Origin: Rubellimicrobium aerolatum
GTDB lineage: Bacteria; Pseudomonadota; Alphaproteobacteria; Rhodobacterales; Rhodobacteraceae
Direction of reading: 5' to 3'
Assembly: GCF_017872975.1 (NCBI RefSeq)
Contig: NZ_JAGGJP010000002.1
Span: 124,001 to 188,000, forward strand
Length of the DNA stretch: 64,000 nucleotides
Part shown: piece after piece, positions 1 through 64,000 of the stretch
How the letters are laid out: each line of letters starts with the position of its first letter
Position numbering within the stretch: the stretch's first letter is position 1
Notes under the pieces: generated by a model
The model's database searches: none
The model's input: only the letters and a program-made list of their open reading frames with translations
What the model was told of the DNA's origin: nothing
Made by a program: the position numbers and the translations under genes

Positions 1-134
1 ATCAGCAGCCGCAGGATGGGCTTGAGGAGGAGGATGCCGGCGATGGCGGCCAGGACGAAGGTCGTGGTCAGCATCAGGGCGAGATCGCCGGGGGCCAGGT
101 CGAGCAGCCGGTCGCGCCACGCCGAGAGGTCCAT
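1..134 (-). CDS. N-terminal fragment of a membrane protein, cut by the window edge
   Basis: Only the first 44 codons are visible, read leftwards from an ATG at 132-134. They encode a short amphipathic start (MDLSAWRDRLLDLAPGD) followed by a hydrophobic stretch of about 20 residues (LMLTTTFVLAAIAGILLL) that looks like a first membrane segment. The gene is divergent from the TAXI solute-binding gene at 255. The family cannot be named from so little sequence; an inner-membrane channel or transport protein is possible but unproven. Confidence 0.5.
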   Translation of the reverse strand, partial: MDLSAWRDRLLDLAPGDLALMLTTTFVLAAIAGILLLKPILRLL

Positions 135-254
135 GCCACACTCCGGGTTCCGCCCTGGATGCTAGACAAAGCCGCATGGGACGCAAGCCCGGGCTTCCGC
201 AGCGGCAAGAGGATCGTCTAGGCTTGCACGTCCGGCGGGCGAAGGAGGGGCGGC

Positions 255-1226
255 GTGGGGGCAGGGGCGAGGGGCCGGTGGGCGGCCTGGGCGGTGGCGG
301 CGGCGGCGCTCCTGGGGTCGGGGGGCGCGGCGGCGCAGGAGATGACCGTCTACTCGATCGGCACGGCCGACCTCGACGGCGGCTACTGGCGGGTGGCCGA
401 GGCGCTCTGCCGGCTCGCCAACGAGGCCACGGGGCCACGGGCGCGCTGCTCGCCCGAGACGACGCCGGGCTCGATCTACAACCTGCTGGCGCTGCGGCAG
501 GGGCAGCTCGACCTCGCCATCGTCCAGTCCGACTGGCAGCGCGCCGCCTGGGAGGGGCGGCCCCCGCTCGACGCGCCCATGACCGAGCTGCGGAGCGTGC
601 TCTCGCTCCACGAGGAGCAGGCGACGCTCCTGGCGCGCGGCGGCGCGGGCATCGCGGGCTTCGGCGACCTCCGGGGGCGGCGGCTGGACCTCGGGCCCCC
701 GGCCTCGGGGCGGCGGGCGACGCTCGCGCAGCTCATGGCGGCCTTCGGGATCGGCGCGGAGGACCTCGCCGGGACCGTGGAGCTGGCCACGGCCTCCTCC
801 CTGGACCAGCTCTGCGCGGGCAGCATCGACGCCGCCCTCCTCGTGGTGGGCCATCCCAGCGCGGCGGTGGCCCGCGTGCTGGCCGAATGCGACGTGGCGC
901 TGGTGCCGGTGGCGGGGCCCGAGCTGGCGGGCCTGCTGGAGCGGGGCGACCTCGCCGCCTCGCGGGTGCCGGCGGCGGCCTATGGGCTGGCCGGGCCGGA
1001 CCGGCCCACCGTGGCGGTGCGGGCGACCGTGGTCGCGCGGGCGGACGCCGACCCGGTGGTGGTCGGGGCCTTCGTGCGCGCGGCGCTGCGCGGCCTGCCC
1101 CGCCTGCGGCGCGAGGAGCCGCTGCTCGCCGGGCTCGGCCCCGACGCCATGCGGGACGCCGGCCTGACCGCGCCGCTCCATCCGGCGGCGGCGGCGGCCT
1201 TCGCCGGGGAGCGGAGCGCGGACTGA
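255..1226 (+). CDS. TAXI family TRAP transporter solute-binding protein
   Basis: Periplasmic substrate-binding component of a TAXI-type TRAP importer, which hands a small organic acid or amino acid to a DctM-like fused permease. The 323-residue product has a signal peptide (about residues 1-27, ending AAAQE). The mature part begins with the family hallmark YSIGTADLDGGYWRVAEALC and continues with the typical TPGS-YNLLALRQGQLDLAIVQSD block. The start is a GTG at 255 preceded by a strong GAAGGAGGGG ribosome site; no ATG in frame fits. No TRAP permease gene lies beside it in the window, so the partner must be elsewhere or beyond the left edge. The ligand cannot be predicted. Confidence 0.85.
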   Translation: MGAGARGRWAAWAVAAAALLGSGGAAAQEMTVYSIGTADLDGGYWRVAEALCRLANEATGPRARCSPETTPGSIYNLLALRQGQLDLAIVQSDWQRAAWEGRPPLDAPMTELRSVLSLHEEQATLLARGGAGIAGFGDLRGRRLDLGPPASGRRATLAQLMAAFGIGAEDLAGTVELATASSLDQLCAGSIDAALLVVGHPSAAVARVLAECDVALVPVAGPELAGLLERGDLAASRVPAAAYGLAGPDRPTVAVRATVVARADADPVVVGAFVRAALRGLPRLRREEPLLAGLGPDAMRDAGLTAPLHPAAAAAFAGERSAD

Positions 1227-1303
1227 CACGGCCCGCGCTTCCAGCCCTCACGGCGCGCGACCGCCCCTCCCCCTTCGGCCCGGGCGATGCTACCTCGGGG
1301 CCC

Positions 1304-2092
1304 ATGCTCTCCTACCAGCACGGCTACCACGCCGGGAACCTCGCCGATGTCCAGAAGCACGCCCTCCTCGCCTGGGCGCTGGCGGAGATGGCGCGCAAGG
1401 ACAAGCCGCTCTCCTATCTCGAAACCCACGCCGGTCGCGGCCTCTACGACCTCGCGGCCCCCGAGGCGATCAAGACCGGCGAGGCGCGGGCGGGCATCGA
1501 GCGGGTCGAGGGCTGGTTCCCCCCCGCCGACCCCTACGCCCGCGTGCTGCACCGGACGCGCCGGCTCCACGGCCCCCGCGCCTATCCGGGCTCCCCCCTC
1601 GTCGCGGCCCTGTCCCTGCGCCCGCAGGACCGCCTGACCCTGGCCGAGCTGCACCCGCGCGAGGGCGAGGCGCTGGAGCATCACCTCCTCCCCCATGGCG
1701 CGCGGGTGCTGCGGCAGGACGGCGCGCGCATGGCGCTGTCGCTCGCCCCGCCCGACCCGCGCCGGGGCCTCCTCCTGGTCGATCCCTCCTGGGAGGTGAA
1801 GGAGGAGTATGCCACGATCCCCGACCTGCTGGAGAAGGTGCACCGCCGCTGGAACGTCGGCGTCCTCCTGCTCTGGTATCCTCTCCTCGCCGACGACCGC
1901 CACCTCCCCATGCTCGCCCGGCTGGAACGGTCCTTCCCGCAGGCGCTCCGCCACGAGGTCCGCTTCCCGCCCGCGCGGCCGGGGCACGGCATGACGGGCT
2001 CGGGCGTCTTCGCCGTCAACCCGCCCTGGCGCATGGCCGAGCGCGCCGCCTGGCTGTCCGACCGCTTCGCGACGCTCCGACCCCTTTCCTGA
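1304..2092 (+). CDS. rlmJ: 23S rRNA (adenine(2030)-N6)-methyltransferase RlmJ
   Basis: S-adenosylmethionine-dependent methyltransferase that modifies A2030 of 23S rRNA. The 262-residue product opens with the diagnostic MLSYQHGYHAGNLADVQKH and carries YLETHAGRGLYDL, which forms the SAM-binding loop. The catalytic tetrapeptide region reads LLVDPSWEVKEEY, a D-P-S-W version of the usual DPPY motif. The C-terminal GMTGSGVFAVNPPW matches the family. The frame stays open upstream to position 176, but homology and length put the start at the ATG at 1304. The TerB-like gene follows after 28 bp on the same strand and may be co-transcribed. Confidence 0.93.
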   Translation: MLSYQHGYHAGNLADVQKHALLAWALAEMARKDKPLSYLETHAGRGLYDLAAPEAIKTGEARAGIERVEGWFPPADPYARVLHRTRRLHGPRAYPGSPLVAALSLRPQDRLTLAELHPREGEALEHHLLPHGARVLRQDGARMALSLAPPDPRRGLLLVDPSWEVKEEYATIPDLLEKVHRRWNVGVLLLWYPLLADDRHLPMLARLERSFPQALRHEVRFPPARPGHGMTGSGVFAVNPPWRMAERAAWLSDRFATLRPLS

Positions 2093-2120
2093 CCGCCCCC
2101 CGCGCCATATCTGCGGTGCC

Positions 2121-2564
2121 ATGTTCGAATCCCTCCTCCGCCGCCTCCTCGACCCCGCCCCCGCGACCCTGGCCGACCCCGACGCCCGCCTCGCGCTCGC
2201 GGCGCTGCTCGTGCGCGTCGCCCGCGCCGACGACCACTACACGCCGGCCGAGACCGCCCGCATCGACGCCGTGCTGCGCGCCCGCTTCGGCCTCTCGCCC
2301 TTCGAGGCCGTCCGCCTGCGGACCGGCGCCGAGACGCTGGAGGAGGAGGCCCCCGACACCGTGCGCTTCACCCGCGCCATCAAGGAGCACGTCCCCTACG
2401 ACGACCGCCTGGGCGTGATCGAGGCGCTCTGGGACGTGGCGCTGGCCGACGGCGCGCGCAGCGCCGACGAGGACGGGCTCCTGCGGCTGGTCGCGCCGAT
2501 GCTGGGGGTGGAGGACGCCGACAGCGCGCTGGCCCGCCAGCGGGTGGAGGCGCGGCGGGCCTGA
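2121..2564 (+). CDS. TerB-like (tellurite resistance TerB fold) protein
   Basis: A 147-residue all-helical soluble protein. It shows the TerB-type pattern of acidic helix ends (VRVARADDHYTPAETARID and WDVALADGARSADED) that in this fold coordinate metal or mediate contacts. Proteins of this size are common in Rhodobacterales and are usually left as TerB family with no proven role in tellurite resistance. It is 28 bp downstream of rlmJ on the same strand. A ter operon context is absent, so the function stays open. A second TerB-like domain occurs in the DnaJ-type protein at 55.7 kb. Confidence 0.82.
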   Translation: MFESLLRRLLDPAPATLADPDARLALAALLVRVARADDHYTPAETARIDAVLRARFGLSPFEAVRLRTGAETLEEEAPDTVRFTRAIKEHVPYDDRLGVIEALWDVALADGARSADEDGLLRLVAPMLGVEDADSALARQRVEARRA

Positions 2565-2712
2565 CCGCCCCGCCCGCTGCCTTGCCGCCCGTCGCCTTCC
2601 CCGCGGGCGGACCTGCCCGGCCGGCGGGCGATCCGGGGACCCCGGCCCGCCCCGCGGCCCCCTCCGCCCGCCCGTCACCCCACGTCACGGGCCCTTGCGC
2701 CCGAAATCGTTG

Positions 2713-2729
2713 CATTTGCCCGGCAAATG
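2713..2729. promoter_or_regulatory. 17-bp perfect palindrome upstream of the ABC importer operon
   Basis: CATTTGCC-C-GGCAAATG has 8-bp perfect arms around one base and is centred about 41 bp before the GTG start of the ATPase gene. It lies in a small AT-richer island inside a G+C-rich gap, which is what an operator or promoter element looks like. No regulator gene is adjacent, so the binding protein is unknown. Confidence 0.55.
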
Positions 2730-2761
2730 GCGTCAGCTTGCCCGGACACAGGGAAGCCAAC

Positions 2762-3541
2762 GTGACGACCAACGCCGCGCCGGTCCTCGAGATCCGCAAC
2801 CTCCACAAGGCCTACGGCCAGCTCGAAGTGCTCCGGGGCGTGGACATCACGGCCCCCCAGGGGCACGTCGTCGCCATGATCGGCTCCTCGGGCTCGGGCA
2901 AGTCCACGCTGCTGCGCTGCTGCAACCTCCTGGAGGACAGCCAGCAGGGCGAGGTGGTCTTCTGCGGCGAGCCCGTCCGATGGCGCGGCCAGGGCCAGTC
3001 CCGCCGCCCCGCCGACCGCGCGCAGGTGGTCCGCATCCGCACCAACCTGTCGATGGTGTTCCAGAGCTTCAACCTCTGGTCCCACCTCACGATCCTCCAG
3101 AACGTCATGGAGGCGCCCGTCACCGTGCTCCGGCGCGACCGCGCCGAGGTGGAGGCCGCCGCCCGCGCCTATCTCGACAAGGTCGGCATCGGCGACAAGG
3201 CCGACGCCTGGCCCGCCCAGTTGTCCGGCGGCCAGCAGCAGCGCGCCGCCATCGCGCGGGCGCTGTGCATGGAGCCCAGGGCGCTGCTGTTCGACGAGCC
3301 CACCTCCGCGCTCGACCCCGAGCTGGAGCAGGAGGTCGTCCGCGTCATCAAGGCGCTGGCCGCCGAGGGGCGGACCATGCTCATCGTCACCCACGACATG
3401 AGGCTCGCGGCGGATGTCGCCGATCATGTCGTGTTCCTCCACAAGGGCCGGATCGAGGAGGAAGGCCCTCCCGACCGGCTCTTCCGCGACCCCCGGACCG
3501 AGCGGCTCCGGGGCTTCCTGTCGGCCACGCAGGCCGCCTGA
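2762..3541 (+). CDS. ABC importer ATP-binding subunit (polar amino-acid type)
   Basis: Cytoplasmic ATPase of a polar amino-acid (HisP/GlnQ-like) importer. It has Walker A GSSGSGKST, Q-loop region VFQSFNLWSHLT, signature LSGGQQQR, Walker B ALLFDEPTSALDPE and switch His in IVTHDMRLA. The chosen start is the GTG at 2762, behind GGGAAGCCAAC and giving 259 residues, the usual length. An in-frame ATG further upstream would add about 60 low-complexity Pro/Ala residues. It is the first gene of an apparent operon with the binding protein and two permeases, followed by a glutamine-synthetase-like ligase. Confidence 0.93.
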   Translation: MTTNAAPVLEIRNLHKAYGQLEVLRGVDITAPQGHVVAMIGSSGSGKSTLLRCCNLLEDSQQGEVVFCGEPVRWRGQGQSRRPADRAQVVRIRTNLSMVFQSFNLWSHLTILQNVMEAPVTVLRRDRAEVEAAARAYLDKVGIGDKADAWPAQLSGGQQQRAAIARALCMEPRALLFDEPTSALDPELEQEVVRVIKALAAEGRTMLIVTHDMRLAADVADHVVFLHKGRIEEEGPPDRLFRDPRTERLRGFLSATQAA

Positions 3542-3574
3542 CACGAACCGCTCGACAGCACAGGGAACCACAGA

Positions 3575-4315
3575 ATGACTCGACTTCTCCTCGCCTCGGT
3601 CCTGGCGCTCGCCGCCGGCGGAGCCTTCGCCCAGGACGTGGTGCGGATCGGCACCGAGGGCGCCTACCCGCCCTACAACTTCCTCGACGACGCGGGGAAC
3701 CTCGACGGCTTCGAGATCGAGCTCGGGCGCGAGATCTGCGCCCGCGCCCAGCTCACCTGCGAGTTCGTCCAGAACGACTGGGATTCGATCATCCCCAACC
3801 TCGTGTCCGGCAACTACGACGTCATCATGGCCGGCATGAGCATCACCCCCGAACGGGACGAGGTGATCGACTTCACCCAGGACTACTACCCGCCGACCGC
3901 CTCGGCCTATGTCGCGCGCTCGCCCGACGTGGATGTGACCGCCGCCACCGTCGCCGCCCAGTCCACGACCATCCAGGCCGGCTACATCGCCACCACCGGG
4001 GCGACGCTGGTGGAATACGCCACCCCCGAGGAGACCGTCGCCGCCGTCCGCAACGGCGAGGCCGACGCGGTGTTCGCCGACTACGACTTCCTCGTGCCCA
4101 TCGTCGAGGCCTCGGGCGGCGATCTGGCCTTCGTGGGCGAGGGCGTGCCCCTCGGCGGCGGCATCGGCGCCGGCCTGCGCGAGAGCGACGCGGGCTTGCG
4201 CGACGCGCTCGACGGCGCCATCGCCGCCATGAAGGCGGACGGCACGCTGAATGCCCTGCTCGGCAAGTGGTTCCCCGGCGAGGAGCCCCCGAGCTACGAC
4301 GCCGCCACCCAGTAG
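3575..4315 (+). CDS. ABC importer periplasmic substrate-binding protein
   Basis: A 246-residue periplasmic protein with a signal peptide cleaved after GGAFAQ (about residue 20). The mature form belongs to the type 3 solute-binding family of amino-acid importers: RIGTEGAYPPYNFLDD at the N-terminus, then GFEIELGREIC, the NDWDSIIPNLVSGNYDVIM block and the ITPERDEVIDFT signature. Ligand-contact Arg and Asp residues typical of amino-acid or opine binders are present, but the ligand cannot be fixed. It lies 33 bp after the ATPase gene, and a strong hairpin just downstream may raise its expression over that of the permeases. Confidence 0.92.
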   Translation: MTRLLLASVLALAAGGAFAQDVVRIGTEGAYPPYNFLDDAGNLDGFEIELGREICARAQLTCEFVQNDWDSIIPNLVSGNYDVIMAGMSITPERDEVIDFTQDYYPPTASAYVARSPDVDVTAATVAAQSTTIQAGYIATTGATLVEYATPEETVAAVRNGEADAVFADYDFLVPIVEASGGDLAFVGEGVPLGGGIGAGLRESDAGLRDALDGAIAAMKADGTLNALLGKWFPGEEPPSYDAATQ

Positions 4316-4324
4316 GAAAGGACC

Positions 4325-4348
4325 GGGACGCCCCCTCGCGGGCGTCCC
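4325..4348 (+). promoter_or_regulatory. Intra-operon hairpin behind the binding-protein gene
   Basis: GGGACGCCC (4325-4333), a 6-base loop and GGGCGTCCC (4340-4348) make a perfect 9-bp stem 9 bp after the binding-protein stop codon and 78 bp before the first permease start. There is no T tract. Such structures often protect upstream mRNA or attenuate downstream genes, giving excess binding protein. Confidence 0.6.
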
Positions 4349-4426
4349 ACCCCCCGCCATGAGCCTCCGACGCCCCCGGATCGAGACCGCCGCCCCCCGC
4401 GCCGCCCAGCACGGAGCCCGCGCCTG

Positions 4427-5323
4427 ATGCTGCCCGACTGCTCCGACCCGTCCGCGCTCTCCGGCCTGTCGTGGCTGGCCTGCTACCTCACGACCGGCAA
4501 GCACCTGAACTTCTACGGCTCCTTCGGGACGGTGCTCCTGCTGCTGCTCGTGACCGCGCCGGTCGCGCTGGCCCTGGGCTTCGGCGGCGCGATGCTCGCC
4601 CGCTCGCGGGTCGCGCCGCTGTCGTGGATCGGCCGGGCCTACATCGCCGTCGTGCGCGGCGTGCCCGACATCGTGTTCTTCCTGTTCTTCGTGATCGCGC
4701 TCGACCAGGGGCTCGAATACCTCCGCCACCGGATCAAGTGCCCGGACTGGGACGGGCCCGTCTACCGGGGCAGCGACTTCGTGGTCTGCGACGCCGCCAA
4801 GCTGCCGCTGTCGAACGCCCCCCAATGGTTCCACGAGGCCTACGGCTTCGCCCTCGCCGTCCTGACCTTCGCCATCGTCTTCGGCGCCTTCGCGGCCAGC
4901 GTCCTCTTCGGCGCGATGAAGGCCGTCCCCCGCGCGCAGATGGAAACCGCCGAGGCCTACGGCATGACCCACGCCCAGGCCTTCTGGCGCGTCCTCGTCC
5001 CGCAGATGTGGGTCTACGCGCTGCCGGGCCTGTCGAACCTCTGGCTGGTGCTGGTCAAGGCCAGCCCCCTCCTGTTCCTCCTCGGCGTGGAGGACATCGT
5101 CTACTGGGCCCGCGACCTCGGTGGCTCCAAGACCCCGCAGTTCACCGACTACCCGCACGGCGACTGGCGGATGTGGTACTTCCTGTTCCTGCTCTGCTTC
5201 TACCTCGCCTTCACCCGCCTGTCCGAGATCGCGCTCGACCGCCTGATGCGCCGGCTCACCCACGGGCAGGCCATCGCCGGCGGCGAGGCGCAGCGCAAGG
5301 CGGCGCTGGGGGGCGCGGCATGA
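4427..5323 (+). CDS. ABC importer permease subunit 1 (HisQ/HisM type)
   Basis: Inner-membrane permease of 298 residues with about five hydrophobic segments. The cytoplasmic coupling loop of amino-acid permeases is recognisable: TAEAYGMTHAQAFWRVLVPQMW (EAA motif). An extra periplasmic stretch around residues 100-130 (CPDWDGPVY...CDAAKLPL), with cysteines, is longer than in standard HisQ. It overlaps the second permease by an ATGA junction, so the two are translationally coupled and probably form a heterodimer. Confidence 0.88.
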   Translation: MLPDCSDPSALSGLSWLACYLTTGKHLNFYGSFGTVLLLLLVTAPVALALGFGGAMLARSRVAPLSWIGRAYIAVVRGVPDIVFFLFFVIALDQGLEYLRHRIKCPDWDGPVYRGSDFVVCDAAKLPLSNAPQWFHEAYGFALAVLTFAIVFGAFAASVLFGAMKAVPRAQMETAEAYGMTHAQAFWRVLVPQMWVYALPGLSNLWLVLVKASPLLFLLGVEDIVYWARDLGGSKTPQFTDYPHGDWRMWYFLFLLCFYLAFTRLSEIALDRLMRRLTHGQAIAGGEAQRKAALGGAA

Positions 5324-6123
5324 GCTGCTGGGACACCCTCGGGGCCTACGCCCTCCGCTCGCTGGGCTACGGCGAACGGGCGCTGCCCACCACCGACTTC
5401 ACGCTCTGCCAGCAGGCGACGCTGATCGGCTCGGGGATGATCTGGAACCTCTACTTCGGCGCGGTCGCGCTCGGCGCCGGCTTCGTCCTCGCGGTCGCCG
5501 TGGCGCTGGCGCGGACCTCGGACAGCCCCTGGCTGCGCCGCCCGGCCGGCTGGTTCATCTTCCTGTTCCGGGGCTCGCCGCTCTTCATCCAGTTCTTCTT
5601 CGCCTATTTCCTGTTCCTGTCGCTCAAGGGCCGCTTCGACTGGGCCGACCCGCTCACCTCGGCCTGGCTCGGCGCGACGCTGGTGCTGTTCCTCAACACC
5701 GCCGGCTACTCGGCCGAGATCTTCCGCGGCGCGCTCCAGGCGATCCCGCGCGGCGACCTGGAGGCGGCGGACGCCTACGGCCTGACCGGCTGGACCAAGT
5801 TCCGCCGCATCACCTTCCCGACCATGCTGCGCCTCGCCTGGCCCGCCTACACCAACGAGGCGATCTTCCTCTTCCACGCCACGGCGCTGGTGTTCGTCTC
5901 GGGCTTCCCGGCGATCCAGCAGAAGGGGGACGCGCTCTACTACGCGCAGTACTTCGCCGACAAGACCTTCAACCCCTTCGTCCCCTACCCCATCCTCGCG
6001 GGGTATTTCATCCTCGTGACCCTATCCATCGTGGGCCTGTTCTGGCTCGGGTCGCAGAGGCTCAACCGCCACCTGCCCTCCCCCTCGGGACGCTGGAGGG
6101 CCAAGTTCCAGGTGATCCGATGA
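5320..6123 (+). CDS. ABC importer permease subunit 2 (HisM type)
   Basis: A 267-residue inner-membrane permease pairing with the preceding subunit. Several hydrophobic helices are visible, and the EAA coupling loop reads EAADAYGLTGWTKFRRITFP. The ATG at 5320 overlaps the stop of the upstream permease (ATGA), which fixes the start; the same frame is open further upstream but only as a shadow. A glutamine-synthetase-like ligase begins 72 bp downstream, which links uptake to gamma-glutamylation of the imported amine. Confidence 0.9.
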   Translation: MSCWDTLGAYALRSLGYGERALPTTDFTLCQQATLIGSGMIWNLYFGAVALGAGFVLAVAVALARTSDSPWLRRPAGWFIFLFRGSPLFIQFFFAYFLFLSLKGRFDWADPLTSAWLGATLVLFLNTAGYSAEIFRGALQAIPRGDLEAADAYGLTGWTKFRRITFPTMLRLAWPAYTNEAIFLFHATALVFVSGFPAIQQKGDALYYAQYFADKTFNPFVPYPILAGYFILVTLSIVGLFWLGSQRLNRHLPSPSGRWRAKFQVIR

Positions 6124-6195
6124 CATGGCCCCCACGGTGGTAAGCCGTCGGCCCGACACGCCCTGACAACCTTGCCCAAACCCAACAGGTGACCC

Positions 6196-7527
6196 ATGAG
6201 CTGGCTCGACCAGCACCCGGAGGTCCGCGCCGTCCGCTGCGGCGCCATCGACCTCAACGGCCAGGCGCGCGGCAAGCGCGTCCCCGTCCGCTTCGCCCGC
6301 AAGATCGAGGAGGACGGCACCCGCTTCCCCCTCTCGGTCCTCAACCTCGACATCTGGGGCGAGGACGTGGAGGACTCCCCCCTCGTCTTCGAGATCGGCG
6401 ACCCCGACGGGGTGCTCCGGCCCACCGAGCGCGGCTACGTCCCGATGCCCTGGCTCCAGGTGCCCTCGGCGCTCCTGCCGATGTGGATGTTCACCGAGGA
6501 CGGCCAGCCCTTCGACGGCGACCCCCGCCACGCCCTGCGGGCGGTGGTGGACCGCTACAGGGCGCGCGGCCTCACCCCCTGCGTCGCCACCGAGATGGAG
6601 TTCTACCTCGTGGACGACTCCGGCTCCGAGATCCGCCAGCCCCCCTCCCCCCGCTCCGGCAAGCGCCGCCCGGGGGCCGAGATCCTGTCCCTGCGGGCGC
6701 TGGACGCCTTCGACCTGTTCTTCAACGACCTGTATGACGCCTGCGACGCCATGGACATCCCGGCCGAGGCGGCGATCAGCGAGGTCGGCCTGGGCCAGTT
6801 CGAGATCAACCTGAGCCACGTCCCCGACGCGCTCAAGGCCGCCGACGACGCCTGGCTGTTCAAGCAGCTCGTGCGCGGCCTCGCCCGCAACCACGGCTTC
6901 GCCGCGAGCTTCATGGCCAAGCCCTACGAGGACTACGCCGGCAACGGCCTCCACACCCACTTCTCGGTGCTGGACGCCGAGGGGCGCAACGTCTTCGCCG
7001 ACGGCACCCACGAGGGGACGCCGCTCCTCCACAACGCCATCGCCGGCTGCCTCAAGGGCATCCCGGAACTGGCGCTGGTCTTCGCCCCCCACGCCAACAG
7101 CTACGAACGGCTGGTCCCGGAATCCCACGCCCCCACCGGCATCTGCTGGGCCTACGACAACCGCACCGCCTCGGTCCGCGTCCCCGGCGGCAGCCTCGGG
7201 GCGCGGCGGGTGGAGCATCGGGTGGCGGGCGGCGACGTGAACCCCTACCTGTTCCTCGCCGCCGTCCTCGGCTCGGCGCTGGTGGGCATCGAGGACGGCC
7301 TCCAGCCGCCGCCGCCGATCATCGGCAACGCCTACGAGCAGGACATGGCCCAGATCCCCGACACCTGGGAGCAGGCCATCGACGCCTTCGAGCACAGCGC
7401 CTTCGCCCGCCGCGTCTTCGCCCCGCAGATCATCGACAACTTCGTCATGACCAAGCGGCAGGAGCTCCACTACATGAAGGAGCTGACCCCCCGTCAGCAG
7501 CTCGAACTGTATCTCGACACCGTCTGA
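6196..7527 (+). CDS. Glutamine synthetase family protein (gamma-glutamyl-amine ligase-like), copy 1
   Basis: A 443-residue member of the glutamine synthetase superfamily. It keeps the ATP/metal-binding signature ATEMEFYLVD, the ammonia/amine-site region HTHFSVLDAEG and the NPYLFLAAVLGS block. It lacks the extra regions of the housekeeping GlnA and resembles PuuA-type enzymes that join glutamate to a primary amine. The start ATG follows AACAGGTGACCC, an acceptable ribosome site. It begins MSWLDQHPE, very like the second paralogue at 9482 (MSWLDKIPA). Position directly after an importer suggests it acts on the imported compound; the real substrate is not predictable. Confidence 0.85.
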   Translation: MSWLDQHPEVRAVRCGAIDLNGQARGKRVPVRFARKIEEDGTRFPLSVLNLDIWGEDVEDSPLVFEIGDPDGVLRPTERGYVPMPWLQVPSALLPMWMFTEDGQPFDGDPRHALRAVVDRYRARGLTPCVATEMEFYLVDDSGSEIRQPPSPRSGKRRPGAEILSLRALDAFDLFFNDLYDACDAMDIPAEAAISEVGLGQFEINLSHVPDALKAADDAWLFKQLVRGLARNHGFAASFMAKPYEDYAGNGLHTHFSVLDAEGRNVFADGTHEGTPLLHNAIAGCLKGIPELALVFAPHANSYERLVPESHAPTGICWAYDNRTASVRVPGGSLGARRVEHRVAGGDVNPYLFLAAVLGSALVGIEDGLQPPPPIIGNAYEQDMAQIPDTWEQAIDAFEHSAFARRVFAPQIIDNFVMTKRQELHYMKELTPRQQLELYLDTV

Positions 7528-7546
7528 GCCGCCCCCTTCCCCCGGC

Positions 7547-7570
7547 GCAAGTCCCTGCCAAGGGACTTGC
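7547..7570. terminator. 10-bp perfect hairpin between ligase and acetyltransferase genes
   Basis: GCAAGTCCCT (7547-7556), loop GCCA, AGGGACTTGC (7561-7570). The stem is perfect and starts 20 bp after the ligase stop codon. It has no T tract, so it may be a weak terminator, an mRNA-stabilising end or an attenuator in front of the acetyltransferase gene at 7603. Confidence 0.5.
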
Positions 7571-7602
7571 CCACCGCCGCGCGCAGCGCACCGGACCCCC
7601 GC

Positions 7603-8166
7603 ATGACCGCCTTCGACCTCGCCCCCACCCTCGAATCCCCGGCCCTCCGCCTCCGCCCCCTCGCCGCCTCCGACCGCGACGCCCTCCACGCCGCCGCCAG
7701 CGACCCCGGGACCTGGGCCGGCCACCCCGCCCGCGACCGCCACCTCCGCGCGGCCTTCGACCCCTACTTCGACGTTCTCCTGAAGGCGGGCGGCACCCTC
7801 GCCGTCATCGACCGCGCCTCGAACCGCATCATCGGCGCGTCCCGCTTCTACGTCCCGCCCGACCGGCCCGAATCCATCGCCATCGGCTTCACCTTCCTCG
7901 ACCGCGCCCACTGGGGTGGCGCGGTGAACCGCGAGATGAAGCGCCTCATGCTCGCCCACGCCTTCCAGACCTTCCCCGAGGTCTGGTTCCACATCGCCCC
8001 CACCAACCTCCGCTCCCGGCGCGCCACCGCCAAGCTCGGCGCCCTCCACGACCACGACGCCGTGCTCGACCTCGCCGGGATGCCGGCCGAGTGGACCTGC
8101 TGGCGCCTCACCCGCGCGGCCTGGGAGGCCAACGACGACGCCGCGCGGGCCGTCCCCGCCCGGTAG
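7603..8166 (+). CDS. GNAT family N-acetyltransferase (RimJ/RimL-like)
   Basis: Acetyl-CoA-dependent N-acetyltransferase of 187 residues. The N-terminal ESPALRLRPLAASDRDALHAAASDPGTW is the RimJ/RimL opening. The middle (SIAIGFTFLDRAHWGGAVNREMKRLMLAHAF) and the NLRSRRATAKLGA stretch are the usual acetyl-CoA and substrate-side motifs. The ATG at 7603 was chosen over a TTG at 7567, which lies in the hairpin. The target, protein N-terminus or small amine, is unknown. It sits inside the gamma-glutamyl cluster but the link is only positional. Confidence 0.83.
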   Translation: MTAFDLAPTLESPALRLRPLAASDRDALHAAASDPGTWAGHPARDRHLRAAFDPYFDVLLKAGGTLAVIDRASNRIIGASRFYVPPDRPESIAIGFTFLDRAHWGGAVNREMKRLMLAHAFQTFPEVWFHIAPTNLRSRRATAKLGALHDHDAVLDLAGMPAEWTCWRLTRAAWEANDDAARAVPAR

Positions 8167-8214
8167 GCAAGGCCCGCCCCGCCCGCCGCCAAGGCGAACC
8201 CGGCCCGGTCCTTC

Positions 8215-8237
8215 GCAGGGTGGGGCTCCACCCCGCC
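8215..8237 (+). repeat. Single REP-like palindrome
   Basis: GCAGGGTGGGGCTCCACCCC is one half of the REP-like doublets seen at 25.0 and 54.1 kb. The core GGGTGG-GGCT-CCACCC is a 6-bp stem. It lies about 50 bp after the stop codon of the acetyltransferase gene. Confidence 0.6.
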
Positions 8238-8270
8238 GCGCGCCGGCGGCCCCCCACGCCCGCGCCGCCC

Positions 8271-8295
8271 TCTCAACTTGGCCCAAATACGCAAG
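8271..8295 (-). repeat. Short conserved intergenic motif (GCGTATTTGGGCCAAGTTGAGAG)
   Basis: Read on the minus strand, CTTGCGTATTTGGGCCAAGTTGAGAG recurs almost unchanged at 56986-57012 (one extra base). A looser version occurs near 13706. The function is unknown. It may be a 3-prime-end element typical of Rhodobacterales genomes. Confidence 0.5.
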
Positions 8296-8373
8296 CCCCG
8301 CCTCCGCCCGCGCCGCGCGCTGCAGGGATGGCCCCCCGCCCACGCCAGCGGAGCCGCCGCTTCCCGGTCCCCC

Positions 8374-8714
8374 ATTCCCTAAAAGGCCACGCAACACGCA
8401 ACGCCCGTTGCTGTCAGGCCCCGTTAACGCCCCCGTGCGATTCTCCCTCCCACGCGGCCCGGAGTCTGCCCTCCGCCCCGCCCATCCCTTGAGGCCCGCC
8501 CACGCGGCCTCCCCCCGCGCCGGAGGCCCCCCGCCCCCGGTCGGTCTGTTTGACAGCGCGACGGGACCGCTCCCCCCGTCGCCCCCTGGGCAACCGCAAG
8601 GCCCCAGCCGCCGGCGCGTCGTGCACGCGCCTCCCGTGGGCCGGGCAGTCAATCCGGCACCACGGCCCCATGCCCCCCGGGCCGCGCGTCGGCAGAACGC
8701 CCGCGCGGCCCGGG
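8374..8714 (-). repeat. Structured repeat, copy A (inverted relative to copy B)
   Basis: About 341 bp that match 24646-25001 in the opposite orientation. Identical blocks are 67 bp at 8603-8669, 27 bp at 8530-8556 (with CTGT-CAA-ACAG) and 20 bp at 8387-8406; the rest is diverged. At the right end, 8676-8688 pairs perfectly with 8702-8714 (13 bp) around a 13-base loop holding GTTCTG on the minus strand. The same loop and a stem with compensatory changes exist in copy B. No transposase, terminal target duplication or credible open frame is present. It could be a structured RNA or a non-autonomous mobile element. Confidence 0.8.
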
Positions 8715-8801
8715 AGGGTCATGGACTCACCCCGCCCTTGGGGGGTTGACGACCCCCCCGGGGACGGGCGTAGGCAAGGCTCGTCCCAACACGAGACCCC
8801 C

Positions 8802-9485
8802 ATGCTGATCGGCATCCTGCAAACCGGCCACGCGCCCGACGCGCTGCGGCCGTCCCATGGCGACTACCCCGACCTCTTCCAGCGCCTCCTCCGCGACCGC
8901 GACCTCGACTTCCGCACCTGGGCCGTGGTGGACGGCGAGTTTCCCCAAGGCCCCCACGCGGCCGAGGGCTGGCTCATCACCGGCTCCCGCCATGGCGCCT
9001 ACGAGGACCACCCCTGGATTCCCCCGCTGGAGCAGTTGATCCGCGACATCCACGCCGCGAACGTCCCGCTCGTCGGCGTCTGCTTCGGCCACCAGATCGT
9101 CGCCCAGGCGCTCGGCGGCCGCGTCGAGAAATTCCCCGGCGGCTGGTCGGTGGGGCGCACCGAATACGACTGGAACGGCGAACGGCTCGCTCTCAACGCC
9201 TGGCACCAGGACCAGGTGACGCAGCGCCCCGAGGGCGCCACCGTCCTCGCCTCCTCCCCCTTCTGCGAGAACGCCGCCCTCCTCTACGGCGACCGCATCC
9301 TGACCGTGCAGGCCCACCCCGAGTTTCCCAACGGCTTCGTCGCCGAGATGATCGAGAAACGCGGGCGCGGCCTCGTCCCCGATCCGCTCCTCGACGCCGC
9401 CAAGGCGAGCCTCGATGCCCCGCTGGACGACGCCCGCCTCGCGGACCGCATCGCGCGCTTCTTCCACGAAAGGACCGCCGCATGA
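8802..9485 (+). CDS. Class I glutamine amidotransferase (PuuD-like role)
   Basis: A 227-residue single-domain class I glutamine amidotransferase. The nucleophile elbow is GVCFGHQ (Cys at about residue 94) and the His-Glu partners are in the QAHPEF motif. There is no attached synthetase domain. In gamma-glutamyl-amine catabolism such enzymes can hydrolyse gamma-glutamyl intermediates and release glutamate; this is inferred from context. The ATG at 8802 is the first that fits the family start (MLIGILQTG). The last codons overlap the next ligase gene by ATGA, so the two are translationally coupled. Confidence 0.85.
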   Translation: MLIGILQTGHAPDALRPSHGDYPDLFQRLLRDRDLDFRTWAVVDGEFPQGPHAAEGWLITGSRHGAYEDHPWIPPLEQLIRDIHAANVPLVGVCFGHQIVAQALGGRVEKFPGGWSVGRTEYDWNGERLALNAWHQDQVTQRPEGATVLASSPFCENAALLYGDRILTVQAHPEFPNGFVAEMIEKRGRGLVPDPLLDAAKASLDAPLDDARLADRIARFFHERTAA

Positions 9486-10831
9486 GCTGGCTGGACAAGA
9501 TCCCCGCCGCCGCGCGGACCTACCTCGACAACAACCGCCTGGACGAGGTGGAATGCGTGATCGCCGACTTCCCCGGCATCGCGCGCGGCAAGGCGGTCCC
9601 GGCCGCCAAGTGGGAACGGCAGCAGTATTTCCACCTGCCGAACTCGATCTTCTTCCAGACGATCACCGGCGACTGGGCCGAGGCCGCGACCGACGGCTTT
9701 ACCGAGCCCGACATGACGCTCCGCCCCGACCTCGACACCGCCACCGCGACGCCCTGGGCGGCGGACGGCACGCTCCAGGTCATCCACGACGCCTACGACA
9801 TGGCCGGCAACCCGGTCGGCGTCGCCCCCCGCAACGTGCTCAAGCGCGTGGTCGCCCTCTACCGCGAACGCGGCTGGACCCCCATCGTCGCGCCCGAGAT
9901 GGAGTTCTACCTCGTCGGCAAGAACGTGGACCCGGCCAAGGAGATCCTGCCCATGATGGGCCGCACGGGCCGCCCCGCCGCCGCCCGCCAGGCCTATTCG
10001 ATGACCGCCGTGGACGAATACGGCCCCGTCATCGACGACATCTACGAATACGCCGAGATCCAGGGCATCGAGATCGACGGCATCACCCAGGAGGGCGGCG
10101 CGGGCCAGCTCGAGATCAACCTTCGCCACGGCGACCCGATCCGGCTGGCCGACGACGTGTTCTTCTTCAAGCGCCTGATCCGCGAGGCCGCCCTCAAGCA
10201 CGACTGCTTCGCGACCTTCATGGCCAAGCCCATCGAGGGGGAGCCCGGCTCCGCGATGCACGTCCACCACTCCATTCTGGATGCCAGCGGACGCAACATC
10301 TTCTGCGGGCCGGACGGCGAGGAGACGCCCGAGTTCCTGAACTTCGTGGGCGGCCTCCAGCGGCACATGCCCGCCGCCATCGCGGTGATCGCCCCTTACG
10401 TGAACAGCTACCGCCGCTACGTCCGCAACCACGCCGCGCCCATCAACCTCGAATGGGGCCGCGACAACCGCACCACCGGCCTTCGCGTCCCGGTCTCCTC
10501 GCCCGAGGCGCGACGGATCGAGAACCGCCTGCCCGGCATGGACTGCAACCCCTACCTCTGCATCGCCGCCTCGCTCGCCTGCGGCTACCTGGGCATGACG
10601 CAGCAGACCCCCGCCGGCGCGATGTTCGAGGGCGACGCCTACAAGTCCGACGCCGAGATTCCCTATTCCCTCTCGGACGCGCTCGACCTGTTCGAGGACT
10701 CCAAGGACCTCCAGTCCGTCCTGGGCGAGGAGTTCGCCCGCGTCTACTCCATCGTCAAGCGCACCGAGAACGACGAGTTCCTTCAGGTCATCAGCCCGTG
10801 GGAGCGGGAGCACCTGCTCCTCAACGTCTGA
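9482..10831 (+). CDS. Glutamine synthetase family protein (gamma-glutamylputrescine synthetase-like), copy 2
   Basis: A 449-residue glutamine synthetase superfamily ligase, paralogous to the one at 6196. It shows APEMEFYLVGKN (metal and ATP binding), HVHHSILDASG, NRTTGLRVP and CNPYLCIAASLACG. In PuuA-type enzymes this scaffold makes gamma-glutamyl-putrescine or a related gamma-glutamyl amine from glutamate, ATP and amine. It is coupled to the amidotransferase in front (ATGA) and to the oxidoreductase behind (TGATG), forming a compact ligase-hydrolase-oxidase unit. Two ligases in one cluster suggest two amine substrates or a division of labour. Confidence 0.88.
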   Translation: MSWLDKIPAAARTYLDNNRLDEVECVIADFPGIARGKAVPAAKWERQQYFHLPNSIFFQTITGDWAEAATDGFTEPDMTLRPDLDTATATPWAADGTLQVIHDAYDMAGNPVGVAPRNVLKRVVALYRERGWTPIVAPEMEFYLVGKNVDPAKEILPMMGRTGRPAAARQAYSMTAVDEYGPVIDDIYEYAEIQGIEIDGITQEGGAGQLEINLRHGDPIRLADDVFFFKRLIREAALKHDCFATFMAKPIEGEPGSAMHVHHSILDASGRNIFCGPDGEETPEFLNFVGGLQRHMPAAIAVIAPYVNSYRRYVRNHAAPINLEWGRDNRTTGLRVPVSSPEARRIENRLPGMDCNPYLCIAASLACGYLGMTQQTPAGAMFEGDAYKSDAEIPYSLSDALDLFEDSKDLQSVLGEEFARVYSIVKRTENDEFLQVISPWEREHLLLNV

Positions 10832-12144
10832 TGCCCCGCGACCCGCTGACCCGCAACGACCCGGTTGCCGGGGCCTACCCCGCCTCGTGGTATGCCGCGA
10901 GCGCCGAGGTCTCCGACCCCCGCGCGCCGCTCCGGGGCTCCCACCGCGCCGACGTGGCCATCGTCGGCGCGGGCTACACCGGCCTCTGGGCGGCGAAGGT
11001 GCTGGCCGAGGCGGGCCTCAAGCCCGTCGTGCTGGAGGCGCACCGCGTCGGCTGGGGCGCCTCGGGCCGCAACGGCGGTCAGGTCGGCACCGGCTTCAAC
11101 TGGGACCAGCGCAAGCTGGAGTCCCGCATGGGCCAGGGCGCCGCCCGCGCCGTCTGGGACATCGCCGAGGCGGGCAAGCGCCAGCTCCGCGACTTCTGCG
11201 CGGCCCATGCGCCCGAGGCCCGCTACCTCCCCGGCGTCGCCCATGGCGAATACTCGCCTGCCGAGGCCCGCGACACCCGCGAGGCCGCCGAGCATCTCGC
11301 CCGCCACTACGGTTATGACGCCATCGAGGTCATGGACCGCGACCGCTTCCGTTCGCTGATCAGATCGCCGCTCTATGTCGGCGGCGTCCTCGACCGCGGC
11401 GCGGGCCACGTCCACCCGCTGCGCTACGCCCTCGCGCTGGCCCGCTCCGCCGAACGCGCGGGCGCGGTGATCCACGAAGGCTCGACGGTGCTGGGCATCG
11501 ACAAGGGAACGCCGGCCGTCCTGAGAACCGCAGCGGGGGAGCTGCGCGCCGATCACGTCATCCTCGCCGGCAACGGCTACATGCCCGACCTCGACCCGCA
11601 GGTGGCCGCCCGCGTCATGCCGATCAACAGCTTCATCGGCGCGACCGAGCCGCTCGGCAACCGCTGGACCGACATCCTCGCCGAGGACATCGCGGTGGCC
11701 GACTCCAAGTTCGTCGTGAACTACTATCGTTTCAGCGAGGACCGCCGCTTCCTCTTCGGCGGGCGCGAGAGCTACGGCTTGGGCTTCCCCCGCGACATCG
11801 CCGGTCCGCTCCGCCAGCGTCTCGCCACCCTCTTCCCGCAACTCGCGGGCGTGAGGATCGAGCACGTCTGGGGCGGCACCCTCGGCATCACCATGACGCG
11901 GCTGCCGCTCCTGCTGCGGGTCGCCCCCAACATCCTGTCGGGCGGCGGCTTCTCGGGCCACGGCGTCGCCCTCGCCGGCATCGCCGGCCGCGCCATGGCC
12001 GAGGCGATCCTTGGGCAGGCCGGCCGCTTCGACGCGCTCGCGCTCCTGCCCACGCCACGCTTCCCCGGCGGCGCGGTGGCCCGCGCGCCGCTCCTGACGC
12101 TGGCGATGACATGGTATGCGTTGCGGGACAGGCTGGGCGTCTGA
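10831..12144 (+). CDS. FAD-dependent oxidoreductase (gamma-glutamylputrescine oxidase-like)
   Basis: A 437-residue DAO-family flavoprotein. The Rossmann dinucleotide motif is VAIVGAGYTGLWAA (about residues 43-56), followed by the GWGASGRNGGQVG flavin-contact loop. The C-terminal GGGFSGHGVALAGIAGRAMAEA is typical of PuuB/OrdL oxidases. These enzymes oxidise a gamma-glutamyl amine to the aldehyde, with oxygen or a quinone as acceptor. The start overlaps the ligase stop (TGATG). An aldehyde dehydrogenase (PuuC), the expected next enzyme, is not present in the window. Confidence 0.88.
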   Translation: MPRDPLTRNDPVAGAYPASWYAASAEVSDPRAPLRGSHRADVAIVGAGYTGLWAAKVLAEAGLKPVVLEAHRVGWGASGRNGGQVGTGFNWDQRKLESRMGQGAARAVWDIAEAGKRQLRDFCAAHAPEARYLPGVAHGEYSPAEARDTREAAEHLARHYGYDAIEVMDRDRFRSLIRSPLYVGGVLDRGAGHVHPLRYALALARSAERAGAVIHEGSTVLGIDKGTPAVLRTAAGELRADHVILAGNGYMPDLDPQVAARVMPINSFIGATEPLGNRWTDILAEDIAVADSKFVVNYYRFSEDRRFLFGGRESYGLGFPRDIAGPLRQRLATLFPQLAGVRIEHVWGGTLGITMTRLPLLLRVAPNILSGGGFSGHGVALAGIAGRAMAEAILGQAGRFDALALLPTPRFPGGAVARAPLLTLAMTWYALRDRLGV

Positions 12145-12190
12145 CCCGCTCACGACATCGCGAACGCAAGGTCATCCGCCCCGCACGCTG

Positions 12191-12215
12191 ATCCGCGCAA
12201 GCCCCTTGCGCGGAT
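12191..12215. terminator. 11-bp perfect hairpin after the oxidoreductase gene
   Basis: ATCCGCGCAAG (12191-12201), loop CCC, CTTGCGCGGAT (12205-12215). It lies 46 bp after the oxidoreductase stop codon and 82 bp before the aminotransferase start. No T tract follows. It may end the upstream unit or act as an operator for the aminotransferase gene. Confidence 0.5.
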
Positions 12216-12296
12216 TCCCCGGACCCCCGCTCCGCCTCGCATTGTTCGAGGCGCGAGAGACGGGTTAATCAGGACGCAGCACAAGGGAGAGCCGCC

Positions 12297-13664
12297 ATGA
12301 ACGACGCAAGCCCGAACTCCTGGGAGGCGCGCGCCGACGCCGCCACCTTCTACGGCTTCACCGACCTGCCGAGCGTGCGGGAGCGGGGCGCGGTCGTCCT
12401 GACCCATGGCGAAGGCCCCTACGTCTACGACGTGCAGGGCCGCGAATACCTCGACGCCAACTCGGGCCTCTGGAACATGGTGGCGGGCTTCGACCACCCC
12501 GGCCTCATCAAGGCGGCGCAGGACCAGTATGCCCGTTTTCCCGGCTACCACGCCTTCTTCGGTCGCCTGTCCGACCAGACCGTGATGCTGTCCGAGAAGC
12601 TGGTCGAGGTCTCCCCGTTCGAGAGCGGGAAGGTGTTCTACACCAACTCAGGGAGCGAGGCGAACGACACGGTGGTCAAGATGCTCTGGTTCCTCTGGGC
12701 CGCCGAGGGGCAGCCGCAGCGCCGCAAGATCCTGACCCGCGTGAACGCCTACCACGGCGTCACCGCCGTCTCGGCCTCGATGACCGGCAAGCCCTACAAC
12801 GGCGTGTTCGGCCTGCCGCTCCCCGGCTTCATTCACCTGTCCTGCCCGCACTACTGGAAGAACGGCGCCGAGGGCGAGACGGAGGAGCAGTTTACCCAGC
12901 GCATGGCGCAGGAGTTGGAGGAGGTCATCGCGCGCGAGGGGGCCGACACCATCGCCGGCTTCGTCGCCGAGCCCGTCATGGGCGCGGGCGGCGTGATCGT
13001 CCCGTCGGAGGGCTACTTCCAGGCGATCCAGCCGATCCTGCGAAAGCACGGCATCCCGCTCATCTCCGACGAGGTGATCTGCGGCTTCGGGCGCACCGGC
13101 AACACCTGGGGCTGCGAGACGTATGGGTTCACGCCCGACGCGATCATCTCCTCCAAGAACCTCACCGCCGGGTTCTTCCCGATGGGCGCGGTGATCCTGG
13201 GGCCGGAGCTGACGGACCGCCTGCAACGCGCCTCGGAGGCCATCGAGGAGTTCCCCCACGGCTTCACCGCCTCGGGCCACCCGGTCGGCTGCGCCATCGC
13301 GCTCAAGGCCATCGACGTGGTGATGAACGAAGGGCTGGCCGACAACGTGAAGCGCCTGACCCCGAAGTTCCAGGCCGGCATGGCCAAGCTGGCCGAGCAC
13401 CCCAACATCGGGGAATGGCGCGGCGTCGGCCTGATGGGCGCGCTGGAGGCCGTGGCCGACAAGGCGACCAAGCGCCCCTTCGACGGCAAGCTCTCGGTCT
13501 CCGAACGCATCGCCAACGCCTGCACCGACCAGGGGCTGATCTGCCGCCCGCTGGGCCAGAGCATCGTCCTCGCCCCGCCCTTCATCATGACCGAGGATCA
13601 GATGGACGAGATGTTCACCAAGCTCGGCCGGGCGCTGGACCAGGTGTTCGCCGAGGTCGCCTGA
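12297..13664 (+). CDS. Class III aminotransferase (putrescine/omega-amino acid--pyruvate type)
   Basis: PLP-dependent fold-type I enzyme of 455 residues. Recognisable parts are NSGSEANDTVVKMLW (phosphate-binding region), NAYHGVT, LISDEVICGFGRTG with the ring-stacking Asp, and IISSKNLTAGFFPMG with the Schiff-base Lys. These fit the omega-aminotransferase group including SpuC and beta-alanine--pyruvate aminotransferases. It lies in line with the gamma-glutamyl enzymes and could remove the amino group from the amine or its oxidised product. The start ATG follows AAGGGAGAGCCGCC, a clear ribosome site. Confidence 0.9.
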   Translation: MNDASPNSWEARADAATFYGFTDLPSVRERGAVVLTHGEGPYVYDVQGREYLDANSGLWNMVAGFDHPGLIKAAQDQYARFPGYHAFFGRLSDQTVMLSEKLVEVSPFESGKVFYTNSGSEANDTVVKMLWFLWAAEGQPQRRKILTRVNAYHGVTAVSASMTGKPYNGVFGLPLPGFIHLSCPHYWKNGAEGETEEQFTQRMAQELEEVIAREGADTIAGFVAEPVMGAGGVIVPSEGYFQAIQPILRKHGIPLISDEVICGFGRTGNTWGCETYGFTPDAIISSKNLTAGFFPMGAVILGPELTDRLQRASEAIEEFPHGFTASGHPVGCAIALKAIDVVMNEGLADNVKRLTPKFQAGMAKLAEHPNIGEWRGVGLMGALEAVADKATKRPFDGKLSVSERIANACTDQGLICRPLGQSIVLAPPFIMTEDQMDEMFTKLGRALDQVFAEVA

Positions 13665-13671
13665 TCCGACC

Positions 13672-13698
13672 GCCGGGAGGGCTGTCTGCCCTCCCGGC
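13672..13698. terminator. Convergent-gene hairpin terminator
   Basis: GCCGGGAGGGC (13672-13682), loop TGTCT, GCCCTCCCGGC (13688-13698): an 11-bp perfect stem starting 8 bp after the aminotransferase stop codon and facing the convergent phaR gene. It has no strong T tract on either strand, but position and stability suit a shared terminator. Confidence 0.65.
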
Positions 13699-13705
13699 CC
13701 CACCC

Positions 13706-13730
13706 GAAGATACTTGAGGTCAGAAGAAGC
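13706..13730 (+). repeat. GAAGATACTTGAGGTCAGAAGAAG 3-prime-end motif
   Basis: A short sequence between the aminotransferase hairpin and the phaR stop codon. It is a loose relative of the GTATTT-GG-CCAAG motif at 8271 and 56986 and, like the 56986 copy, is sense-oriented behind a gene. Its role is unknown. Confidence 0.35.
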
Positions 13731-13731
13731 C

Positions 13732-14220
13732 TCAGGGCTTCTTGGCCTCGTCCTCGTCCTTCGCGGGACCGGAGGAGCCGGGCATCAGCCCGCTGGTCAT
13801 GGCCTTGAAGAAGGCCTCCTGCTGGGCGCGCATCGCCTCGAAGCCGGGCAGCTTGGCCATCGGGTTCGTCTTGGTCATCTGCTCCATCATCTTCGACTGC
13901 CCCTCGCGCAGCATCTCGAAGCTCGCGGCGAGGAACTGGGGCACCACCGTCGCCGCCTGCGTCGTGTAGCTGCGGACCAGCGAGGTCAGAACGTCCGTCG
14001 GCAGCACGTTCTCGCCGCGCGATTCGTGCTCCGCGATGATCTGGAGGAGGTATTGCCGCGTCAGGTCGTCGCCGGACTTGAGGTCCACGATCTGGACATC
14101 CCTGCCCTGCCGGATGAAGACCGCGATGTCCTCCAGTGTCACGTAGTCGCTCGTCTCGGTGTTGTAGAGCCGACGGCTGGCGTAGCGCTTGATGAGGAGC
14201 GGCTTGTCGGGATCGGGCAT
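13732..14220 (-). CDS. phaR: Polyhydroxyalkanoate synthesis repressor PhaR
   Basis: A 162-residue DNA-binding repressor that senses PHA granules or oligomers and controls the phasin and related genes. The N-terminal DNA-binding domain reads LLIKRYASRRLYNTETSDYV and VTLEDIAVFIRQGRDVQIVD, the PhaR/PhaF signature. The C-terminal part, with many Met and Gln residues, would contact the polymer. The ATG at 14218-14220 gives the conserved MPDPDKPLLIKRY start; an ATG four codons earlier is also possible. It is transcribed in the same direction as phasin and phaC, with a terminator between it and phasin. A matching operator is found upstream of the phasin gene. Confidence 0.95.
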   Translation of the reverse strand: MPDPDKPLLIKRYASRRLYNTETSDYVTLEDIAVFIRQGRDVQIVDLKSGDDLTRQYLLQIIAEHESRGENVLPTDVLTSLVRSYTTQAATVVPQFLAASFEMLREGQSKMMEQMTKTNPMAKLPGFEAMRAQQEAFFKAMTSGLMPGSSGPAKDEDEAKKP

Positions 14221-14268
14221 GGACGGCTCCATTGCTGCGGCTGCGAAGAGCCTAGGCCCCGCGTGAGC

Positions 14269-14303
14269 AAAAAGAAAGGGCGGACCCGCGACGGGCCCGC
14301 CCC
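14269..14303 (-). terminator. Rho-independent terminator of the phasin gene
   Basis: On the minus strand a G+C-rich stem (14278-14303, GGGCGGGCCC...GGGTCCGCCC) is followed by TTTCTTTTT. It lies about 50 bp after the phasin stop codon and 49 bp before the phaR start. This is the clearest canonical terminator in the window; it separates high phasin expression from phaR. Confidence 0.85.
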
Positions 14304-14310
14304 AAGTTCG

Positions 14311-14336
14311 CGGTCCGCCGGGAGGAGGGCGGACCG
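14311..14336 (-). terminator. Accessory hairpin behind the phasin gene
   Basis: CGGTCCGCC (14311-14319), 8-base loop, GGCGGACCG (14328-14336). The 9-bp perfect stem lies 17 bp after the phasin stop, in front of the canonical terminator, and probably stabilises the abundant phasin mRNA end. Confidence 0.55.
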
Positions 14337-14353
14337 GCGTCGATCCCGACGGA

Positions 14354-14821
14354 TCAGACGTTCGTCGAGACCGAGGTCGGCACGACCTTGGCACCGGCCT
14401 GCGCGGCGGTGGCGAAGTCGGCGCCCGCCTTGCGGGCGGCGGCGGTCACGTCCTCGGACATGTCCTTGCCGGCGGCCATCATCAGCTCCAGCGTCTCGGT
14501 CTGCACGCGCTTGGCGATCTCGGCAAAGGCGGCCACGTGCTCGGCGGCGGCTTCGGCCGAGGTCGTCATGAAGTCGGTGACGGCCTTGGCGTAGTCGGCG
14601 GGCTCGGACTTGACGGTGGTCACGTTCGAGAGCTTGGACAGCGTGTCCTGCATCCAGCGGGCCGACAGGTCCGTGGACTTCTGCGCGGCCTCGATGGCGA
14701 CGGCGGACATCTTCTCGGCCAGGGCGGCCTGGGACTTGGCGAGGTTCTCCATCGAGGAGGTGTCCACGGGGTAGTTGCTCATCATGTCCTTCATCATCTG
14801 GGCGTAATCGGTCGAGGCCAT
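14354..14821 (-). CDS. phaP: Phasin (PHA granule-associated protein)
   Basis: A 155-residue helical, Ala/Lys/Glu-rich phasin coating intracellular PHA granules. It starts MASTDYAQMMKDMMSNYPVD, has a helical core (LAKSQAALAEKMSAVAIEAAQ and ADYAKAVTDFMTTSAEAAAEH) and an Ala-rich tail, with no Cys or Trp-rich folds. Its size and composition match phasin family proteins of Rhodobacterales. The start is fixed by GAAAGGAGCCTCCG before the ATG. A PhaR-type operator (CTGC-N3-GCAG) is centred 70 bp upstream, and strong hairpins end the message. Confidence 0.93.
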   Translation of the reverse strand: MASTDYAQMMKDMMSNYPVDTSSMENLAKSQAALAEKMSAVAIEAAQKSTDLSARWMQDTLSKLSNVTTVKSEPADYAKAVTDFMTTSAEAAAEHVAAFAEIAKRVQTETLELMMAAGKDMSEDVTAAARKAGADFATAAQAGAKVVPTSVSTNV

Positions 14822-14882
14822 CGGAGGCTCCTTTCGGCTTGAGGCGAGGGCGTCGCCCCCGTGAATCGTGGCAGGAATATGT

Positions 14883-14899
14883 ATGCTGCGGTGCAGCAT
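14883..14899. promoter_or_regulatory. PhaR operator upstream of the phasin gene
   Basis: ATGCTGC-GGT-GCAGCAT has perfect 7-bp arms. It contains CTGC-N3-GCAG, the form reported for PhaR binding sites in Rhodobacter sphaeroides (from memory). It spans positions -62 to -78 from the phasin ATG, close to where such sites act. A degenerate relative lies in the phaC-phaZ gap. Confidence 0.8.
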
Positions 14900-14966
14900 T
14901 GCAAGAGGGATCTCTGCGGCGCAGCGGGATGCGCCCACCCCGCGCCCGTGCCGGATTGCCGCAGGG

Positions 14967-16784
14967 TCACGCGGCGCCCGGGACGGCGCGGACGTAGGTT
15001 CCCGGCGCGGGGGCGATCGGCGGATGGGCGGCGTCCCCGGGCGGGCGCGCGGCGACCATCCCGCCCGAGCGGCCGGCCAGCCATTCGGCCCAGCGCGGCC
15101 ACCAGCTTCCCTCGTGCTTCTCGGCGGACTTCAGCCAGTCCTCGGGCGGGAGAGACAGGTCGTGGCCGGTCCAGTGGCCGTACTTGCGCTTGGAGGGCGG
15201 GTTCACGATCCCGGCGATATGGCCCGATTCGGACAGGATGAAGGTCCGGTCCCCGGACCCCATCGCCTGGACGCCGCGATAGGACGACTTCCAGGCGGCG
15301 ATGTGGTCGGTCTCGCAGGCGACGGCGCAGACCGGCACCCCAACCTCCGAGATGTGGACCGTCTCGCCGCAGATCGGGAAGCCGGTGGTCGCGAACAGGT
15401 CGGACTGGCAGAGGCCGCGCAGGTATTCGACCGCCATCCTGGCGGGCAGGTTGGTCGAATCGCCGTTCCAGTAGAGGAGGTCGAAGGCCGGCGGCGTCTG
15501 CCCCATCATGTAGGAGCGGATCGCGGGCTGGTAGATCAGGTCGTTGGAGCGCAGGTAGCTGAACGTCCGCGCCATGAAGAGCGCCTCCAGGATGCCCTTC
15601 TCCATCGCTTCCTTCTCGATGCCGTCCACGAAGTCGTCGTCGAGGAAGACCCCGACCTCGCCCTGGTCCGAGAAGTCGGTGAGCGCGGTGAAGAAGGTGG
15701 CCGAGTTCACCGACGCATCGCCCCGCTTCCGGAGCAGGGCGAGCGTCAGCGCCAGCGTGGTCCCGGCGATGCAGTAGCCGACGGCGTTGACCTTCTGCGT
15801 CCCGCAGATCGCCTTCACCTCGCGCAGCGCCGCCAGATACCCCTCCTCGACGTAGTTCGACAGGGACGTGTCCTTGTAGGACGGGTCCGGGTTCACCCAG
15901 GAGACCACGAAGAGCGTGAAGCCCTGGTCCACGATCCACTTGATGAGGGAGTTCTGCGCCTTGAGGTCGAGGACGTAGAACTTGTTGATCCAGGGCGGAA
16001 AGATCACCAGCGGGATCTCGCGCACCTGCTCCGTCGCGGGCGTGTATTGGATCAGCTCGAACATCCGGTTCCGGAACACCACCTCGCCGGGCGTGGTGGC
16101 GAGGTTCTCGCCCACCTGGAACGCGCTGTCGTCGGCCAGCCGCACGATCAGCTCGCCGTCGTTGCGCTCCAGGTCGTTGACGAGGTTGGTCAGGCCGTCC
16201 ACCAGCGACTGGCCGTTCGTCTCGATGGCGCGCTCCAGCGCGTCGGGGTTGGTGGCGAGGAAGTTCGTGGGCGCGAGCAGGTCCACGATCTGCCGCGAGA
16301 AGTAGTGGAGACGCTTCTTGTCCTTGTCCGACAAGCCGTCGGTCTGATCGACCGCCTTCTGCACGGCCTCGGCGTTGATGAGGTATTGCTGCTTCCAGAA
16401 GTTGAACCAGGGATGCGTGTCCCAGAGCGGGTTGGCGAAGCGGCGGTCCTTGGGGCCCGGGTCCTCGGGGGCCTTGAACGGTCCCTTGGCCAGCGCGGCC
16501 TGCGCCTCGGCGAAATGGGCGAGCGTCCTGCCCCAGTAGCCGGCCTGGAGCTCGATCATCTTGGCCGGATGCTCCACCGCCTCGGCCATCCAGGCCTGCG
16601 CGGCCTTGAGGTAGAGCTCCTGCGACGGGCCCTGGAGGGCGGCGGGCACCTTGCGCCGCCGGCTCATCACCGCCACGAGGCGCTTGGTCAGCTCGTCGAT
16701 CTTCTTCCGGTTGGCCTCGATCAACTCAAGGTTGCGGCCCTGTTGCTCCGCCCCATCGGTCATGTCGGAACGCTCCGTTGTCAT
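14967..16784 (-). CDS. phaC: Class I poly(3-hydroxyalkanoate) synthase PhaC
   Basis: A 605-residue class I PHA synthase that polymerises (R)-3-hydroxyacyl-CoA at the granule surface. The lipase-like box is GYCIAG with catalytic Cys338. The other triad residues are Asp493 (ACETDHIAAW) and His522 (SESGHIAG). The N-terminal domain PWFNFWKQQYLINAEAVQ and the PPWINKFYVLDL block are also diagnostic. It is divergent from phaZ and upstream of phasin on the same strand. A degenerate PhaR-like half-site (GCAGCAT) lies just in front of its start. phaA and phaB, which supply substrate, are not in the window. Confidence 0.97.
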   Translation of the reverse strand: MTTERSDMTDGAEQQGRNLELIEANRKKIDELTKRLVAVMSRRRKVPAALQGPSQELYLKAAQAWMAEAVEHPAKMIELQAGYWGRTLAHFAEAQAALAKGPFKAPEDPGPKDRRFANPLWDTHPWFNFWKQQYLINAEAVQKAVDQTDGLSDKDKKRLHYFSRQIVDLLAPTNFLATNPDALERAIETNGQSLVDGLTNLVNDLERNDGELIVRLADDSAFQVGENLATTPGEVVFRNRMFELIQYTPATEQVREIPLVIFPPWINKFYVLDLKAQNSLIKWIVDQGFTLFVVSWVNPDPSYKDTSLSNYVEEGYLAALREVKAICGTQKVNAVGYCIAGTTLALTLALLRKRGDASVNSATFFTALTDFSDQGEVGVFLDDDFVDGIEKEAMEKGILEALFMARTFSYLRSNDLIYQPAIRSYMMGQTPPAFDLLYWNGDSTNLPARMAVEYLRGLCQSDLFATTGFPICGETVHISEVGVPVCAVACETDHIAAWKSSYRGVQAMGSGDRTFILSESGHIAGIVNPPSKRKYGHWTGHDLSLPPEDWLKSAEKHEGSWWPRWAEWLAGRSGGMVAARPPGDAAHPPIAPAPGTYVRAVPGAA

Positions 16785-16805
16785 GGGCGGAACTCCACGT
16801 TAGTT

Positions 16806-16820
16806 ATGCGGTTGCAGCAT
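16806..16820. promoter_or_regulatory. Possible second PhaR site between phaC and phaZ
   Basis: ATGCGGTTGCAGCAT keeps one full arm (GCAGCAT) and the outer ATGC of the operator at 14883, but the inner left arm is not conserved. It lies 22-36 bp before the phaC start and about 60-75 bp before phaZ, so it could be read in both directions. Confidence 0.4.
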
Positions 16821-16881
16821 CAAGGCGTCGTTAAGGACTTCGTGCGATCCTTGCCCGCGCGCCCTCAGCCGGAGACCTGCC

Positions 16882-18177
16882 TTGAAGTATATGTTGACCT
16901 ACGACCTCATGGAAAGCGCGCGCAACACCAACCAATGGCTAGGGGCGACCGCCCGCGCCATCGGCGCCTATCCGGCGATGGCGGCCACCGGCAACCCACT
17001 GGTCGAATGGATCAAGGCCTGGGGCGAGGTGACGGAGCGGACCTTCGCCCGCATGGTGGTCAAGCCCGACTGGGGCATCTCGGCCGTCAAGGGCGACGAC
17101 GGGCGGGACCACACCGTGCGGCTGGAGACGGTGATCGCCAAGCCCTTCGGCGACCTCGTGCACTTCCGCGTGCCCGGCCGCTTCCCGCGCGAGCGGCGGG
17201 TCCTGCTGGTGGCGCCGATGTCGGGCCACTACGCCACGCTGCTCCGCAAGACGGTGATCTCGCTCCTGCCCGACTGCGAGGTGTTCATCACCGACTGGCA
17301 CAACGCCCGCGACATCCCGGTGAGCGAGGGCAAGTTCGACGTGGAGGACTACACGCTCTACGTCACCGAGTTCATGCGCCACCTGGGCGCCGACCTGCAC
17401 GTGATGGCGATCTGCCAGCCCGCGCCGCTGGTGCTGGCGGCGACGGCGATCCTGGCCGAGGAGGCGCCCGAGGCGCAGCCGCGCTCGCTCATCCTGATCG
17501 GCGGGCCGATCGACCCGGACGCCAACGCCACGGACGTGACCGACTTCGGCCGCCGGACCACCATGGGCGTGCTGGAGCAGACGGTGATCCAGCAGGTGGG
17601 CTTCAAGTACCGGGGCGTGGGCCGGATGGTCTATCCGGGGCTGCTGCAACTCGCGTCCTTCATGTCGATGAACGCCGAGACCCACACCCAGAGCTTCGTG
17701 GACCAGATCTTCCGCGCCGCCAAGGGGCAGGTCGCCGACCACGACAAGCACAACGCCTTCTACGACGAATACCTCGCCGTGATGGACATGACGGCCGAGT
17801 TCTACCTTTCGACCGTGGAACGGATCTTCAAGGGCCGCGAGATCGCGCGCAACGCCTTCGAGGTGGCGGGACGCCCGGTGGATATCGGCCGGATCAGCAC
17901 CGTCGCGGTCATGGTCGTCGAGGGCGAGAAGGACGACATCTCGGCGCCCGGGCAATGCCTCGCGGCGCTGGACCTGCTGACTGGCCTGCCCGGCGGCAAG
18001 AAGGCGGCGCACCTGGAGCCCGGCGCCGGGCACTACGGCATCTTCGCCGGCAAGAGCTGGCGCGACAACATCCGGCCGCTGGTGCTCAAGTTCATGGACG
18101 CCAACGGCGGCCACGCGCAGCGCCGGTCGCGTCCCGTGGCCGTCCTGCCTCACGTCGCCGCGCAGGGCGGCGACTGA
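16882..18177 (+). CDS. phaZ: Intracellular polyhydroxyalkanoate depolymerase PhaZ
   Basis: A 431-residue intracellular PHB depolymerase that mobilises native granules. It has no signal peptide. The nucleophile is Cys178 in the family box MAICQP, and His lies in the C-terminal GAGHYGIFAG. The N-terminal YDLMESARNTNQWLGATA is also typical. The first in-frame start is a TTG at 16882 with GGAG seven bases upstream; an ATG three codons later is an alternative. It is divergent from phaC and convergent, after 3 bp, with the glycosyltransferase gene. Confidence 0.93.
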   Translation: MKYMLTYDLMESARNTNQWLGATARAIGAYPAMAATGNPLVEWIKAWGEVTERTFARMVVKPDWGISAVKGDDGRDHTVRLETVIAKPFGDLVHFRVPGRFPRERRVLLVAPMSGHYATLLRKTVISLLPDCEVFITDWHNARDIPVSEGKFDVEDYTLYVTEFMRHLGADLHVMAICQPAPLVLAATAILAEEAPEAQPRSLILIGGPIDPDANATDVTDFGRRTTMGVLEQTVIQQVGFKYRGVGRMVYPGLLQLASFMSMNAETHTQSFVDQIFRAAKGQVADHDKHNAFYDEYLAVMDMTAEFYLSTVERIFKGREIARNAFEVAGRPVDIGRISTVAVMVVEGEKDDISAPGQCLAALDLLTGLPGGKKAAHLEPGAGHYGIFAGKSWRDNIRPLVLKFMDANGGHAQRRSRPVAVLPHVAAQGGD

Positions 18178-18180
18178 GGA

Positions 18181-19443
18181 TCAGCCGGCGACGAGGTCCT
18201 GGAGCAGCCCGCGCCGGACCTCGCCCACGCGGGACCAGGTGAAGTCGCGCGACCGTTCCCGGACGCTCCCGCCCATCCGCTCGCGCAGGCCGGGGCTGGC
18301 TGCGATCGTGCGGAGCGCCTCGACCCAGCCGTCGGCGTCGTAGGGATCGAGGATGAATCCGTCGATCCCGTTCCGCACCACGCGGCCCGCTCCCATGGGC
18401 GAGACGATCATCGGAAGCCCGCAATGCGCGGCCTCATTGGTGACGAGGGGGTTCCCCTCCTCCAGCGAGGGGAACACGAAGGCGTCGGCGCTGGCGTAGA
18501 GGCCGCCCACGTCCTGCACGAAGGGCAGGCGCAGCACGTCGGGGCGGGCGAGCTCGGTGGCGCAAAGGGTCTCGATCACGTCCTCGATGCCGCCGGCGAG
18601 GACCAGGCGGCCCTTGACGCCGCTGCGCGCCCAAGCCCGGAGCAGGAGATGCGCGCCCTTGCGGACGCAGATCGAGCCCACGAAGAGGAAGGTCGGGCCA
18701 TCCTCGGAGGGCTTCAGCAGGGGACCGTTCCTGGGCACGAGGCGCGCGGGGTCGAAGCCGTAGCTCGCGGACAGGAGTTGCGTGCCAGGTAGATCTAGCT
18801 CGCGGAGCGAGGATTCGACCTCGCCGCTTGGGCAGAAGACCGCATCCGACAGGGCCAGCCGCTCGCGCTCCTCCTGGATGTCCGCTTCGGTGATGCGATG
18901 GTGGGGCGACAGGTCCAGGCGGTGGTAGGCATCGTCGAGCACGCGCTTGGCCAAGGCCTTGCCGCAGTTCACCTTCTCGCGGACCACCGTGACGCCGCGG
19001 GACCGCAGCTCGCGGCCAAAGGCAGGGGAGGTCTCGCTCCAGATGTAGGCGACGGTGCCGGGGGACCGGGCGGGCAGGCTGCGGAGGAAGGCCAGCTCGG
19101 CCATGCGACGGGTGCGGGCGGGCGCCACGCGGTTGGCGAGCGTGCCCAGGCGGGTCGAGAGCAGCGACCGGAACTCCACCCCGGGCTGGCGGCCCTTGGT
19201 GTAGGGCACGATCAGGTCGGCGCGATCCGCCTCGCTGGAAGTCGCGCAGAGGACCTGGTCGCAGCAGTAGCTCACCCCCTGCCCGGTGTAGGGCAGCGTC
19301 AGCAGGGTGCGGATCGAGAGCGGCGTCCCGAGCGCCGTCGCGTCGCCCGGCCGATCCTGCGCAGGCCAGGCCGGGAACCTTACCGTCGCGGGCGAGGCGC
19401 CGGTGAGCATCACCTTGTTCATCACAGTTTCGCTCATCACCAT
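18181..19443 (-). CDS. Glycosyltransferase family 4 (GT-B) protein
   Basis: A 420-residue GT-B glycosyltransferase. The C-terminal half has the group 1 pattern: TFLFVGSICVRKGAHLLLRAW, DVLRLPFVQDVGGLYASADAFVFPSLEEGNPL with the E-x7-E motif, and AAHCGLPMIVSPMGAGR. The N-terminal acceptor domain is less conserved. It probably adds a sugar to a polysaccharide or lipid carrier, but no polysaccharide locus is adjacent. Several in-frame ATGs near the start (19443, 19437, 19422) lack a clear ribosome site, so the exact start is uncertain. The 220 bp upstream are AT-richer than the surroundings. Confidence 0.87.
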   Translation of the reverse strand: MVMSETVMNKVMLTGASPATVRFPAWPAQDRPGDATALGTPLSIRTLLTLPYTGQGVSYCCDQVLCATSSEADRADLIVPYTKGRQPGVEFRSLLSTRLGTLANRVAPARTRRMAELAFLRSLPARSPGTVAYIWSETSPAFGRELRSRGVTVVREKVNCGKALAKRVLDDAYHRLDLSPHHRITEADIQEERERLALSDAVFCPSGEVESSLRELDLPGTQLLSASYGFDPARLVPRNGPLLKPSEDGPTFLFVGSICVRKGAHLLLRAWARSGVKGRLVLAGGIEDVIETLCATELARPDVLRLPFVQDVGGLYASADAFVFPSLEEGNPLVTNEAAHCGLPMIVSPMGAGRVVRNGIDGFILDPYDADGWVEALRTIAASPGLRERMGGSVRERSRDFTWSRVGEVRRGLLQDLVAG

Positions 19444-19665
19444 TGGACCCGGCTTGCTGTCGGCATCGAGGGAGGCCGGGGCGTGGTCGCGGTGCGTCCA
19501 GCCCGGCAGAGATGCGGCTGAACGTAGTTAACGGCAGATGAGGAAGGCTGGAAAGCCGTTCGCTGCAAAGCGGCGAAAGTAAGGCGGCAATTTGGTATTT
19601 GTAGGCGGATGTTTGCCTATCATGCCCAATGAGCCGGCGTCATCGGAACCGTCGCCGCCTGCCGC

Positions 19666-20397
19666 TCAATCGGAGACTTCGCCGATCGCCTGCGCGATGA
19701 GCTTGAGGCAGCGCGGCGAGGAGAAGCGGTGGTCGGCGTCCTTGACCACGGTCAGGCGGAGGTTCGGCCCGGTGGCGTGGTCGAGCAGGCGGTAGGCTGT
19801 GGCGGGCGGCACGTCGGCGTCGGCGGAGCCCTGGAGCATCCGGGTCGGCATGGGCAGGTGCAGCGGCTCGCGGAGCAGGAGGTGGTCGCGCCCGTCCTCG
19901 ATCAGGCGGCGGGTGATCGGATAGGGCGCGCCGTAGTCGGACGGGACGTGGATCACGCCCTCGGCCATCAGTCGGGCCTTCTGCTCCTCGGAGGCTCCGT
20001 CCCAGTAGGAGTCCTCGGTGAAGTCGGGCGCGGCGGCGACCGTGACGAGGCCGGCGACGCGATGGGGCGCGCGGCGCGCGATGAGGAGCGAGATCCAGCC
20101 GCCCATGGAGGAGCCCACCAGGATCGCCCGGCCGGGCGCGAGGTCGAGCACGGCCTCGGCGTCCTCCAGCCACTGGCCGATGGTGCCGTCCTCGAAGGCG
20201 CCCTCGCTCTGGCCGTGGCCGGAGTAGTCGAAGCGGAGGAAGGCGCGGCCCCTGGCCTCGGCCCAGTCGGCGAGCCACGCCGCCTTGGTGCCCGTCATGT
20301 CGGAGCGGAAGCCGCCGAGGAAGACCACGTGGGGGCCCTGCCCCGCCTGCCGCATCACCGCGAGGCGTCGGCCCTGGGGCGTGGCGATGGTGTCCAT
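19666..20397 (-). CDS. Alpha/beta hydrolase
   Basis: A 243-residue alpha/beta hydrolase. The oxyanion region is [16 protein letters not shown], then [14 protein letters not shown]. The nucleophile elbow is LVGSSMGGW (Ser), with an Asp in [11 protein letters not shown] and the catalytic His in [10 protein letters not shown]. The pattern resembles small carboxylesterases of the BioH/palmitoyl-protein-thioesterase-like ABHD10 type. Substrate unknown. The ATG at 20397 matches the homologous start [10 protein letters not shown]. It is divergent from thrS with 128 bp between. Confidence 0.87.
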
Positions 20398-20525
20398 GTG
20401 TCGTCTCCCGCTTCGCTCGTGCCCGTCATGGTGCGCGGGCCTTGACGGCCTTGCAAGCCGTCGGCAGAACCCCGCCCACCCGCAACCGGGCGCAATCGTG
20501 GGCGCCGAACCGACGAGGAGAGGCC

Positions 20526-22472
20526 ATGACCTCCATCTCCCTGACATTCCCCGACGGGCAGTCCCGTTCCTACGACGCTGGCGTGACGGCCGCGCAGGTG
20601 GCGCAGTCCATCGCGCCGTCGCTGGCCAAGGCCGCCGTGTCCGCCACGCTCGACGGGCGGCACTGGGATCTGGCGTGGCCCATCGAGCGGGACGGCGCTC
20701 TGGCGATCAGGACGCTCAAGGACCCCGAGGGGCTGGAGCTGATCCGCCACGACCTCGCGCACGTCATGGCGCGGGCGGTGCAGGCGCTCTGGCCGGACGT
20801 GAAGGTGACGATCGGGCCGGTGACCGAGACGGGCTGGTTCTACGACTTCGACCGCAGCGAGCCCTTCACGCCCGAGGACCTGGGGGCCATCGAGGCCGAG
20901 ATGCGGCGCATCATCGGGCTGCGCGACCCCGTGCGGACCGAGGTCTGGGACCGTGCTCGCGCCATCGCGCATTACGAGGGCACGGGCGAGCCCTTCAAGG
21001 TGGAGCTGATCGGCCGCATCCCCGAGGGCGAGCCGATCCGGATGTACTGGCACGGCGACTGGCAGGACCTCTGCCGGGGGCCGCATCTCCAGAACACCGG
21101 GCAGTTGCCGGGCGACGCCTTCCGCCTCATGGGCGTGTCGGGCGCCTACTGGTTCGGCGACGTGACCCGGCCGCAGCTCCAGCGGATCACCGGCGTCGCG
21201 TTCCGCAACCGCGACGAGCTGAAGGCCCACCTGACGATGCTGGAGGAGGCCGCCAAGCGCGACCACCGCAAGCTCGGGCGCGAGATGGAGCTCTTCCACA
21301 TGCAGGAGGAGGCGCCGGGGATGGTGTTCTGGCACCCGAACGGCTGGACCGTCTACCGCGCGCTGGAGGACTACATGCGGCGGCGGCAGCGCGCTGCGGG
21401 CTACCGGGAGATCCGCACGCCCCAGGTGCTCGACCGCATCCTGTGGGAGAAGTCGGGCCACTGGGAGGCCTACCGCGAGAACATGTTCCTCGTGGAGGTG
21501 GACGAGGAGGGCGCGAAGGAGAAGCGGATCAACGCGCTCAAGCCCATGAACTGCCCGTGCCACGTGCAGGTCTACAATCAGGGGCTCAAGTCGTATCGCG
21601 ACCTGCCGCTGAGGCTGGCGGAGTTCGGGTCGTGCCACCGCTACGAGTCGTCGGGGTCGATGCACGGGCTGATGCGCGTGCGCGGCTTCGTGCAGGACGA
21701 CGCCCACATCTTCTGCACCGAGGACCAGATCGAGGCGGAATGCGCGTCCTTCCTGGCGCTGCTGTCGTCGGTCTATCGCGACCTCGGCTTCGAGAGGTTC
21801 GACATCAAGCTGTCCACGCGGCCCGAGGTGCGGGTGGGCTCGGACGAGGTGTGGGACAAGGCCGAGGCGGCGCTGGCCGGGGCCATCGCGAAGGCGGGCT
21901 ACCCCTACGAGCTCGCCGAGGGCGACGGGGCCTTCTACGGGCCGAAGCTCGACTTCAAGCTGACCGACGCCATCGGGCGGGACTGGCAGTGCGGGACGTT
22001 CCAGGCGGACTTCAACCTGCCGGTGCGGCTGGACGCCGAATACGTGGGCGAGGACGGGGCCAAGCACCGGCCCGTCATGCTGCACCGCGCGATCCTGGGG
22101 TCGTTCGAGCGATTCCTCGGCATCCTGATCGAGAACTACGCGGGGCGGCTGCCCTTCTGGCTCGCGCCCCGGCAGGTGGTCGTGGCGTCCATCGTCTCGG
22201 ACGCGGACGGCTATGTCCGCGAGGTGACGGAGGCGCTGGTCGCGGCGGGGCTGAGGGCCGAGGCCGACACGCGGAACGAGAAGATCAACTACAAGGTCCG
22301 CGAGCATTCGGTCGGCAAGGTGCCCGTGATCCTCGCCATCGGCCAGAAGGAGGTCGAGGCGCGCACCGTGTCGATGCGGCGGCTGGGCGAGGAGGGGCAG
22401 AAGGTGGTGGCCCTGGGCGAGGCGATCGCGCTGCTGGCCAGCGAGGCGCGGGCGCCCGACCAGCGGGGCTGA
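20526..22472 (+). CDS. thrS: Threonine--tRNA ligase
   Basis: Class II aminoacyl-tRNA synthetase of 648 residues. An N-terminal TGS domain ([16 protein letters not shown]) is followed by the editing domain with [14 protein letters not shown]. The catalytic core carries [12 protein letters not shown], with the first Zn-binding Cys, and [15 protein letters not shown]. The anticodon-binding domain ends the chain ([17 protein letters not shown]). The start ATG is preceded by GAGGAGAGGCC. An in-frame ATG 28 codons upstream is less likely. A hairpin follows the stop. Confidence 0.97.
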
Positions 22473-22493
22473 CCGCCGAAGCCGACAATTGAT

Positions 22494-22522
22494 CCGCGCG
22501 CGGGGGAACGAACCGCGCGCGG
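22494..22522 (+). terminator. Probable terminator of thrS
   Basis: CCGCGCGCGG (22494-22503) and the same self-complementary 10-mer at 22513-22522 form a 10-bp stem around a 9-base loop, 21 bp after the thrS stop. A weak TTTGTCC follows. The two arms are also a direct repeat (CCGCGCGCGGGGG). Confidence 0.6.
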
Positions 22523-22574
22523 GGGCCGTTTGTCCTGTGTCCCGTCCGACGGGGCAGGCCAACGGCGAGCATCC

Positions 22575-24191
22575 ATGCCACTTCCCCCCAAGTCCGACAC
22601 GACCGGCCCGATCCCCTCCGGCACGCCCCTGCGGCTGCCCGAGGGCGCGGTGATCCAGCGCGTGGAGGAGCGGGCGACCCTCGGCAAGCGCGTGGTGGAC
22701 CAGGGCGGCGTCCGCGTCGCCACGCGGACCGAGACCCGTGCCGAGACCCTTCGCGACACCGTGAAGGAGATCGCGGTCGAGGTCGAGCGCGTGCCGGTGG
22801 GACGCTTCGTGGAGGCCGTCGAGCCGCCGCGGAGCGAGGGCGACCTCACCATCCTGCCCGTCTACGAGGAGCGGCTCGTCGTCGAGAAGCGGCTGTTCCT
22901 CGTCGAGGAGGTCCACATCCGCCGCCAGGCGCGGTCCCGCGAGGTCGAGGTGCCCGTGGAGATCCGCCGCCAGGTGGCCGAGGTGGAGCGCCTGCCCCCG
23001 TTGGACGGTCCAACCGAAAGTCCAGACGCACACTCAGGAGACATGAGAATGATGGACGACATCACCACCACGAGCGGCGGCTCGCGCATCGTGACCGCCC
23101 TGTTCGACAACGGCGCCGAGGCCGAGCGGGCCGTGTCCCGCCTGCGGGCGGCCGGCATCCCCGACAGCCAGATCCGCGTGACCTCGGGCGGCTCGACGGC
23201 CATGACGAGCCATGACGACACCACCTATCGCGACCAGCACAAGGGGTTCTGGGACTCGCTCGGCGACTTCTTCTTCCCGGACGAGGACCGCTACACCTAC
23301 GCCGAGGGGCTGACGCGCGGATCGACCATGGTGACGGTCACGGGCTTCGACGCCGCGCACCATGACACCATCGTGGACATCCTGGACGACGAGGGCTCGG
23401 TGGACCTGTCGGCCCGCGAGACCGAATGGCGGTCCTCGGGCTGGTCGGGCTACCAGGGGTCGAGCTACCGCGACGGCGACATCTCGGGCACGGGCGGCAT
23501 GGCGGGCGGCTCCTCGGGGCTGTCGGGCGCGGCCGGGGCCGGCATGGGCGCGGCGGCGATGGGCACCGACCTGGGCCTCAACGACGGCACCTCGGACCTG
23601 AACACCCGGGGCACCATCTACGATGACGGGATGCAGGACCGGAACCTCCAGATGGCCGCCGACATGGGCCGGCGCAGCCAGGCCGACCTGGGCAGCCAGC
23701 AGGCGGGCTATGCCTCGTCGGGCTCCATGGGGCAGACGGGGGGCGAGTTCGGCAGCTACCGCGACGACGAGCTGAACGAGGACGGCACCGTCAAGGTCGT
23801 CGAGGAGCGGCTGGCCGTCGGCAAGCGCGAGCAGGACCTGGGCCGGGTCCGCGTCCGCTCCTACGTTCGCGAGGTGCCGGTCGAGGCCGGCGTGGACCTG
23901 CGCGCCACCCGAGTCCACATCGAGCGCCGCCCGGTGGACCGCGCGGTGGGCGTGGGCGACATCGCCATGACCGACCAGGTGCTCGAGGCGCGCGAATCGG
24001 CCGAGGTGCCGGTGGTGGCCAAGGAGGCCCGCGTGGTCGAGGAGATCGGCCTGCGGTCCGAGACCGAGGTCCAGCACCAGACGATCCAGGACACCGTCCG
24101 CAAGACCGAGGTGGAGATCGAGGACGAGCGCACGGGCGAGCGGACCGGCCTGACCGGCGGCACGCTGGGCACGGACCGCGACCGCATCTGA
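22575..24191 (+). CDS. YsnF/AvaK-type stress protein with two DUF2382 domains around a YflT-like domain
   Basis: One open frame of 538 codons. Residues about 15-145 form a first DUF2382 (YsnF/AvaK) domain (IQRVEERATLGKRVVDQGGV, YEERLVVEKRLFLVEEVHI). Next comes a YflT/GS17M-like domain starting MMDDITTTSGGSRIVTALFD, then a Gly/Ser/Ala-rich linker. A second DUF2382 domain (VVEERLAVGKREQDLGRVRV, ESAEVPVVAKEARVVEEIGL) ends the protein. It is probably cytoplasmic and induced under osmotic or general stress, as for relatives. An in-frame ATG at 23043 has a strong CTCAGGAGAC in front, so a shorter 382-residue product lacking the first domain could be made from the same message. Confidence 0.85.
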   Translation: MPLPPKSDTTGPIPSGTPLRLPEGAVIQRVEERATLGKRVVDQGGVRVATRTETRAETLRDTVKEIAVEVERVPVGRFVEAVEPPRSEGDLTILPVYEERLVVEKRLFLVEEVHIRRQARSREVEVPVEIRRQVAEVERLPPLDGPTESPDAHSGDMRMMDDITTTSGGSRIVTALFDNGAEAERAVSRLRAAGIPDSQIRVTSGGSTAMTSHDDTTYRDQHKGFWDSLGDFFFPDEDRYTYAEGLTRGSTMVTVTGFDAAHHDTIVDILDDEGSVDLSARETEWRSSGWSGYQGSSYRDGDISGTGGMAGGSSGLSGAAGAGMGAAAMGTDLGLNDGTSDLNTRGTIYDDGMQDRNLQMAADMGRRSQADLGSQQAGYASSGSMGQTGGEFGSYRDDELNEDGTVKVVEERLAVGKREQDLGRVRVRSYVREVPVEAGVDLRATRVHIERRPVDRAVGVGDIAMTDQVLEARESAEVPVVAKEARVVEEIGLRSETEVQHQTIQDTVRKTEVEIEDERTGERTGLTGGTLGTDRDRI

Positions 24192-24211
24192 CGGCGGCTC
24201 CGGCGAGGATG

Positions 24212-24243
24212 GGGCCCCGGGCGGTGACGCCCGGGGCCCTTTC
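24212..24243 (+). terminator. Strong terminator of the YsnF-like gene
   Basis: GGGCCCCGGGCG (24212-24223), loop GTGA, CGCCCGGGGCCC (24228-24239), followed by TTTCC. The 12-bp perfect stem begins 20 bp after the stop codon. Confidence 0.8.
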
Positions 24244-24358
24244 CGTTCGCGCGTGGCGAAATCGGCGGGCGGACACGTTGCCCGCCCTTCGCTTGCCCCT
24301 AAATCCGTCGAAGGAGACCGGCCGGCGCAAGGCCAAGGACGCGATGGAGAGACCGACC

Positions 24359-24568
24359 ATGCCCAAGGGCACCGTGAAGTGGTTCAACACGACGAAAGGC
24401 TACGGCTTCATCGCCCCCGAGAACGGGGGCAAGGACATCTTCGTGCACATCTCGGCGGTGGAGCAGTCGGGTCTGACGGGGCTCGCCGACAACCAGCCGA
24501 TCGAGTTCGACCTCATCAGCGGCCGTGATGGGCGGGAGATGGCGGGGAACCTGCGAAAGTCGCAGTGA
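24359..24568 (+). CDS. Cold-shock protein (CspA family)
   Basis: A 69-residue single cold-shock domain that binds single-stranded RNA or DNA. RNP-1 is KGYGFIAP and RNP-2 is DIFVHISA. The protein begins MPKGTVKWFNTT, fixing the ATG at 24359; an ATG five codons earlier is also in frame. The 115-bp leader after the preceding terminator could hold a thermosensitive structure, but no cold-box is recognised. A terminator-like hairpin follows at 24594. Confidence 0.95.
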   Translation: MPKGTVKWFNTTKGYGFIAPENGGKDIFVHISAVEQSGLTGLADNQPIEFDLISGRDGREMAGNLRKSQ

Positions 24569-24593
24569 GGCGATCCGCGCGGGCGGACGAGCG

Positions 24594-24620
24594 AGGCCGG
24601 GGCGAGGGCTCCGGCCTTTG
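24594..24620 (+). terminator. Terminator of the cold-shock gene
   Basis: AGGCCGG (24594-24600), 10-base loop, CCGGCCT (24611-24617), then TTG. A 7-bp stem 25 bp after the stop codon. Confidence 0.55.
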
Positions 24621-24645
24621 GCGTCCTTGGGGAGTCCCATGCCCG

Positions 24646-25001
24646 GCCGGCGCGGCTGTTCTGGCGCGCGCCGGCGGGGATGGGGGCCGTGGTGCCGGAT
24701 TGACTGCCCGGCCCACGGGAGGCGCGTGCACGACGCGCCGGCGGCTGGGTCTTTGCGGCTCCCCTGCGGTGGGGGGCCTCCCAGGTGGAGACGGGGCCAG
24801 CGGGCCCGTCGCCTGTCAAACAGACCGACCGGGGGCGGGTGAGCCTCCGGCGCAGGGGGAGGCCGCGGGGTGCGGGCCTCGTGGGGCGGGCGGAGGTCAT
24901 GACGGACTCCGGGCCGCGTATGGGGGGAGTTGTGCCACGCGAGGAGCTAACGACGTCCGACAGCATCGGGCGTTGCGTGTTGCGTGGGATTTTAGGGAAC
25001 G
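24646..25001 (+). repeat. Structured repeat, copy B
   Basis: Matches 8374-8714 in inverted orientation. A stem of 9 bp (24646-24654 with 24667-24675) encloses a loop with GTTCTG. The 67-bp identical block is 24683-24749 and contains GGCGCGT-GCACG-ACGCGCC, itself a hairpin. The 27-bp block CTGTCAAACAGACCGACC... is 24813-24839 and the 20-bp block GGGCGTTGCGTGTTGCGTGG is 24968-24987. Between the blocks the copies differ by many substitutions and small indels, so selection on the blocks rather than recent duplication is likely. Confidence 0.8.
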
Positions 25002-25020
25002 GGGACGGCGCGAGGGGAGC

Positions 25021-25093
25021 GTAGGGCGGGATTCAGCCCGCCGCGGGATTGCCCCGGCGCGAGCCGCCGCTGGCGGGCTGAAGCCCGCCCTAC
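25021..25093. repeat. REP-like doublet 1
   Basis: Two palindromic units in opposite orientation: GTAGGGCGGGATTCAGCCCGCC (25021-25042, two parts GTAGGG and GGCGGGC-type stem) and its mirror ending CCCGCCCTAC (25072-25093). The outer ends GTAGGG...CCCTAC are the signature of the family seen also at 25113 and 54126. Confidence 0.75.
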
Positions 25094-25112
25094 GGGGGCT
25101 CGGGAAGGCTGG

Positions 25113-25174
25113 GTAGGGTGCACTTCAGCGCACCGGGGAGGCGCGGGGAGGTGGTGCGCTGAAGCGCACCTTAC
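25113..25174. repeat. REP-like doublet 2
   Basis: The left unit 25113-25134 (GTAGGGTGCACTTCAGCGCACC) and right unit 25153-25174 (ending GCGCACCTTAC) mirror each other. The stem sequence differs from doublet 1 (GGTGCGCT instead of GGCGGGCT) while the TTCAG/CTGAA turn is kept, so the palindrome but not its bases is conserved. Confidence 0.75.
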
Positions 25175-25344
25175 GGGATCGCCCATGTCGGGCGGAGTTC
25201 ACCCGCCCAAGGGCAGCACGACATGAAGCAAACCCCGCTCAACGAGACGGGGGCGCTTCGACGGGCTTGAGCCATAGGGTGGGTGGTTCTCCGCGGAACG
25301 CGGCGAGCTACGATCCCTACGCTTGCTTACCAAAGCGTTACTCA

Positions 25345-26061
25345 TTACCGATGGTACCAGCGCCTCTCCGATGGCCACGTTTTTGAAATTGCCGCACTTA
25401 GAACTCCGGAGTTGATAATAGCTTCATTGTATTTTTGGTGCCAAACTGCATCATAAGATGCTCGATAAAACTGACGAGCATAAAGGTACACATCAGCGAG
25501 CTGTATCAGTCGGCTATGATGCGATCGAGCAAAATGAACTGTATCAATAAGCCGGTCTATCTTAGTCCCTTTCGCCCAATAGGTGCCACCGTCCCTGTAC
25601 TGCGACAAGGACGCCACTGTCGGACCAACTTTCGGCTCATCCATATCGCCAATCAACATACCCAAACTGTCACTTCGAACTAAGAACTTATCTATCTGCT
25701 CTACTAGATACATGAACGCCACCTCGTCCGGTTCCTGAGGGTAAACGAAGTTGGCTGGTATAATCTTTATATAAAATCGAAAGATCTCCTTAGACGCACA
25801 GATCGCTAACAGCTCCTTGAATATCTCAAGCCTAAGCTGCGAGTCCATGCCCTTAAAGGAACTTTTCCCGTGAAAGATATCGCGACCATGAAATTCAGTG
25901 CCATGCTCCAATAGTCTCCTATTGAATACCTTAAGGGCCAGATCATTCATTTTGGCCTCAATGGACGAAAGATCCTCAGATCGAACCGCGACTCCACCCA
26001 TCCAAAAAGCTTCTTGGGCAGGGGGGTCATATTTTACTTCATCATAGTAGAATAGATACAC
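25345..26061 (-). CDS. DUF3800 domain protein, AT-rich (probable acquired gene)
   Basis: A 238-residue DUF3800 protein, a family with RNase H-like nuclease features and no settled function. It starts at a GTG with YLFYYDEVKYDPPAQEAF, which carries the first acidic pair. Other family points are TEFHGRDIFHG, GMLIGDMDEP and IQLADVYLYARQFYR. Base composition is much lower in G+C than any neighbour and codon use is different (many AAA, TTA, ATA). Its start lies only 3 bp after the thyX stop on the same strand, so it would be expressed by read-through. Relatives are often found in defence or mobile contexts. Confidence 0.85.
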   Translation of the reverse strand: MYLFYYDEVKYDPPAQEAFWMGGVAVRSEDLSSIEAKMNDLALKVFNRRLLEHGTEFHGRDIFHGKSSFKGMDSQLRLEIFKELLAICASKEIFRFYIKIIPANFVYPQEPDEVAFMYLVEQIDKFLVRSDSLGMLIGDMDEPKVGPTVASLSQYRDGGTYWAKGTKIDRLIDTVHFARSHHSRLIQLADVYLYARQFYRASYDAVWHQKYNEAIINSGVLSAAISKTWPSERRWYHR

Positions 26062-26064
26062 GAC

Positions 26065-26970
26065 CTACCCCCACACCCCCTCGAACTCCCGCCATTCCCC
26101 CTTGCTCATCCCGGACGTCTCCTGCGTCACCACCTCCCCGGCCAGCCGGCGCTTGAGCACCTCCACGCCCTTCGCGGAGAGGGACACGCTCCCCAGGCGG
26201 AAGTCCTCGAAGGCCGTCCAGGCGAAGGGCACCCAGTCGGCGACGATGCCGGCGAGGACCTCGGCGTAGACGCGGATCTCGTATTGGGCGTGGGGGTCGG
26301 CGCGGAGGCGGAGGAAGTGGAACAGGTTGTGGAGGTTCGTCTTCCAATACCACTGCGTGTAGACGTTCATGGGGAGGTTCATGCGGGCGAGCTCGCGCGC
26401 GAGGCCCTGCTGGCCCTCCTGCGAGATCATCGCCTCGTAATGGTCGTAGGCCTGGGTCGCGTCCTCGCGCAGCCAGCCCAGGACGCGGGCGGCCTCGTCG
26501 TCCGAGAGCGTGTCGCCCCGGCCCTGGTTGTTCACCGCGCTCTGGGCGGCCAGCGCCTCGCGGGCGGGGATGTAGAACTCGCGGTCGAGGATGGAGTAGC
26601 GGGCGCTGTATTCGTTCACCGAGGCCGTGCGGTGGCGGATCCACTGGCGGGCCACGAAGACGGGGAGCTTCACGTGGAGCTTGATCTCGCACATCTCGAA
26701 GGGGGTCGAGTGCCAGTGGCGCATGAGGTAGCGGATCAGCCCTTCGTCGTTCTGCACGGACTTGGTGCCGCGCCCGTAGGAGACGCGGGCGGCCTGCACG
26801 ATCGAGGAATCGTCGCCCATGTAGTCCACGACGCGCACGAGCCCGTGGTCGAGGACCGGGTGGACGAGGTGGAGGTGCCGCTCCATCCCCTCGGACACGG
26901 GGCGGAGCGTCGGGCGGGCGGCGGCGCGGAGGTCGGCGATCTCGGCCTCCTGTTCGGGGGTGAGCGGCAT
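26065..26970 (-). CDS. thyX: Flavin-dependent thymidylate synthase ThyX
   Basis: FAD-dependent enzyme making dTMP from dUMP with methylene-tetrahydrofolate and NADPH. The 301-residue product has the ThyX signature [14 protein letters not shown] (residues 112-125) and the conserved [20 protein letters not shown] block with the active-site region. The ATG at 26970 gives the usual N-terminus. ThyA is not in the window. The DUF3800 gene is attached directly downstream. Confidence 0.96.
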
Positions 26971-27154
26971 GGGCGGTCCTCCTGAAGGCTCGGGACCGTC
27001 TTGGGGCGAAGGGCGGGGGCGGGGCAACGGGTTCGGGCGCGCGGCGGCGCGGTCGGGCGGGCGCGTGGCCGCGCCGCGACAGGATCGGGGGCGGCGGGGC
27101 TGGCGCAGGGCGCGGGCGCTGCTAGGTTGCCGGCCGACGAAATGGGGGGACGGC

Positions 27155-27583
27155 ATGACGATCCGCTATCTGCACACCATGGTCCGCGTGCTGGACCTGG
27201 AGACGAGCTTGGCCTTCTGGGAGCTGCTGGGGCTGAAGGAGGTCCGCCGCATCGACAACGAGGGGGGGCGGTTCAGCCTGGTGTTCCTGGCGCCGCCCGG
27301 GCAGGAGGAGTGCCCGGTCGAGCTGACGTGGAACTGGGACGGCGATCCGGGGCTGCCGTCGGATTCGCGCCACTTCGGGCATCTGGCCTACGAGGTGGAC
27401 GACATCTACGAGACGTGCCGGACCCTCATGGAGGCGGGCGTGACCGTGAACCGGCCGCCCCGAGACGGGCACATGGCGTTCGTCCGCTCTCCCGACAACG
27501 TGTCGGTCGAGCTTCTCCAGAAGGGGGCGCGCAAGGCGCCGGAAGAGCCCTGGGCGTCGATGCCCAACACCGGGCACTGGTGA
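27155..27583 (+). CDS. VOC family protein (lactoylglutathione lyase-like)
   Basis: A 142-residue vicinal-oxygen-chelate protein with two beta-alpha-beta-beta-beta modules. It begins [21 protein letters not shown], with the first metal His, and has a Glu in [18 protein letters not shown] (His) and a Glu in SVELLQKG. That metal set is the one of glyoxalase I, which converts the methylglyoxal-glutathione adduct. The length is normal for the bacterial enzyme. It is convergent with the MarR-type gene, 16 bp away. Confidence 0.85.
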
Positions 27584-27599
27584 GGGGCGGGGCGCAGGG

Positions 27600-28106
27600 T
27601 CAGTAGATGTAGCGGATCTGGTCGGTCCAGTAGCGTTCCATCCGCTTGAGGGCGTTCGTGATCTCGTCCATGGCGTCCGCGTCGAGGATGGCGCGGGCGA
27701 TCAGCCCCTCGGCGTGGGTGGCGAAGAGGCGGGCCACCACCTCGCGCAGCTTGCGGCCCCTGTCCGTGAGGCGGACGCGGACGGAGCGGCGGTCGATCTC
27801 GCTCCGCTGGTGGTGCATGTAGCCGAGCTCCACCAGCTTCTTGAGGTTGTAGCTGACGTTCGAGCCCTGGTAGTAGCCACGGGTCTTGAGCTCCCCGGCG
27901 GTCACCTCGTTGTCGCCGATGTTGAACAGCAGGAGCGCCTGCACCGGGTTCACGTCGAGGATCCGCAGCCTCTCGAACTCGTCCTTGATGACGTCGAGGA
28001 GGAGGCGGTGCAGCCGCTCGACGAGCGTGAGCGCGTCGAGGTAGCTGCGCATGAAGGCGGCGTCGCGCGCCGGGAGTAGGGTGTCACCACCAGTTCTAAT
28101 GTTCAT
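27600..28106 (-). CDS. ldtR: MarR family winged-helix regulator (LdtR-like)
   Basis: A 168-residue MarR-family regulator. It contains VQALLLFNIGDNEVTAGELK, the recognition helix RGYYQGSNVSYNLKKLVELGY and the wing HQRSEIDRRSVRVRLTDRG. This strongly resembles LdtR of Rhizobiales and Liberibacter, which controls an L,D-transpeptidase and osmotic tolerance. No L,D-transpeptidase gene is adjacent here. The ATG at 28106 is chosen because homologues start MNIRTGGDTLLPARD. Symbol given by resemblance only. Confidence 0.82.
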   Translation of the reverse strand: MNIRTGGDTLLPARDAAFMRSYLDALTLVERLHRLLLDVIKDEFERLRILDVNPVQALLLFNIGDNEVTAGELKTRGYYQGSNVSYNLKKLVELGYMHHQRSEIDRRSVRVRLTDRGRKLREVVARLFATHAEGLIARAILDADAMDEITNALKRMERYWTDQIRYIY

Positions 28107-28221
28107 GGCACGGGTCCGATCCAGCGATTTCGAACCCAATATGCGGGAACAGTCGCGAACATCCGGTTAAAGCCGGAGCGTTCTTCGCGGCGAGTCCCTG
28201 AAAACTTGATTGAAATGCCGG

Positions 28222-28277
28222 GTCGGTCGGGCCGGGTCAGTCGGGGCAGGTCAGTCGGGGCGGGTCAGTCGGGGCGG
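28222..28277. repeat. 14-bp tandem repeat at the sdhE 3-prime end
   Basis: Four near-identical 14-bp units (consensus GTCAGTCGGGGCGG) run across the sdhE stop codon at 28265-28267. On the minus strand each unit reads as Arg-Pro-Asp followed by TGA, so extra units fall outside the coding frame. Slippage would leave the protein intact. Confidence 0.75.
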
Positions 28278-28552
28278 GTCAGGCCCACGGCCCCGGCGCG
28301 GACGCGGGCGAGGAGCGCCATGTAGCGCGGGGGAGTGGCGTCGGCGCCGCTGATCCAGGCGAGGAGGTCGTGGTCGCTCTCGGCCAGGAGGGATTCGTAG
28401 AGGTCGAGGTCGGCGGGGGAGAGGGTCGCCAGCTCGCGCCCGGCGAAGTCGCGCAGGATCAGGTCCATCTCGCGGATGCCGCGCCACATGGAGCGGGTGC
28501 GGAGGCGGCCCAGCCGGGCCTCGGGCGATTCGGGCCTGGAGGAATCGGGCAT
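28265..28552 (-). CDS. sdhE: FAD assembly factor SdhE (succinate dehydrogenase assembly factor 2)
   Basis: A 95-residue helical protein that promotes covalent flavinylation of succinate dehydrogenase. The family motif RGxxEMD appears as WRGIREMDLILRDF, with the usual downstream LLAESDHDLLAWISG. Start ATG at 28552. The aspartate aminotransferase gene is divergent, 81 bp away. Its stop codon lies inside a 14-bp tandem repeat. Confidence 0.93.
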   Translation of the reverse strand: MPDSSRPESPEARLGRLRTRSMWRGIREMDLILRDFAGRELATLSPADLDLYESLLAESDHDLLAWISGADATPPRYMALLARVRAGAVGLTRPD

Positions 28553-28576
28553 GGGCCTTCCTTCAAGTGCTTGTGA

Positions 28577-29836
<1,260 letters not shown>

Positions 29837-30000
29837 TCGGGCGCGCGGAGAGTTGCCGATCCGGGTCGGGGGACCATGGGACGAAGGTCCGAAACGGCCG
29901 CCGAATCAGTCGCGTTAACCTTTTGCCGACGTTAGCGTGAACGGGAGAAGGCGAGATGGACGCGGTTCGGCCGCAGGGCATCCCGCCGACCAGCCCACTC

Positions 30001-30035
30001 GGTCGCGCCCCGCCACCATGGGGTGAGGCGCGACC
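30001..30035. terminator. Hairpin between aatA and the DedA gene
   Basis: GGTCGCGCC (30001-30009) pairs with GGCGCGACC (30027-30035), and an inner CCCC/GGGG extends the stem. It lies 9 bp after the DedA stop codon (minus strand) and could serve both convergent genes. Confidence 0.6.
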
Positions 30036-30044
30036 GGATCGGCC

Positions 30045-30659
30045 TCAGCCGCGCCCCGACCGGCGGCGGCGAAGCCCGCGGACGACGCGGACGATGTAAA
30101 GGCCGACGATCGCCAGGACGATGAGCGTCGAGATGGGGTTCACCCAGGCCTCGACGGCCTTGTAGTTGCTTTCGAGCAGGTAGCCCGCCCCCGCCAGGAT
30201 CGCGATCCAGAGGAAGCTGCCCGCCGCCGTGTAGGCCGCGAAGGACGGGAACGGCATCTCGGCCAGGCCCGCCGGGACCGAGATCAGGGTTCGGATCGTC
30301 GGCACGAGGCGGCCCAGGACCACCGCGACGGGGCCGTAGCGGTGGAACCAGTCCATGGCGCTCTCGGCCTCCTGGCGCGACATGGTGAGCCAGACGCCGT
30401 GGCGGTCGAGGAAGCGCAGGAACCTTTCGCGGCCCCAGGCGCGGGCGAGGCCATACCAGAGCAGCGTGCCCACCGTGGAGCCGAGGGTCGCCACGATCAG
30501 GAGGCCGATCAGGGGGATGGCGCCCTGCGCGGCCTTGAAGCCGGCGAGCGGGACGATCAGCTCGGACGGGATGGGGGGGAAGACGTTTTCGAGGATCATC
30601 AGGAGACCCACCGCGAGGAGGCCCCCGGTCTCGATCCAGGCGGTGATGAAGTCGAACAT
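30045..30659 (-). CDS. DedA family membrane protein
   Basis: A 204-residue polytopic DedA/SNARE-associated family protein of the inner membrane; members act in lipid-carrier (undecaprenyl phosphate or phospholipid) translocation. It shows ENVFPPIPSELIVPLAG near the N-terminus, then STVGTLLWYGLARAWG, and the re-entrant signature VLGRLVPTIRTLISVPAGLAEM. The start ATG directly follows the stop of the MATE gene with no gap, so the two are probably co-expressed. Confidence 0.92.
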   Translation of the reverse strand: MFDFITAWIETGGLLAVGLLMILENVFPPIPSELIVPLAGFKAAQGAIPLIGLLIVATLGSTVGTLLWYGLARAWGRERFLRFLDRHGVWLTMSRQEAESAMDWFHRYGPVAVVLGRLVPTIRTLISVPAGLAEMPFPSFAAYTAAGSFLWIAILAGAGYLLESNYKAVEAWVNPISTLIVLAIVGLYIVRVVRGLRRRRSGRG

Positions 30660-32045
30660 CTAGGCGTGCAGTCCTGTGAGGGGGCGCGAGGCGCGGCGCC
30701 AGAACCGTGCCATGAGGAGGGCCGAGGCCGCAACGAGGGAGGTCACGAGGCCGAGCCAGACGCCGGCCGCGCCCCAGCCGAGGGCGAAGCCCAGGACATA
30801 GGCCACCGGCAGGCCGATGGCCCAGTAGGAGAGCGCGGCGAGGATCATCGGGACCGTCGTGTCGTGGAGGCCCCGCAGGAGCCCCATGGCGAGGACCTGC
30901 ATCCCGTCGAAGATCTGGAACAGCGCCGCGAAGGCGAGGAGCCCCGCGCCCACGGCGATCACCTGCGCCGCCGCCGGGTCGGCGGGATCGACGAACAGCG
31001 ACAGCAGCGGCCCCGGCGCGAGCAGGAAGCCGGTGGAGGCCAGCACCGCGAAGCCCGCCGACAGCGCGATGGCCACCAGCGCCCCCTGGCGCAGCCCCTC
31101 GCGGTCGGAGCGGCCCAACGCCTGCCCGGCGCGGACGGTGACGGCCTGGCTGAGGCCAAGGTGGAGCATGAAGGTGGCCGAGGCCATCTGGAGGGCGACC
31201 CCGTGGGCGGCGAGGGCGACCTCGCCCACCCAGCCCATCATCACGGAGGAGCCGGCGAAGAGCCCGACCTCGGCCAGCAGTTGCCCGCCGATGGGCCAGC
31301 CCAGGCGGAAGACGCGGCCCATCGCCGCCCAGTCGGGGCGCCACCAGCGTTGCAGGAGGCGGTAGTCGGGCAGCCAGCCCAGCGCGTAGGCCCAGAGCGC
31401 CGCCGCCGTGAGGGTCTGCGTGCCGAGCGCCGCCCAGGCCGCGCCCTCGATGCCCAACTCGGGCAGGCCCCAGGCGCCGAAGATCAGCGCGTAGCCCCAG
31501 AGGGCGTTGAGCAGGGCGGCGGCGATGGTGGCCCACATCAGGACGCCGGCCCGCTCGAGCGCCGACAGGAACGAGCGCAGGACGGCGATCATCAGGGTCG
31601 GGATCAGGCCCCAGCCCGCGATGCCGAGATAGCGGCCGGCGAGGTCGGCGATGGCGGGCTCCTGGCCCAGGTGGCTGAAGATCAGGCCGGACCAGAGCAG
31701 CACCGGCAGGAACAGCGCCGCGTAGCCCATCGAGAGCCAGAGCCCCATGCGGGTGGCGCGGCGCACCTCGCGCAGGTCGCCCTCCTCGCGCGCGGTGGCG
31801 GCGAGCGGCATCACGGCGATGCCGAAGCCCGAGCCCATCAGGAAGACGATGTACCAGAGCGAGGAGGCGAGCGTGATCGCCGCGAGTTCCGTCACGCCAT
31901 ACCAGCCCAGCAGCACGATGTCGGTGAGGTGGATGGCGAAGCCCGCGAGGTTGGAGCCGATCAGCGGCACCGCGAGGGCGAGGAGGCCGCGCGCGTGGCC
32001 GGACCAGCCCGGGCGGGCCGGGGCAAGGGTCGGGGTCTGGGTCAT
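30660..32045 (-). CDS. MATE family efflux transporter
   Basis: A 461-residue multidrug and toxin extrusion antiporter with about twelve membrane helices. Typical NorM-like segments are AVPLIGSNLAGFAIHLTDIVLLGWYG at the start, AEVGLFAGSSVMMGWVG in the seventh helix and FQIFDGMQVLAMGLLRGLHDTTVP towards the C-terminus. It would export cationic drugs using a Na+ or H+ gradient. Substrate unknown. Ends immediately before the DedA gene. Confidence 0.92.
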   Translation of the reverse strand: MTQTPTLAPARPGWSGHARGLLALAVPLIGSNLAGFAIHLTDIVLLGWYGVTELAAITLASSLWYIVFLMGSGFGIAVMPLAATAREEGDLREVRRATRMGLWLSMGYAALFLPVLLWSGLIFSHLGQEPAIADLAGRYLGIAGWGLIPTLMIAVLRSFLSALERAGVLMWATIAAALLNALWGYALIFGAWGLPELGIEGAAWAALGTQTLTAAALWAYALGWLPDYRLLQRWWRPDWAAMGRVFRLGWPIGGQLLAEVGLFAGSSVMMGWVGEVALAAHGVALQMASATFMLHLGLSQAVTVRAGQALGRSDREGLRQGALVAIALSAGFAVLASTGFLLAPGPLLSLFVDPADPAAAQVIAVGAGLLAFAALFQIFDGMQVLAMGLLRGLHDTTVPMILAALSYWAIGLPVAYVLGFALGWGAAGVWLGLVTSLVAASALLMARFWRRASRPLTGLHA

Positions 32046-32129
32046 GGCGGCGGACCTAGGCCGGAACGGAGGCCAAGTCGAGCGCGGAACGGGCGGGGTT
32101 GCCCGTCCCTTGGGCGGTTCGCGAACGGG

Positions 32130-33008
32130 TCAGGGCAGGTCGCGCCAGCCGTGGGCGGGGGCGAAGCCCAGGAGGCGGCGGGCCTTGGCGTTGGAGTAGA
32201 AGGTCTCGTGTTCGCCCAAGGGGCGGTGGAGGGGGAGGCCCTCGTAGAAGCGGCGGATGACCTCGGCGGAGGGGAGGCCGACGGAGGAGTCGTCGTTGGC
32301 GACATTGAACACCTGATAGCCGAGGCCGTCCGTCGCGAGGCAGCGGTCCACCATGTGCCCGAGGTCGCGGGCGTCGATGTAGGCGAAGATGTTGCGGCGG
32401 CGGACCTCCGGGTGCTCGCGCCAGGTCGTCGCGTGGGCGGAGTATTCGTGCGGCTCGATGACGTTGTTGATGCGAAGGGCGTAGATGTCGGAGCCGGTGC
32501 GGGCCTGGAAGCTGCGGGCGGTCGCCTCGTTGCAGACCTTGGACATGGCGTAGGCGTCCTGGGGGACGGTCGGGTGCTCCTCGTCCACGGGGATGTAGAG
32601 GGGGCGCACCTCGCCCTGCGCGAAGCAGACGCCGTAGGTCGTTTCCGAGGAGGCGATGACGATCTTGCGGATGCCGAGCTTGGTCGCGGCGTCGAGGACG
32701 TTGAAGGTCGAGAGGACGTTGACGCGGTAGGTCTCACTGTCCGCCGTCAGGAACATCGAGGGGATGGCAGCGAAGTGGACGACGGCGTCGTAGGGGGCGG
32801 GAGCCTCGTCCAGATCCGCGCCGGAGGCCGGGGAGGCCATGGCGTTGAAGACCTGATGGCCGTCGGTGAGGTCCACCCGGAGGTCGGGGACGCCGGGATG
32901 GTTCAGGCGGGCGAGGTCGATGTTGGTGACCCGGTGCCCCTGCCCCACCAGATGGGGGATGGCGTGGCGACCGGCCTTGCCGGCGCCGCCCGTGAAGAAG
33001 ACGCGCAT
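32130..33008 (-). CDS. NAD-dependent epimerase/dehydratase family protein
   Basis: A 292-residue extended short-chain dehydrogenase. The N-terminal nucleotide motif is FFTGGAGKAGRHAI (GxxGxxG) and the catalytic Tyr-Lys is in AYAMSKVCNEA. VHFAAIPSMF and VNVLSTFNVLDAATKLG are typical of epimerases and of uronate dehydrogenase-like members. The sugar substrate is unknown. Divergent from the glutathione transferase gene, 105 bp apart. Confidence 0.87.
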   Translation of the reverse strand: MRVFFTGGAGKAGRHAIPHLVGQGHRVTNIDLARLNHPGVPDLRVDLTDGHQVFNAMASPASGADLDEAPAPYDAVVHFAAIPSMFLTADSETYRVNVLSTFNVLDAATKLGIRKIVIASSETTYGVCFAQGEVRPLYIPVDEEHPTVPQDAYAMSKVCNEATARSFQARTGSDIYALRINNVIEPHEYSAHATTWREHPEVRRRNIFAYIDARDLGHMVDRCLATDGLGYQVFNVANDDSSVGLPSAEVIRRFYEGLPLHRPLGEHETFYSNAKARRLLGFAPAHGWRDLP

Positions 33009-33113
33009 GGGTGTTCCTCCTTTGCCGCGCCCTGTATGGAGCCCGTCCGGCCCCGGCTTTCAAGGCCGCGCGCGGCGGTCTAGCAAGGACCCGTCCCGAG
33101 GGAGACCGTTTCG

Positions 33114-33779
33114 ATGCCCACGCTCTATGGCACCCATCGCAGCCGCGCGACCCGCAACCTCTGGCTCGCGGCGGAGATCGGGCTGGAGCTGGAGTTGCGG
33201 CAGGTCTGGCAGGCCTATCGGCTGGACCGGCCGGAGGGGCCGGACGCCGCCCTCAACACCCGCTCGCGCGAGTTCCTGGCGCTGTCGCCGATGGGCGCGA
33301 TCCCGGTGCTGGTGGACGGCGATCTTGTCCTGACCGAGTCGCTGGCGATCAACCTGTATCTGGCGCGGCGCCATGGCGGCGACCTCGGCCCCCGCGACGA
33401 GGGCGAGAACGCGCTGATGACGCAATGGACGCTGTTCGCGGCCACCTCGCTGGAGGGGCCGGGGCACGCCATCCAGAACGCCTACACCTACGGGCGGTCG
33501 GACAGCGACGGCGGGCGCGAGGAGATCGCCGATATGGTGGAGAAGCTGGGCCGGCCGCTGCGGGCGCTGGAGGCGCATCTGTCGCGGGAGGCGCATCTGG
33601 TCGGCGGGCGCTTCACGGTGGCCGACATCAACGTGGCCGAGGTCCTGCGCTACGCCCAGGCGCACGAGCCGGCGCTGGACGACGCGCCGAGCGTGCGGGC
33701 CTGGCTGGCCGCGTGCCAGGCGCGGCCGGCCTTCAGGGCCATGTGGGAGCGTCGTTCGGCTGAGCCGATGTGGCCGTGA
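33114..33779 (+). CDS. Glutathione S-transferase family protein
   Basis: A 221-residue GST. The thioredoxin-like domain has the cis-Pro and Glu-Ser glutathione-binding elements in GAIPVLVDGDLVLTESLAINLYLA. The helical C-terminal domain has GGRFTVADINVAEVLRYA, with the N-capping box. The N-terminal active-site residue lies in LYGTHRSRATRNLW. Substrate not predictable. parE begins 73 bp downstream. Confidence 0.88.
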   Translation: MPTLYGTHRSRATRNLWLAAEIGLELELRQVWQAYRLDRPEGPDAALNTRSREFLALSPMGAIPVLVDGDLVLTESLAINLYLARRHGGDLGPRDEGENALMTQWTLFAATSLEGPGHAIQNAYTYGRSDSDGGREEIADMVEKLGRPLRALEAHLSREAHLVGGRFTVADINVAEVLRYAQAHEPALDDAPSVRAWLAACQARPAFRAMWERRSAEPMWP

Positions 33780-33852
33780 GCAGGTCCGCGCGGCGGGTCG
33801 GTCCGCGGGTCGCGGCCTGCGTCACTCGGAATCGTTGCGGAAAGGGACGGAA

Positions 33853-35844
33853 ATGACTAGTTGGGAAGAACGCAACGAGAACATGACGCCCATGCCCGAC
33901 GACCTCCTGAACGTGACCGAGACCTATGACGCCTCCTCGATCGAGGTGCTGGAAGGGCTGGAGCCCGTCCGCAAGCGGCCGGGGATGTACATCGGCGGCA
34001 CGGACGAGGCGGCCTTGCACCATCTGGTGGCCGAGATCCTCGACAACTCGATGGACGAGGCGGTGGCGGGGCACGCCAGCCGCATCGAGGTGGAGCTGCT
34101 GGCCGATGGCAGCGTGACGATCCGCGACAACGGGCGGGGGATGCCGGTCGATCCGCACCCCAAGTTCCCCGGCAAGAGCGCGCTGGAGGTGATCCATTGC
34201 ACGCTGCACGCGGGGGGCAAGTTCTCGGGCAAGGCCTACGAGACCTCGGGCGGGCTGCACGGCGTCGGCGCGTCGGTGGTGAACGCGCTGTCGGATTCGC
34301 TGGTCGTGCAGGTGGCGCGGAACAAGGTGCTGTACGAGCAGCGGTTCTCTCGCGGGGTGCCGCTGGGACCGTTGCAGACCTTGGGGGCCGCGCCGAACCG
34401 GCGGGGCACGTCGAGCACCTTCCACCCGGACGCGGAGATCTTCGGGCACCACGTCCTGCGGCCCTCGCGGCTGTTCAAGATGGTGCGGTCGAAGGCCTAC
34501 CTGTTCTCGGGCGTGGAGATCCGCTGGAAGTCGGAGATCGCGGAGGGCGACACGCCCACGGAGGCGACGTTCCGGTTCCCGGGCGGCCTCGCGGACTACC
34601 TGACCGAGACGCTGGGCGAGGCGTCCACCTATGCCGAGAAGCCCTTCGCGGGCACGGTGTCCTTCCCCGAGAAGTTCGGGGTGCCCGGCAAGGTGGAATG
34701 GGCGATCAACTGGACGCCGGCGCGGGACGGGTTCCTGCAAAGCTACTGCAACACGATCCCCACCCCCGAGGGCGGGACGCACGAGACGGGGTTCTGGTCG
34801 GCGATCCTCAAGGGGCTCAAGGCCTATGGGGAGCTGGCGAAGAACCGCAAGGCCCAGGACATCACGCGCGAGGACCTGCTGACGGGCGGCTGCGCGCTGG
34901 TGTCGTGCTTCATCCGCGAGCCGGAGTTCGTGGGGCAGACCAAGGACCGGCTGGCGACGGCAGACGCCGCGCGGCTGGTCGAGGGGGCGGTGCGCGACCA
35001 CTTCGACCACTGGCTGGCCGCGAACACCAAGAGCGCGGGGGCGATCCTCGATTTCCTGGTGCTGCGCGCCGAGGAGCGGCTGCGGCGGCGGCAGGAGAAG
35101 GAGACGGCCCGGAAGTCGGCCACGCGCAAGCTGCGGCTGCCGGGTAAGCTGGTGGACTGTTCCGCCACCAGCCGCGCGGGGACGGAGCTGTTCATCGTCG
35201 AGGGCGACTCGGCGGGCGGGTCGGCCAAGATGGCGCGGGACCGGCGGACGCAGGCACTGCTGCCGCTGCGGGGCAAGATCCTGAACGTGCTGGGGGCGGC
35301 CTCGGCCAAGCTGGGGAGCAACCAGGAGATCGCCGACCTGTCGCAGGCCCTAGGCGTGTCGCTGGGGTCCAGGTTCAACGTCGATGACCTGCGCTACGAG
35401 AAGGTCATCATCATGACCGACGCCGACGTGGACGGGGCGCATATCGCGTCGCTGCTGATGACGTTCTTCTTCACCCAGATGCGGCCGATGATCGACCGGG
35501 GCCACCTGTATCTGGCCTGCCCGCCGCTTTACCGGCTGACGCAGGGGACGAAGCGGCTTTATGTCGCCGACGACGCCGCGAAGGCGAAGTGGCTGGCGAA
35601 AGGCCTGGGCGGCAAGGGCAAGATCGACGTGCAGCGGTTCAAGGGCCTGGGCGAGATGGACGCCAAGGACCTGAAGGACACCACGATGGACCCCGCGACC
35701 CGGCGGCTGATCCGGGTGTCGTTGCAGGACGACGAGCCGGGGGAGACGGAGGATCTGGTCGAGCGGCTGATGGGGAAGAAGCCGGAGATGCGGTTCCAGT
35801 ATATTCAGGAGAATGCGCGGTTCGTGGAGGAGTTGGATGTGTGA
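33853..35844 (+). CDS. parE: DNA topoisomerase IV subunit B (ParE)
   Basis: ATPase subunit of topoisomerase IV, which unlinks daughter chromosomes. The 663-residue product has a GHKL ATPase domain (EILDNSMDEA, IRDNGRGMP, GGLHGVGASVVNALS), the transducer with its conserved Lys in QTKDRL, and a TOPRIM domain (VEGDSAGGSAK, TDADVDGAHI). ParE rather than GyrB is indicated by length and by NRKAQDITREDLL-type sequence. The start ATG at 33853 follows AAAGGGACGG; a TTG six codons earlier is in frame. An AT-rich gene of unknown function follows after 37 bp. Confidence 0.95.
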   Translation: MTSWEERNENMTPMPDDLLNVTETYDASSIEVLEGLEPVRKRPGMYIGGTDEAALHHLVAEILDNSMDEAVAGHASRIEVELLADGSVTIRDNGRGMPVDPHPKFPGKSALEVIHCTLHAGGKFSGKAYETSGGLHGVGASVVNALSDSLVVQVARNKVLYEQRFSRGVPLGPLQTLGAAPNRRGTSSTFHPDAEIFGHHVLRPSRLFKMVRSKAYLFSGVEIRWKSEIAEGDTPTEATFRFPGGLADYLTETLGEASTYAEKPFAGTVSFPEKFGVPGKVEWAINWTPARDGFLQSYCNTIPTPEGGTHETGFWSAILKGLKAYGELAKNRKAQDITREDLLTGGCALVSCFIREPEFVGQTKDRLATADAARLVEGAVRDHFDHWLAANTKSAGAILDFLVLRAEERLRRRQEKETARKSATRKLRLPGKLVDCSATSRAGTELFIVEGDSAGGSAKMARDRRTQALLPLRGKILNVLGAASAKLGSNQEIADLSQALGVSLGSRFNVDDLRYEKVIIMTDADVDGAHIASLLMTFFFTQMRPMIDRGHLYLACPPLYRLTQGTKRLYVADDAAKAKWLAKGLGGKGKIDVQRFKGLGEMDAKDLKDTTMDPATRRLIRVSLQDDEPGETEDLVERLMGKKPEMRFQYIQENARFVEELDV

Positions 35845-35881
35845 CAGAAATTGAACTTCTCTCCTCTATATTTATAAATTC

Positions 35882-36721
35882 ATGAGCCGAATGATGGGCC
35901 AGCGAAGTAAACGAGGCACCTGCAGATTAACAGGCAAGCCGGGACTACTGGTCAAATCACATATTATCCCAAAGGCATTAACTAGACCTTCTGAGGCCGG
36001 GGCGCCACTACTTCAATCCACAAAAGGCCAAGGCTTCAAGAGACGATGGAGTAGTTGGTTCGATGGCGATTTGGTGACTCGCGAAGGCGAGGACATCCTA
36101 TCTGAAATCGATGATTTGGCTATTAAAGTCCTAAGGAATCACAAGCTTATCTGGTCTGCTTGGCTTCCATTTAAGCCAGCATTTCAGAAACTGACGCCAT
36201 TCAGCGACGGGCCAAGCTTACGACAACTTGCATTCAGCCAATCAGAAGGTGAAGCACTACATAGGTTTGTTTTAAGTATTATTTGGCGAGCAGCTGCCTC
36301 TAATCTTCCAGACATGTCTGATGTGAAGATTGATAGCAACATCGAAGAGAGATTACGGCAGGCATTGCTAGATAACGCTCCTCCACCGTTAGAGCTTTTT
36401 CCAACGTCGGTTACGCAGCTTACAACTCTTGGCGAGGTACACAATCAAACGCCCTACATCGACGTAAAGCGGCAACCGGCGATGCTAGGCTTGGCCGCCA
36501 AGGACATGAGGATTTTGAGGTTGTATATTGATGGACTCATATTTCACTCCCACTTCGACTCTAAAGACGTCGAGCCCTTGAATGGAAACTCACTAATCAT
36601 CGGCGCGTCTGACAAACTTATAGTGTCCGGGGTGACTTACGAGAGATCGTTTCAGTATGAGAACCTGCTGACCGTGGCCTACGAGGCAGCTCTCGGCCCC
36701 CTTGGATCGCCAATCAAATAA
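35882..36721 (+). CDS. AT-rich unknown gene with CRLTG...SHIIPK motif (probable acquired gene)
   Basis: A 279-residue protein that I can place only in an unnamed family of accessory-genome proteins. The N-terminus reads CRLTGKPGLLVKSHIIPKALTRP, reminiscent of the Cys and His region of HNH-like zinc proteins but with a single Cys. Next comes FKRRWSSWFDGDLVTREGEDIL, then mainly helical sequence. No signal peptide or membrane segment. Base composition is strikingly lower in G+C than parE and the lipoprotein gene on either side, and the 37-bp gap from parE has no clear ribosome site. It ends 1 bp before the next gene. Likely horizontally acquired; a nuclease or defence role is speculation. Confidence 0.75.
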   Translation: MSRMMGQRSKRGTCRLTGKPGLLVKSHIIPKALTRPSEAGAPLLQSTKGQGFKRRWSSWFDGDLVTREGEDILSEIDDLAIKVLRNHKLIWSAWLPFKPAFQKLTPFSDGPSLRQLAFSQSEGEALHRFVLSIIWRAAASNLPDMSDVKIDSNIEERLRQALLDNAPPPLELFPTSVTQLTTLGEVHNQTPYIDVKRQPAMLGLAAKDMRILRLYIDGLIFHSHFDSKDVEPLNGNSLIIGASDKLIVSGVTYERSFQYENLLTVAYEAALGPLGSPIK

Positions 36722-36722
36722 A

Positions 36723-37418
36723 ATGCGCCCCGCCCTCCTCGCCCTCCTCCTCCTCGCCGCCTGCGGCCGCCCCCTCACGTCCAACGAGGTGGCGTTCCTC
36801 TCCGGTCTTCAGGGCGACGCGCTAGACGCCTCGCGGGTGCGGCTGCATGACGGGATCCAGCTCGGGGGGCCTCGGGTGGTGCCGGCGCCGCCTCGGGTGA
36901 CGTGCCAGGCGCGGCTGTTTCCGCCGCCACGGGGGGAGACGATCCGGGTGCAGACGGGGGCCATCGCGGTCTTCGAGCACGTCTATGTCCGGCGCGACCT
37001 GTATCGCGAGGACATGGTGGCGGGGTGGCCCGAGGTGCTGCCGCTCGCGGACGCGATGCTGCTGGCGCACGAGATGGTCCATGCGTGGCAGTGGCAGAAC
37101 CGGATCGTGACCGGGTATCATCCGCTGCGCGCGGCCTTCGAGCACGTGGGGGCGGCGGACCCGTATCTGTTCGAGCTGGGGAGCGGGGCGGACTTCCTCG
37201 ATTACGGCTACGAGCAGCAGGGGTCGATCATGGAGGAATACGTCTGCTGCCGGACCCTCGCGCCGGAGGCGGCGCGGACGGAGCGGCTCCATGGGATGCT
37301 GGGAGAGCATTTCCCGCTGCGGCCGCTGGAGGAGCGGATGACGGAGTGGGTCGAGCTGCCCTGGCGGGGGGTGGAGGTGGAGGGGATCTGCGACGGGGGC
37401 GGGACGGGCGCGGGGTGA
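36723..37418 (+). CDS. Putative lipoprotein with HExxH metalloprotease-like motif
   Basis: A 231-residue exported lipoprotein. The signal peptide ends in the lipobox LLLLAAC-G (Cys at about residue 15). The central AHEMVHAWQWQN provides an HExxH zinc site, with possible third ligands in the GSIMEEYV stretch. The overall family is unnamed as far as I can tell. A peptidase role at the inner face of the outer membrane is an inference from the motif. The ATG at 36723 starts one base after the preceding stop codon. Confidence 0.75.
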   Translation: MRPALLALLLLAACGRPLTSNEVAFLSGLQGDALDASRVRLHDGIQLGGPRVVPAPPRVTCQARLFPPPRGETIRVQTGAIAVFEHVYVRRDLYREDMVAGWPEVLPLADAMLLAHEMVHAWQWQNRIVTGYHPLRAAFEHVGAADPYLFELGSGADFLDYGYEQQGSIMEEYVCCRTLAPEAARTERLHGMLGEHFPLRPLEERMTEWVELPWRGVEVEGICDGGGTGAG

Positions 37419-37490
37419 GCGGGCGCGTGGGGCGGGGTTCGGCCTGCCATGCTCCACCTGACACGGGAACGCGGGTCGGAGCCGTCGCGT

Positions 37491-37512
37491 GGCGGGGTGA
37501 ACCCCGCCCTAC
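37491..37512. repeat. Single REP-like palindrome
   Basis: GGCGGGGTGAACCCCGCCCTAC is a right-hand REP-like unit (stem GGCGGGG/CCCCGCC, end CCCTAC) between the convergent lipoprotein and cytochrome genes. Confidence 0.65.
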
Positions 37513-37539
37513 GGGGTGGAGGTGTGTCCTCCCGGTGGG

Positions 37540-37932
37540 CTACTCCTGAATGCTCTCCAGATAGTCAGCCAGCGCCAGCAGCGTCTCGGGGATCGGGGTG
37601 CCGAGGCCGGGGGTCTCCTCGACGATCACGGTGGGGCCGAGGTCGGTCGCGCCGAACTCGGGCATCGCGGGGCTGAAGTGGGAGCCACGGCGATAGCCGT
37701 CGATGACGCTCATCACCTCGTCGCGGGGGAAGGTGCCGTTGTTGCGGGCGGCGATGGTCGTCAGGTCGGCGGGGCGGGGGGAGAGGCCCTCGGCCATGGG
37801 ACCCGCGCCCTTGGCGTCGGGGCCGTGGCAGGACGCGCAGTTGTCGAGGAAGGCGGCGCGGCCCGAGACCTCGGGCGGCTCGGGCACGCAGGCCATCAGC
37901 GCCAGTGGCGCGAGGAGGATGAGGTGGCGCAT
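37540..37932 (-). CDS. Lipid-anchored cytochrome c
   Basis: A 130-residue class I cytochrome c. A lipoprotein signal peptide (LLAPLALMAC, lipid Cys about residue 15) is followed by one haem site CASCHGP and a distal Met ligand likely in HFSPAMPEFG. PRPADLTTIAARNNGTFPRDEV is the usual mid-section. It would carry electrons on the periplasmic side of the membrane. The partner oxidase or dehydrogenase is not in the window. Downstream, 44 bp away on its 5-prime side, lies lolD on the same strand. Confidence 0.88.
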   Translation of the reverse strand: MRHLILLAPLALMACVPEPPEVSGRAAFLDNCASCHGPDAKGAGPMAEGLSPRPADLTTIAARNNGTFPRDEVMSVIDGYRRGSHFSPAMPEFGATDLGPTVIVEETPGLGTPIPETLLALADYLESIQE

Positions 37933-37975
37933 GGGGGGCTCCTGCTCTGGCGATCCTTGAGTCGCCTTGGGGCGA

Positions 37976-38656
37976 CTATGCCGGAACGACCCGGCCGGCG
38001 TCGAGCCTCAGCACTCGGTCCATGCGGGCCGCGAGGGCGAGGTTGTGCGTGGCGATGAGCGCCGACAGGCCGGTGGACCGCCCGAGGTCCATCAGCGCCG
38101 CGAAGACGCGATCCGAGGTGTCGGGGTCGAGGTTGCCGGTCGGCTCGTCGGCGAGGAGGAGGCGCGGGGCGTTCGCCAGCGCGCGGCAGAAGGCGACGCG
38201 CTGCTGCTCGCCCCCGGAAAGCTGGGCGGGGCGGTGGTGGGCGCGGGGGCGGACGCCGACGCGGTCGAGGAGGTCCATGGCGCGGGACTCGGCGTCCCGG
38301 CGGGGGGTGCCGTGGGCGAGTTGGGGGAGCACGACGTTCTCCAGCGCGGTGAACTCGGGCAGGAGGTGGTGGAACTGGTAGACGAAGCCCACGAGGTCGC
38401 GGCGGGCGATTGTGCGGGCGCGGTCGCCAAGGCGCGTCATGTCGGTGCCGGCGAGGATCACCTGCCCCTCGTCCGGCGTGTCGAGCAGGCCCGCGATGTG
38501 GAGGAGCGTGGACTTGCCCGCGCCGGAGGGGGCGACGAGCGCCACGACTTCGCCCGTCTGGAGGGTGAGGTCGATGCCGCGCAGGACCTCGACGGCGGTG
38601 GGCTTGCCGGGGTTGTAGGTCTTGCGGATGCCGTGGAGCGCGAGCGCCTCATTCAT
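37976..38656 (-). CDS. lolD: Lipoprotein-releasing ABC transporter ATPase LolD
   Basis: A 226-residue ATPase of the Lol machine that frees outer-membrane lipoproteins from the inner membrane to the carrier LolA. Walker A is APSGAGKST, the Q-loop [16 protein letters not shown] (a LolD hallmark), signature LSGGEQQR and Walker [13 protein letters not shown]. Its start overlaps the end of the lolCE permease gene by 8 bp, so the two are translationally coupled. Confidence 0.95.
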
Positions 38657-39932
38657 AGCGCAGCGCCTCGACGGGGTTCATGCGGGCGGCACGGCGGGCG
38701 GGGAAGATCGTGACGACCCAGGACAGGACCAGCGACAGCGAGACGGCGGACAGGATGTCGGCCCATTCGAGCTTGGCGGGCAGGCGGTAGAGGCCCCGGA
38801 TGGACGGGTCCCAGACGCCGCCGCCCGAGAGGTAGTTCACGGCGGCGAAGATCGGGTCGATCCAGATGGCGAAGGCGCAGCCGAGGAGGACGCCCAGGAT
38901 CGTGCCGATGGTGCCGATGGAGGCGCCGCAGAGGAAGAACACCCGCAGGACCGCGCCCTCGGTGAGGCCCATGGTGCGGAGGATGCCGATGTCGCGGCCC
39001 TTGTTCTTCACCAGCATGATGAGGCCGGAGATGATGTTCATCGACGCGATGAGGACGAGGACCGAGAGGATCACGAACATCACGTTGTCCTCGACCGTCA
39101 GGGCCGAGAGGAACGCGCCGGAGGAGTCCTTCCAGGTCCAGGCGTAGGCGTCGGGACCGGCGGCCTCGACGATGGCGGGGACGAGGGCCTCGATGGCTTC
39201 GGGGTCGGCGACGGTGACCTCGATCTCGTCGGCCACGCCCTCGCGGTTGAAGAAGGTCTGCGCGGCGGGCAGCGGCAGGTAGGCGCGGGTGCGGTCGATG
39301 TCGTAGCGGCCGGCGGTGAAGATGAAGGCGACCGGGTAGGAGGAGACGCGGGGCGAGACGCCCATCGGCGTGCGCGCGCCGTCGGGCGAGATGATCCGCA
39401 GGCGGTCGCCGACGTTCAGCCCGAGCTCGCGCGCGATGCCGGAGCCGATGGCGATGCCGGTGGGGAAGTCGGCGAGGCTGCCCTCGGCGGTCTCGGGGTT
39501 GGCGATGCGGGGGATCTGGGCCAGGTCCTCCGGGGCGATGCCGAGGACCTCCATCCCGGCGTTGCGGCCCTGGTTGGTGCCCATCACCTGCCCGCGCACG
39601 AGGGGCGCGGCGCGAGTGACGCCTTCAACCCCAGCGATGCGCGCGGCCCTGGCGGCGGCATCGGGGATGGTGCGGTCCTCCTGCCCCTGCGGGCCGATCC
39701 GGGGGGAGACATAGATCGTCACGTGGGCGTTCGCCCCGAGGATGGTGTCCACGAACTCCTCGCGGAAGCCGGAGCGGACGGCGAGCGTCGCCACCAGCGC
39801 GAAGACGGCCAGCGTCACGCCGACGAGGCTGATCCAGGTCATCACCGAGACGCCGCCCTCGGCCCGCCGGGCGCGCAGGTAGCGCCACGCGATCATCCAT
39901 TCGTAGGGGGCGAAGGGGGCGGTGCGGGCCAT
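38649..39932 (-). CDS. lolC: Lipoprotein-releasing ABC transporter permease LolC/LolE
   Basis: A 427-residue permease with four membrane segments. The first is near residues 23-50 and the last three in the C-terminal third ([57 protein letters not shown]). A large periplasmic MacB-like domain lies between. The C-terminal [14 protein letters not shown] is typical. Alphaproteobacteria usually carry one such gene, so the protein probably acts as a homodimer. It overlaps lolD. proS, commonly next to lolCE in relatives, lies 1.6 kb away behind two inserted genes. Confidence 0.93.
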
Positions 39933-40110
39933 GGGTCTTGCTCCGGTCTAGGGGCGCAGGTGGCATGGCCCCGCCGGAAGGGTCAAGGGCGGGGTCGGGC
40001 TAAGCCCTTGGCCGAATTGGGACGGCGATCTACCCAGTTCGGATGAGGGACGGACAATTGCCGCCCCCGGCCCCGCCATCTACTTACGTTTCATCAACCT
40101 TTCCAGGAGA

Positions 40111-40728
40111 ATGAACGTGCTAGGCCTCAGATGCGCCGCCGTGGCGGCGGTCCTATCCCTTCCCGTGTCCGCGCAAGCCGTCGTGATCGACTTCGATCCC
40201 CTGGAAGCGGAGCACGGCTGGTATTCGCAGATCGGCTACGGCTACGAGGAGGACGGCTTCGAGGTGACCGCGGGCGCCGAGGAGTCCAACGGGCTCGGCG
40301 TCTGGGGCACGGAGGGGCCGGGCTACCAGGGCTCGGCGGCGCTGTTCAACGACACGCCGGGCGGGGTCGTGACGCTGCGGCGCATCGGCGGCGGCGCCTT
40401 TGCCCTCGATGCCATCGATCTGGCGGGGCTTTATGCCGCCAGCGCGGCCTCGATCACCTTCGACGCCATCCTCGCGATCGGCGGGACGGCCTCGCAGACG
40501 TTCCAGCTCGACGCGCTGGCCGGGTTCGAGACTTTCACGTTCGGCAGCCTGTTCGACGACATCCTGTCGGTGTCGTGGATGCAGTCCTCGCCCTATCACC
40601 AGTTCGACAACATCGCGGCCGACTCGGCGTCGGGCACGCCGGCCCCGGTCCCGCTGCCGGCAAGCCTGCCGCTGCTGCTGGGCGCGCTGGGGGCGGTGGC
40701 CCTGGTCCGGCGCGCGCGGACGGCCTGA
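40111..40728 (+). CDS. VPLPA-CTERM sorted exported protein
   Basis: A 205-residue secreted protein. A signal peptide ends near SAQA. The mature part is rich in Gly, Ser and acidic residues (GFEVTAGAEESNGLGVWG, FQLDALAGFETFTF). The C-terminus is a full sorting signal: VPLPASLPLL, a hydrophobic helix and RRARTA. That tripartite tail is the VPLPA-CTERM signal for an exosortase-type transpeptidase, usually linked to extracellular polysaccharide. No exosortase gene lies in the window. The ribosome site CCAGGAGA precedes the ATG. Function of the mature part unknown. Confidence 0.87.
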   Translation: MNVLGLRCAAVAAVLSLPVSAQAVVIDFDPLEAEHGWYSQIGYGYEEDGFEVTAGAEESNGLGVWGTEGPGYQGSAALFNDTPGGVVTLRRIGGGAFALDAIDLAGLYAASAASITFDAILAIGGTASQTFQLDALAGFETFTFGSLFDDILSVSWMQSSPYHQFDNIAADSASGTPAPVPLPASLPLLLGALGAVALVRRARTA

Positions 40729-40737
40729 CGGCCCGGC

Positions 40738-40759
40738 GGCCCGCCCAGGAGGGTGGGCC
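40738..40759. terminator. Hairpin between convergent VPLPA and ThuA genes
   Basis: GGCCCGCCC (40738-40746), loop AGGA, GGGTGGGCC (40751-40759) with one G-U pair possible. It begins 10 bp after the VPLPA stop and ends 7 bp before the ThuA stop. Confidence 0.5.
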
Positions 40760-40765
40760 CTCGCC

Positions 40766-41476
40766 TCACCAGTGGCTGCCGGGGCTCTGGAGGTGCTCCA
40801 CCCCCTGCCCCGCCGCCAGCGCCTTGCCGGCGGCGGCCCAGAGGAGGCCCCGGCGCAGCATCTCGAAGGGGGTCCCTTCGGCGATCACGTCGGCCTTGTG
40901 GCCGAGGGCGTTGTAGTAGACGCGGCCGAGGCCCCAGGCCTTCGTCCAGGCGACCGGCATCTCCACCTCGCCGTTGGGGGCGTGATACCAGGGCACCGTC
41001 GGGAAGGTGGTGGTGGCGAGGACGCGGTTCGCCGGATCGACGTGCAGGTAGTATTGCTCGGTCGCGACCTCGAAGTCGGGGAGGCCCCGGACCAGCGCGT
41101 CGTCGGGGCGGGTGATCCGCACCGTGTAGCGCTGGCCGTCGCCGCCGGGGTGCGCGACCCACTGGCCCCCCGTCATGAACTGCCAGAGCGGGTTGCCCCG
41201 GAAGGCGTCGCACATCCCGCCGTGGCAGCCGGCGAGGCCGGTGCCGCGCGCCACCGCCTCGGAGACGTTCGTCGCGCGTTCGCGCGACAGGTCGCTCATG
41301 GTCCAGACCGGCACGAGGAGGTCGAGGGCGCGGAGCGCGTCGGCGTCGTCGAAGCAGTCGAGGGAGTCGGTGACGGCCACCTCCGCCCCCTCGGCTTCCA
41401 GCATCCGGCGGAACAGGTCGGCCACGCGGTCGGGCTCGTGCCCCTCCCAGCCGCCCCAAGTGATGAGTGCCTTCAT
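40766..41476 (-). CDS. ThuA domain protein
   Basis: A 236-residue ThuA-like protein with a class I glutamine amidotransferase-like fold lacking a nucleophile Cys. It shows ITWGGWEGHEPDRVADLF at the N-terminus, GLAGCHGGMCDAFRGN and YYNALGHKADV. ThuA proteins act in trehalose, sucrose or palatinose use or as carbohydrate-linked enzymes of unknown chemistry. No trehalose operon is adjacent. It is transcribed towards the VPLPA gene and lies 71 bp from the end of proS. Confidence 0.88.
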   Translation of the reverse strand: MKALITWGGWEGHEPDRVADLFRRMLEAEGAEVAVTDSLDCFDDADALRALDLLVPVWTMSDLSRERATNVSEAVARGTGLAGCHGGMCDAFRGNPLWQFMTGGQWVAHPGGDGQRYTVRITRPDDALVRGLPDFEVATEQYYLHVDPANRVLATTTFPTVPWYHAPNGEVEMPVAWTKAWGLGRVYYNALGHKADVIAEGTPFEMLRRGLLWAAAGKALAAGQGVEHLQSPGSHW

Positions 41477-41547
41477 GCGTTGTCCTCCCCGGCGCGGAAG
41501 GGACAGGATTCGGCCGGGACGGTCAAGCCGCCCCGGCCACGTCGGGA

Positions 41548-42888
41548 TCAGGGATGCGCGGCGTAGATTTGCGCCACGCGGTCGATGGCGGCGTCGGGGG
41601 ACATCTCCTCGCTCTCGCCGGTGCGGCGGGAGGTCAGCTCCACGACGCCGGTCTTTAGGCCGCGCGGGCCGACGGTGATGCGCCAGGGCAGGCCGATGAG
41701 GTCGGTGGTCGCGAACTTCTCGCCCGCCCGGGCGTCGCGGTCGTCGTAGAGCGGGTCGAGGCCGCGCGCCTGGAGGCCCTTGTAGATCGCCTCGCAGGCG
41801 GCGTCGGCCTCGCTGTCGCCCTGCTTGAGGTTGACGATGGCGGCGTGGAAGGGGGTCACGCCCTCGGGCCAGATGATGCCCTTGTCGTCGTGCGACGCCT
41901 CGATGATCGCGCCGAGGAGGCGGGAGACGCCGATGCCGTGCGAGCCCATCTCGACGGGGACCTTGCGGCCGTCGGCGGTGGCGACGGTGGCGCCCATGGC
42001 CTCGGAATACTTGGTGCCGAAGTAGAAGATCTGGCCGACCTCGATGCCGCGCGCCACGCGGCGGCGCTCCTCGGGGACCTGCTCGAAGGCGGTGGCGTCA
42101 TGCGTCTCGTCGGTGCGGGCGTAGAGCGACGTGAATTCCCGGCAGATGGCGGCGACCTCCTCCCGGTCGTCGTAGTCCACCTGGCGGTCGCCGAGCTTGA
42201 GGTCGGTCACGGCGGAGTCGTAGAAGACCTCGGACTCGCCCGTGCTCGCCAGCACCAGGAACTCGTGGGTGTTGTCGCCGCCGATCGGGCCCGAGGCGGC
42301 GCGCATCGGGATGGCGGTCAGGCCCATGCGTTCATAGGTCCGCAGGTAGCTGACCATGTGGCGGTTGTAGGCGTGGAGCGCGGCGTCGCGGTCGAGGTCG
42401 AAGTTGTAGCCGTCCTTCATCAGGAACTCGCGCCCGCGCATGACGCCGAAGCGGGGGCGCATCTCGTCCCGGAACTTCCACTGGATGTGGTAGAGCGTCA
42501 GCGGCAGGTCCTTGTAGGAGGACACCGAGGAGCGGAAGATGTCGGTGATCATCTCCTCGTTGGTGGGACCATACAGGAGCTCGCGCTTCTGGCGGTCGGT
42601 GATCCGCAGCATCTCCTCGCCGTAGTCGTCGTAGCGGCCGGATTCGCGCCAGAGGTCCGCCGTCTGAAGGGTGGGCATCAGGAGCGGGATGTGCCCGGCG
42701 CGGCCCTGCTCCTCGTGGACGATCCGCTCCACCCGCCGCAGGACCTTGAGGCCGAGGGGGAGCCAGGAGTAGATGCCCGCCGCCTGCTGCTTGATCATGC
42801 CCGCGCGCAGCATGAAGCGGTGCGAGACGATCTGCGCCTCCGCCGGGTTTTCCTTGAGGACGGGGAGGAAGTAGCGGGAAAGGCGCAT
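41548..42888 (-). CDS. proS: Proline--tRNA ligase (short alphaproteobacterial form)
   Basis: Class II aminoacyl-tRNA synthetase of 446 residues. It begins [19 protein letters not shown]. Motif 2 region is [21 protein letters not shown], and [10 protein letters not shown] and [14 protein letters not shown] follow. At this length it lacks the roughly 180-residue editing insertion of the E. coli type, as in other alphaproteobacteria, so Ala-tRNA(Pro) editing would need a separate YbaK/ProXp-like protein. The ATG at 42888 is preferred over an upstream start that only adds unrelated residues. Confidence 0.95.
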
Positions 42889-42943
42889 TCGCTGGTCCTT
42901 GGCGGCGGGTTCATCGGGCCGCGCCGTGTTAGGGCACTGCAAC

Positions 42944-42972
42944 GGGCCGGGCAAGCCAAGCCTGCCCGGCCC
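42944..42972 (-). terminator. Hairpin terminator upstream of proS
   Basis: GGGCCGGGCA (42944-42953), 9-base loop, TGCCCGGCCC (42963-42972). The 10-bp perfect stem lies 24 bp after the stop of the small oxidase-like gene on the minus strand and 55 bp before the proS start. No T tract. Confidence 0.6.
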
Positions 42973-42996
42973 CGCACTCGTCACGCCCCCGGAGGG

Positions 42997-43425
42997 TCAC
43001 ACCGCGCCGATCGCCGCGCCGAGGCGTGCCCCATGCCCGGAGGCCTGGGCCACGCCGAATCCATAGCGCAGGACCGTGAACAAAAAGATAAGCATGGAGC
43101 CGAAGCTCAGGAACGCGCCCAGGACGATGACGGGGAAGCCTTCGGGCCGACCCGCGATCTCCACGGCGAGGCCGCCGGACATCAGCAGGACGCCGGGGAT
43201 GGCGAGGGCGGCGTGGACGCGCGGGAGCCGGCCCTGCGCCGCGCGCGGGGTCAGGCGGTAGTAGATCGCGAAGAGGGCCATGGTCACCCAGCCCAGGAGG
43301 TTGAGGTGGGCGTGGACGGGGGCGAACTGGAAGTTGCCGGTCGGCCCCATCCAGAGGCCGAGCACCATGCCGGCGGTCACGCAGAGGACGGCGGACAGGA
43401 AGAAGACGTTGGCGATGTCGCGCAT
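42997..43425 (-). CDS. Small membrane protein resembling a haem-copper oxidase subunit I fragment
   Basis: A 142-residue protein with four hydrophobic segments. The second contains VHAHLNLLGWVTMALFAIYY, the helix that in cytochrome oxidase subunit I bears haem-ligand His residues. It is far too short for a full subunit. Such stand-alone proteins are known in proteobacteria next to nitric oxide or oxidase genes and may bind haem or act in assembly. The cupin gene lies 44 bp upstream on the same strand, suggesting a two-gene operon. Confidence 0.72.
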   Translation of the reverse strand: MRDIANVFFLSAVLCVTAGMVLGLWMGPTGNFQFAPVHAHLNLLGWVTMALFAIYYRLTPRAAQGRLPRVHAALAIPGVLLMSGGLAVEIAGRPEGFPVIVLGAFLSFGSMLIFLFTVLRYGFGVAQASGHGARLGAAIGAV

Positions 43426-43469
43426 TTGAAGGGTCCTGAAGAAACAAGGGTAGGTGAAAGGGTCCGGCC

Positions 43470-44012
43470 TCAGAGCGGCGAGCCGGTGAAGGTGGCGCCG
43501 TGCCGCCCGGCGCTCTCGATGACGGCGGCCATGTCCTCGGGGAGGCGGCAGGCCCGTTGGGCCATCTCGGCGAAGAAGCCCTCGAAGCCGCCGGGCGTCA
43601 GGATCAGGAGGTGGCGCGAGGCGGTGAGCGCGCGGAACGTGTGCTCGGTCCCGCGCGGGATGAAGGCGGCCTCGCCCGGTCCCTTGCGGAAGGTCCGACC
43701 GGCGACCCAGAACTCCACCTCGCCGGTGAGGATGACGAAGCATTCGTCCTCGCGCGCGTGGACGTGTCGCGGCGGGCCGGAACGGGCGGGCGAGGTGCTG
43801 TCCACGATGGACAGCGCGCCACCCGTGGCGGCGGCGGGCAGGATCGCGCGGTAGGTCGTGCCGTTCCAGTCGTGCAGGGGCGCGGCCCCGTCAGGAGCGG
43901 GCGCGGAAACGGGCATGGCGCAACGGCCGAGGAGGTCGCGGGCCATGCGCGCGCCGAGGTCGGTCCTGCCGGGATCGGCCGCCATGGGACGGCGGCGGGA
44001 AAAGGCGTTCAT
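43470..44012 (-). CDS. Cupin domain protein
   Basis: A 180-residue protein with one cupin beta-barrel. The metal motif is PPRHVHAREDECFVILTGEVEFW (His, His, Glu) and the second conserved motif GEAAFIPRGTEHTFR. Function ranges from small-molecule binding to dioxygenase; no more can be said. Start ATG at 44012; internal ATGs exist at codons 10, 23 and 33. It precedes the small oxidase-like gene and is divergent from the PerM gene. Confidence 0.85.
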   Translation of the reverse strand: MNAFSRRRPMAADPGRTDLGARMARDLLGRCAMPVSAPAPDGAAPLHDWNGTTYRAILPAAATGGALSIVDSTSPARSGPPRHVHAREDECFVILTGEVEFWVAGRTFRKGPGEAAFIPRGTEHTFRALTASRHLLILTPGGFEGFFAEMAQRACRLPEDMAAVIESAGRHGATFTGSPL

Positions 44013-44181
44013 CTGATGCTCCGGTGGAAATGGGGCGTTGGGAAATTCTCAATGGTTGCAGGCTAGACCGGGGGCGGGGGCCGGCGAAAGTCAGGGAATC
44101 CCCACCCGGGGCCGCCCGTCCTTGCCAAGCGGCGGGGCGTCGGCCACATCTGGGCGGGTCAGCGAAGGGGGACGGACCGCG

Positions 44182-45240
44182 ATGGCGGTGACGGTGGGGC
44201 AGCAGGCGCGGATCTGGGGGGTGGTCGCGCTCGTCCTCTTCCTGCTGCTGTGGTTCCTGGGCGACGTGCTCCTCCCCTTCGTCCTGGGGGCGATCCTGGC
44301 CTATCTCCTCGATCCCCTCGCCGACCGGCTGGAGCGGGCGGGCGTGCGGCGGGTCTGGGCGGTGGTGCTCATCACCCTGTCGGCGATCGTGGCGATGGTG
44401 GTGGCGGTGCTTCTCATCATCCCGACGCTGGTGGGTCAGGCGACCGCGCTGGTGGAGGTGGCCCCGCAACTGGGGGAGCAGCTCAGCGCCCGCCTCCTCC
44501 TGTGGTTCCCCGAGCTCGCGGACGAGAGCAGCGTCCTGCGCCAGCAGGTCACGGAGATCGCGCAGGGGCTCCAGGCCCGGGGCGGGCAGCTCCTCAACAC
44601 GCTCCTCAGCTCGGCGGTGGGGGTGCTGAACTGGCTCCTGCTGATCGTCGTCGTGCCGGTGGTGACGTTCTACCTGCTGCTCGACTGGGACGCGATGGTG
44701 CGGCGGATCGACGACCTCCTCCCCCGCGAGCACGCGCCGACGATCCGCGCGCTGATGCGGGACTGCGATGACCGGCTCGCGGCCTTCATCCGGGGTCAGG
44801 GCCTCGTCTGCCTGATCCTGGGCACCTACTACGCGGCGGCGCTGATGGCGGTGGGGCTCAACTTCGGTCTCGTGGTCGGCGCGATCGCCGGGGCGTTGAC
44901 CTTCATCCCCTACATCGGCGCCCTGGTCGGGGGCATCCTCGCCATCGGCCTCGCGCTCTGGCAGTTCTGGGGCGACTGGGTCTGGATCGTGGCCGTCTGG
45001 GCGATCTTCCAGTCGGGCCAGTTCGTGGAGGGCAACTTCCTGACGCCGAAGCTGGTGGGGGAGCGGGTGGGCGTGCATCCGGTCTGGCTGCTGTTCGCGC
45101 TGTCGGCCTTCGGGGCGCTGTTCGGCTTCCTGGGCGTCGTCGTGGCGGTGCCCGTGGCGGCGGTGCTGGGGGTGCTGGTCCGCTTCGGCATCGGCAAGTA
45201 CAAGGGTAGCCGCCTGTATCGCGGCACGCCGCTGCCATGA
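44182..45240 (+). CDS. AI-2E family transporter (PerM-like)
   Basis: A 352-residue membrane protein with about eight helices. It carries the family features LGDVLLPFVLGAILAYLLDPL near the N-terminus, then VPVVTFYLLLDWDAMVRRIDDLLPR. The C-terminal region is AIAGALTFIPYIGALVGGILA and GNFLTPKLVGERVGVHPVW. Members include autoinducer-2 exporters and Na+/H+ antiporters, so substrate is open. The order PerM-hda-ppk is usual in Rhodobacterales. hda begins 10 bp after its stop. Confidence 0.92.
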   Translation: MAVTVGQQARIWGVVALVLFLLLWFLGDVLLPFVLGAILAYLLDPLADRLERAGVRRVWAVVLITLSAIVAMVVAVLLIIPTLVGQATALVEVAPQLGEQLSARLLLWFPELADESSVLRQQVTEIAQGLQARGGQLLNTLLSSAVGVLNWLLLIVVVPVVTFYLLLDWDAMVRRIDDLLPREHAPTIRALMRDCDDRLAAFIRGQGLVCLILGTYYAAALMAVGLNFGLVVGAIAGALTFIPYIGALVGGILAIGLALWQFWGDWVWIVAVWAIFQSGQFVEGNFLTPKLVGERVGVHPVWLLFALSAFGALFGFLGVVVAVPVAAVLGVLVRFGIGKYKGSRLYRGTPLP

Positions 45241-45250
45241 GCCGACGCGG

Positions 45251-46066
45251 ATGAGCGGCGACCTGAACGACGGCCTGGGCGACGGCTTGGGCGACGGCTT
45301 GGGCGACGGCTTGGGCGATGGGCAGTTCAGCCTCTTCGCGGGCGAGGACTGGCCCGAGACGCCCCGCCGCGCCGCCCGCACCACCGCGCCGGCGCTGGAC
45401 GCGGAGCAGCTGTCGTTCGACTGGACCCTGCCCGTCGCGCTGGGGCCCGAGGACTTCTTCGTCTCCGAGTCCAACGTGGACGCCCATGCGATGGTCGCGG
45501 GCGGGTTGCGCTGGCCCGAGGGGAAGCTGGTGCTGGTGGGGCCGGAAGGGTCGGGCAAGACCCACCTCGTCCGCATCTGGCAGGGGCTGGCCGGGGCCGA
45601 GCGGCGCGACGCGCGGGAGCTGTCGCCCGACCTGCCCGCCCCCGGCGCGGGGGTGGCGGTGGAGGACCTGGAGTCCCTGCCCCGCGAATCCGAGACGGCG
45701 CTGTTCCACCTGCACAACCACCTGCTCGCCACGGGAGGGCGGCTCCTGCTGACCTCGGACCGGCCGCCGGCGCGGTGGAGCATCCGGCTCCCCGACCTCG
45801 CCTCGCGGATGCAGGCGACCACGGTGGCGCGGCTGGAGGCGCCCGACGACGCGCTGCTGGAGGCGCTGCTGGCCAAGCAGTTCGCCGACCGGCAACTGTT
45901 CCCCGCGCCCGGCGTGCTGGCCTTCGTCGCCCGCCGCATCGAGAGGTCGCACGCCGCCGCCGCCGCCGCCGTGGCGGCTCTCGACCGCGCCAGCCTGTCC
46001 GAGGGACGGCGCGTCAGCCTCGCGCTGGCGCGACGCCTGCTCGACAGCGGCGAGCCCCCGCCGTGA
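45251..46066 (+). CDS. hda: DnaA regulatory inactivator Hda (DnaA/Hda family AAA+ protein) with repeat-bearing N-terminus
   Basis: A 271-residue AAA+ protein related to the DnaA ATPase domain. With the sliding clamp it should stimulate hydrolysis of DnaA-bound ATP after initiation. Walker A is [11 protein letters not shown]; sensor and box VII parts are in [10 protein letters not shown] and RLPDLASRM. The normal clamp-binding site is EQLSFDW at residues 52-58. Unusually, a preceding tail has five Gly-Asp-Gly-Leu-type repeats (residues 7-24), encoded by a 12-bp tandem repeat at 45266-45318. A second clamp-like peptide, QFSLF (residues 25-29), follows. The homologous part starts near residue 50, so the tail is an extension. 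Confidence 0.9.
45266..45318 (+). repeat. 12-bp tandem repeat inside hda
   Basis: About four units of GACGGCTTGGGC (first unit GACGGCCTGGGC, last cut to GATGGG) encode the Gly-Asp-Gly-Leu repeats. The unit is a multiple of three, so copy-number change would only shorten or lengthen the N-terminal tail. Confidence 0.85.
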
Positions 46067-46089
46067 CGCCCGATCCCGGAGAACCGACC

Positions 46090-48255
<2,166 letters not shown>

Positions 48256-48308
48256 GGGGGATTGACCCCCGCCGCCCCGGCTCCACCTTCGCGCAGACCA
48301 GCACAGGC

Positions 48309-49874
48309 ATGACCATGGCCCCCGACGCCGACCTCCTCATGGGCGCTCCGACGAACCCGGTCTGGGGGGACGCCCGGCCCCTCTTCGACGGCGCGGCGGG
48401 CGAGACGCTCCATGTCGGCGTGATCGACGTGGGCAGCAACTCCGTCCGCTTCGTGGTCTTCGACGGCGCGGCGCGGAGCCCGGCCTACTTCTACAACGAG
48501 AAGATCATGTGCGCGCTGGGCGCCGGGCTGTCGGAGACCGGGCGGCTCAACCCCAAGGGGCGAGTGCGTGCGATGGACGCGCTCTGCCGCTTTGCCGCGC
48601 TGGCGCGGGGCATGGGGCTGGAGACGATGATGGCGGTCGCCACGGCGGCCGTGCGCGAAGCCGAGGACGGCCCCGCCTTCGTCGAGGAGGTCGAGCGCAA
48701 GACCGGCCTGCGGCTGCAGGTCATCCCCGGCGACGAGGAGGCGCGGCTGTCGGCGCAGGGGGTGCTCCTGGGCTGGCCGGGCTCCTACGGGCTCGTCTGC
48801 GACATCGGCGGCGCGTCGATGGAGCTGGCCGACCTCGCCAATGGCAGGGTCGGACGGCGCGTGACCTCGCCTTTGGGCGGGCTCAAGCTCCAGGAGGTCA
48901 AGGGCGGCCCGAAGGCGCTGACCAAGCACATCACGGACGCGGTGGCCCGCCTGCACGAGCAGATGGACCGCGAGACGGGGATGCGGCTCTTCCTCGTGGG
49001 CGGATCGTGGCGCGCGATCGCGCGGGTGGACATGGACCGCCGGCAGTGGCCGCTGACGGTGCTGCACGAATACCGCATGACCCCGGCCGCCGTGGCGGCG
49101 ACGCGGGCGCATATCGAGGGCGCGGACCTGAACGCCGACCGCAAGCGGCTCGGCATCTCCGAGGACCGGATGGCCCTGGTCCCCGTTGCGGTGCAGGTGC
49201 TGGACGAGCTCTGCCGCGTGTTCCGGCCCAAGGACATCGCGATCAGCTCCTACGGCATCCGCGAGGGGATGCTGTACGAACGGATGCCCAGCACCCTGCG
49301 CGAGCGCGACCCCCTGCTCGAAGCCTGCCGGTTCCAGGAGAGCCGCGATGCCCGCCTGCCGGGCTTCGGCCGCGTGCTGTTCAACTTCGTCCTGCCCTTG
49401 TTCCCCGGCGCGGACTGGCAGCGCCGGCGCATCATCGAGGCGGCCTGCCTGCTCCATGACGTGAACTGGCGCGCGCACCCGGACTACCGGGCCGAGACCT
49501 GCGTGGACGCGGCGACGCGCGCCAACCTCGGCGGCATTAAGCACGAGGAGCGGGTCTACCTGGGTCTGGCGCTGCTCTACCGCTACTCCTCGCGCCGCGA
49601 GGGGACGCGGTTCGACCGGCTGTTCCGGCTGCTGTCGGACGCCGACGCCCGCGAGGCCGAGGTGCTGGGGCGCGCGATGCGGCTGGGGGCGATGCTCTGG
49701 CTCGGGGCGCACGACGCACCCGGGGCGTTCCGCTGGCGGCCGGAGAAGGGGACGCTGACGCTGACCGTCGAGGCCCGCGCGCGGCCGCTGTTCGGCGAGG
49801 TGGCCAAGGCGCGGCTCGACGCCTTGGCGCAGGCCATGGGCGCGGTGGCGAAGGTCGCCTTCACCGACGACTGA
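48309..49874 (+). CDS. ppx: Exopolyphosphatase (Ppx/GppA family)
   Basis: A 521-residue Ppx/GppA phosphatase that removes terminal phosphate from polyphosphate. The ASKHA-fold ATPase motifs are VIDVGSNSVRFVVFDG and VCDIGGASMELADLA. The catalytic Glu region is AVATAAVREAEDG, and a C-terminal helical HD-like domain (CLLHDVNWRAHPDYR) follows. Two ATGs, 48309 and 48315, are possible starts. Placed behind ppk1. Confidence 0.95.
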   Translation: MTMAPDADLLMGAPTNPVWGDARPLFDGAAGETLHVGVIDVGSNSVRFVVFDGAARSPAYFYNEKIMCALGAGLSETGRLNPKGRVRAMDALCRFAALARGMGLETMMAVATAAVREAEDGPAFVEEVERKTGLRLQVIPGDEEARLSAQGVLLGWPGSYGLVCDIGGASMELADLANGRVGRRVTSPLGGLKLQEVKGGPKALTKHITDAVARLHEQMDRETGMRLFLVGGSWRAIARVDMDRRQWPLTVLHEYRMTPAAVAATRAHIEGADLNADRKRLGISEDRMALVPVAVQVLDELCRVFRPKDIAISSYGIREGMLYERMPSTLRERDPLLEACRFQESRDARLPGFGRVLFNFVLPLFPGADWQRRRIIEAACLLHDVNWRAHPDYRAETCVDAATRANLGGIKHEERVYLGLALLYRYSSRREGTRFDRLFRLLSDADAREAEVLGRAMRLGAMLWLGAHDAPGAFRWRPEKGTLTLTVEARARPLFGEVAKARLDALAQAMGAVAKVAFTDD

Positions 49875-49977
49875 GGGGGAGGCAGCCGAGATCCGATCCG
49901 GGCGGACGGGCTGCGGTCGCTGGCATCGAGGCTGTCGGGCGATCAATGGCACCCGCCGGCGTTGCACCCCAGGCCTT

Positions 49978-49993
49978 TCCCCCAAACGGGGGA
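49978..49993. terminator. 6-bp hairpin after ppx
   Basis: TCCCCC (49978-49983), loop AAAC, GGGGGA (49988-49993), about 100 bp after ppx. Small but perfect. It abuts a short tRNA-like fragment. Confidence 0.35.
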
Positions 49994-50025
49994 GACGCGC
50001 GATGCTCGACTGAGCTATAGGTTTA
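49994..50025 (-). other. tRNA 5-prime-half-like remnant
   Basis: On the minus strand the sequence CCTATAGCTCAGTCGAGCATCGCG resembles the acceptor end and D-arm of a tRNA (GCTC-AGTC-GAGC can pair). No anticodon arm, T-arm or acceptor partner follows, so this is at most a fragment. It could mark an old integration or recombination point at the left edge of the 50-54 kb accessory stretch. Confidence 0.3.
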
Positions 50026-50111
50026 GCAGCCGGGCCGTGCCGTGGCAGCTATCCTTCCGTTCATCCGTCGGCCGGCCTCGGTGGTGTGGGGCAACGAGAG
50101 GAGCGGTTGTC

Positions 50112-51206
50112 ATGCGGGTGGATCCGACGTTCTCCGATCTGGTCGGGCGCATCTACGACTGCTCGCTGGACAAGGACCTGTGGCCCGCCGTCCTGGGAGA
50201 GATCTGCGGCGTCCTGAACGGCAAGCTGGCGGACATCTCGGTGTCCGACCCGCTGGGCCGCTCCTTTTCGGTCCAAGCGAGTCATGGCTGGGAGCCCGAG
50301 CTGCTGGCGCGCGTTATCCGCCACGCCCCGATCAACCCCGCGTTGCCCCACGGCCTTGTGCACCCGGTGGGCGAGCCCTGGTGCGGCTCGCGCGAGATGG
50401 GCGTGGACCGGTTCCGCCGCAGCCTCTACTGGCGCACCTGCATGGAAGGACAAGGGACCCTCGACCTCGTGGCGGTCATGATCACCCGCAAGGCAAGCGA
50501 GATCGGCTTCTGGGAGGTGACGGGCGGCGAGGAGCGGGGCGTGTTCTCGGACGAGGATCTCGACTTCGCCCGCGCCATCACGCCCCACATCCGCCGCGCC
50601 GTCGAGATCTCGGGCCTGATCCGCAACCAGGCCGGCACCGAGCGGTCGCTGCACGGGATGCTGGAGAGGCTGTCGGCGGCCGCCCTGATCGTCGCGCCCG
50701 ACGGCACGATCCGGTTCCGCAACGCGGCGGCCGAGGCCGAGCTGCGCGACGGCTCCTTCGTGCGGGAGGCCGCGGGGCGGCTCGTCGGGGCGCGGGCGGA
50801 GGTGGCGCGACTGCTGGCCCATCTCGGCGACCATCCCATGCGGCAGGACGGCTGCGATCTCGTGGTCGCCAACGCGGCGGGCCGGCGGCTGCACGTCACC
50901 TGGGCCTGCCTCGACCGGGTGGCCGAGGCGGCGGACGCGCCCTTCCTGGTCCTGCTCCGCTCGCCCGAGCCAGACCTCCGCACGCCCCTGGGGCTGGCCT
51001 CGGAGCTTTACGGGCTGACCCGCGCCGAGACCGAGACGCTGGCGCAGATGCTGGAGGGGCGGAGCCTCGACGAGGCCGGGGCGGTCCTGGGCGTCGCCCG
51101 CTCCACGGTGAAGACGCACCTCGACGGCCTCTTCGCCAAGACGGGCACCCGCCGGCAGGCCGAGCTCGTGGCCCGCGTCATGGGGCTGGTCACGGCGCTG
51201 CGGTGA
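50112..51206 (+). CDS. LuxR-type transcriptional regulator with PAS-like N-terminal part
   Basis: A 364-residue regulator. The C-terminal 65 residues form a LuxR helix-turn-helix: YGLTRAETETLAQMLEGRSL, then VLGVARSTVKTHLDGLFAKTG with the recognition helix. The N-terminal part lacks an autoinducer-binding domain and a receiver domain. The middle (MLERLSAAALIVAPDGTIRF, RNAAAEAELRDG) looks like a PAS fold that would sense a small molecule or redox state. The targets are unknown; nothing next to it is an obvious partner. ATG at 50112. Confidence 0.85.
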   Translation: MRVDPTFSDLVGRIYDCSLDKDLWPAVLGEICGVLNGKLADISVSDPLGRSFSVQASHGWEPELLARVIRHAPINPALPHGLVHPVGEPWCGSREMGVDRFRRSLYWRTCMEGQGTLDLVAVMITRKASEIGFWEVTGGEERGVFSDEDLDFARAITPHIRRAVEISGLIRNQAGTERSLHGMLERLSAAALIVAPDGTIRFRNAAAEAELRDGSFVREAAGRLVGARAEVARLLAHLGDHPMRQDGCDLVVANAAGRRLHVTWACLDRVAEAADAPFLVLLRSPEPDLRTPLGLASELYGLTRAETETLAQMLEGRSLDEAGAVLGVARSTVKTHLDGLFAKTGTRRQAELVARVMGLVTALR

Positions 51207-51435
51207 TCCTCGCCCGCCGGTGAACGCGAGGCGTCTCCCCCGAATGGCGGACGCGCGACCGTTCGGGTTCAGGCAGGCTCAGGGGGCCGGCTCTCACGCC
51301 GGCCCGTGCCGAGTCGGGAATGGCCCCCTGTCCCTAGAGAGGGCCGATCCTTCCGTTCCGAGGGGGGCCGCGACGCCTCCAGCCGATGGCCCCCCTCGCG
51401 TTCCCATCGCCGAACCCGCGCCATGGAGTCCCGCC

Positions 51436-51675
51436 ATGTCCGACCTCCGCCTGGCCCACGTCGTCCCGCTCCACCCTTGGAGGCTCCGGGACCGGCTGAT
51501 CGAGCTGCTTTCCAGCCACGCCGAAGCCGAGGCGATCCGCCGATCAAGCGAGAGGCTGGCCGAGTACGACGACCGCCTTCTCGACGACATCGGCCTGACG
51601 CGCGAGCAGGCGACGGGGTGCGCGCCCCGGCCCGGCTGGGCCGCGCCGGACTGGTGGAAGACACGCCCCCTCTGA
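51436..51675 (+). CDS. DUF1127 domain protein
   Basis: A 79-residue basic protein whose C-terminal half is the DUF1127/YjiS motif RLAEYDDRLLDDIGLTREQ. Small DUF1127 proteins bind RNA or act as modulators of phosphate and stress responses in alphaproteobacteria. The ATG at 51436 is taken because upstream codons in frame are unlike the family. The 229 bp before it hold a hairpin, GGCCGGC-TCTCAC-GCCGGCC at 51285-51304, that may end the LuxR-type gene. Confidence 0.83.
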   Translation: MSDLRLAHVVPLHPWRLRDRLIELLSSHAEAEAIRRSSERLAEYDDRLLDDIGLTREQATGCAPRPGWAAPDWWKTRPL

Positions 51676-51702
51676 CCCGTCCTTGTCCCTCGGGAGGCCG
51701 CG

Positions 51703-52080
51703 ATGCGCTTCGTCCCTCTCCTGGCCCTCTGGCCCGCCCTGGCCGAGGCTCAGGACGTCACCCGCTTCGCCTGGGGCGCTCCCGTGAATGGCTCCGCGCC
51801 CTCGGGGCTGTCCCTGGAGCCCTGCCACCTGCCCTGCGTCGCCGTCGTGCGGTTCGACAACACGCTCGTCACCACCGGCGCCAGCCTTGACGTCCCCGTG
51901 CGCGCGACCCTGGCGATCTCCGGCCTGAGGATGCTCGTCACGGTGGAGAACGGGATGGGCCTGACGCCCGATCTCCTCCGGGTCCGGCCGCCGCCGGGCA
52001 CCGCGGCCGAGCCGCACGAGGTGCTGGTGGACGACAACGCCACCGGCCGCGTGCGTGTCGTGCTGGCGCCGACGAGCTAG
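51703..52080 (+). CDS. Hypothetical exported protein
   Basis: A 125-residue protein with a short signal peptide (LLALWPALAEAQD) and a beta-rich mature part containing two Cys (EPCHLPCVAVV) that may form a disulfide. I do not recognise the family. It lies 27 bp behind the DUF1127 gene and its stop abuts decayed genes. Confidence 0.6.
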   Translation: MRFVPLLALWPALAEAQDVTRFAWGAPVNGSAPSGLSLEPCHLPCVAVVRFDNTLVTTGASLDVPVRATLAISGLRMLVTVENGMGLTPDLLRVRPPPGTAAEPHEVLVDDNATGRVRVVLAPTS

Positions 52081-52486
52081 GTTGCCGCAGCATCATCGCC
52101 GCACGATCGGCATGGCGGGCGGTCGCGCGCGGGACCAGGGGGCATCCGTTGCGCGCGGAGGTCGAGATTGCCACGCCGGTCGGAGCGCTGCAACGCCGCG
52201 CCGGACGGGGTTGCCAGCCGCTCGCCCCCGACCGGGGCGAGGTTCGGCCCCCGACCTCCGCCCCCACAGCCGTCACGATGCCCGGGCAGTCCCAGCCCAG
52301 CGTCACGGGCAAGGGGCGCCCGGCCGCCGTCGCCGTCGCGCCCGAGCGGGTCCTCCACTCGATGGGGTTGGCCACGCCTGCGACGACGCGGGCCAGCACC
52401 TCGTCCGTGGCCGGCGCGGGCACCTCGACCTCGTCGATCCGCAGGAGCGACGGGCCGCCCTGGGCGTGGATGCGATCGGCCCTCAT
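52081..52486 (-). pseudogene. Decayed quinone oxidoreductase/zinc alcohol dehydrogenase N-terminus
   Basis: From an ATG at 52486 the sequence reads MRADRIHAQGGPSLLRIDEV and VPAPATDEVLARVVAG, then LPVTLGWDCPGIVTAVGAEV. These are the GroES-like start of NADPH:quinone reductase-type proteins. After about residue 80 the match is lost; frames shift and the nucleotide-binding half is absent, cut off at the exported-protein gene. A frame-shifted tail around 52081-52200 still has distant likeness. Non-functional remnant. Confidence 0.75.
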
Positions 52487-52529
52487 GGGCGAGCCTCCGG
52501 AGGTGGATCTTCGGGCCGGAGCAACCCCT

Positions 52530-52844
52530 TCAGGCGGCGGTCAGGAGCGGGAAGGCCACGGCGCCGGCCGGGCTGGCCCAGTTGCCCACCAGCTCGGCCA
52601 CGACGGCGTTGGTGGTGGTGAGCCGCACGCCCGCGCGCTCCATGCGCCGCCACGCCATCTCCTCGGCGATCTGGTTCGACGATCCGCAGGCGTCGCAGGC
52701 CACCTGCACGTCGTGGCCCTCCTCCATCGCGCTGATGGCGGGGGCCACCATGCACACGTCGGTGGTCACGCCCGCCATCAGGAGGTTGCGCCGTCCGGGC
52801 GCCCGGCAGGCCGCCGCGAAGTCCGGGTCGTCCCAGGCGTTCAC
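52530..52844 (-). pseudogene. Isochorismatase-family hydrolase, C-terminal remnant
   Basis: About 104 codons covering the C-terminal half: VNAWDDPDFAAACRA, LLMAGVTTDVCMVAPAISAM with the catalytic Cys, and AEEMAWRRMERAGV. The N-terminal half with the catalytic Asp and Lys is missing. At 52844 homology stops and a divergent LysR remnant begins four bases later, so one deletion seems to have removed both 5-prime ends. Confidence 0.82.
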
Positions 52845-52847
52845 GAC

Positions 52848-53822
52848 GTGGTCTTCGACGCGGTGGCCGCGAGCGGCTCCGTCACGGCCGCAGCGCAGCG
52901 GCTCGCTCTCAGCCAGCCCGCCGTGAGCCATGCGCTCAACCGCCTGCGCGATCCGCTCTTCGTGCGCAGCGGGAACCGGCTGGTGGCCACGCCCCGCGCG
53001 GAGGGGATGATCGTCCCCGTGCGCGAGGTGCTGGCCACCGCAGGGCGCCTCTTCGCGACGCAGTCCTTCGACCCGGCGACGACGACGCAGACCTTCCGCA
53101 TCGCCGCCACCGACTATTCCATGATGACGGTCGTCCCCGACCTCGTGCGGCTCCTCCGGCAGCAGGCTCCGGGTGGCACGCTCGACATCCGGCCCTTCGA
53201 TGCGCGGGCGCTGGGCCAGCTTGAGGACGGCGATCTCGATGCCTCGTTCTGGGCGGCCGAGCGTCCCGGCGCGCCGTTCGGGGCGCGGACGCTCTTCCGC
53301 GAGACCTACCTGGGACTGGTCTGCGCGTCGCACCCCCTGCTGGGCAAGGCGAACGAGGGGACGCTCACGGTCGGGGACTACCTCGCGCACCCGCACGTCA
53401 TGGCGCGCTGGAGCGACCCCCGGCAAAGCCCGGTGGACGCGCGGCTCGCGGCTCTGGGGCACGCGCGGCGGGTCGCGGTCACGACGCCCAACTTCGCCGC
53501 CAACATCGCGGCCCTGCCGGGCACGGACCTCATCATGACCCTGCCCTCGCGCCTGTGCGGCACGCTGGACGGGCGCGCGGTCCTGGCGATCCCGCGCCCG
53601 GGCGTTCCGGGGGAGGCCATCCCCCCCAGCGACACCGACGCGACCGCGCCCAGGGGCCTCGGGGCCGGACGGCGAGGCGGCGGTCGTCCTCAACGGCCCG
53701 CACGGGCCGCCCTCCCCGCGCGAGGTCCACGGCTTCAGCCGCCAAGAGGTCGCGCGGATCGGGACCGAGCCTGCGGCGCAGGTGCCCGCCCGGCGCGGCC
53801 GTGCCGCCATCCCCATGGATGA
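52848..53822 (+). pseudogene. LysR family regulator remnant lacking its first codons
   Basis: The open frame shows FDAVAASGSVTAAAQRLALS and QPAVSHALNRLRDPLFVR (helix-turn-helix), then the substrate domain (FRIAATDYSMMTVVPDLVRL, LPGTDLIMTLPSRL). The first ten or so residues and start codon are absent. Beyond about 53620 the normal C-terminus is replaced by unrelated low-complexity sequence. It faces the isochorismatase remnant, its likely former target. Confidence 0.8.
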
Positions 53823-53980
53823 ACCTGTGCCGCAGCCGCGCGGGCGCGCGGGGGGCATCGCGATCTCGGCGTCGCGGAGGGCTCCCTCCCCCGCCATGAT
53901 CCGGTCCTTCGTCCGCTGCACGTCGTTCCTCCTGCAAGGGGCCACGATTCGGCCCGTATGCGAGGAGGATGCCGGAACGG

Positions 53981-54008
53981 GGTTAACGGGGTCCGACAGC
54001 AACGAGCG
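53981..54008 (+). repeat. Third, partial copy of the structured repeat tail
   Basis: GGTTAACGGGGTCCGACAGCAACGAGCG matches the tail of copy A (8402-8428, minus strand) at about 25 of 27 positions and copy B (24947-24974) more loosely. The conserved blocks and hairpin of the full element are missing. Confidence 0.6.
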
Positions 54009-54125
54009 GTCGGGGCCGGTTCGCGCAACACCCCCCGGAGGGGGCGTAGGATGGAGGGTTCGGGCGCGATCCGGCTGGGGCGGGCCGCCCCGCGCCTGGG
54101 CGGGCACGGCTCTTCTGGACAGGCC

Positions 54126-54188
54126 GCAGGGTGGAGGTTCAGCCCCACCGTCCCGACGGTCACGGCGTGGGGTGGAGCCCCACCCTAC
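54126..54188. repeat. REP-like doublet 3
   Basis: The left unit 54126-54149 (GCAGGGTGGAGGTTCAGCCCCACC) and right unit 54167-54188 (GTGGGGTGGAGCCCCACCCTAC) are in opposite orientation. The right unit supplies the stop codon (complement of CTA at 54185-54187) of the exported protein gene. Confidence 0.72.
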
Positions 54189-54607
54189 AGCTCGGTCTGC
54201 GGCTCGGCAGGGCCAGATTCGGGGCCAGACTCGGGGCCAGGCTCGGGCGGGGTCCAGTCCGGCGCGTCGGGGCTGCGGCGCAGGATGATGTCGCCATTGG
54301 GCAGGATCACCGGGGATTCGTAGTTCGAGATCGAATCGATCCGGCCGAACACCTCCACGAAGGCGGGACCCATCTCGCTCGCGAGGAGGGAGAAGGTCGG
54401 CAGATACTCGCCGGCGATGCCCCCGAGATCCGGCAAGGCGAGGTCGGGGAGCGCCAGCTCGGGCAGCGCGGGCGCCTCCTCGCCGAGGAGGCCGCGCAGG
54501 AAGCCGGTTCCCTGGTCGAGGAGGCTCTGCCCCTCTCCGGTGTCCTGGGCGTGGAGCGGGGCCGCGAGGAGCGCCGCGGCGAGCGCGAAGGGGATGAGCT
54601 GTGCCAT
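54185..54607 (-). CDS. Hypothetical exported protein with Pro/Glu/Gly-rich tail
   Basis: A 140-residue exported protein. The signal peptide is MAQLIPFALAAALLAAPLHAQ. The mature part has LPELALPDLALPDLGGIAG (a short internal repeat) and a C-terminal PEPGPESGPESGPAEP run. The central IDSISNYESPVILPNGDIILRR looks like a small globular motif. No family is known to me. The ATG at 54607 was chosen for the signal peptide; one three codons earlier is possible. The stop codon lies inside a REP-like element. Confidence 0.65.
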   Translation of the reverse strand: MAQLIPFALAAALLAAPLHAQDTGEGQSLLDQGTGFLRGLLGEEAPALPELALPDLALPDLGGIAGEYLPTFSLLASEMGPAFVEVFGRIDSISNYESPVILPNGDIILRRSPDAPDWTPPEPGPESGPESGPAEPQTEL

Positions 54608-54646
54608 GCCCCCCATATGGGGACGATCACGCGCCGTTGAAGGGCG

Positions 54647-55660
54647 TCAGAGGTCGATGTCGAGCGTGACCGGGAAATGGTCGGACGCGTGGAGGAGCGC
54701 GGTCCGCAGGCGTTCGTCCTTCCAGCAGGCGGCGTCGTCGAAGGGGTGCCAGATGCGCCAGCGGGGTCGCAGCGCCCGGAGGTCCGGCGAGACCATGACG
54801 TAGTCGAGCAGCGCCGACAGCCAGCGCCCGCCGGGGTTGGCCTCGTCGGGGTTGGCCTCGTCGGGGGGCAGCCGGAAGCGGGCGGTGGCGGGCTGGGCGG
54901 CGGTGGGACCCGCCAGCGCGCGGGCGGCGTGTGGGTCGTGGAGGCGGGTCGGCCCCTCGCCCAGCACGATCTCGACGCCCGAGCGGCCGAAGACGGCCTC
55001 GTGCTCGTCGATGCCGGGGCCGTCGTTGAAGTCGCCCAGCACCACCAGCGGGTCGCCCGCCGCGAGGTGCCGGTCCACGCGGGCGCGCAGCCAGAGGCAC
55101 TGGGCGAGCTGCTTGCGGCGGTTCTCGATGGCGATGCGGCGGGCCTGGGCGGCATTGCGCGCGCCGTGCGGGGCCTTGGACTTGGCGTGGACGCCGATGA
55201 GGCGCAGCGCGCGGCCCCGAGGGGTGAGCAGCGCGGCCTCCAGCGGCGCGCGGCCCCAGGTCACGGGCTCCGGGCGGCCGTCGCCGTCGAGGTCGGCGCG
55301 GAAGGTGCCGTCGAAGCGGGGCGGGTCGCCGCCTTGCGGGTCGTGGACGGCGGCGAGGCGGTCGGGATCGTGGAGGAGCGCGATCTCCTGCCGGGTGCCG
55401 GAGGGGAAGCCGGTCAGCACGGCGCGGGCGCGCAGGCCCGCCGCCCGCGCGAAGGGGCCGAGCGTGCGGGCGGGGTCGTCGGGGGCCTCGATCACCAGCA
55501 GGGCGTCGGCGTCGAGCGCGCGCAGGACATGGGCCAGCCCCTCGGCCTGCTCGCGCCGCGTGACGCCCTCGCGCCCCGACGGGGCGTCGTCGGCCAGCAG
55601 GCGGCCCCGGTCGTCGAACAGGCGGCCGAGCCATTCGACGTTGTAGGTCGCGAGCCTCAT
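54647..55660 (-). CDS. Endonuclease/exonuclease/phosphatase family protein
   Basis: A 337-residue EEP-fold hydrolase. It begins MRLATYNVEWLGRLFDD, and the metal and catalytic residues lie in VLGDFNDGPGIDEHE and the final HASDHFPVTLDID. GVHAKSKAPHG is also typical. No signal peptide, so cytoplasmic. Substrate, nucleic acid or phosphoester, is unknown. A small duplication PDEANPDEANPGG lies near residue 270. It follows the DnaJ/TerB gene on the same strand, 13 bp apart. Confidence 0.87.
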   Translation of the reverse strand: MRLATYNVEWLGRLFDDRGRLLADDAPSGREGVTRREQAEGLAHVLRALDADALLVIEAPDDPARTLGPFARAAGLRARAVLTGFPSGTRQEIALLHDPDRLAAVHDPQGGDPPRFDGTFRADLDGDGRPEPVTWGRAPLEAALLTPRGRALRLIGVHAKSKAPHGARNAAQARRIAIENRRKQLAQCLWLRARVDRHLAAGDPLVVLGDFNDGPGIDEHEAVFGRSGVEIVLGEGPTRLHDPHAARALAGPTAAQPATARFRLPPDEANPDEANPGGRWLSALLDYVMVSPDLRALRPRWRIWHPFDDAACWKDERLRTALLHASDHFPVTLDIDL

Positions 55661-55673
55661 GGTTCGGACAGCA

Positions 55674-56354
55674 TCAGGCGGCCTTGGCCGAGATGCGCTC
55701 CCACGCCTGGTTGATGCAGATGAGGCGCTTCTCGGCCAGGCGGATCGCCTCCTCGGGGAGGCCGTGGGCGAGGAGGCGGTCGGGATGCGTCTCGCGCACC
55801 AGCGCCCGCCAGGCGGCGCGGGCCTCCTCCAGGGACGCGCCGTGGGGGACGCCCAGCACGTCGTAGGGGTCGCGCTCGGCGTCGGGGACGAACTCGGCGC
55901 GGATGCGGAGGAACTCGGGCTCGGGCAGGTGGAAGATCTCGGCCACGCGGGCGATGAACCGGTTCTCCTCGGGGTGGTAGTCGCCGTCGGCCACGGCGAT
56001 GTGGAACAGCCCCTCCAGCAGGTCGCCAAGCTGCGCCGCCCCCTCGCCGAACATGGCGCGGATGCGGCGGGCGTAGTCCTCGAAGCCGGCGGTGTCCTGC
56101 CGGGCAAGGTCGTAGACGCGGGCGACGTTGCCCTCCTCGCCCTCGGGGATGATGAAGACCTCGCGGAAGGCCGCGACCTCGTTGCGGGTCACGAGGCCGT
56201 CGGCCTTGGCGATCTTGGCCCCGAGCGCCACGGTGGCGATGGCGAAGCCCACGGTCTTTTCCGGGGGCGTGCGGAGCTGCTCGAAGAGGGTGGACAGGCC
56301 GTCGCCCCGCGCGAGGCGGGCGAGCAGGTCGGTGACGCGGGTCCAGATGGACAT
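55674..56354 (-). CDS. DnaJ-domain co-chaperone with TerB-like domain (DjlA-like)
   Basis: A 226-residue protein with a TerB-like helical domain (GAKIAKADGLVTRNEVAAFREVF; FHIAVADGDYHPEENRF) followed by a C-terminal J domain with VLGVPHGASLEEARAAWRALV and the HPD motif in ETHPDRLLAHG. It would recruit and stimulate DnaK. DjlA of E. coli has a similar order but a membrane anchor, which is absent here. Start ATG at 56354. Confidence 0.9.
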   Translation of the reverse strand: MSIWTRVTDLLARLARGDGLSTLFEQLRTPPEKTVGFAIATVALGAKIAKADGLVTRNEVAAFREVFIIPEGEEGNVARVYDLARQDTAGFEDYARRIRAMFGEGAAQLGDLLEGLFHIAVADGDYHPEENRFIARVAEIFHLPEPEFLRIRAEFVPDAERDPYDVLGVPHGASLEEARAAWRALVRETHPDRLLAHGLPEEAIRLAEKRLICINQAWERISAKAA

Positions 56355-56408
56355 GAGGGCGATCCTTCGGGGCAGAACGGTCACGGACGGAAACTCATGG
56401 CCGACGGC

Positions 56409-56882
56409 TCACAGGCGGCGGCCCATGAGCACGAGATCGAGCCAGCGGCCGAACTTGTAGCCCACCTCCGGCAGGCGTCCATGCTCCGTGAACCCGCAGG
56501 CGGCGTGGAAGGCGATGGCGGGGGCGTTCCCGGCGCTGATCGCCCCGATCATCATGTGCTTGCCCTGTCGGGCGGCGGCCTCGGCCAGCGCGTCGATGAG
56601 GTGGCGGCCGATCCCGCGCCCCTGCGCCTCGGGGGCGAGGAGGATCGTGTGCTCCACGGTGCGGGCGTAGCCGTTCCCCGGCCGGAAGGGGAAGCAGCGG
56701 GCGAGGCCGAGGACGCGATGGCCGTCGTCCCAGACGAGGAAGGGGTCGGGGGTTTCGGTGAGAGCCGCGATCTCCGCCTCGGAGCGCTCGGTGGTGTGGA
56801 AGATGTGGGTGGTTTCGCGGATCACCGGCGTCCAGATGGCGTGGAGGGCGGCGGCGTCGGCGGCCTGCGCGGGGCGGATCAC
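56409..56882 (-). CDS. GNAT family N-acetyltransferase (phosphinothricin acetyltransferase-like)
   Basis: A 157-residue acetyltransferase. The acetyl-CoA loop is LAPEAQGRGIGRHLIDAL, and EHTILL and NAPAIAFHAACGFTEHG are typical of the phosphinothricin/methionine sulfoximine acetyltransferase group. C-terminal VGYKFGRWLDLVLM supports that assignment. The physiological substrate is unknown. Start ATG at 56882. Confidence 0.88.
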   Translation of the reverse strand: MIRPAQAADAAALHAIWTPVIRETTHIFHTTERSEAEIAALTETPDPFLVWDDGHRVLGLARCFPFRPGNGYARTVEHTILLAPEAQGRGIGRHLIDALAEAAARQGKHMMIGAISAGNAPAIAFHAACGFTEHGRLPEVGYKFGRWLDLVLMGRRL

Positions 56883-56985
56883 GGGCGGGCCTTGCGGGGC
56901 GGGAGGAAGGTCACGAGGGGGTCCTTGCGGGGGTGGCGCGCGCGAGGGTGATACGCCCGCGCCGCGCCTGCCTCAATGCGCCTGC

Positions 56986-57012
56986 CCTCTCAACTTGGCC
57001 CTAAATACGCAA
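56986..57012 (-). repeat. Short conserved intergenic motif, second copy
   Basis: CTTGCGTATTTAGGGCCAAGTTGAGAG on the minus strand, within 20-45 bp of the methylmalonyl-CoA mutase stop codon and sense to that gene. It equals the 8271-8295 sequence except for one inserted base. Confidence 0.5.
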
Positions 57013-57028
57013 GCGACGCCGGCCCCCG

Positions 57029-59158
<2,130 letters not shown>

Positions 59159-59328
59159 TCCCATCCCTCCGCCCTCTCGGTTTCACTCGGTTGTGGCACG
59201 CCGGGCCGGAGCGCGCGAGTCCCCCGCGCCGCCGTTAGCGCCCGAACCGGCGCGGAAAATACGCGGTCCTGGGGTTCTTCGGAGGCCCTGCCCTACGAAC
59301 GGGGGGACGGGCCGCCTATATCGGGGGC

Positions 59329-59862
59329 ATGACCCATGCCCTCGCCCTCGCTGCCCTGCTCCTCGCGACCCCGGCCTGGGCGCAGGAGGCGGCCCCGGCC
59401 GCCCCCCCGATCGCCTCGGCCTCCGAGGCGGCGCCCGTCGATGTTCCCGCCGATGACCCCGCCGACCCGGTGGCCGCCTGGGAGGCGGACCGGACGGCGG
59501 TGCTGGACGCCGGGGCCGTGGACCTTTCGGCCTTCGAGTATGTCGCGCGGCCCCTGGTCATCTTCGCCGACAGCCCGCGCCAGCCGCAGGTGGAGGAGCA
59601 GCTCCGCCTGCTGGCGGCCGACCCCGAGGCGCTGGCGCGGCGCGACGTGGTGGTGATCCTCGACACCGACCCCGAGGCGCGGAGCCCGGCGCGGCAGTCG
59701 CTGCGGCCCCGTGGCTTCGGGCTGGTGCTGGTGGACAAGGACGGCCGGGTGACGCTGCGCCGCCCCGCGCCGCTGTCGGTGCGCGAGATCGGCCGCGCCA
59801 TCGACCGGACGCCGCTGCGGCAGGAGGAGGTCAGGAACGGACGAGGGTCGGACCTTGAATAA
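59329..59862 (+). CDS. DUF4174 domain exported protein
   Basis: A 177-residue exported protein with a signal peptide (LALAALLLATPAWAQ) and an acidic, Ala/Pro-rich linker. The DUF4174 domain follows (ARPLVIFADSPRQPQVEEQL, RRDVVVILDTDPE, LRPRGFGLVLVDKDGRVTLR). The domain has a thioredoxin-like look but no Cys pair. Function unknown. Convergent with the AT-rich protease gene, only 2 bp apart. Confidence 0.85.
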   Translation: MTHALALAALLLATPAWAQEAAPAAPPIASASEAAPVDVPADDPADPVAAWEADRTAVLDAGAVDLSAFEYVARPLVIFADSPRQPQVEEQLRLLAADPEALARRDVVVILDTDPEARSPARQSLRPRGFGLVLVDKDGRVTLRRPAPLSVREIGRAIDRTPLRQEEVRNGRGSDLE

Positions 59863-59864
59863 AA

Positions 59865-60728
59865 CTATGGCCTGATGAGTAGGTCTGAACCTTGAATTGA
59901 GACTTGTCCGAATTCACGCAGGACGCTCATGCCGAGGAGCGAACTTCCCGTGCTGTAATCCGGGGGTGCAATCAGCACCGATTGGTTCTGCAAATGCAAG
60001 CCAAAAAGCGTCAGGTTCCTGACCGTTCCACGAGCAAACAAGGCCTCCCCAGCCGCTGTCATAACTGGAACATCGAACGCGAGATTGGTTAGATCAAACC
60101 CAATCGCCGAAGCGTCACTAGAAGTTAGAAGAACAAAGCTTGCCCCAGTGTCAACGAGCATTTTAATCGTGATACCGTCCAATTGCGGTTCAACACGAAA
60201 ATGCCCATCGGAATCAGCCTGAACAATCACCTCTTCAGATTCGCCATCTTTATCAACAGGCGCAACCGGCTGGATCATCATTTCGGGCCAATACTTCCAA
60301 CCGAGTTCATTCGACCTTGCGCTAAGCCGGTCAGCTTCAGAATTTCCGAAGTTCCCCACAAGTGCATCGCGTAGTTGGGAGGTGCTCTGACTATATGAGC
60401 TCAGCCACTGACCCCACTCATATGCACACTTTGTCTCGCGAGCGATTCCTTCTTGCCGGAAGCCCTCGCACACAGCCATCAATGAGAAAGGAGCAATTCT
60501 GGCCTGAGCTGAAATAGAATCGTAAGCACGAATGATTTGCTCCCACCGCAGATCACGTAGTTCAGCCGCCAGCTGCGCCTCCAAGGGAGCACAGACGAAA
60601 GAGTTATGCTCACATCGACCGCTGACAGCTCGATCAAGTTCAGCTATTCTATCATCTATTTGATCGGCGACGAGAGGGTTTGCAGAACAAAGGACTAGGA
60701 ACCCCGCAATCCGATGAACATTAAACAT
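59865..60728 (-). CDS. AT-rich exported retropepsin-like aspartic protease (probable acquired gene)
   Basis: A 287-residue protein with a probable signal peptide (IAGFLVLCSANPLVA) and a C-terminal retropepsin-like domain. The catalytic motif is KMLVDTGASFVLLTSSDA, followed by a hydrophobic flap-like stretch and SSLLGMSVLREFGQVSIQG. One catalytic Asp per chain, so a dimer is expected. The N-terminal half (DRIAELDRAVSGRC, four or more Cys) is unfamiliar. G+C is clearly lower than in its neighbours. The start lies 25 bp behind the pccA stop on the same strand. The ATG at 60728 is used; a TTG one codon earlier is possible. Confidence 0.8.
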   Translation of the reverse strand: MFNVHRIAGFLVLCSANPLVADQIDDRIAELDRAVSGRCEHNSFVCAPLEAQLAAELRDLRWEQIIRAYDSISAQARIAPFSLMAVCEGFRQEGIARETKCAYEWGQWLSSYSQSTSQLRDALVGNFGNSEADRLSARSNELGWKYWPEMMIQPVAPVDKDGESEEVIVQADSDGHFRVEPQLDGITIKMLVDTGASFVLLTSSDASAIGFDLTNLAFDVPVMTAAGEALFARGTVRNLTLFGLHLQNQSVLIAPPDYSTGSSLLGMSVLREFGQVSIQGSDLLIRP

Positions 60729-60753
60729 CAAGCGTTTCCTTCGAAGCCGAGGA

Positions 60754-62754
60754 TCACGCGAACTCCAGGATCACCTGATCGACCGCCAGCGTCTCGCCCT
60801 CCCGCGCCTTCAGCGCGCGGACGCGGCCCGGACGCTCGGCCTTGAGGGTGTTCTCCATCTTCATCGCCTCGACGGTGGCGAGGGCCTGGCCCTCTTCCAC
60901 CTCCTCGCCCTCGGCGACCAGCACCCGCGTCAGCAGCCCCGGCATCGGGCACAGGAGCGCCTTGGACGTGTCGGGCGGAGCCTTGACGGGCATCAGGGCG
61001 GCCAGTTCCGCCTCGCGCGGGGTGCGGACATGGACGCGCAGGTCGGCGCCGCGCGTCCGCAGCCGGAAGCCGCCCGTCGCCTTCTGCACCTTGAGAACCA
61101 GCGGCCGCCCGTCCACCGTCAGCGCGGCCAGCGGCTGGCCGGGCGTCCACGGCCCCTCGACGCGGAGCAGCGTGCCGTCCTCGAAGGTCACGTCCGCGCC
61201 GCCGGGCTCGGCCAGGATGCTGACGCGGTGGGGGTCGTCGCCCACCTGCACCACCCAGTCCGAGCCGACCTTGCGCTCGTGGTTGTCGAGCCGGCCGCCG
61301 ATGCGCGCCCGCCGGATCTCGGCCACGCGGTGCATCGCCACGGCGGCGGCGGCGACGCGGCGGACCTCGGTCGCCGGAAGCTGGACGCCCTTGAACCCTT
61401 CGGGCCATTCCTCGGCGATGAAGGCGGTGGTGATCGCCCCCTCGCGGAAGCGCGGATGCTCCATGACCGCCGACAGGAAGGGCAGGTTGTGGCCGATCCC
61501 CTCCACCTCGAAGGAGTCGAGCGCCTGCGACATGGCGTCGATGGCCTGCCCGCGCGTGGGGGCCCAGGCGCAGAGCTTGGCGATCATCGGGTCGTAGAAG
61601 CGGCTGATCTCCCCGCCCTCGGTGACGCCGGTGTCGTTGCGGATCACCGCGTCGCCTTGGGGCCCCTCGGCCGGGGGCCGGTAGCGGGTGAGGCGGCCGG
61701 TGGAGGGCAGGAACTTGCGGTAGGGGTCCTCGGCGTAGAGGCGGCTCTCGACGGCCCAGCCGTTCAGCGGGATCTCGCCTTGCGTGAACGGCAAGGGCTC
61801 CCCGGCGGCGACGCGGATCATCTGCTCCACGAGGTCGATGCCGGTGATGAGCTCCGTCACCGGATGCTCCACCTGAAGCCGGGTGTTCATCTCCAGGAAG
61901 TAGAAGTTGCGGGCGCCGTCCACGATGAACTCGACGGTCCCGGCGCTCTCGTAGCCCACGGCGCGGGCGAGGGCGCAGGCCTGCTCGCCCATGGCGCGGC
62001 GGGTGTCGGGATCGAGGAAGGGGCTGGGCGCCTCCTCCACGACCTTCTGGTTGCGGCGCTGGATCGAGCATTCGCGTTCATGGAGATACACGGTGTTGCC
62101 GTGCCTGTCGGCGAGGACTTGGATCTCGATGTGGCGGGGCTGGTCCACGAACTTCTCGATGAAGATGCGGTCGTCGCCGAAGCTGGCCTGCGCCTCGTTC
62201 TTCGAGGCCTGGAAGCCCTCGCGCGCCTCGGCGTCGCTCCAGGCGATCCGCATCCCCTTGCCGCCGCCGCCCGCCGACGCCTTGATCATCACCGGATAGC
62301 CGATGCCCTGGGCGATCCGCACCGCCTCCTCGGCGTCGGCGATCAGGTCCATGTGGCCGGGGACGGTGCTGACGCCGGCCTGCGCCGCGATGCGCTTGGA
62401 GGTGATCTTGTCGCCCATCGCCTCCACGGCCGAGGCCGGGGGGCCGATGAAGGCCACGCCCTCGGCCGCCAGCGCGGCGGCGAAGCGGGGGTTCTCGCTG
62501 AGGAACCCATAGCCGGGATGCACGGCCTCGGCCCCCGACGCGCGCACGGCGGCCATCACGCGGTCGATGTCGATGTAGCTTTGCGCCGCCGGGGCGGGGC
62601 CGATCAGGTGCGCCTCGTCGGCCATGCGGACATGGAGCGCGCGGGCATCGGCCTCGGAATACACGGCGACCGTTCGGATCCCGAGCCGGCGGGCGGTCTT
62701 GATGACGCGGCAGGCGATCTCGCCCCGGTTGGCGATCAGGATCTTGCGGAACAT
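60754..62754 (-). CDS. pccA: Propionyl-CoA carboxylase alpha subunit (biotin carboxylase/carrier)
   Basis: A 666-residue biotin-dependent subunit. Residues 1-450 form the biotin carboxylase (ANRGEIACRVIKTARRLG, ATP-grasp KASAGGGGKGMRIAW, EMNTRLQVEHPVTE). The middle domain binds the beta subunit, and the end is a biotinyl domain with EAMKMENTL (biotin Lys632). It carboxylates propionyl-CoA to methylmalonyl-CoA, the substrate of the mutase at 57-59 kb. pccB is not in the window but is expected further right. The aspartic protease gene is attached behind it. Confidence 0.95.
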   Translation of the reverse strand: MFRKILIANRGEIACRVIKTARRLGIRTVAVYSEADARALHVRMADEAHLIGPAPAAQSYIDIDRVMAAVRASGAEAVHPGYGFLSENPRFAAALAAEGVAFIGPPASAVEAMGDKITSKRIAAQAGVSTVPGHMDLIADAEEAVRIAQGIGYPVMIKASAGGGGKGMRIAWSDAEAREGFQASKNEAQASFGDDRIFIEKFVDQPRHIEIQVLADRHGNTVYLHERECSIQRRNQKVVEEAPSPFLDPDTRRAMGEQACALARAVGYESAGTVEFIVDGARNFYFLEMNTRLQVEHPVTELITGIDLVEQMIRVAAGEPLPFTQGEIPLNGWAVESRLYAEDPYRKFLPSTGRLTRYRPPAEGPQGDAVIRNDTGVTEGGEISRFYDPMIAKLCAWAPTRGQAIDAMSQALDSFEVEGIGHNLPFLSAVMEHPRFREGAITTAFIAEEWPEGFKGVQLPATEVRRVAAAAVAMHRVAEIRRARIGGRLDNHERKVGSDWVVQVGDDPHRVSILAEPGGADVTFEDGTLLRVEGPWTPGQPLAALTVDGRPLVLKVQKATGGFRLRTRGADLRVHVRTPREAELAALMPVKAPPDTSKALLCPMPGLLTRVLVAEGEEVEEGQALATVEAMKMENTLKAERPGRVRALKAREGETLAVDQVILEFA

Positions 62755-62786
62755 GGGAGCCTTCGTGCGGACAGGGGGGACAAGAC

Positions 62787-62819
62787 AAAGGCCGCCGGAG
62801 CGCGAACCCCGGCGGCCTT
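62787..62819 (-). terminator. Terminator of the small lipoprotein gene
   Basis: AAGGCCGCCGG (62788-62798), 10-base loop, CCGGCGGCCTT (62809-62819): an 11-bp perfect stem. On the minus strand TTTGTCTTG follows. It lies 28 bp after the lipoprotein stop and in front of pccA. Confidence 0.75.
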
Positions 62820-62847
62820 GCGAAGCGGGGGCGTCACGCCCCGAGGA

Positions 62848-63063
62848 TCAGCGGCAGTTCGGGGCGCCGGGCGCGACCGAGCAGGACACGGCGCCGGCCG
62901 CGCCGCCGATGAGCGCGCCGTTGAGGGCGGATTCGCCGGTGACGGCCGCAATGCCCGCGCCGATCGTGGCGCCGGTCGCGGTGCGTTCGAGATCGGTGTC
63001 GCCGCAGGCGGACAGGGTCGCGGCGACGCCGAGGACGGCGAGCAGGCGAAGGGTGGTGGACAT
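62848..63063 (-). CDS. Small glycine-zipper lipoprotein
   Basis: A 71-residue protein. The signal peptide LLAVLGVAATLSACG has a lipobox (SAC-G, lipid Cys about residue 20). The mature part is Gly/Ala-rich (TGATIGAGIAAVTGES, ALNGALIGGAAGAVSC), a glycine-zipper pattern likely to associate with membranes. Function unknown; similar short lipoproteins are common in Rhodobacterales. Ends with a strong terminator. Confidence 0.72.
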   Translation of the reverse strand: MSTTLRLLAVLGVAATLSACGDTDLERTATGATIGAGIAAVTGESALNGALIGGAAGAVSCSVAPGAPNCR

Positions 63064-63117
63064 GTCGGTTCTCCAGATAATGTGGCCCCAGATGATCCCA
63101 GGGATGCCACTGTCAAC

Positions 63118-63146
63118 GTAGGGGCGCAAGGCGGGGTTTCCCCGCC
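63118..63146. repeat. Variant REP-like palindrome
   Basis: GTAGGGGCGCAAGGCGGGGTTTCCCCGCC: the GTAGGG end is retained and the stem GGCGGGG/CCCCGCC is perfect, but six extra bases lie between. It sits in the gap between the lipoprotein and the hypothetical gene at 63200. Confidence 0.5.
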
Positions 63147-63199
63147 TCGGCGGGATGCCGTCACGACACGGGGAACCGGGCGACGACAGGCGGGCGCGC

Positions 63200-63604
63200 T
63201 CACTCGTCCTCCCCCTCGTCCCAGTCGTCGCCGTCGTCCGGCTCCGCCGCCGCGTCCTCGGCGAAGACCCGGGGGAAGGCCGCGCGGGCGCGGGCCACGT
63301 CGATCCGCAGGAGCGCGTCATAGCTCTTCGGGTCGAACGGCTCCTCGGCCGGGACGACCTCGCGGCCCAGAAGCCAGGACAGCCGCCCCGCGTCGAGGTT
63401 GCCGCGCACGAAGGGCTCCTCGCCGAAATGCTCCCAAAGGGCGCGCAGGAAGGCCTCGTCGGCGGCGCGGTCGATCGCCTTGCGGTCGCGGAACCTCTCG
63501 CGCGCGACCAGCGGCGTCGCGCCCTTCTTGCGGTTCTCGTGGCGGATGGTGAACTGAAGGTCCGAGCTGGGCAGGCGGCCAGGGAATCCCTTGTGCTTCT
63601 CCAT
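63200..63604 (-). CDS. Hypothetical protein
   Basis: A 134-residue cytoplasmic protein starting MEKHKGFPGRLPSSDLQF with a basic N-terminal half (RHENRKKGATPLVARERFRD) and an acidic C-terminus (AAAEPDDGDDWDEGEDE). No family known to me. Its start overlaps the stop of the upstream gene by ATGA, so it is co-translated with it. The position between pccA and (expected) pccB suggests a conserved order. Confidence 0.65.
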   Translation of the reverse strand: MEKHKGFPGRLPSSDLQFTIRHENRKKGATPLVARERFRDRKAIDRAADEAFLRALWEHFGEEPFVRGNLDAGRLSWLLGREVVPAEEPFDPKSYDALLRIDVARARAAFPRVFAEDAAAEPDDGDDWDEGEDE

Positions 63605-64000
63605 CAGAAGGCCTGCGGGACGCAGGTCCCGTCCTCGATGCGGAAGCCCTCGAAGAACTGCACGGCCTCGGGATCGGCGGCTCCGAACGCCACCTCGCGA
63701 TCCGAGAGCGCGACCACCACCTCGGCGGGCGCCCAGCCGTTGGCGGCCAGCGCGGGCAGCGCCATCGCCTCGCAGAGCCAGCCGAAGTCGCCCGCCACGG
63801 CGTCATAGCCGGCCCCCTCCCCGCCCAGGCCCGGCACCACCAGCCGGAACCGCGCCAGCCCGCCCGGCGCGGCATCGGACAGCCCGCCGCTGGAGAGGGC
63901 CCCGGGTTCCGCGCGGGCGGGCGCGGCGTCGAGAGGCTCGGCCTCGTCCAGCGGTCCCTCGGGGAGCCCCTCGGGGTCGGTGCCCGCGTCGGGCGCGAGA
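63604..64000 (-). CDS. Partial exported-type protein, probably DUF6497-like, cut by the window edge
   Basis: The visible C-terminal 131 codons have a Pro/Ala/Glu-rich N-terminal part open to the edge. A conserved tail follows: RFRLVVPGLGGEGAGYDAV, GWLCEAMALPALAANGW and AVQFFEGFRIEDGTCVPQAF. The final block resembles DUF6497 proteins of Rhodobacterales as I remember them. The start and any signal peptide lie outside the window. Confidence 0.6.
   Translation of the reverse strand, partial: LAPDAGTDPEGLPEGPLDEAEPLDAAPARAEPGALSSGGLSDAAPGGLARFRLVVPGLGGEGAGYDAVAGDFGWLCEAMALPALAANGWAPAEVVVALSDREVAFGAADPEAVQFFEGFRIEDGTCVPQAF

Follow-up and report, generated by a model that had tools for sequence, protein, structure and literature searches.

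A structured intergenic repeat family of Rubellimicrobium, apparently confined to the genus and kept alike within most of its genomes

Multi-copy ribosomal RNA genes are dispersed and structured and evolve in concert by recombination, and REP sequences are short. REPs and BIMEs, the repeats associated with RAYT transposases, are intergenic, palindromic and composite; according to the cited section, REPs usually exceed 100 per genome (PMC2817692). BOX, RUP and SPRITE of streptococci are, in the cited parts of their description, short interspersed intergenic repeats with predicted stem-loops and an enrichment between convergent genes, and BOX is modular (PMC3049150). The mobile/repeat sequence candidates (MRSC) from genome-wide RNA discovery are presented in the cited text as structured motifs with many copies per genome, inconsistently oriented to their neighbours and undecided between RNA and DNA (PMC11109978). 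Finally, HRC-8-4 and uORFC-8-2 are described, in the sections used here, as structured motifs limited to Rhodobacterales that sit mainly between cco operons or upstream of cysS (PMC8632094). The repeat family of Rubellimicrobium that we describe here has likenesses to all of these systems. It is set apart from HRC-8-4 and uORFC-8-2 by position. From BOX, RUP and SPRITE it is set apart by its description: it is found in other bacteria, its stems covary and its positional orthologues are homogenised within most genomes. The likeness to ribosomal RNA genes is one of behaviour only, since the element is not universal, is dispensable and has no known transcript.

The window, by which we mean the whole stretch of 64,000 nucleotides analysed here, contains two copies of the repeat, termed A and B. 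A DNA search of the window's own genome with copy B as the query recovered seven long copies including copy B itself, along with paired 5' and 3' pieces from shorter ones; once brought into the same orientation, all of them align as one family. Copy B (24632-24998, plus strand) runs from a GAGTCC left edge to the right block TTTTAGGGA, limits that mark the sequence shared with the six further long copies and leave its ends putative. The first module of this long form is a hairpin with a GTTCTG loop (24646-24675), whose 9-bp stem is formed by GCCGGCGCG (24646-24654) and CGCGCCGGC (24667-24675). The second is a hairpin CCGTGG/CCACGG (24687-24718, by eye), which by eye has an identical sequence across the seven long copies. 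It is followed by the P1 hairpin GGCGCGT-GCACG-ACGCGCC (24721-24739), which opens the family-wide domain. From its coordinates and its sequence, the stretch 24740-24824 reads as a GGCGG linker, the PA helix (CTGGG 24745-24749 with CCCAG 24780-24784), TCTTTG (24750-24755), P2, P3 (24790-24810, by eye) and CAAACAG (24817-24823). The 3' box is GCTAACG (24946-24952) in place of the family consensus GTTAACG, and the right-hand block GGGCGTTGCGTGTTGCGTGG-GATTTTAGGGA of the own-genome copies lies at 24968-24998. All these modules are on the plus strand, as are the upstream gene for a cold-shock protein with a CSD domain (24359-24568) and, between this gene and copy B, a terminator-like hairpin GGCCGGGGCGAGGGCTCCGGCC-TTT read from the sequence (24595-24619).

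Copy A (8376-8728) is on the minus strand, reads right to left and lies upstream of a glutamine-amidotransferase gene read in the opposite direction. Its GTTCTG-loop hairpin (8676-8714) has a 13-bp stem made of CCCGGGCCGCGCG (8676-8688) and CGCGCGGCCCGGG (8702-8714). P1 is found at 8613-8631, the CTGTCAAACAG block, which takes the CAAAGAGC position of the family, at 8546-8556 and the 3' box GTTAACG at 8422-8428. The first-pass annotation had described the two GTTCTG hairpins, with their coordinates, stems and loops, exactly to the base; GTTCTG is present in both loops, in copy A on the minus strand, and the second hairpin that had been reported is P1 in both copies. The list of parts was too small: the repeat to which the GTTCTG hairpin contributes one module is several hundred bp long and has many copies. 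By eye, shared sequence runs past the element in own-genome copies, to the right of the 3' block at L107, L110 and L111 and at about 8240-8372 of the window; this may be an extra right-hand module or a larger duplication.

We built a model, R1, from the shared 5' domain of the repeat. It matches copy B at 24720-24824 (69.3 bits) and copy A at 8545-8632 (37.4 bits). At E up to 0.1, it yields 84 matches in seven of the eight Rubellimicrobium genomes, 2-27 per positive genome: 16 in the window's own genome (G000), 7 in G002, 2 in G003, 7 in G004, 8 in G005, 17 in G006 and 27 in G007; G001 gave no R1 match at this threshold. The G005 matches are individually weak (E 0.009-0.086). Judged by their sequences, there is little doubt that they belong to the family, because the eight copies are 96-100% identical to each other and carry its motif order. 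The R1 search favours intact copies; two 3' fragments (L021, L022) were seen in the own genome. We read 83 of the 84 matches, leaving out one from R. roseum, and used 80 copies for the analyses of context, flanks and identity, which exclude two copies in L174 and one in L189. Some copies are found at or near contig ends (L135 and L136, at both ends of G007 contig C110, as well as L127, L099 and L144), as expected if assemblers break at such repeats. G003 has only two matches (L168, L169) although its DnaB is 95% identical to that of the own genome, which suggests that copies were lost in its lineage.

On the strand called plus, the order from 5' to 3' is P1, the GGCGG linker, helix PA, P3, CAAAGAGC, a variable stretch and the 3' box. 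Helix PA (CTGGG/CCCAG) encloses TCTTTGCG and the variable hairpin P2, and the 3' box, GTTAACGnnnnnTnAC, is followed by a small hairpin. Own-genome copies have CAAACAG as their CAAAGAGC block. Upstream of P1, several species carry an outer hairpin, interrupted by an internal loop, and then a hairpin P0, which mostly has GCCA in its apical loop (all by eye). The span from P1 to the 3' box measures 189-409 nt over 77 copies. P2 and TCTTTG are missing from the short forms, and long and short forms coexist in one genome; the make-up is therefore modular, with modules present or absent, as in BOX. Moreover, the unpaired motifs GGCGG, CAAAGAGC and GTTAACG vary little while the stems change, and the same holds for TCTTTGCG where P2 is present. 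Just to the right of the 3' boxes of R. mesophilum an inverted repeat, GACGCAACACC ... GGTGTTGCGTC with about 40-45 nt between its halves, is seen by eye; it follows 11 of the 15 copies inspected in this species (L115-L118, L120-L126), and the own genome has a related TGTTGCGTGG block.

The stems change in a way that preserves pairing. A structure-free alignment of 29 copies shows 15 of the 30 pairs with changes in both partners in one copy or more, and 86 double-sided cells compare with 31.6 +/- 4.0 in shuffles. Among 76 distinct copies, 221 copy-by-pair cells are changed on both sides, compared to 66.9 +/- 5.9 in shuffles, none of 500 of which was as high; these rows derive from 85 model-aligned matches, two of them doubtful, in an alignment fitted to the structure, and the cells count copies rather than independent events, while the shuffles do not keep relatedness. 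The covariation score of the 76 rows is 0.282 against 0.095 in shuffles, and it falls to 0.017-0.053 when the partner is slid by 1-3 columns. The outer stem of P0 lies outside the R1 model and its arms were left unaligned. Among the 48 copies used, which have a visible P0, on average 6.96 of 8 bases match, compared to 5.46 +/- 0.13 when arms are exchanged between copies and 5.82 +/- 0.12 when they are exchanged within a genome. For this comparison 49 of the 80 copies had been chosen beforehand, from which one duplicate was removed; it excludes the 16 own-genome and 8 G005 copies, because their upstream modules differ, as well as L127, which is cut off, and L130, L131, L141, L142, L143 and L145, which have no visible P0. 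A candidate pseudoknot between UCUUUG and CAAAGA is not supported: it shows no covariation, 10 of the 29 copies break one of its pairs and UCUUUG is absent from short forms.

That a base-paired structure is under constraint is thus well supported. The first-pass annotation had already argued for selected pairing, from two swapped pairs in the GTTCTG hairpin: counted outward from the loop, pairs 6 and 8 are C-G and G-C in copy A, and G-C and C-G in copy B. The swaps are correctly described, but as an argument by themselves they are weak, because the arms are partly self-complementary (they hold GCCGGC and CCCGGG) and because the seven long own-genome copies have two main kinds of stem and two kinds of loop, the loop being replaced in L004 and L007. 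The two swaps may be a single block exchange. The evidence that counts is the covariation of the adjoining 5' domain over many copies.

The positions of the copies are shared between species. By clustering up to two flanking proteins per side we found 69 cross-species pairs of copies with common neighbours, 27 on both sides, 26 upstream only and 16 downstream only, and none of the 69 shows a conflict in orientation. In one further pair, L123/L166, the common gene lies on opposite sides of the two copies. Positional orthologues of copy B are found in R. mesophilum (L129) and R. arenae (L171), and copy A has one, on the upstream side only, in the genome MAG15 (AVDCRST_MAG15; L141). At the OsmC locus the element is present in five of eight species, and none was seen by eye in the 900 nt read downstream of OsmC in the other three genomes. 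Since, in addition, one genome has no match and another only two, the element is dispensable, and not everything fits a required function.

Orthologous position does not predict similarity. Over 45 pairs of positional orthologues, from 77 copies and 18 orthologue sets compiled by hand, the mean identity is 0.739, compared to 0.737 +/- 0.005 for random cross-genome partners (750 of 2000 draws were as high); L135, L136 and L144, which are cut off before the 3' box, had been dropped from the 80 copies. The nearest neighbour is in the same genome for 67 of the 77 copies, compared to a mean of 15 and a maximum of 32 in label shuffles, and the closest relative is a paralogue in 45 cases and an orthologue in 3. 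This likeness is clear in G000 (15/16), G006 (16/17), G007 (22/23) and G005 (8/8) and not clear in the genomes with few copies, G002 (4/7), G004 (2/4) and G003 (0/2). Moreover, flanks have been exchanged. In ten triples, standing for about six exchanges, the left neighbour of a copy matches one copy of a second genome and the right neighbour another; single cases may be errors, as the assemblies are drafts, L107 is identical to L110 and paralogues could be among the neighbours. Four of the triples amount to about one exchange, in which own-genome L100 and L104 are set against L121, L183, L138 and L188. A plain assembly join is unlikely there, because L100 and L104 are only 79% identical. The swapped flanks suggest recombination between copies.

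We put at roughly 50% the probability that this is a structured repeat family, apparently confined to the genus, which has long been at fixed intergenic places and is kept alike within most genomes by recombination. Exchange between copies, by gene conversion and crossing-over, would account for the likeness, each copy would correspond to all or part of a small structured transcript, and copies would be held uniform because all serve the same partner. As to function, we would guess at a structured non-coding RNA present in many copies, transcribed from a single strand and binding one protein. A larger claim, which we regard as tentative and on balance improbable, is that these are large structured non-coding RNAs of a new, multi-copy class, with genes at fixed places across the genus that are homogenised like ribosomal RNA genes because every copy has to fit a single co-evolving protein or target. 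Small structured repeats of bacteria are often taken for drifting parasites. In this family the positions appear old and common to several species, and yet the sequence is renewed jointly within most genomes, where the exchanged flanks suggest that copies recombine. The family thus offers a natural system in which to ask whether such repeats are kept for function, and in which gene conversion between short dispersed copies can be measured. If the elements are transcribed, Rfam is lacking a large RNA family.

The first-pass annotation had left a choice between a non-coding RNA and a DNA cruciform site. Both readings stand, and the strand tests did not choose between them. A strand scan of G-U versus A-C gave no signal on the element and none on a 23S rRNA control either, a rough control in which three of four 23S loci were scanned with flanks attached. 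Clean helices, with two doubtful matches and gapped rows left out, contain 4 inner G-U and 8 inner A-C mismatches. The folding energy is barely below that of shuffled sequences on either strand (mean z -0.48 and -0.68; 29 copies scored of 43 submitted out of 80, the other 14 having been missed by the 3' box pattern). For 41 copies inspected, the plus strand of the 5' domain has a more stable fold than its complement, a comparison uncorrected for composition. We favour, from the kinds of motifs conserved, an element that acts as RNA, because varied loops and linkers are kept as the stems diverge, and because uniformity is what a common partner would lead one to expect. An element acting at the DNA level, as a cruciform or as protein-binding DNA (a nucleoid, gyrase or segregation site) like enteric composite repeats and with no need of a transcript, seems to us rather unlikely; it retains some weight because of the mismatch parity and because tandem contexts show no orientation preference (15 versus 21). 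It would also agree with the lack of any promoter or terminator of its own, or conserved upstream promoter, visible by eye, and the conserved GTTAAC box could be a protein site. However, apical loops, internal loops and linkers of such different kinds fit an RNA fold better, and with strand tests as weak as these, parity cannot be taken to show that a strand signal is absent. The GTTAACG box resembles the CtrA site, which is given as TTAA-N7-TTAA in the cited text (PMC6180460), a resemblance that we take as a lead only: the exact motif occurs in 1 of 77 copies and the loose TTAA-N7-T[TGA]A[AC] in 44, and copy B has CTAA in place of TTAA.

Both neighbours were called, with a simple gene caller based on codon usage, for 73 of the 80 copies. 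The element is found between convergent genes in 36 cases, between tandem genes in 36 and between divergent genes in 1, compared to 12, 80 and 60 of the 152 other gaps longer than 100 bp in the same loci. It thus shares with BOX its intergenic location and convergent bias, and the same bias was taken, in the cited passages, as suggestive of parasitism for BOX, RUP and SPRITE (PMC3049150). Selfish non-autonomous mobile repeats of this kind, tolerated mostly downstream of genes and alike through recent spread, would also be in line with a copy number ranging from 0 to 27 and with the near-identity of the eight G005 copies, of which L160, L162, L163 and L164 are without a shared neighbour. We nevertheless consider this explanation unlikely, as positions and orientations shared across species, combined with homogenised sequences, would require that insertion had recurred at identical sites and each time in one direction. 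Y1 transposase (PF01797) was found in none of the eight genus genomes, which are drafts and in part incomplete, whereas the control was found in 5 of 14. Reverse transcriptase (RVT_1) was found in one of the eight, while seven carry the element; this sole match, L231 (G000:C13:10639-11112), is in the window's own genome. Mobility of the RAYT/IS200 type or by a reverse transcriptase is rejected on these counts. Inspection by eye of the eight G005 copies, for which there is no close empty site for comparison, revealed neither the terminal inverted repeats nor the target-site duplications of a MITE. The genes that flank own-genome copies are ordinary and share no theme; of 20 proteins, 18 have a Pfam match. 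Terminator-like hairpins between the upstream gene and the element, in the window and by eye at L121, L129, L137 and L140, indicate that the element is not simply the 3' end of those genes.

Template switching between arms during replication, which can create stems and explain compensatory changes of several bases without selection on structure, although its role in maintaining short stems is called less clear in the cited text (PMC8794818), would suit the partly self-complementary arms of the GTTCTG hairpin and is very improbable for the family, as it gives no account of the same helices, at the same relative places and with conserved unpaired motifs, in different subfamilies.

Restriction to Rubellimicrobium is likely. 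Outside the genus, R1 had no match in 295 genomes of the family, 40 of relatives and 385 of the class (overlapping sets); the restriction is not proven, because the two large searches are insensitive, scoring only 10-13 candidates per genome, and the 295-genome search missed the eight copies of G005. When 61 genomes were searched with DNA, two weak matches lay outside the genus: L027 (E 3.1e-4) and L028 (E 7.9e-4), both resembling coding sequence by eye. Three matches to a 20-base pattern in other organisms are ascribed to chance: L046 and L056 have no R1 match up to E = 1, and L058 reaches 18.1 bits at E = 0.14 only. Viral contigs contained no exact match to this pattern.

Known families do not account for the element. 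Rfam 15 gave no match in the window at the gathering score, and at five loci searched with E up to 5 there was one sub-threshold 6S match (20.3 versus 46.4 bits), outside the element; a known Rfam family is rejected for lack of matches. Guide RNAs of IscB/TnpB (HEARO and kin) had no Rfam match at the five loci. The element is not a REP or BIME, given its length of several hundred bp, its 2-27 matches per positive genome and the lack of a Y1 transposase, and the finding of RVT_1 in one genome, against seven that carry the element, speaks against a group II intron or a retron. From MRSC it differs in having no Y1-type transposase and in its fixed positions across species. In the parts covered of the literature on Rubellimicrobium, Rhodobacteraceae repeats, BOX, CtrA, repeats with concerted evolution and structured-RNA discovery, we found no report of the family. 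As far as the cited text goes, 'repeat' refers to CRISPR only in the R. mesophilum genome paper (PMC4149006), and the genus name is absent from the main text of two RNA-discovery papers (PMC11109978, PMC8632094).

Two further kinds of repeat are found in the window. Short palindromes GGCGGGCTGAAGCCCGCCCTACGG and GTGCGCTGAAGCGCACC, at 25016-25180, adjoining copy B, and at 37490-37516, are perhaps a separate small REP-like family. Finally, 28221-28276 consists of tandem units of 14 bases, GGTCAGTCGGGGCG.
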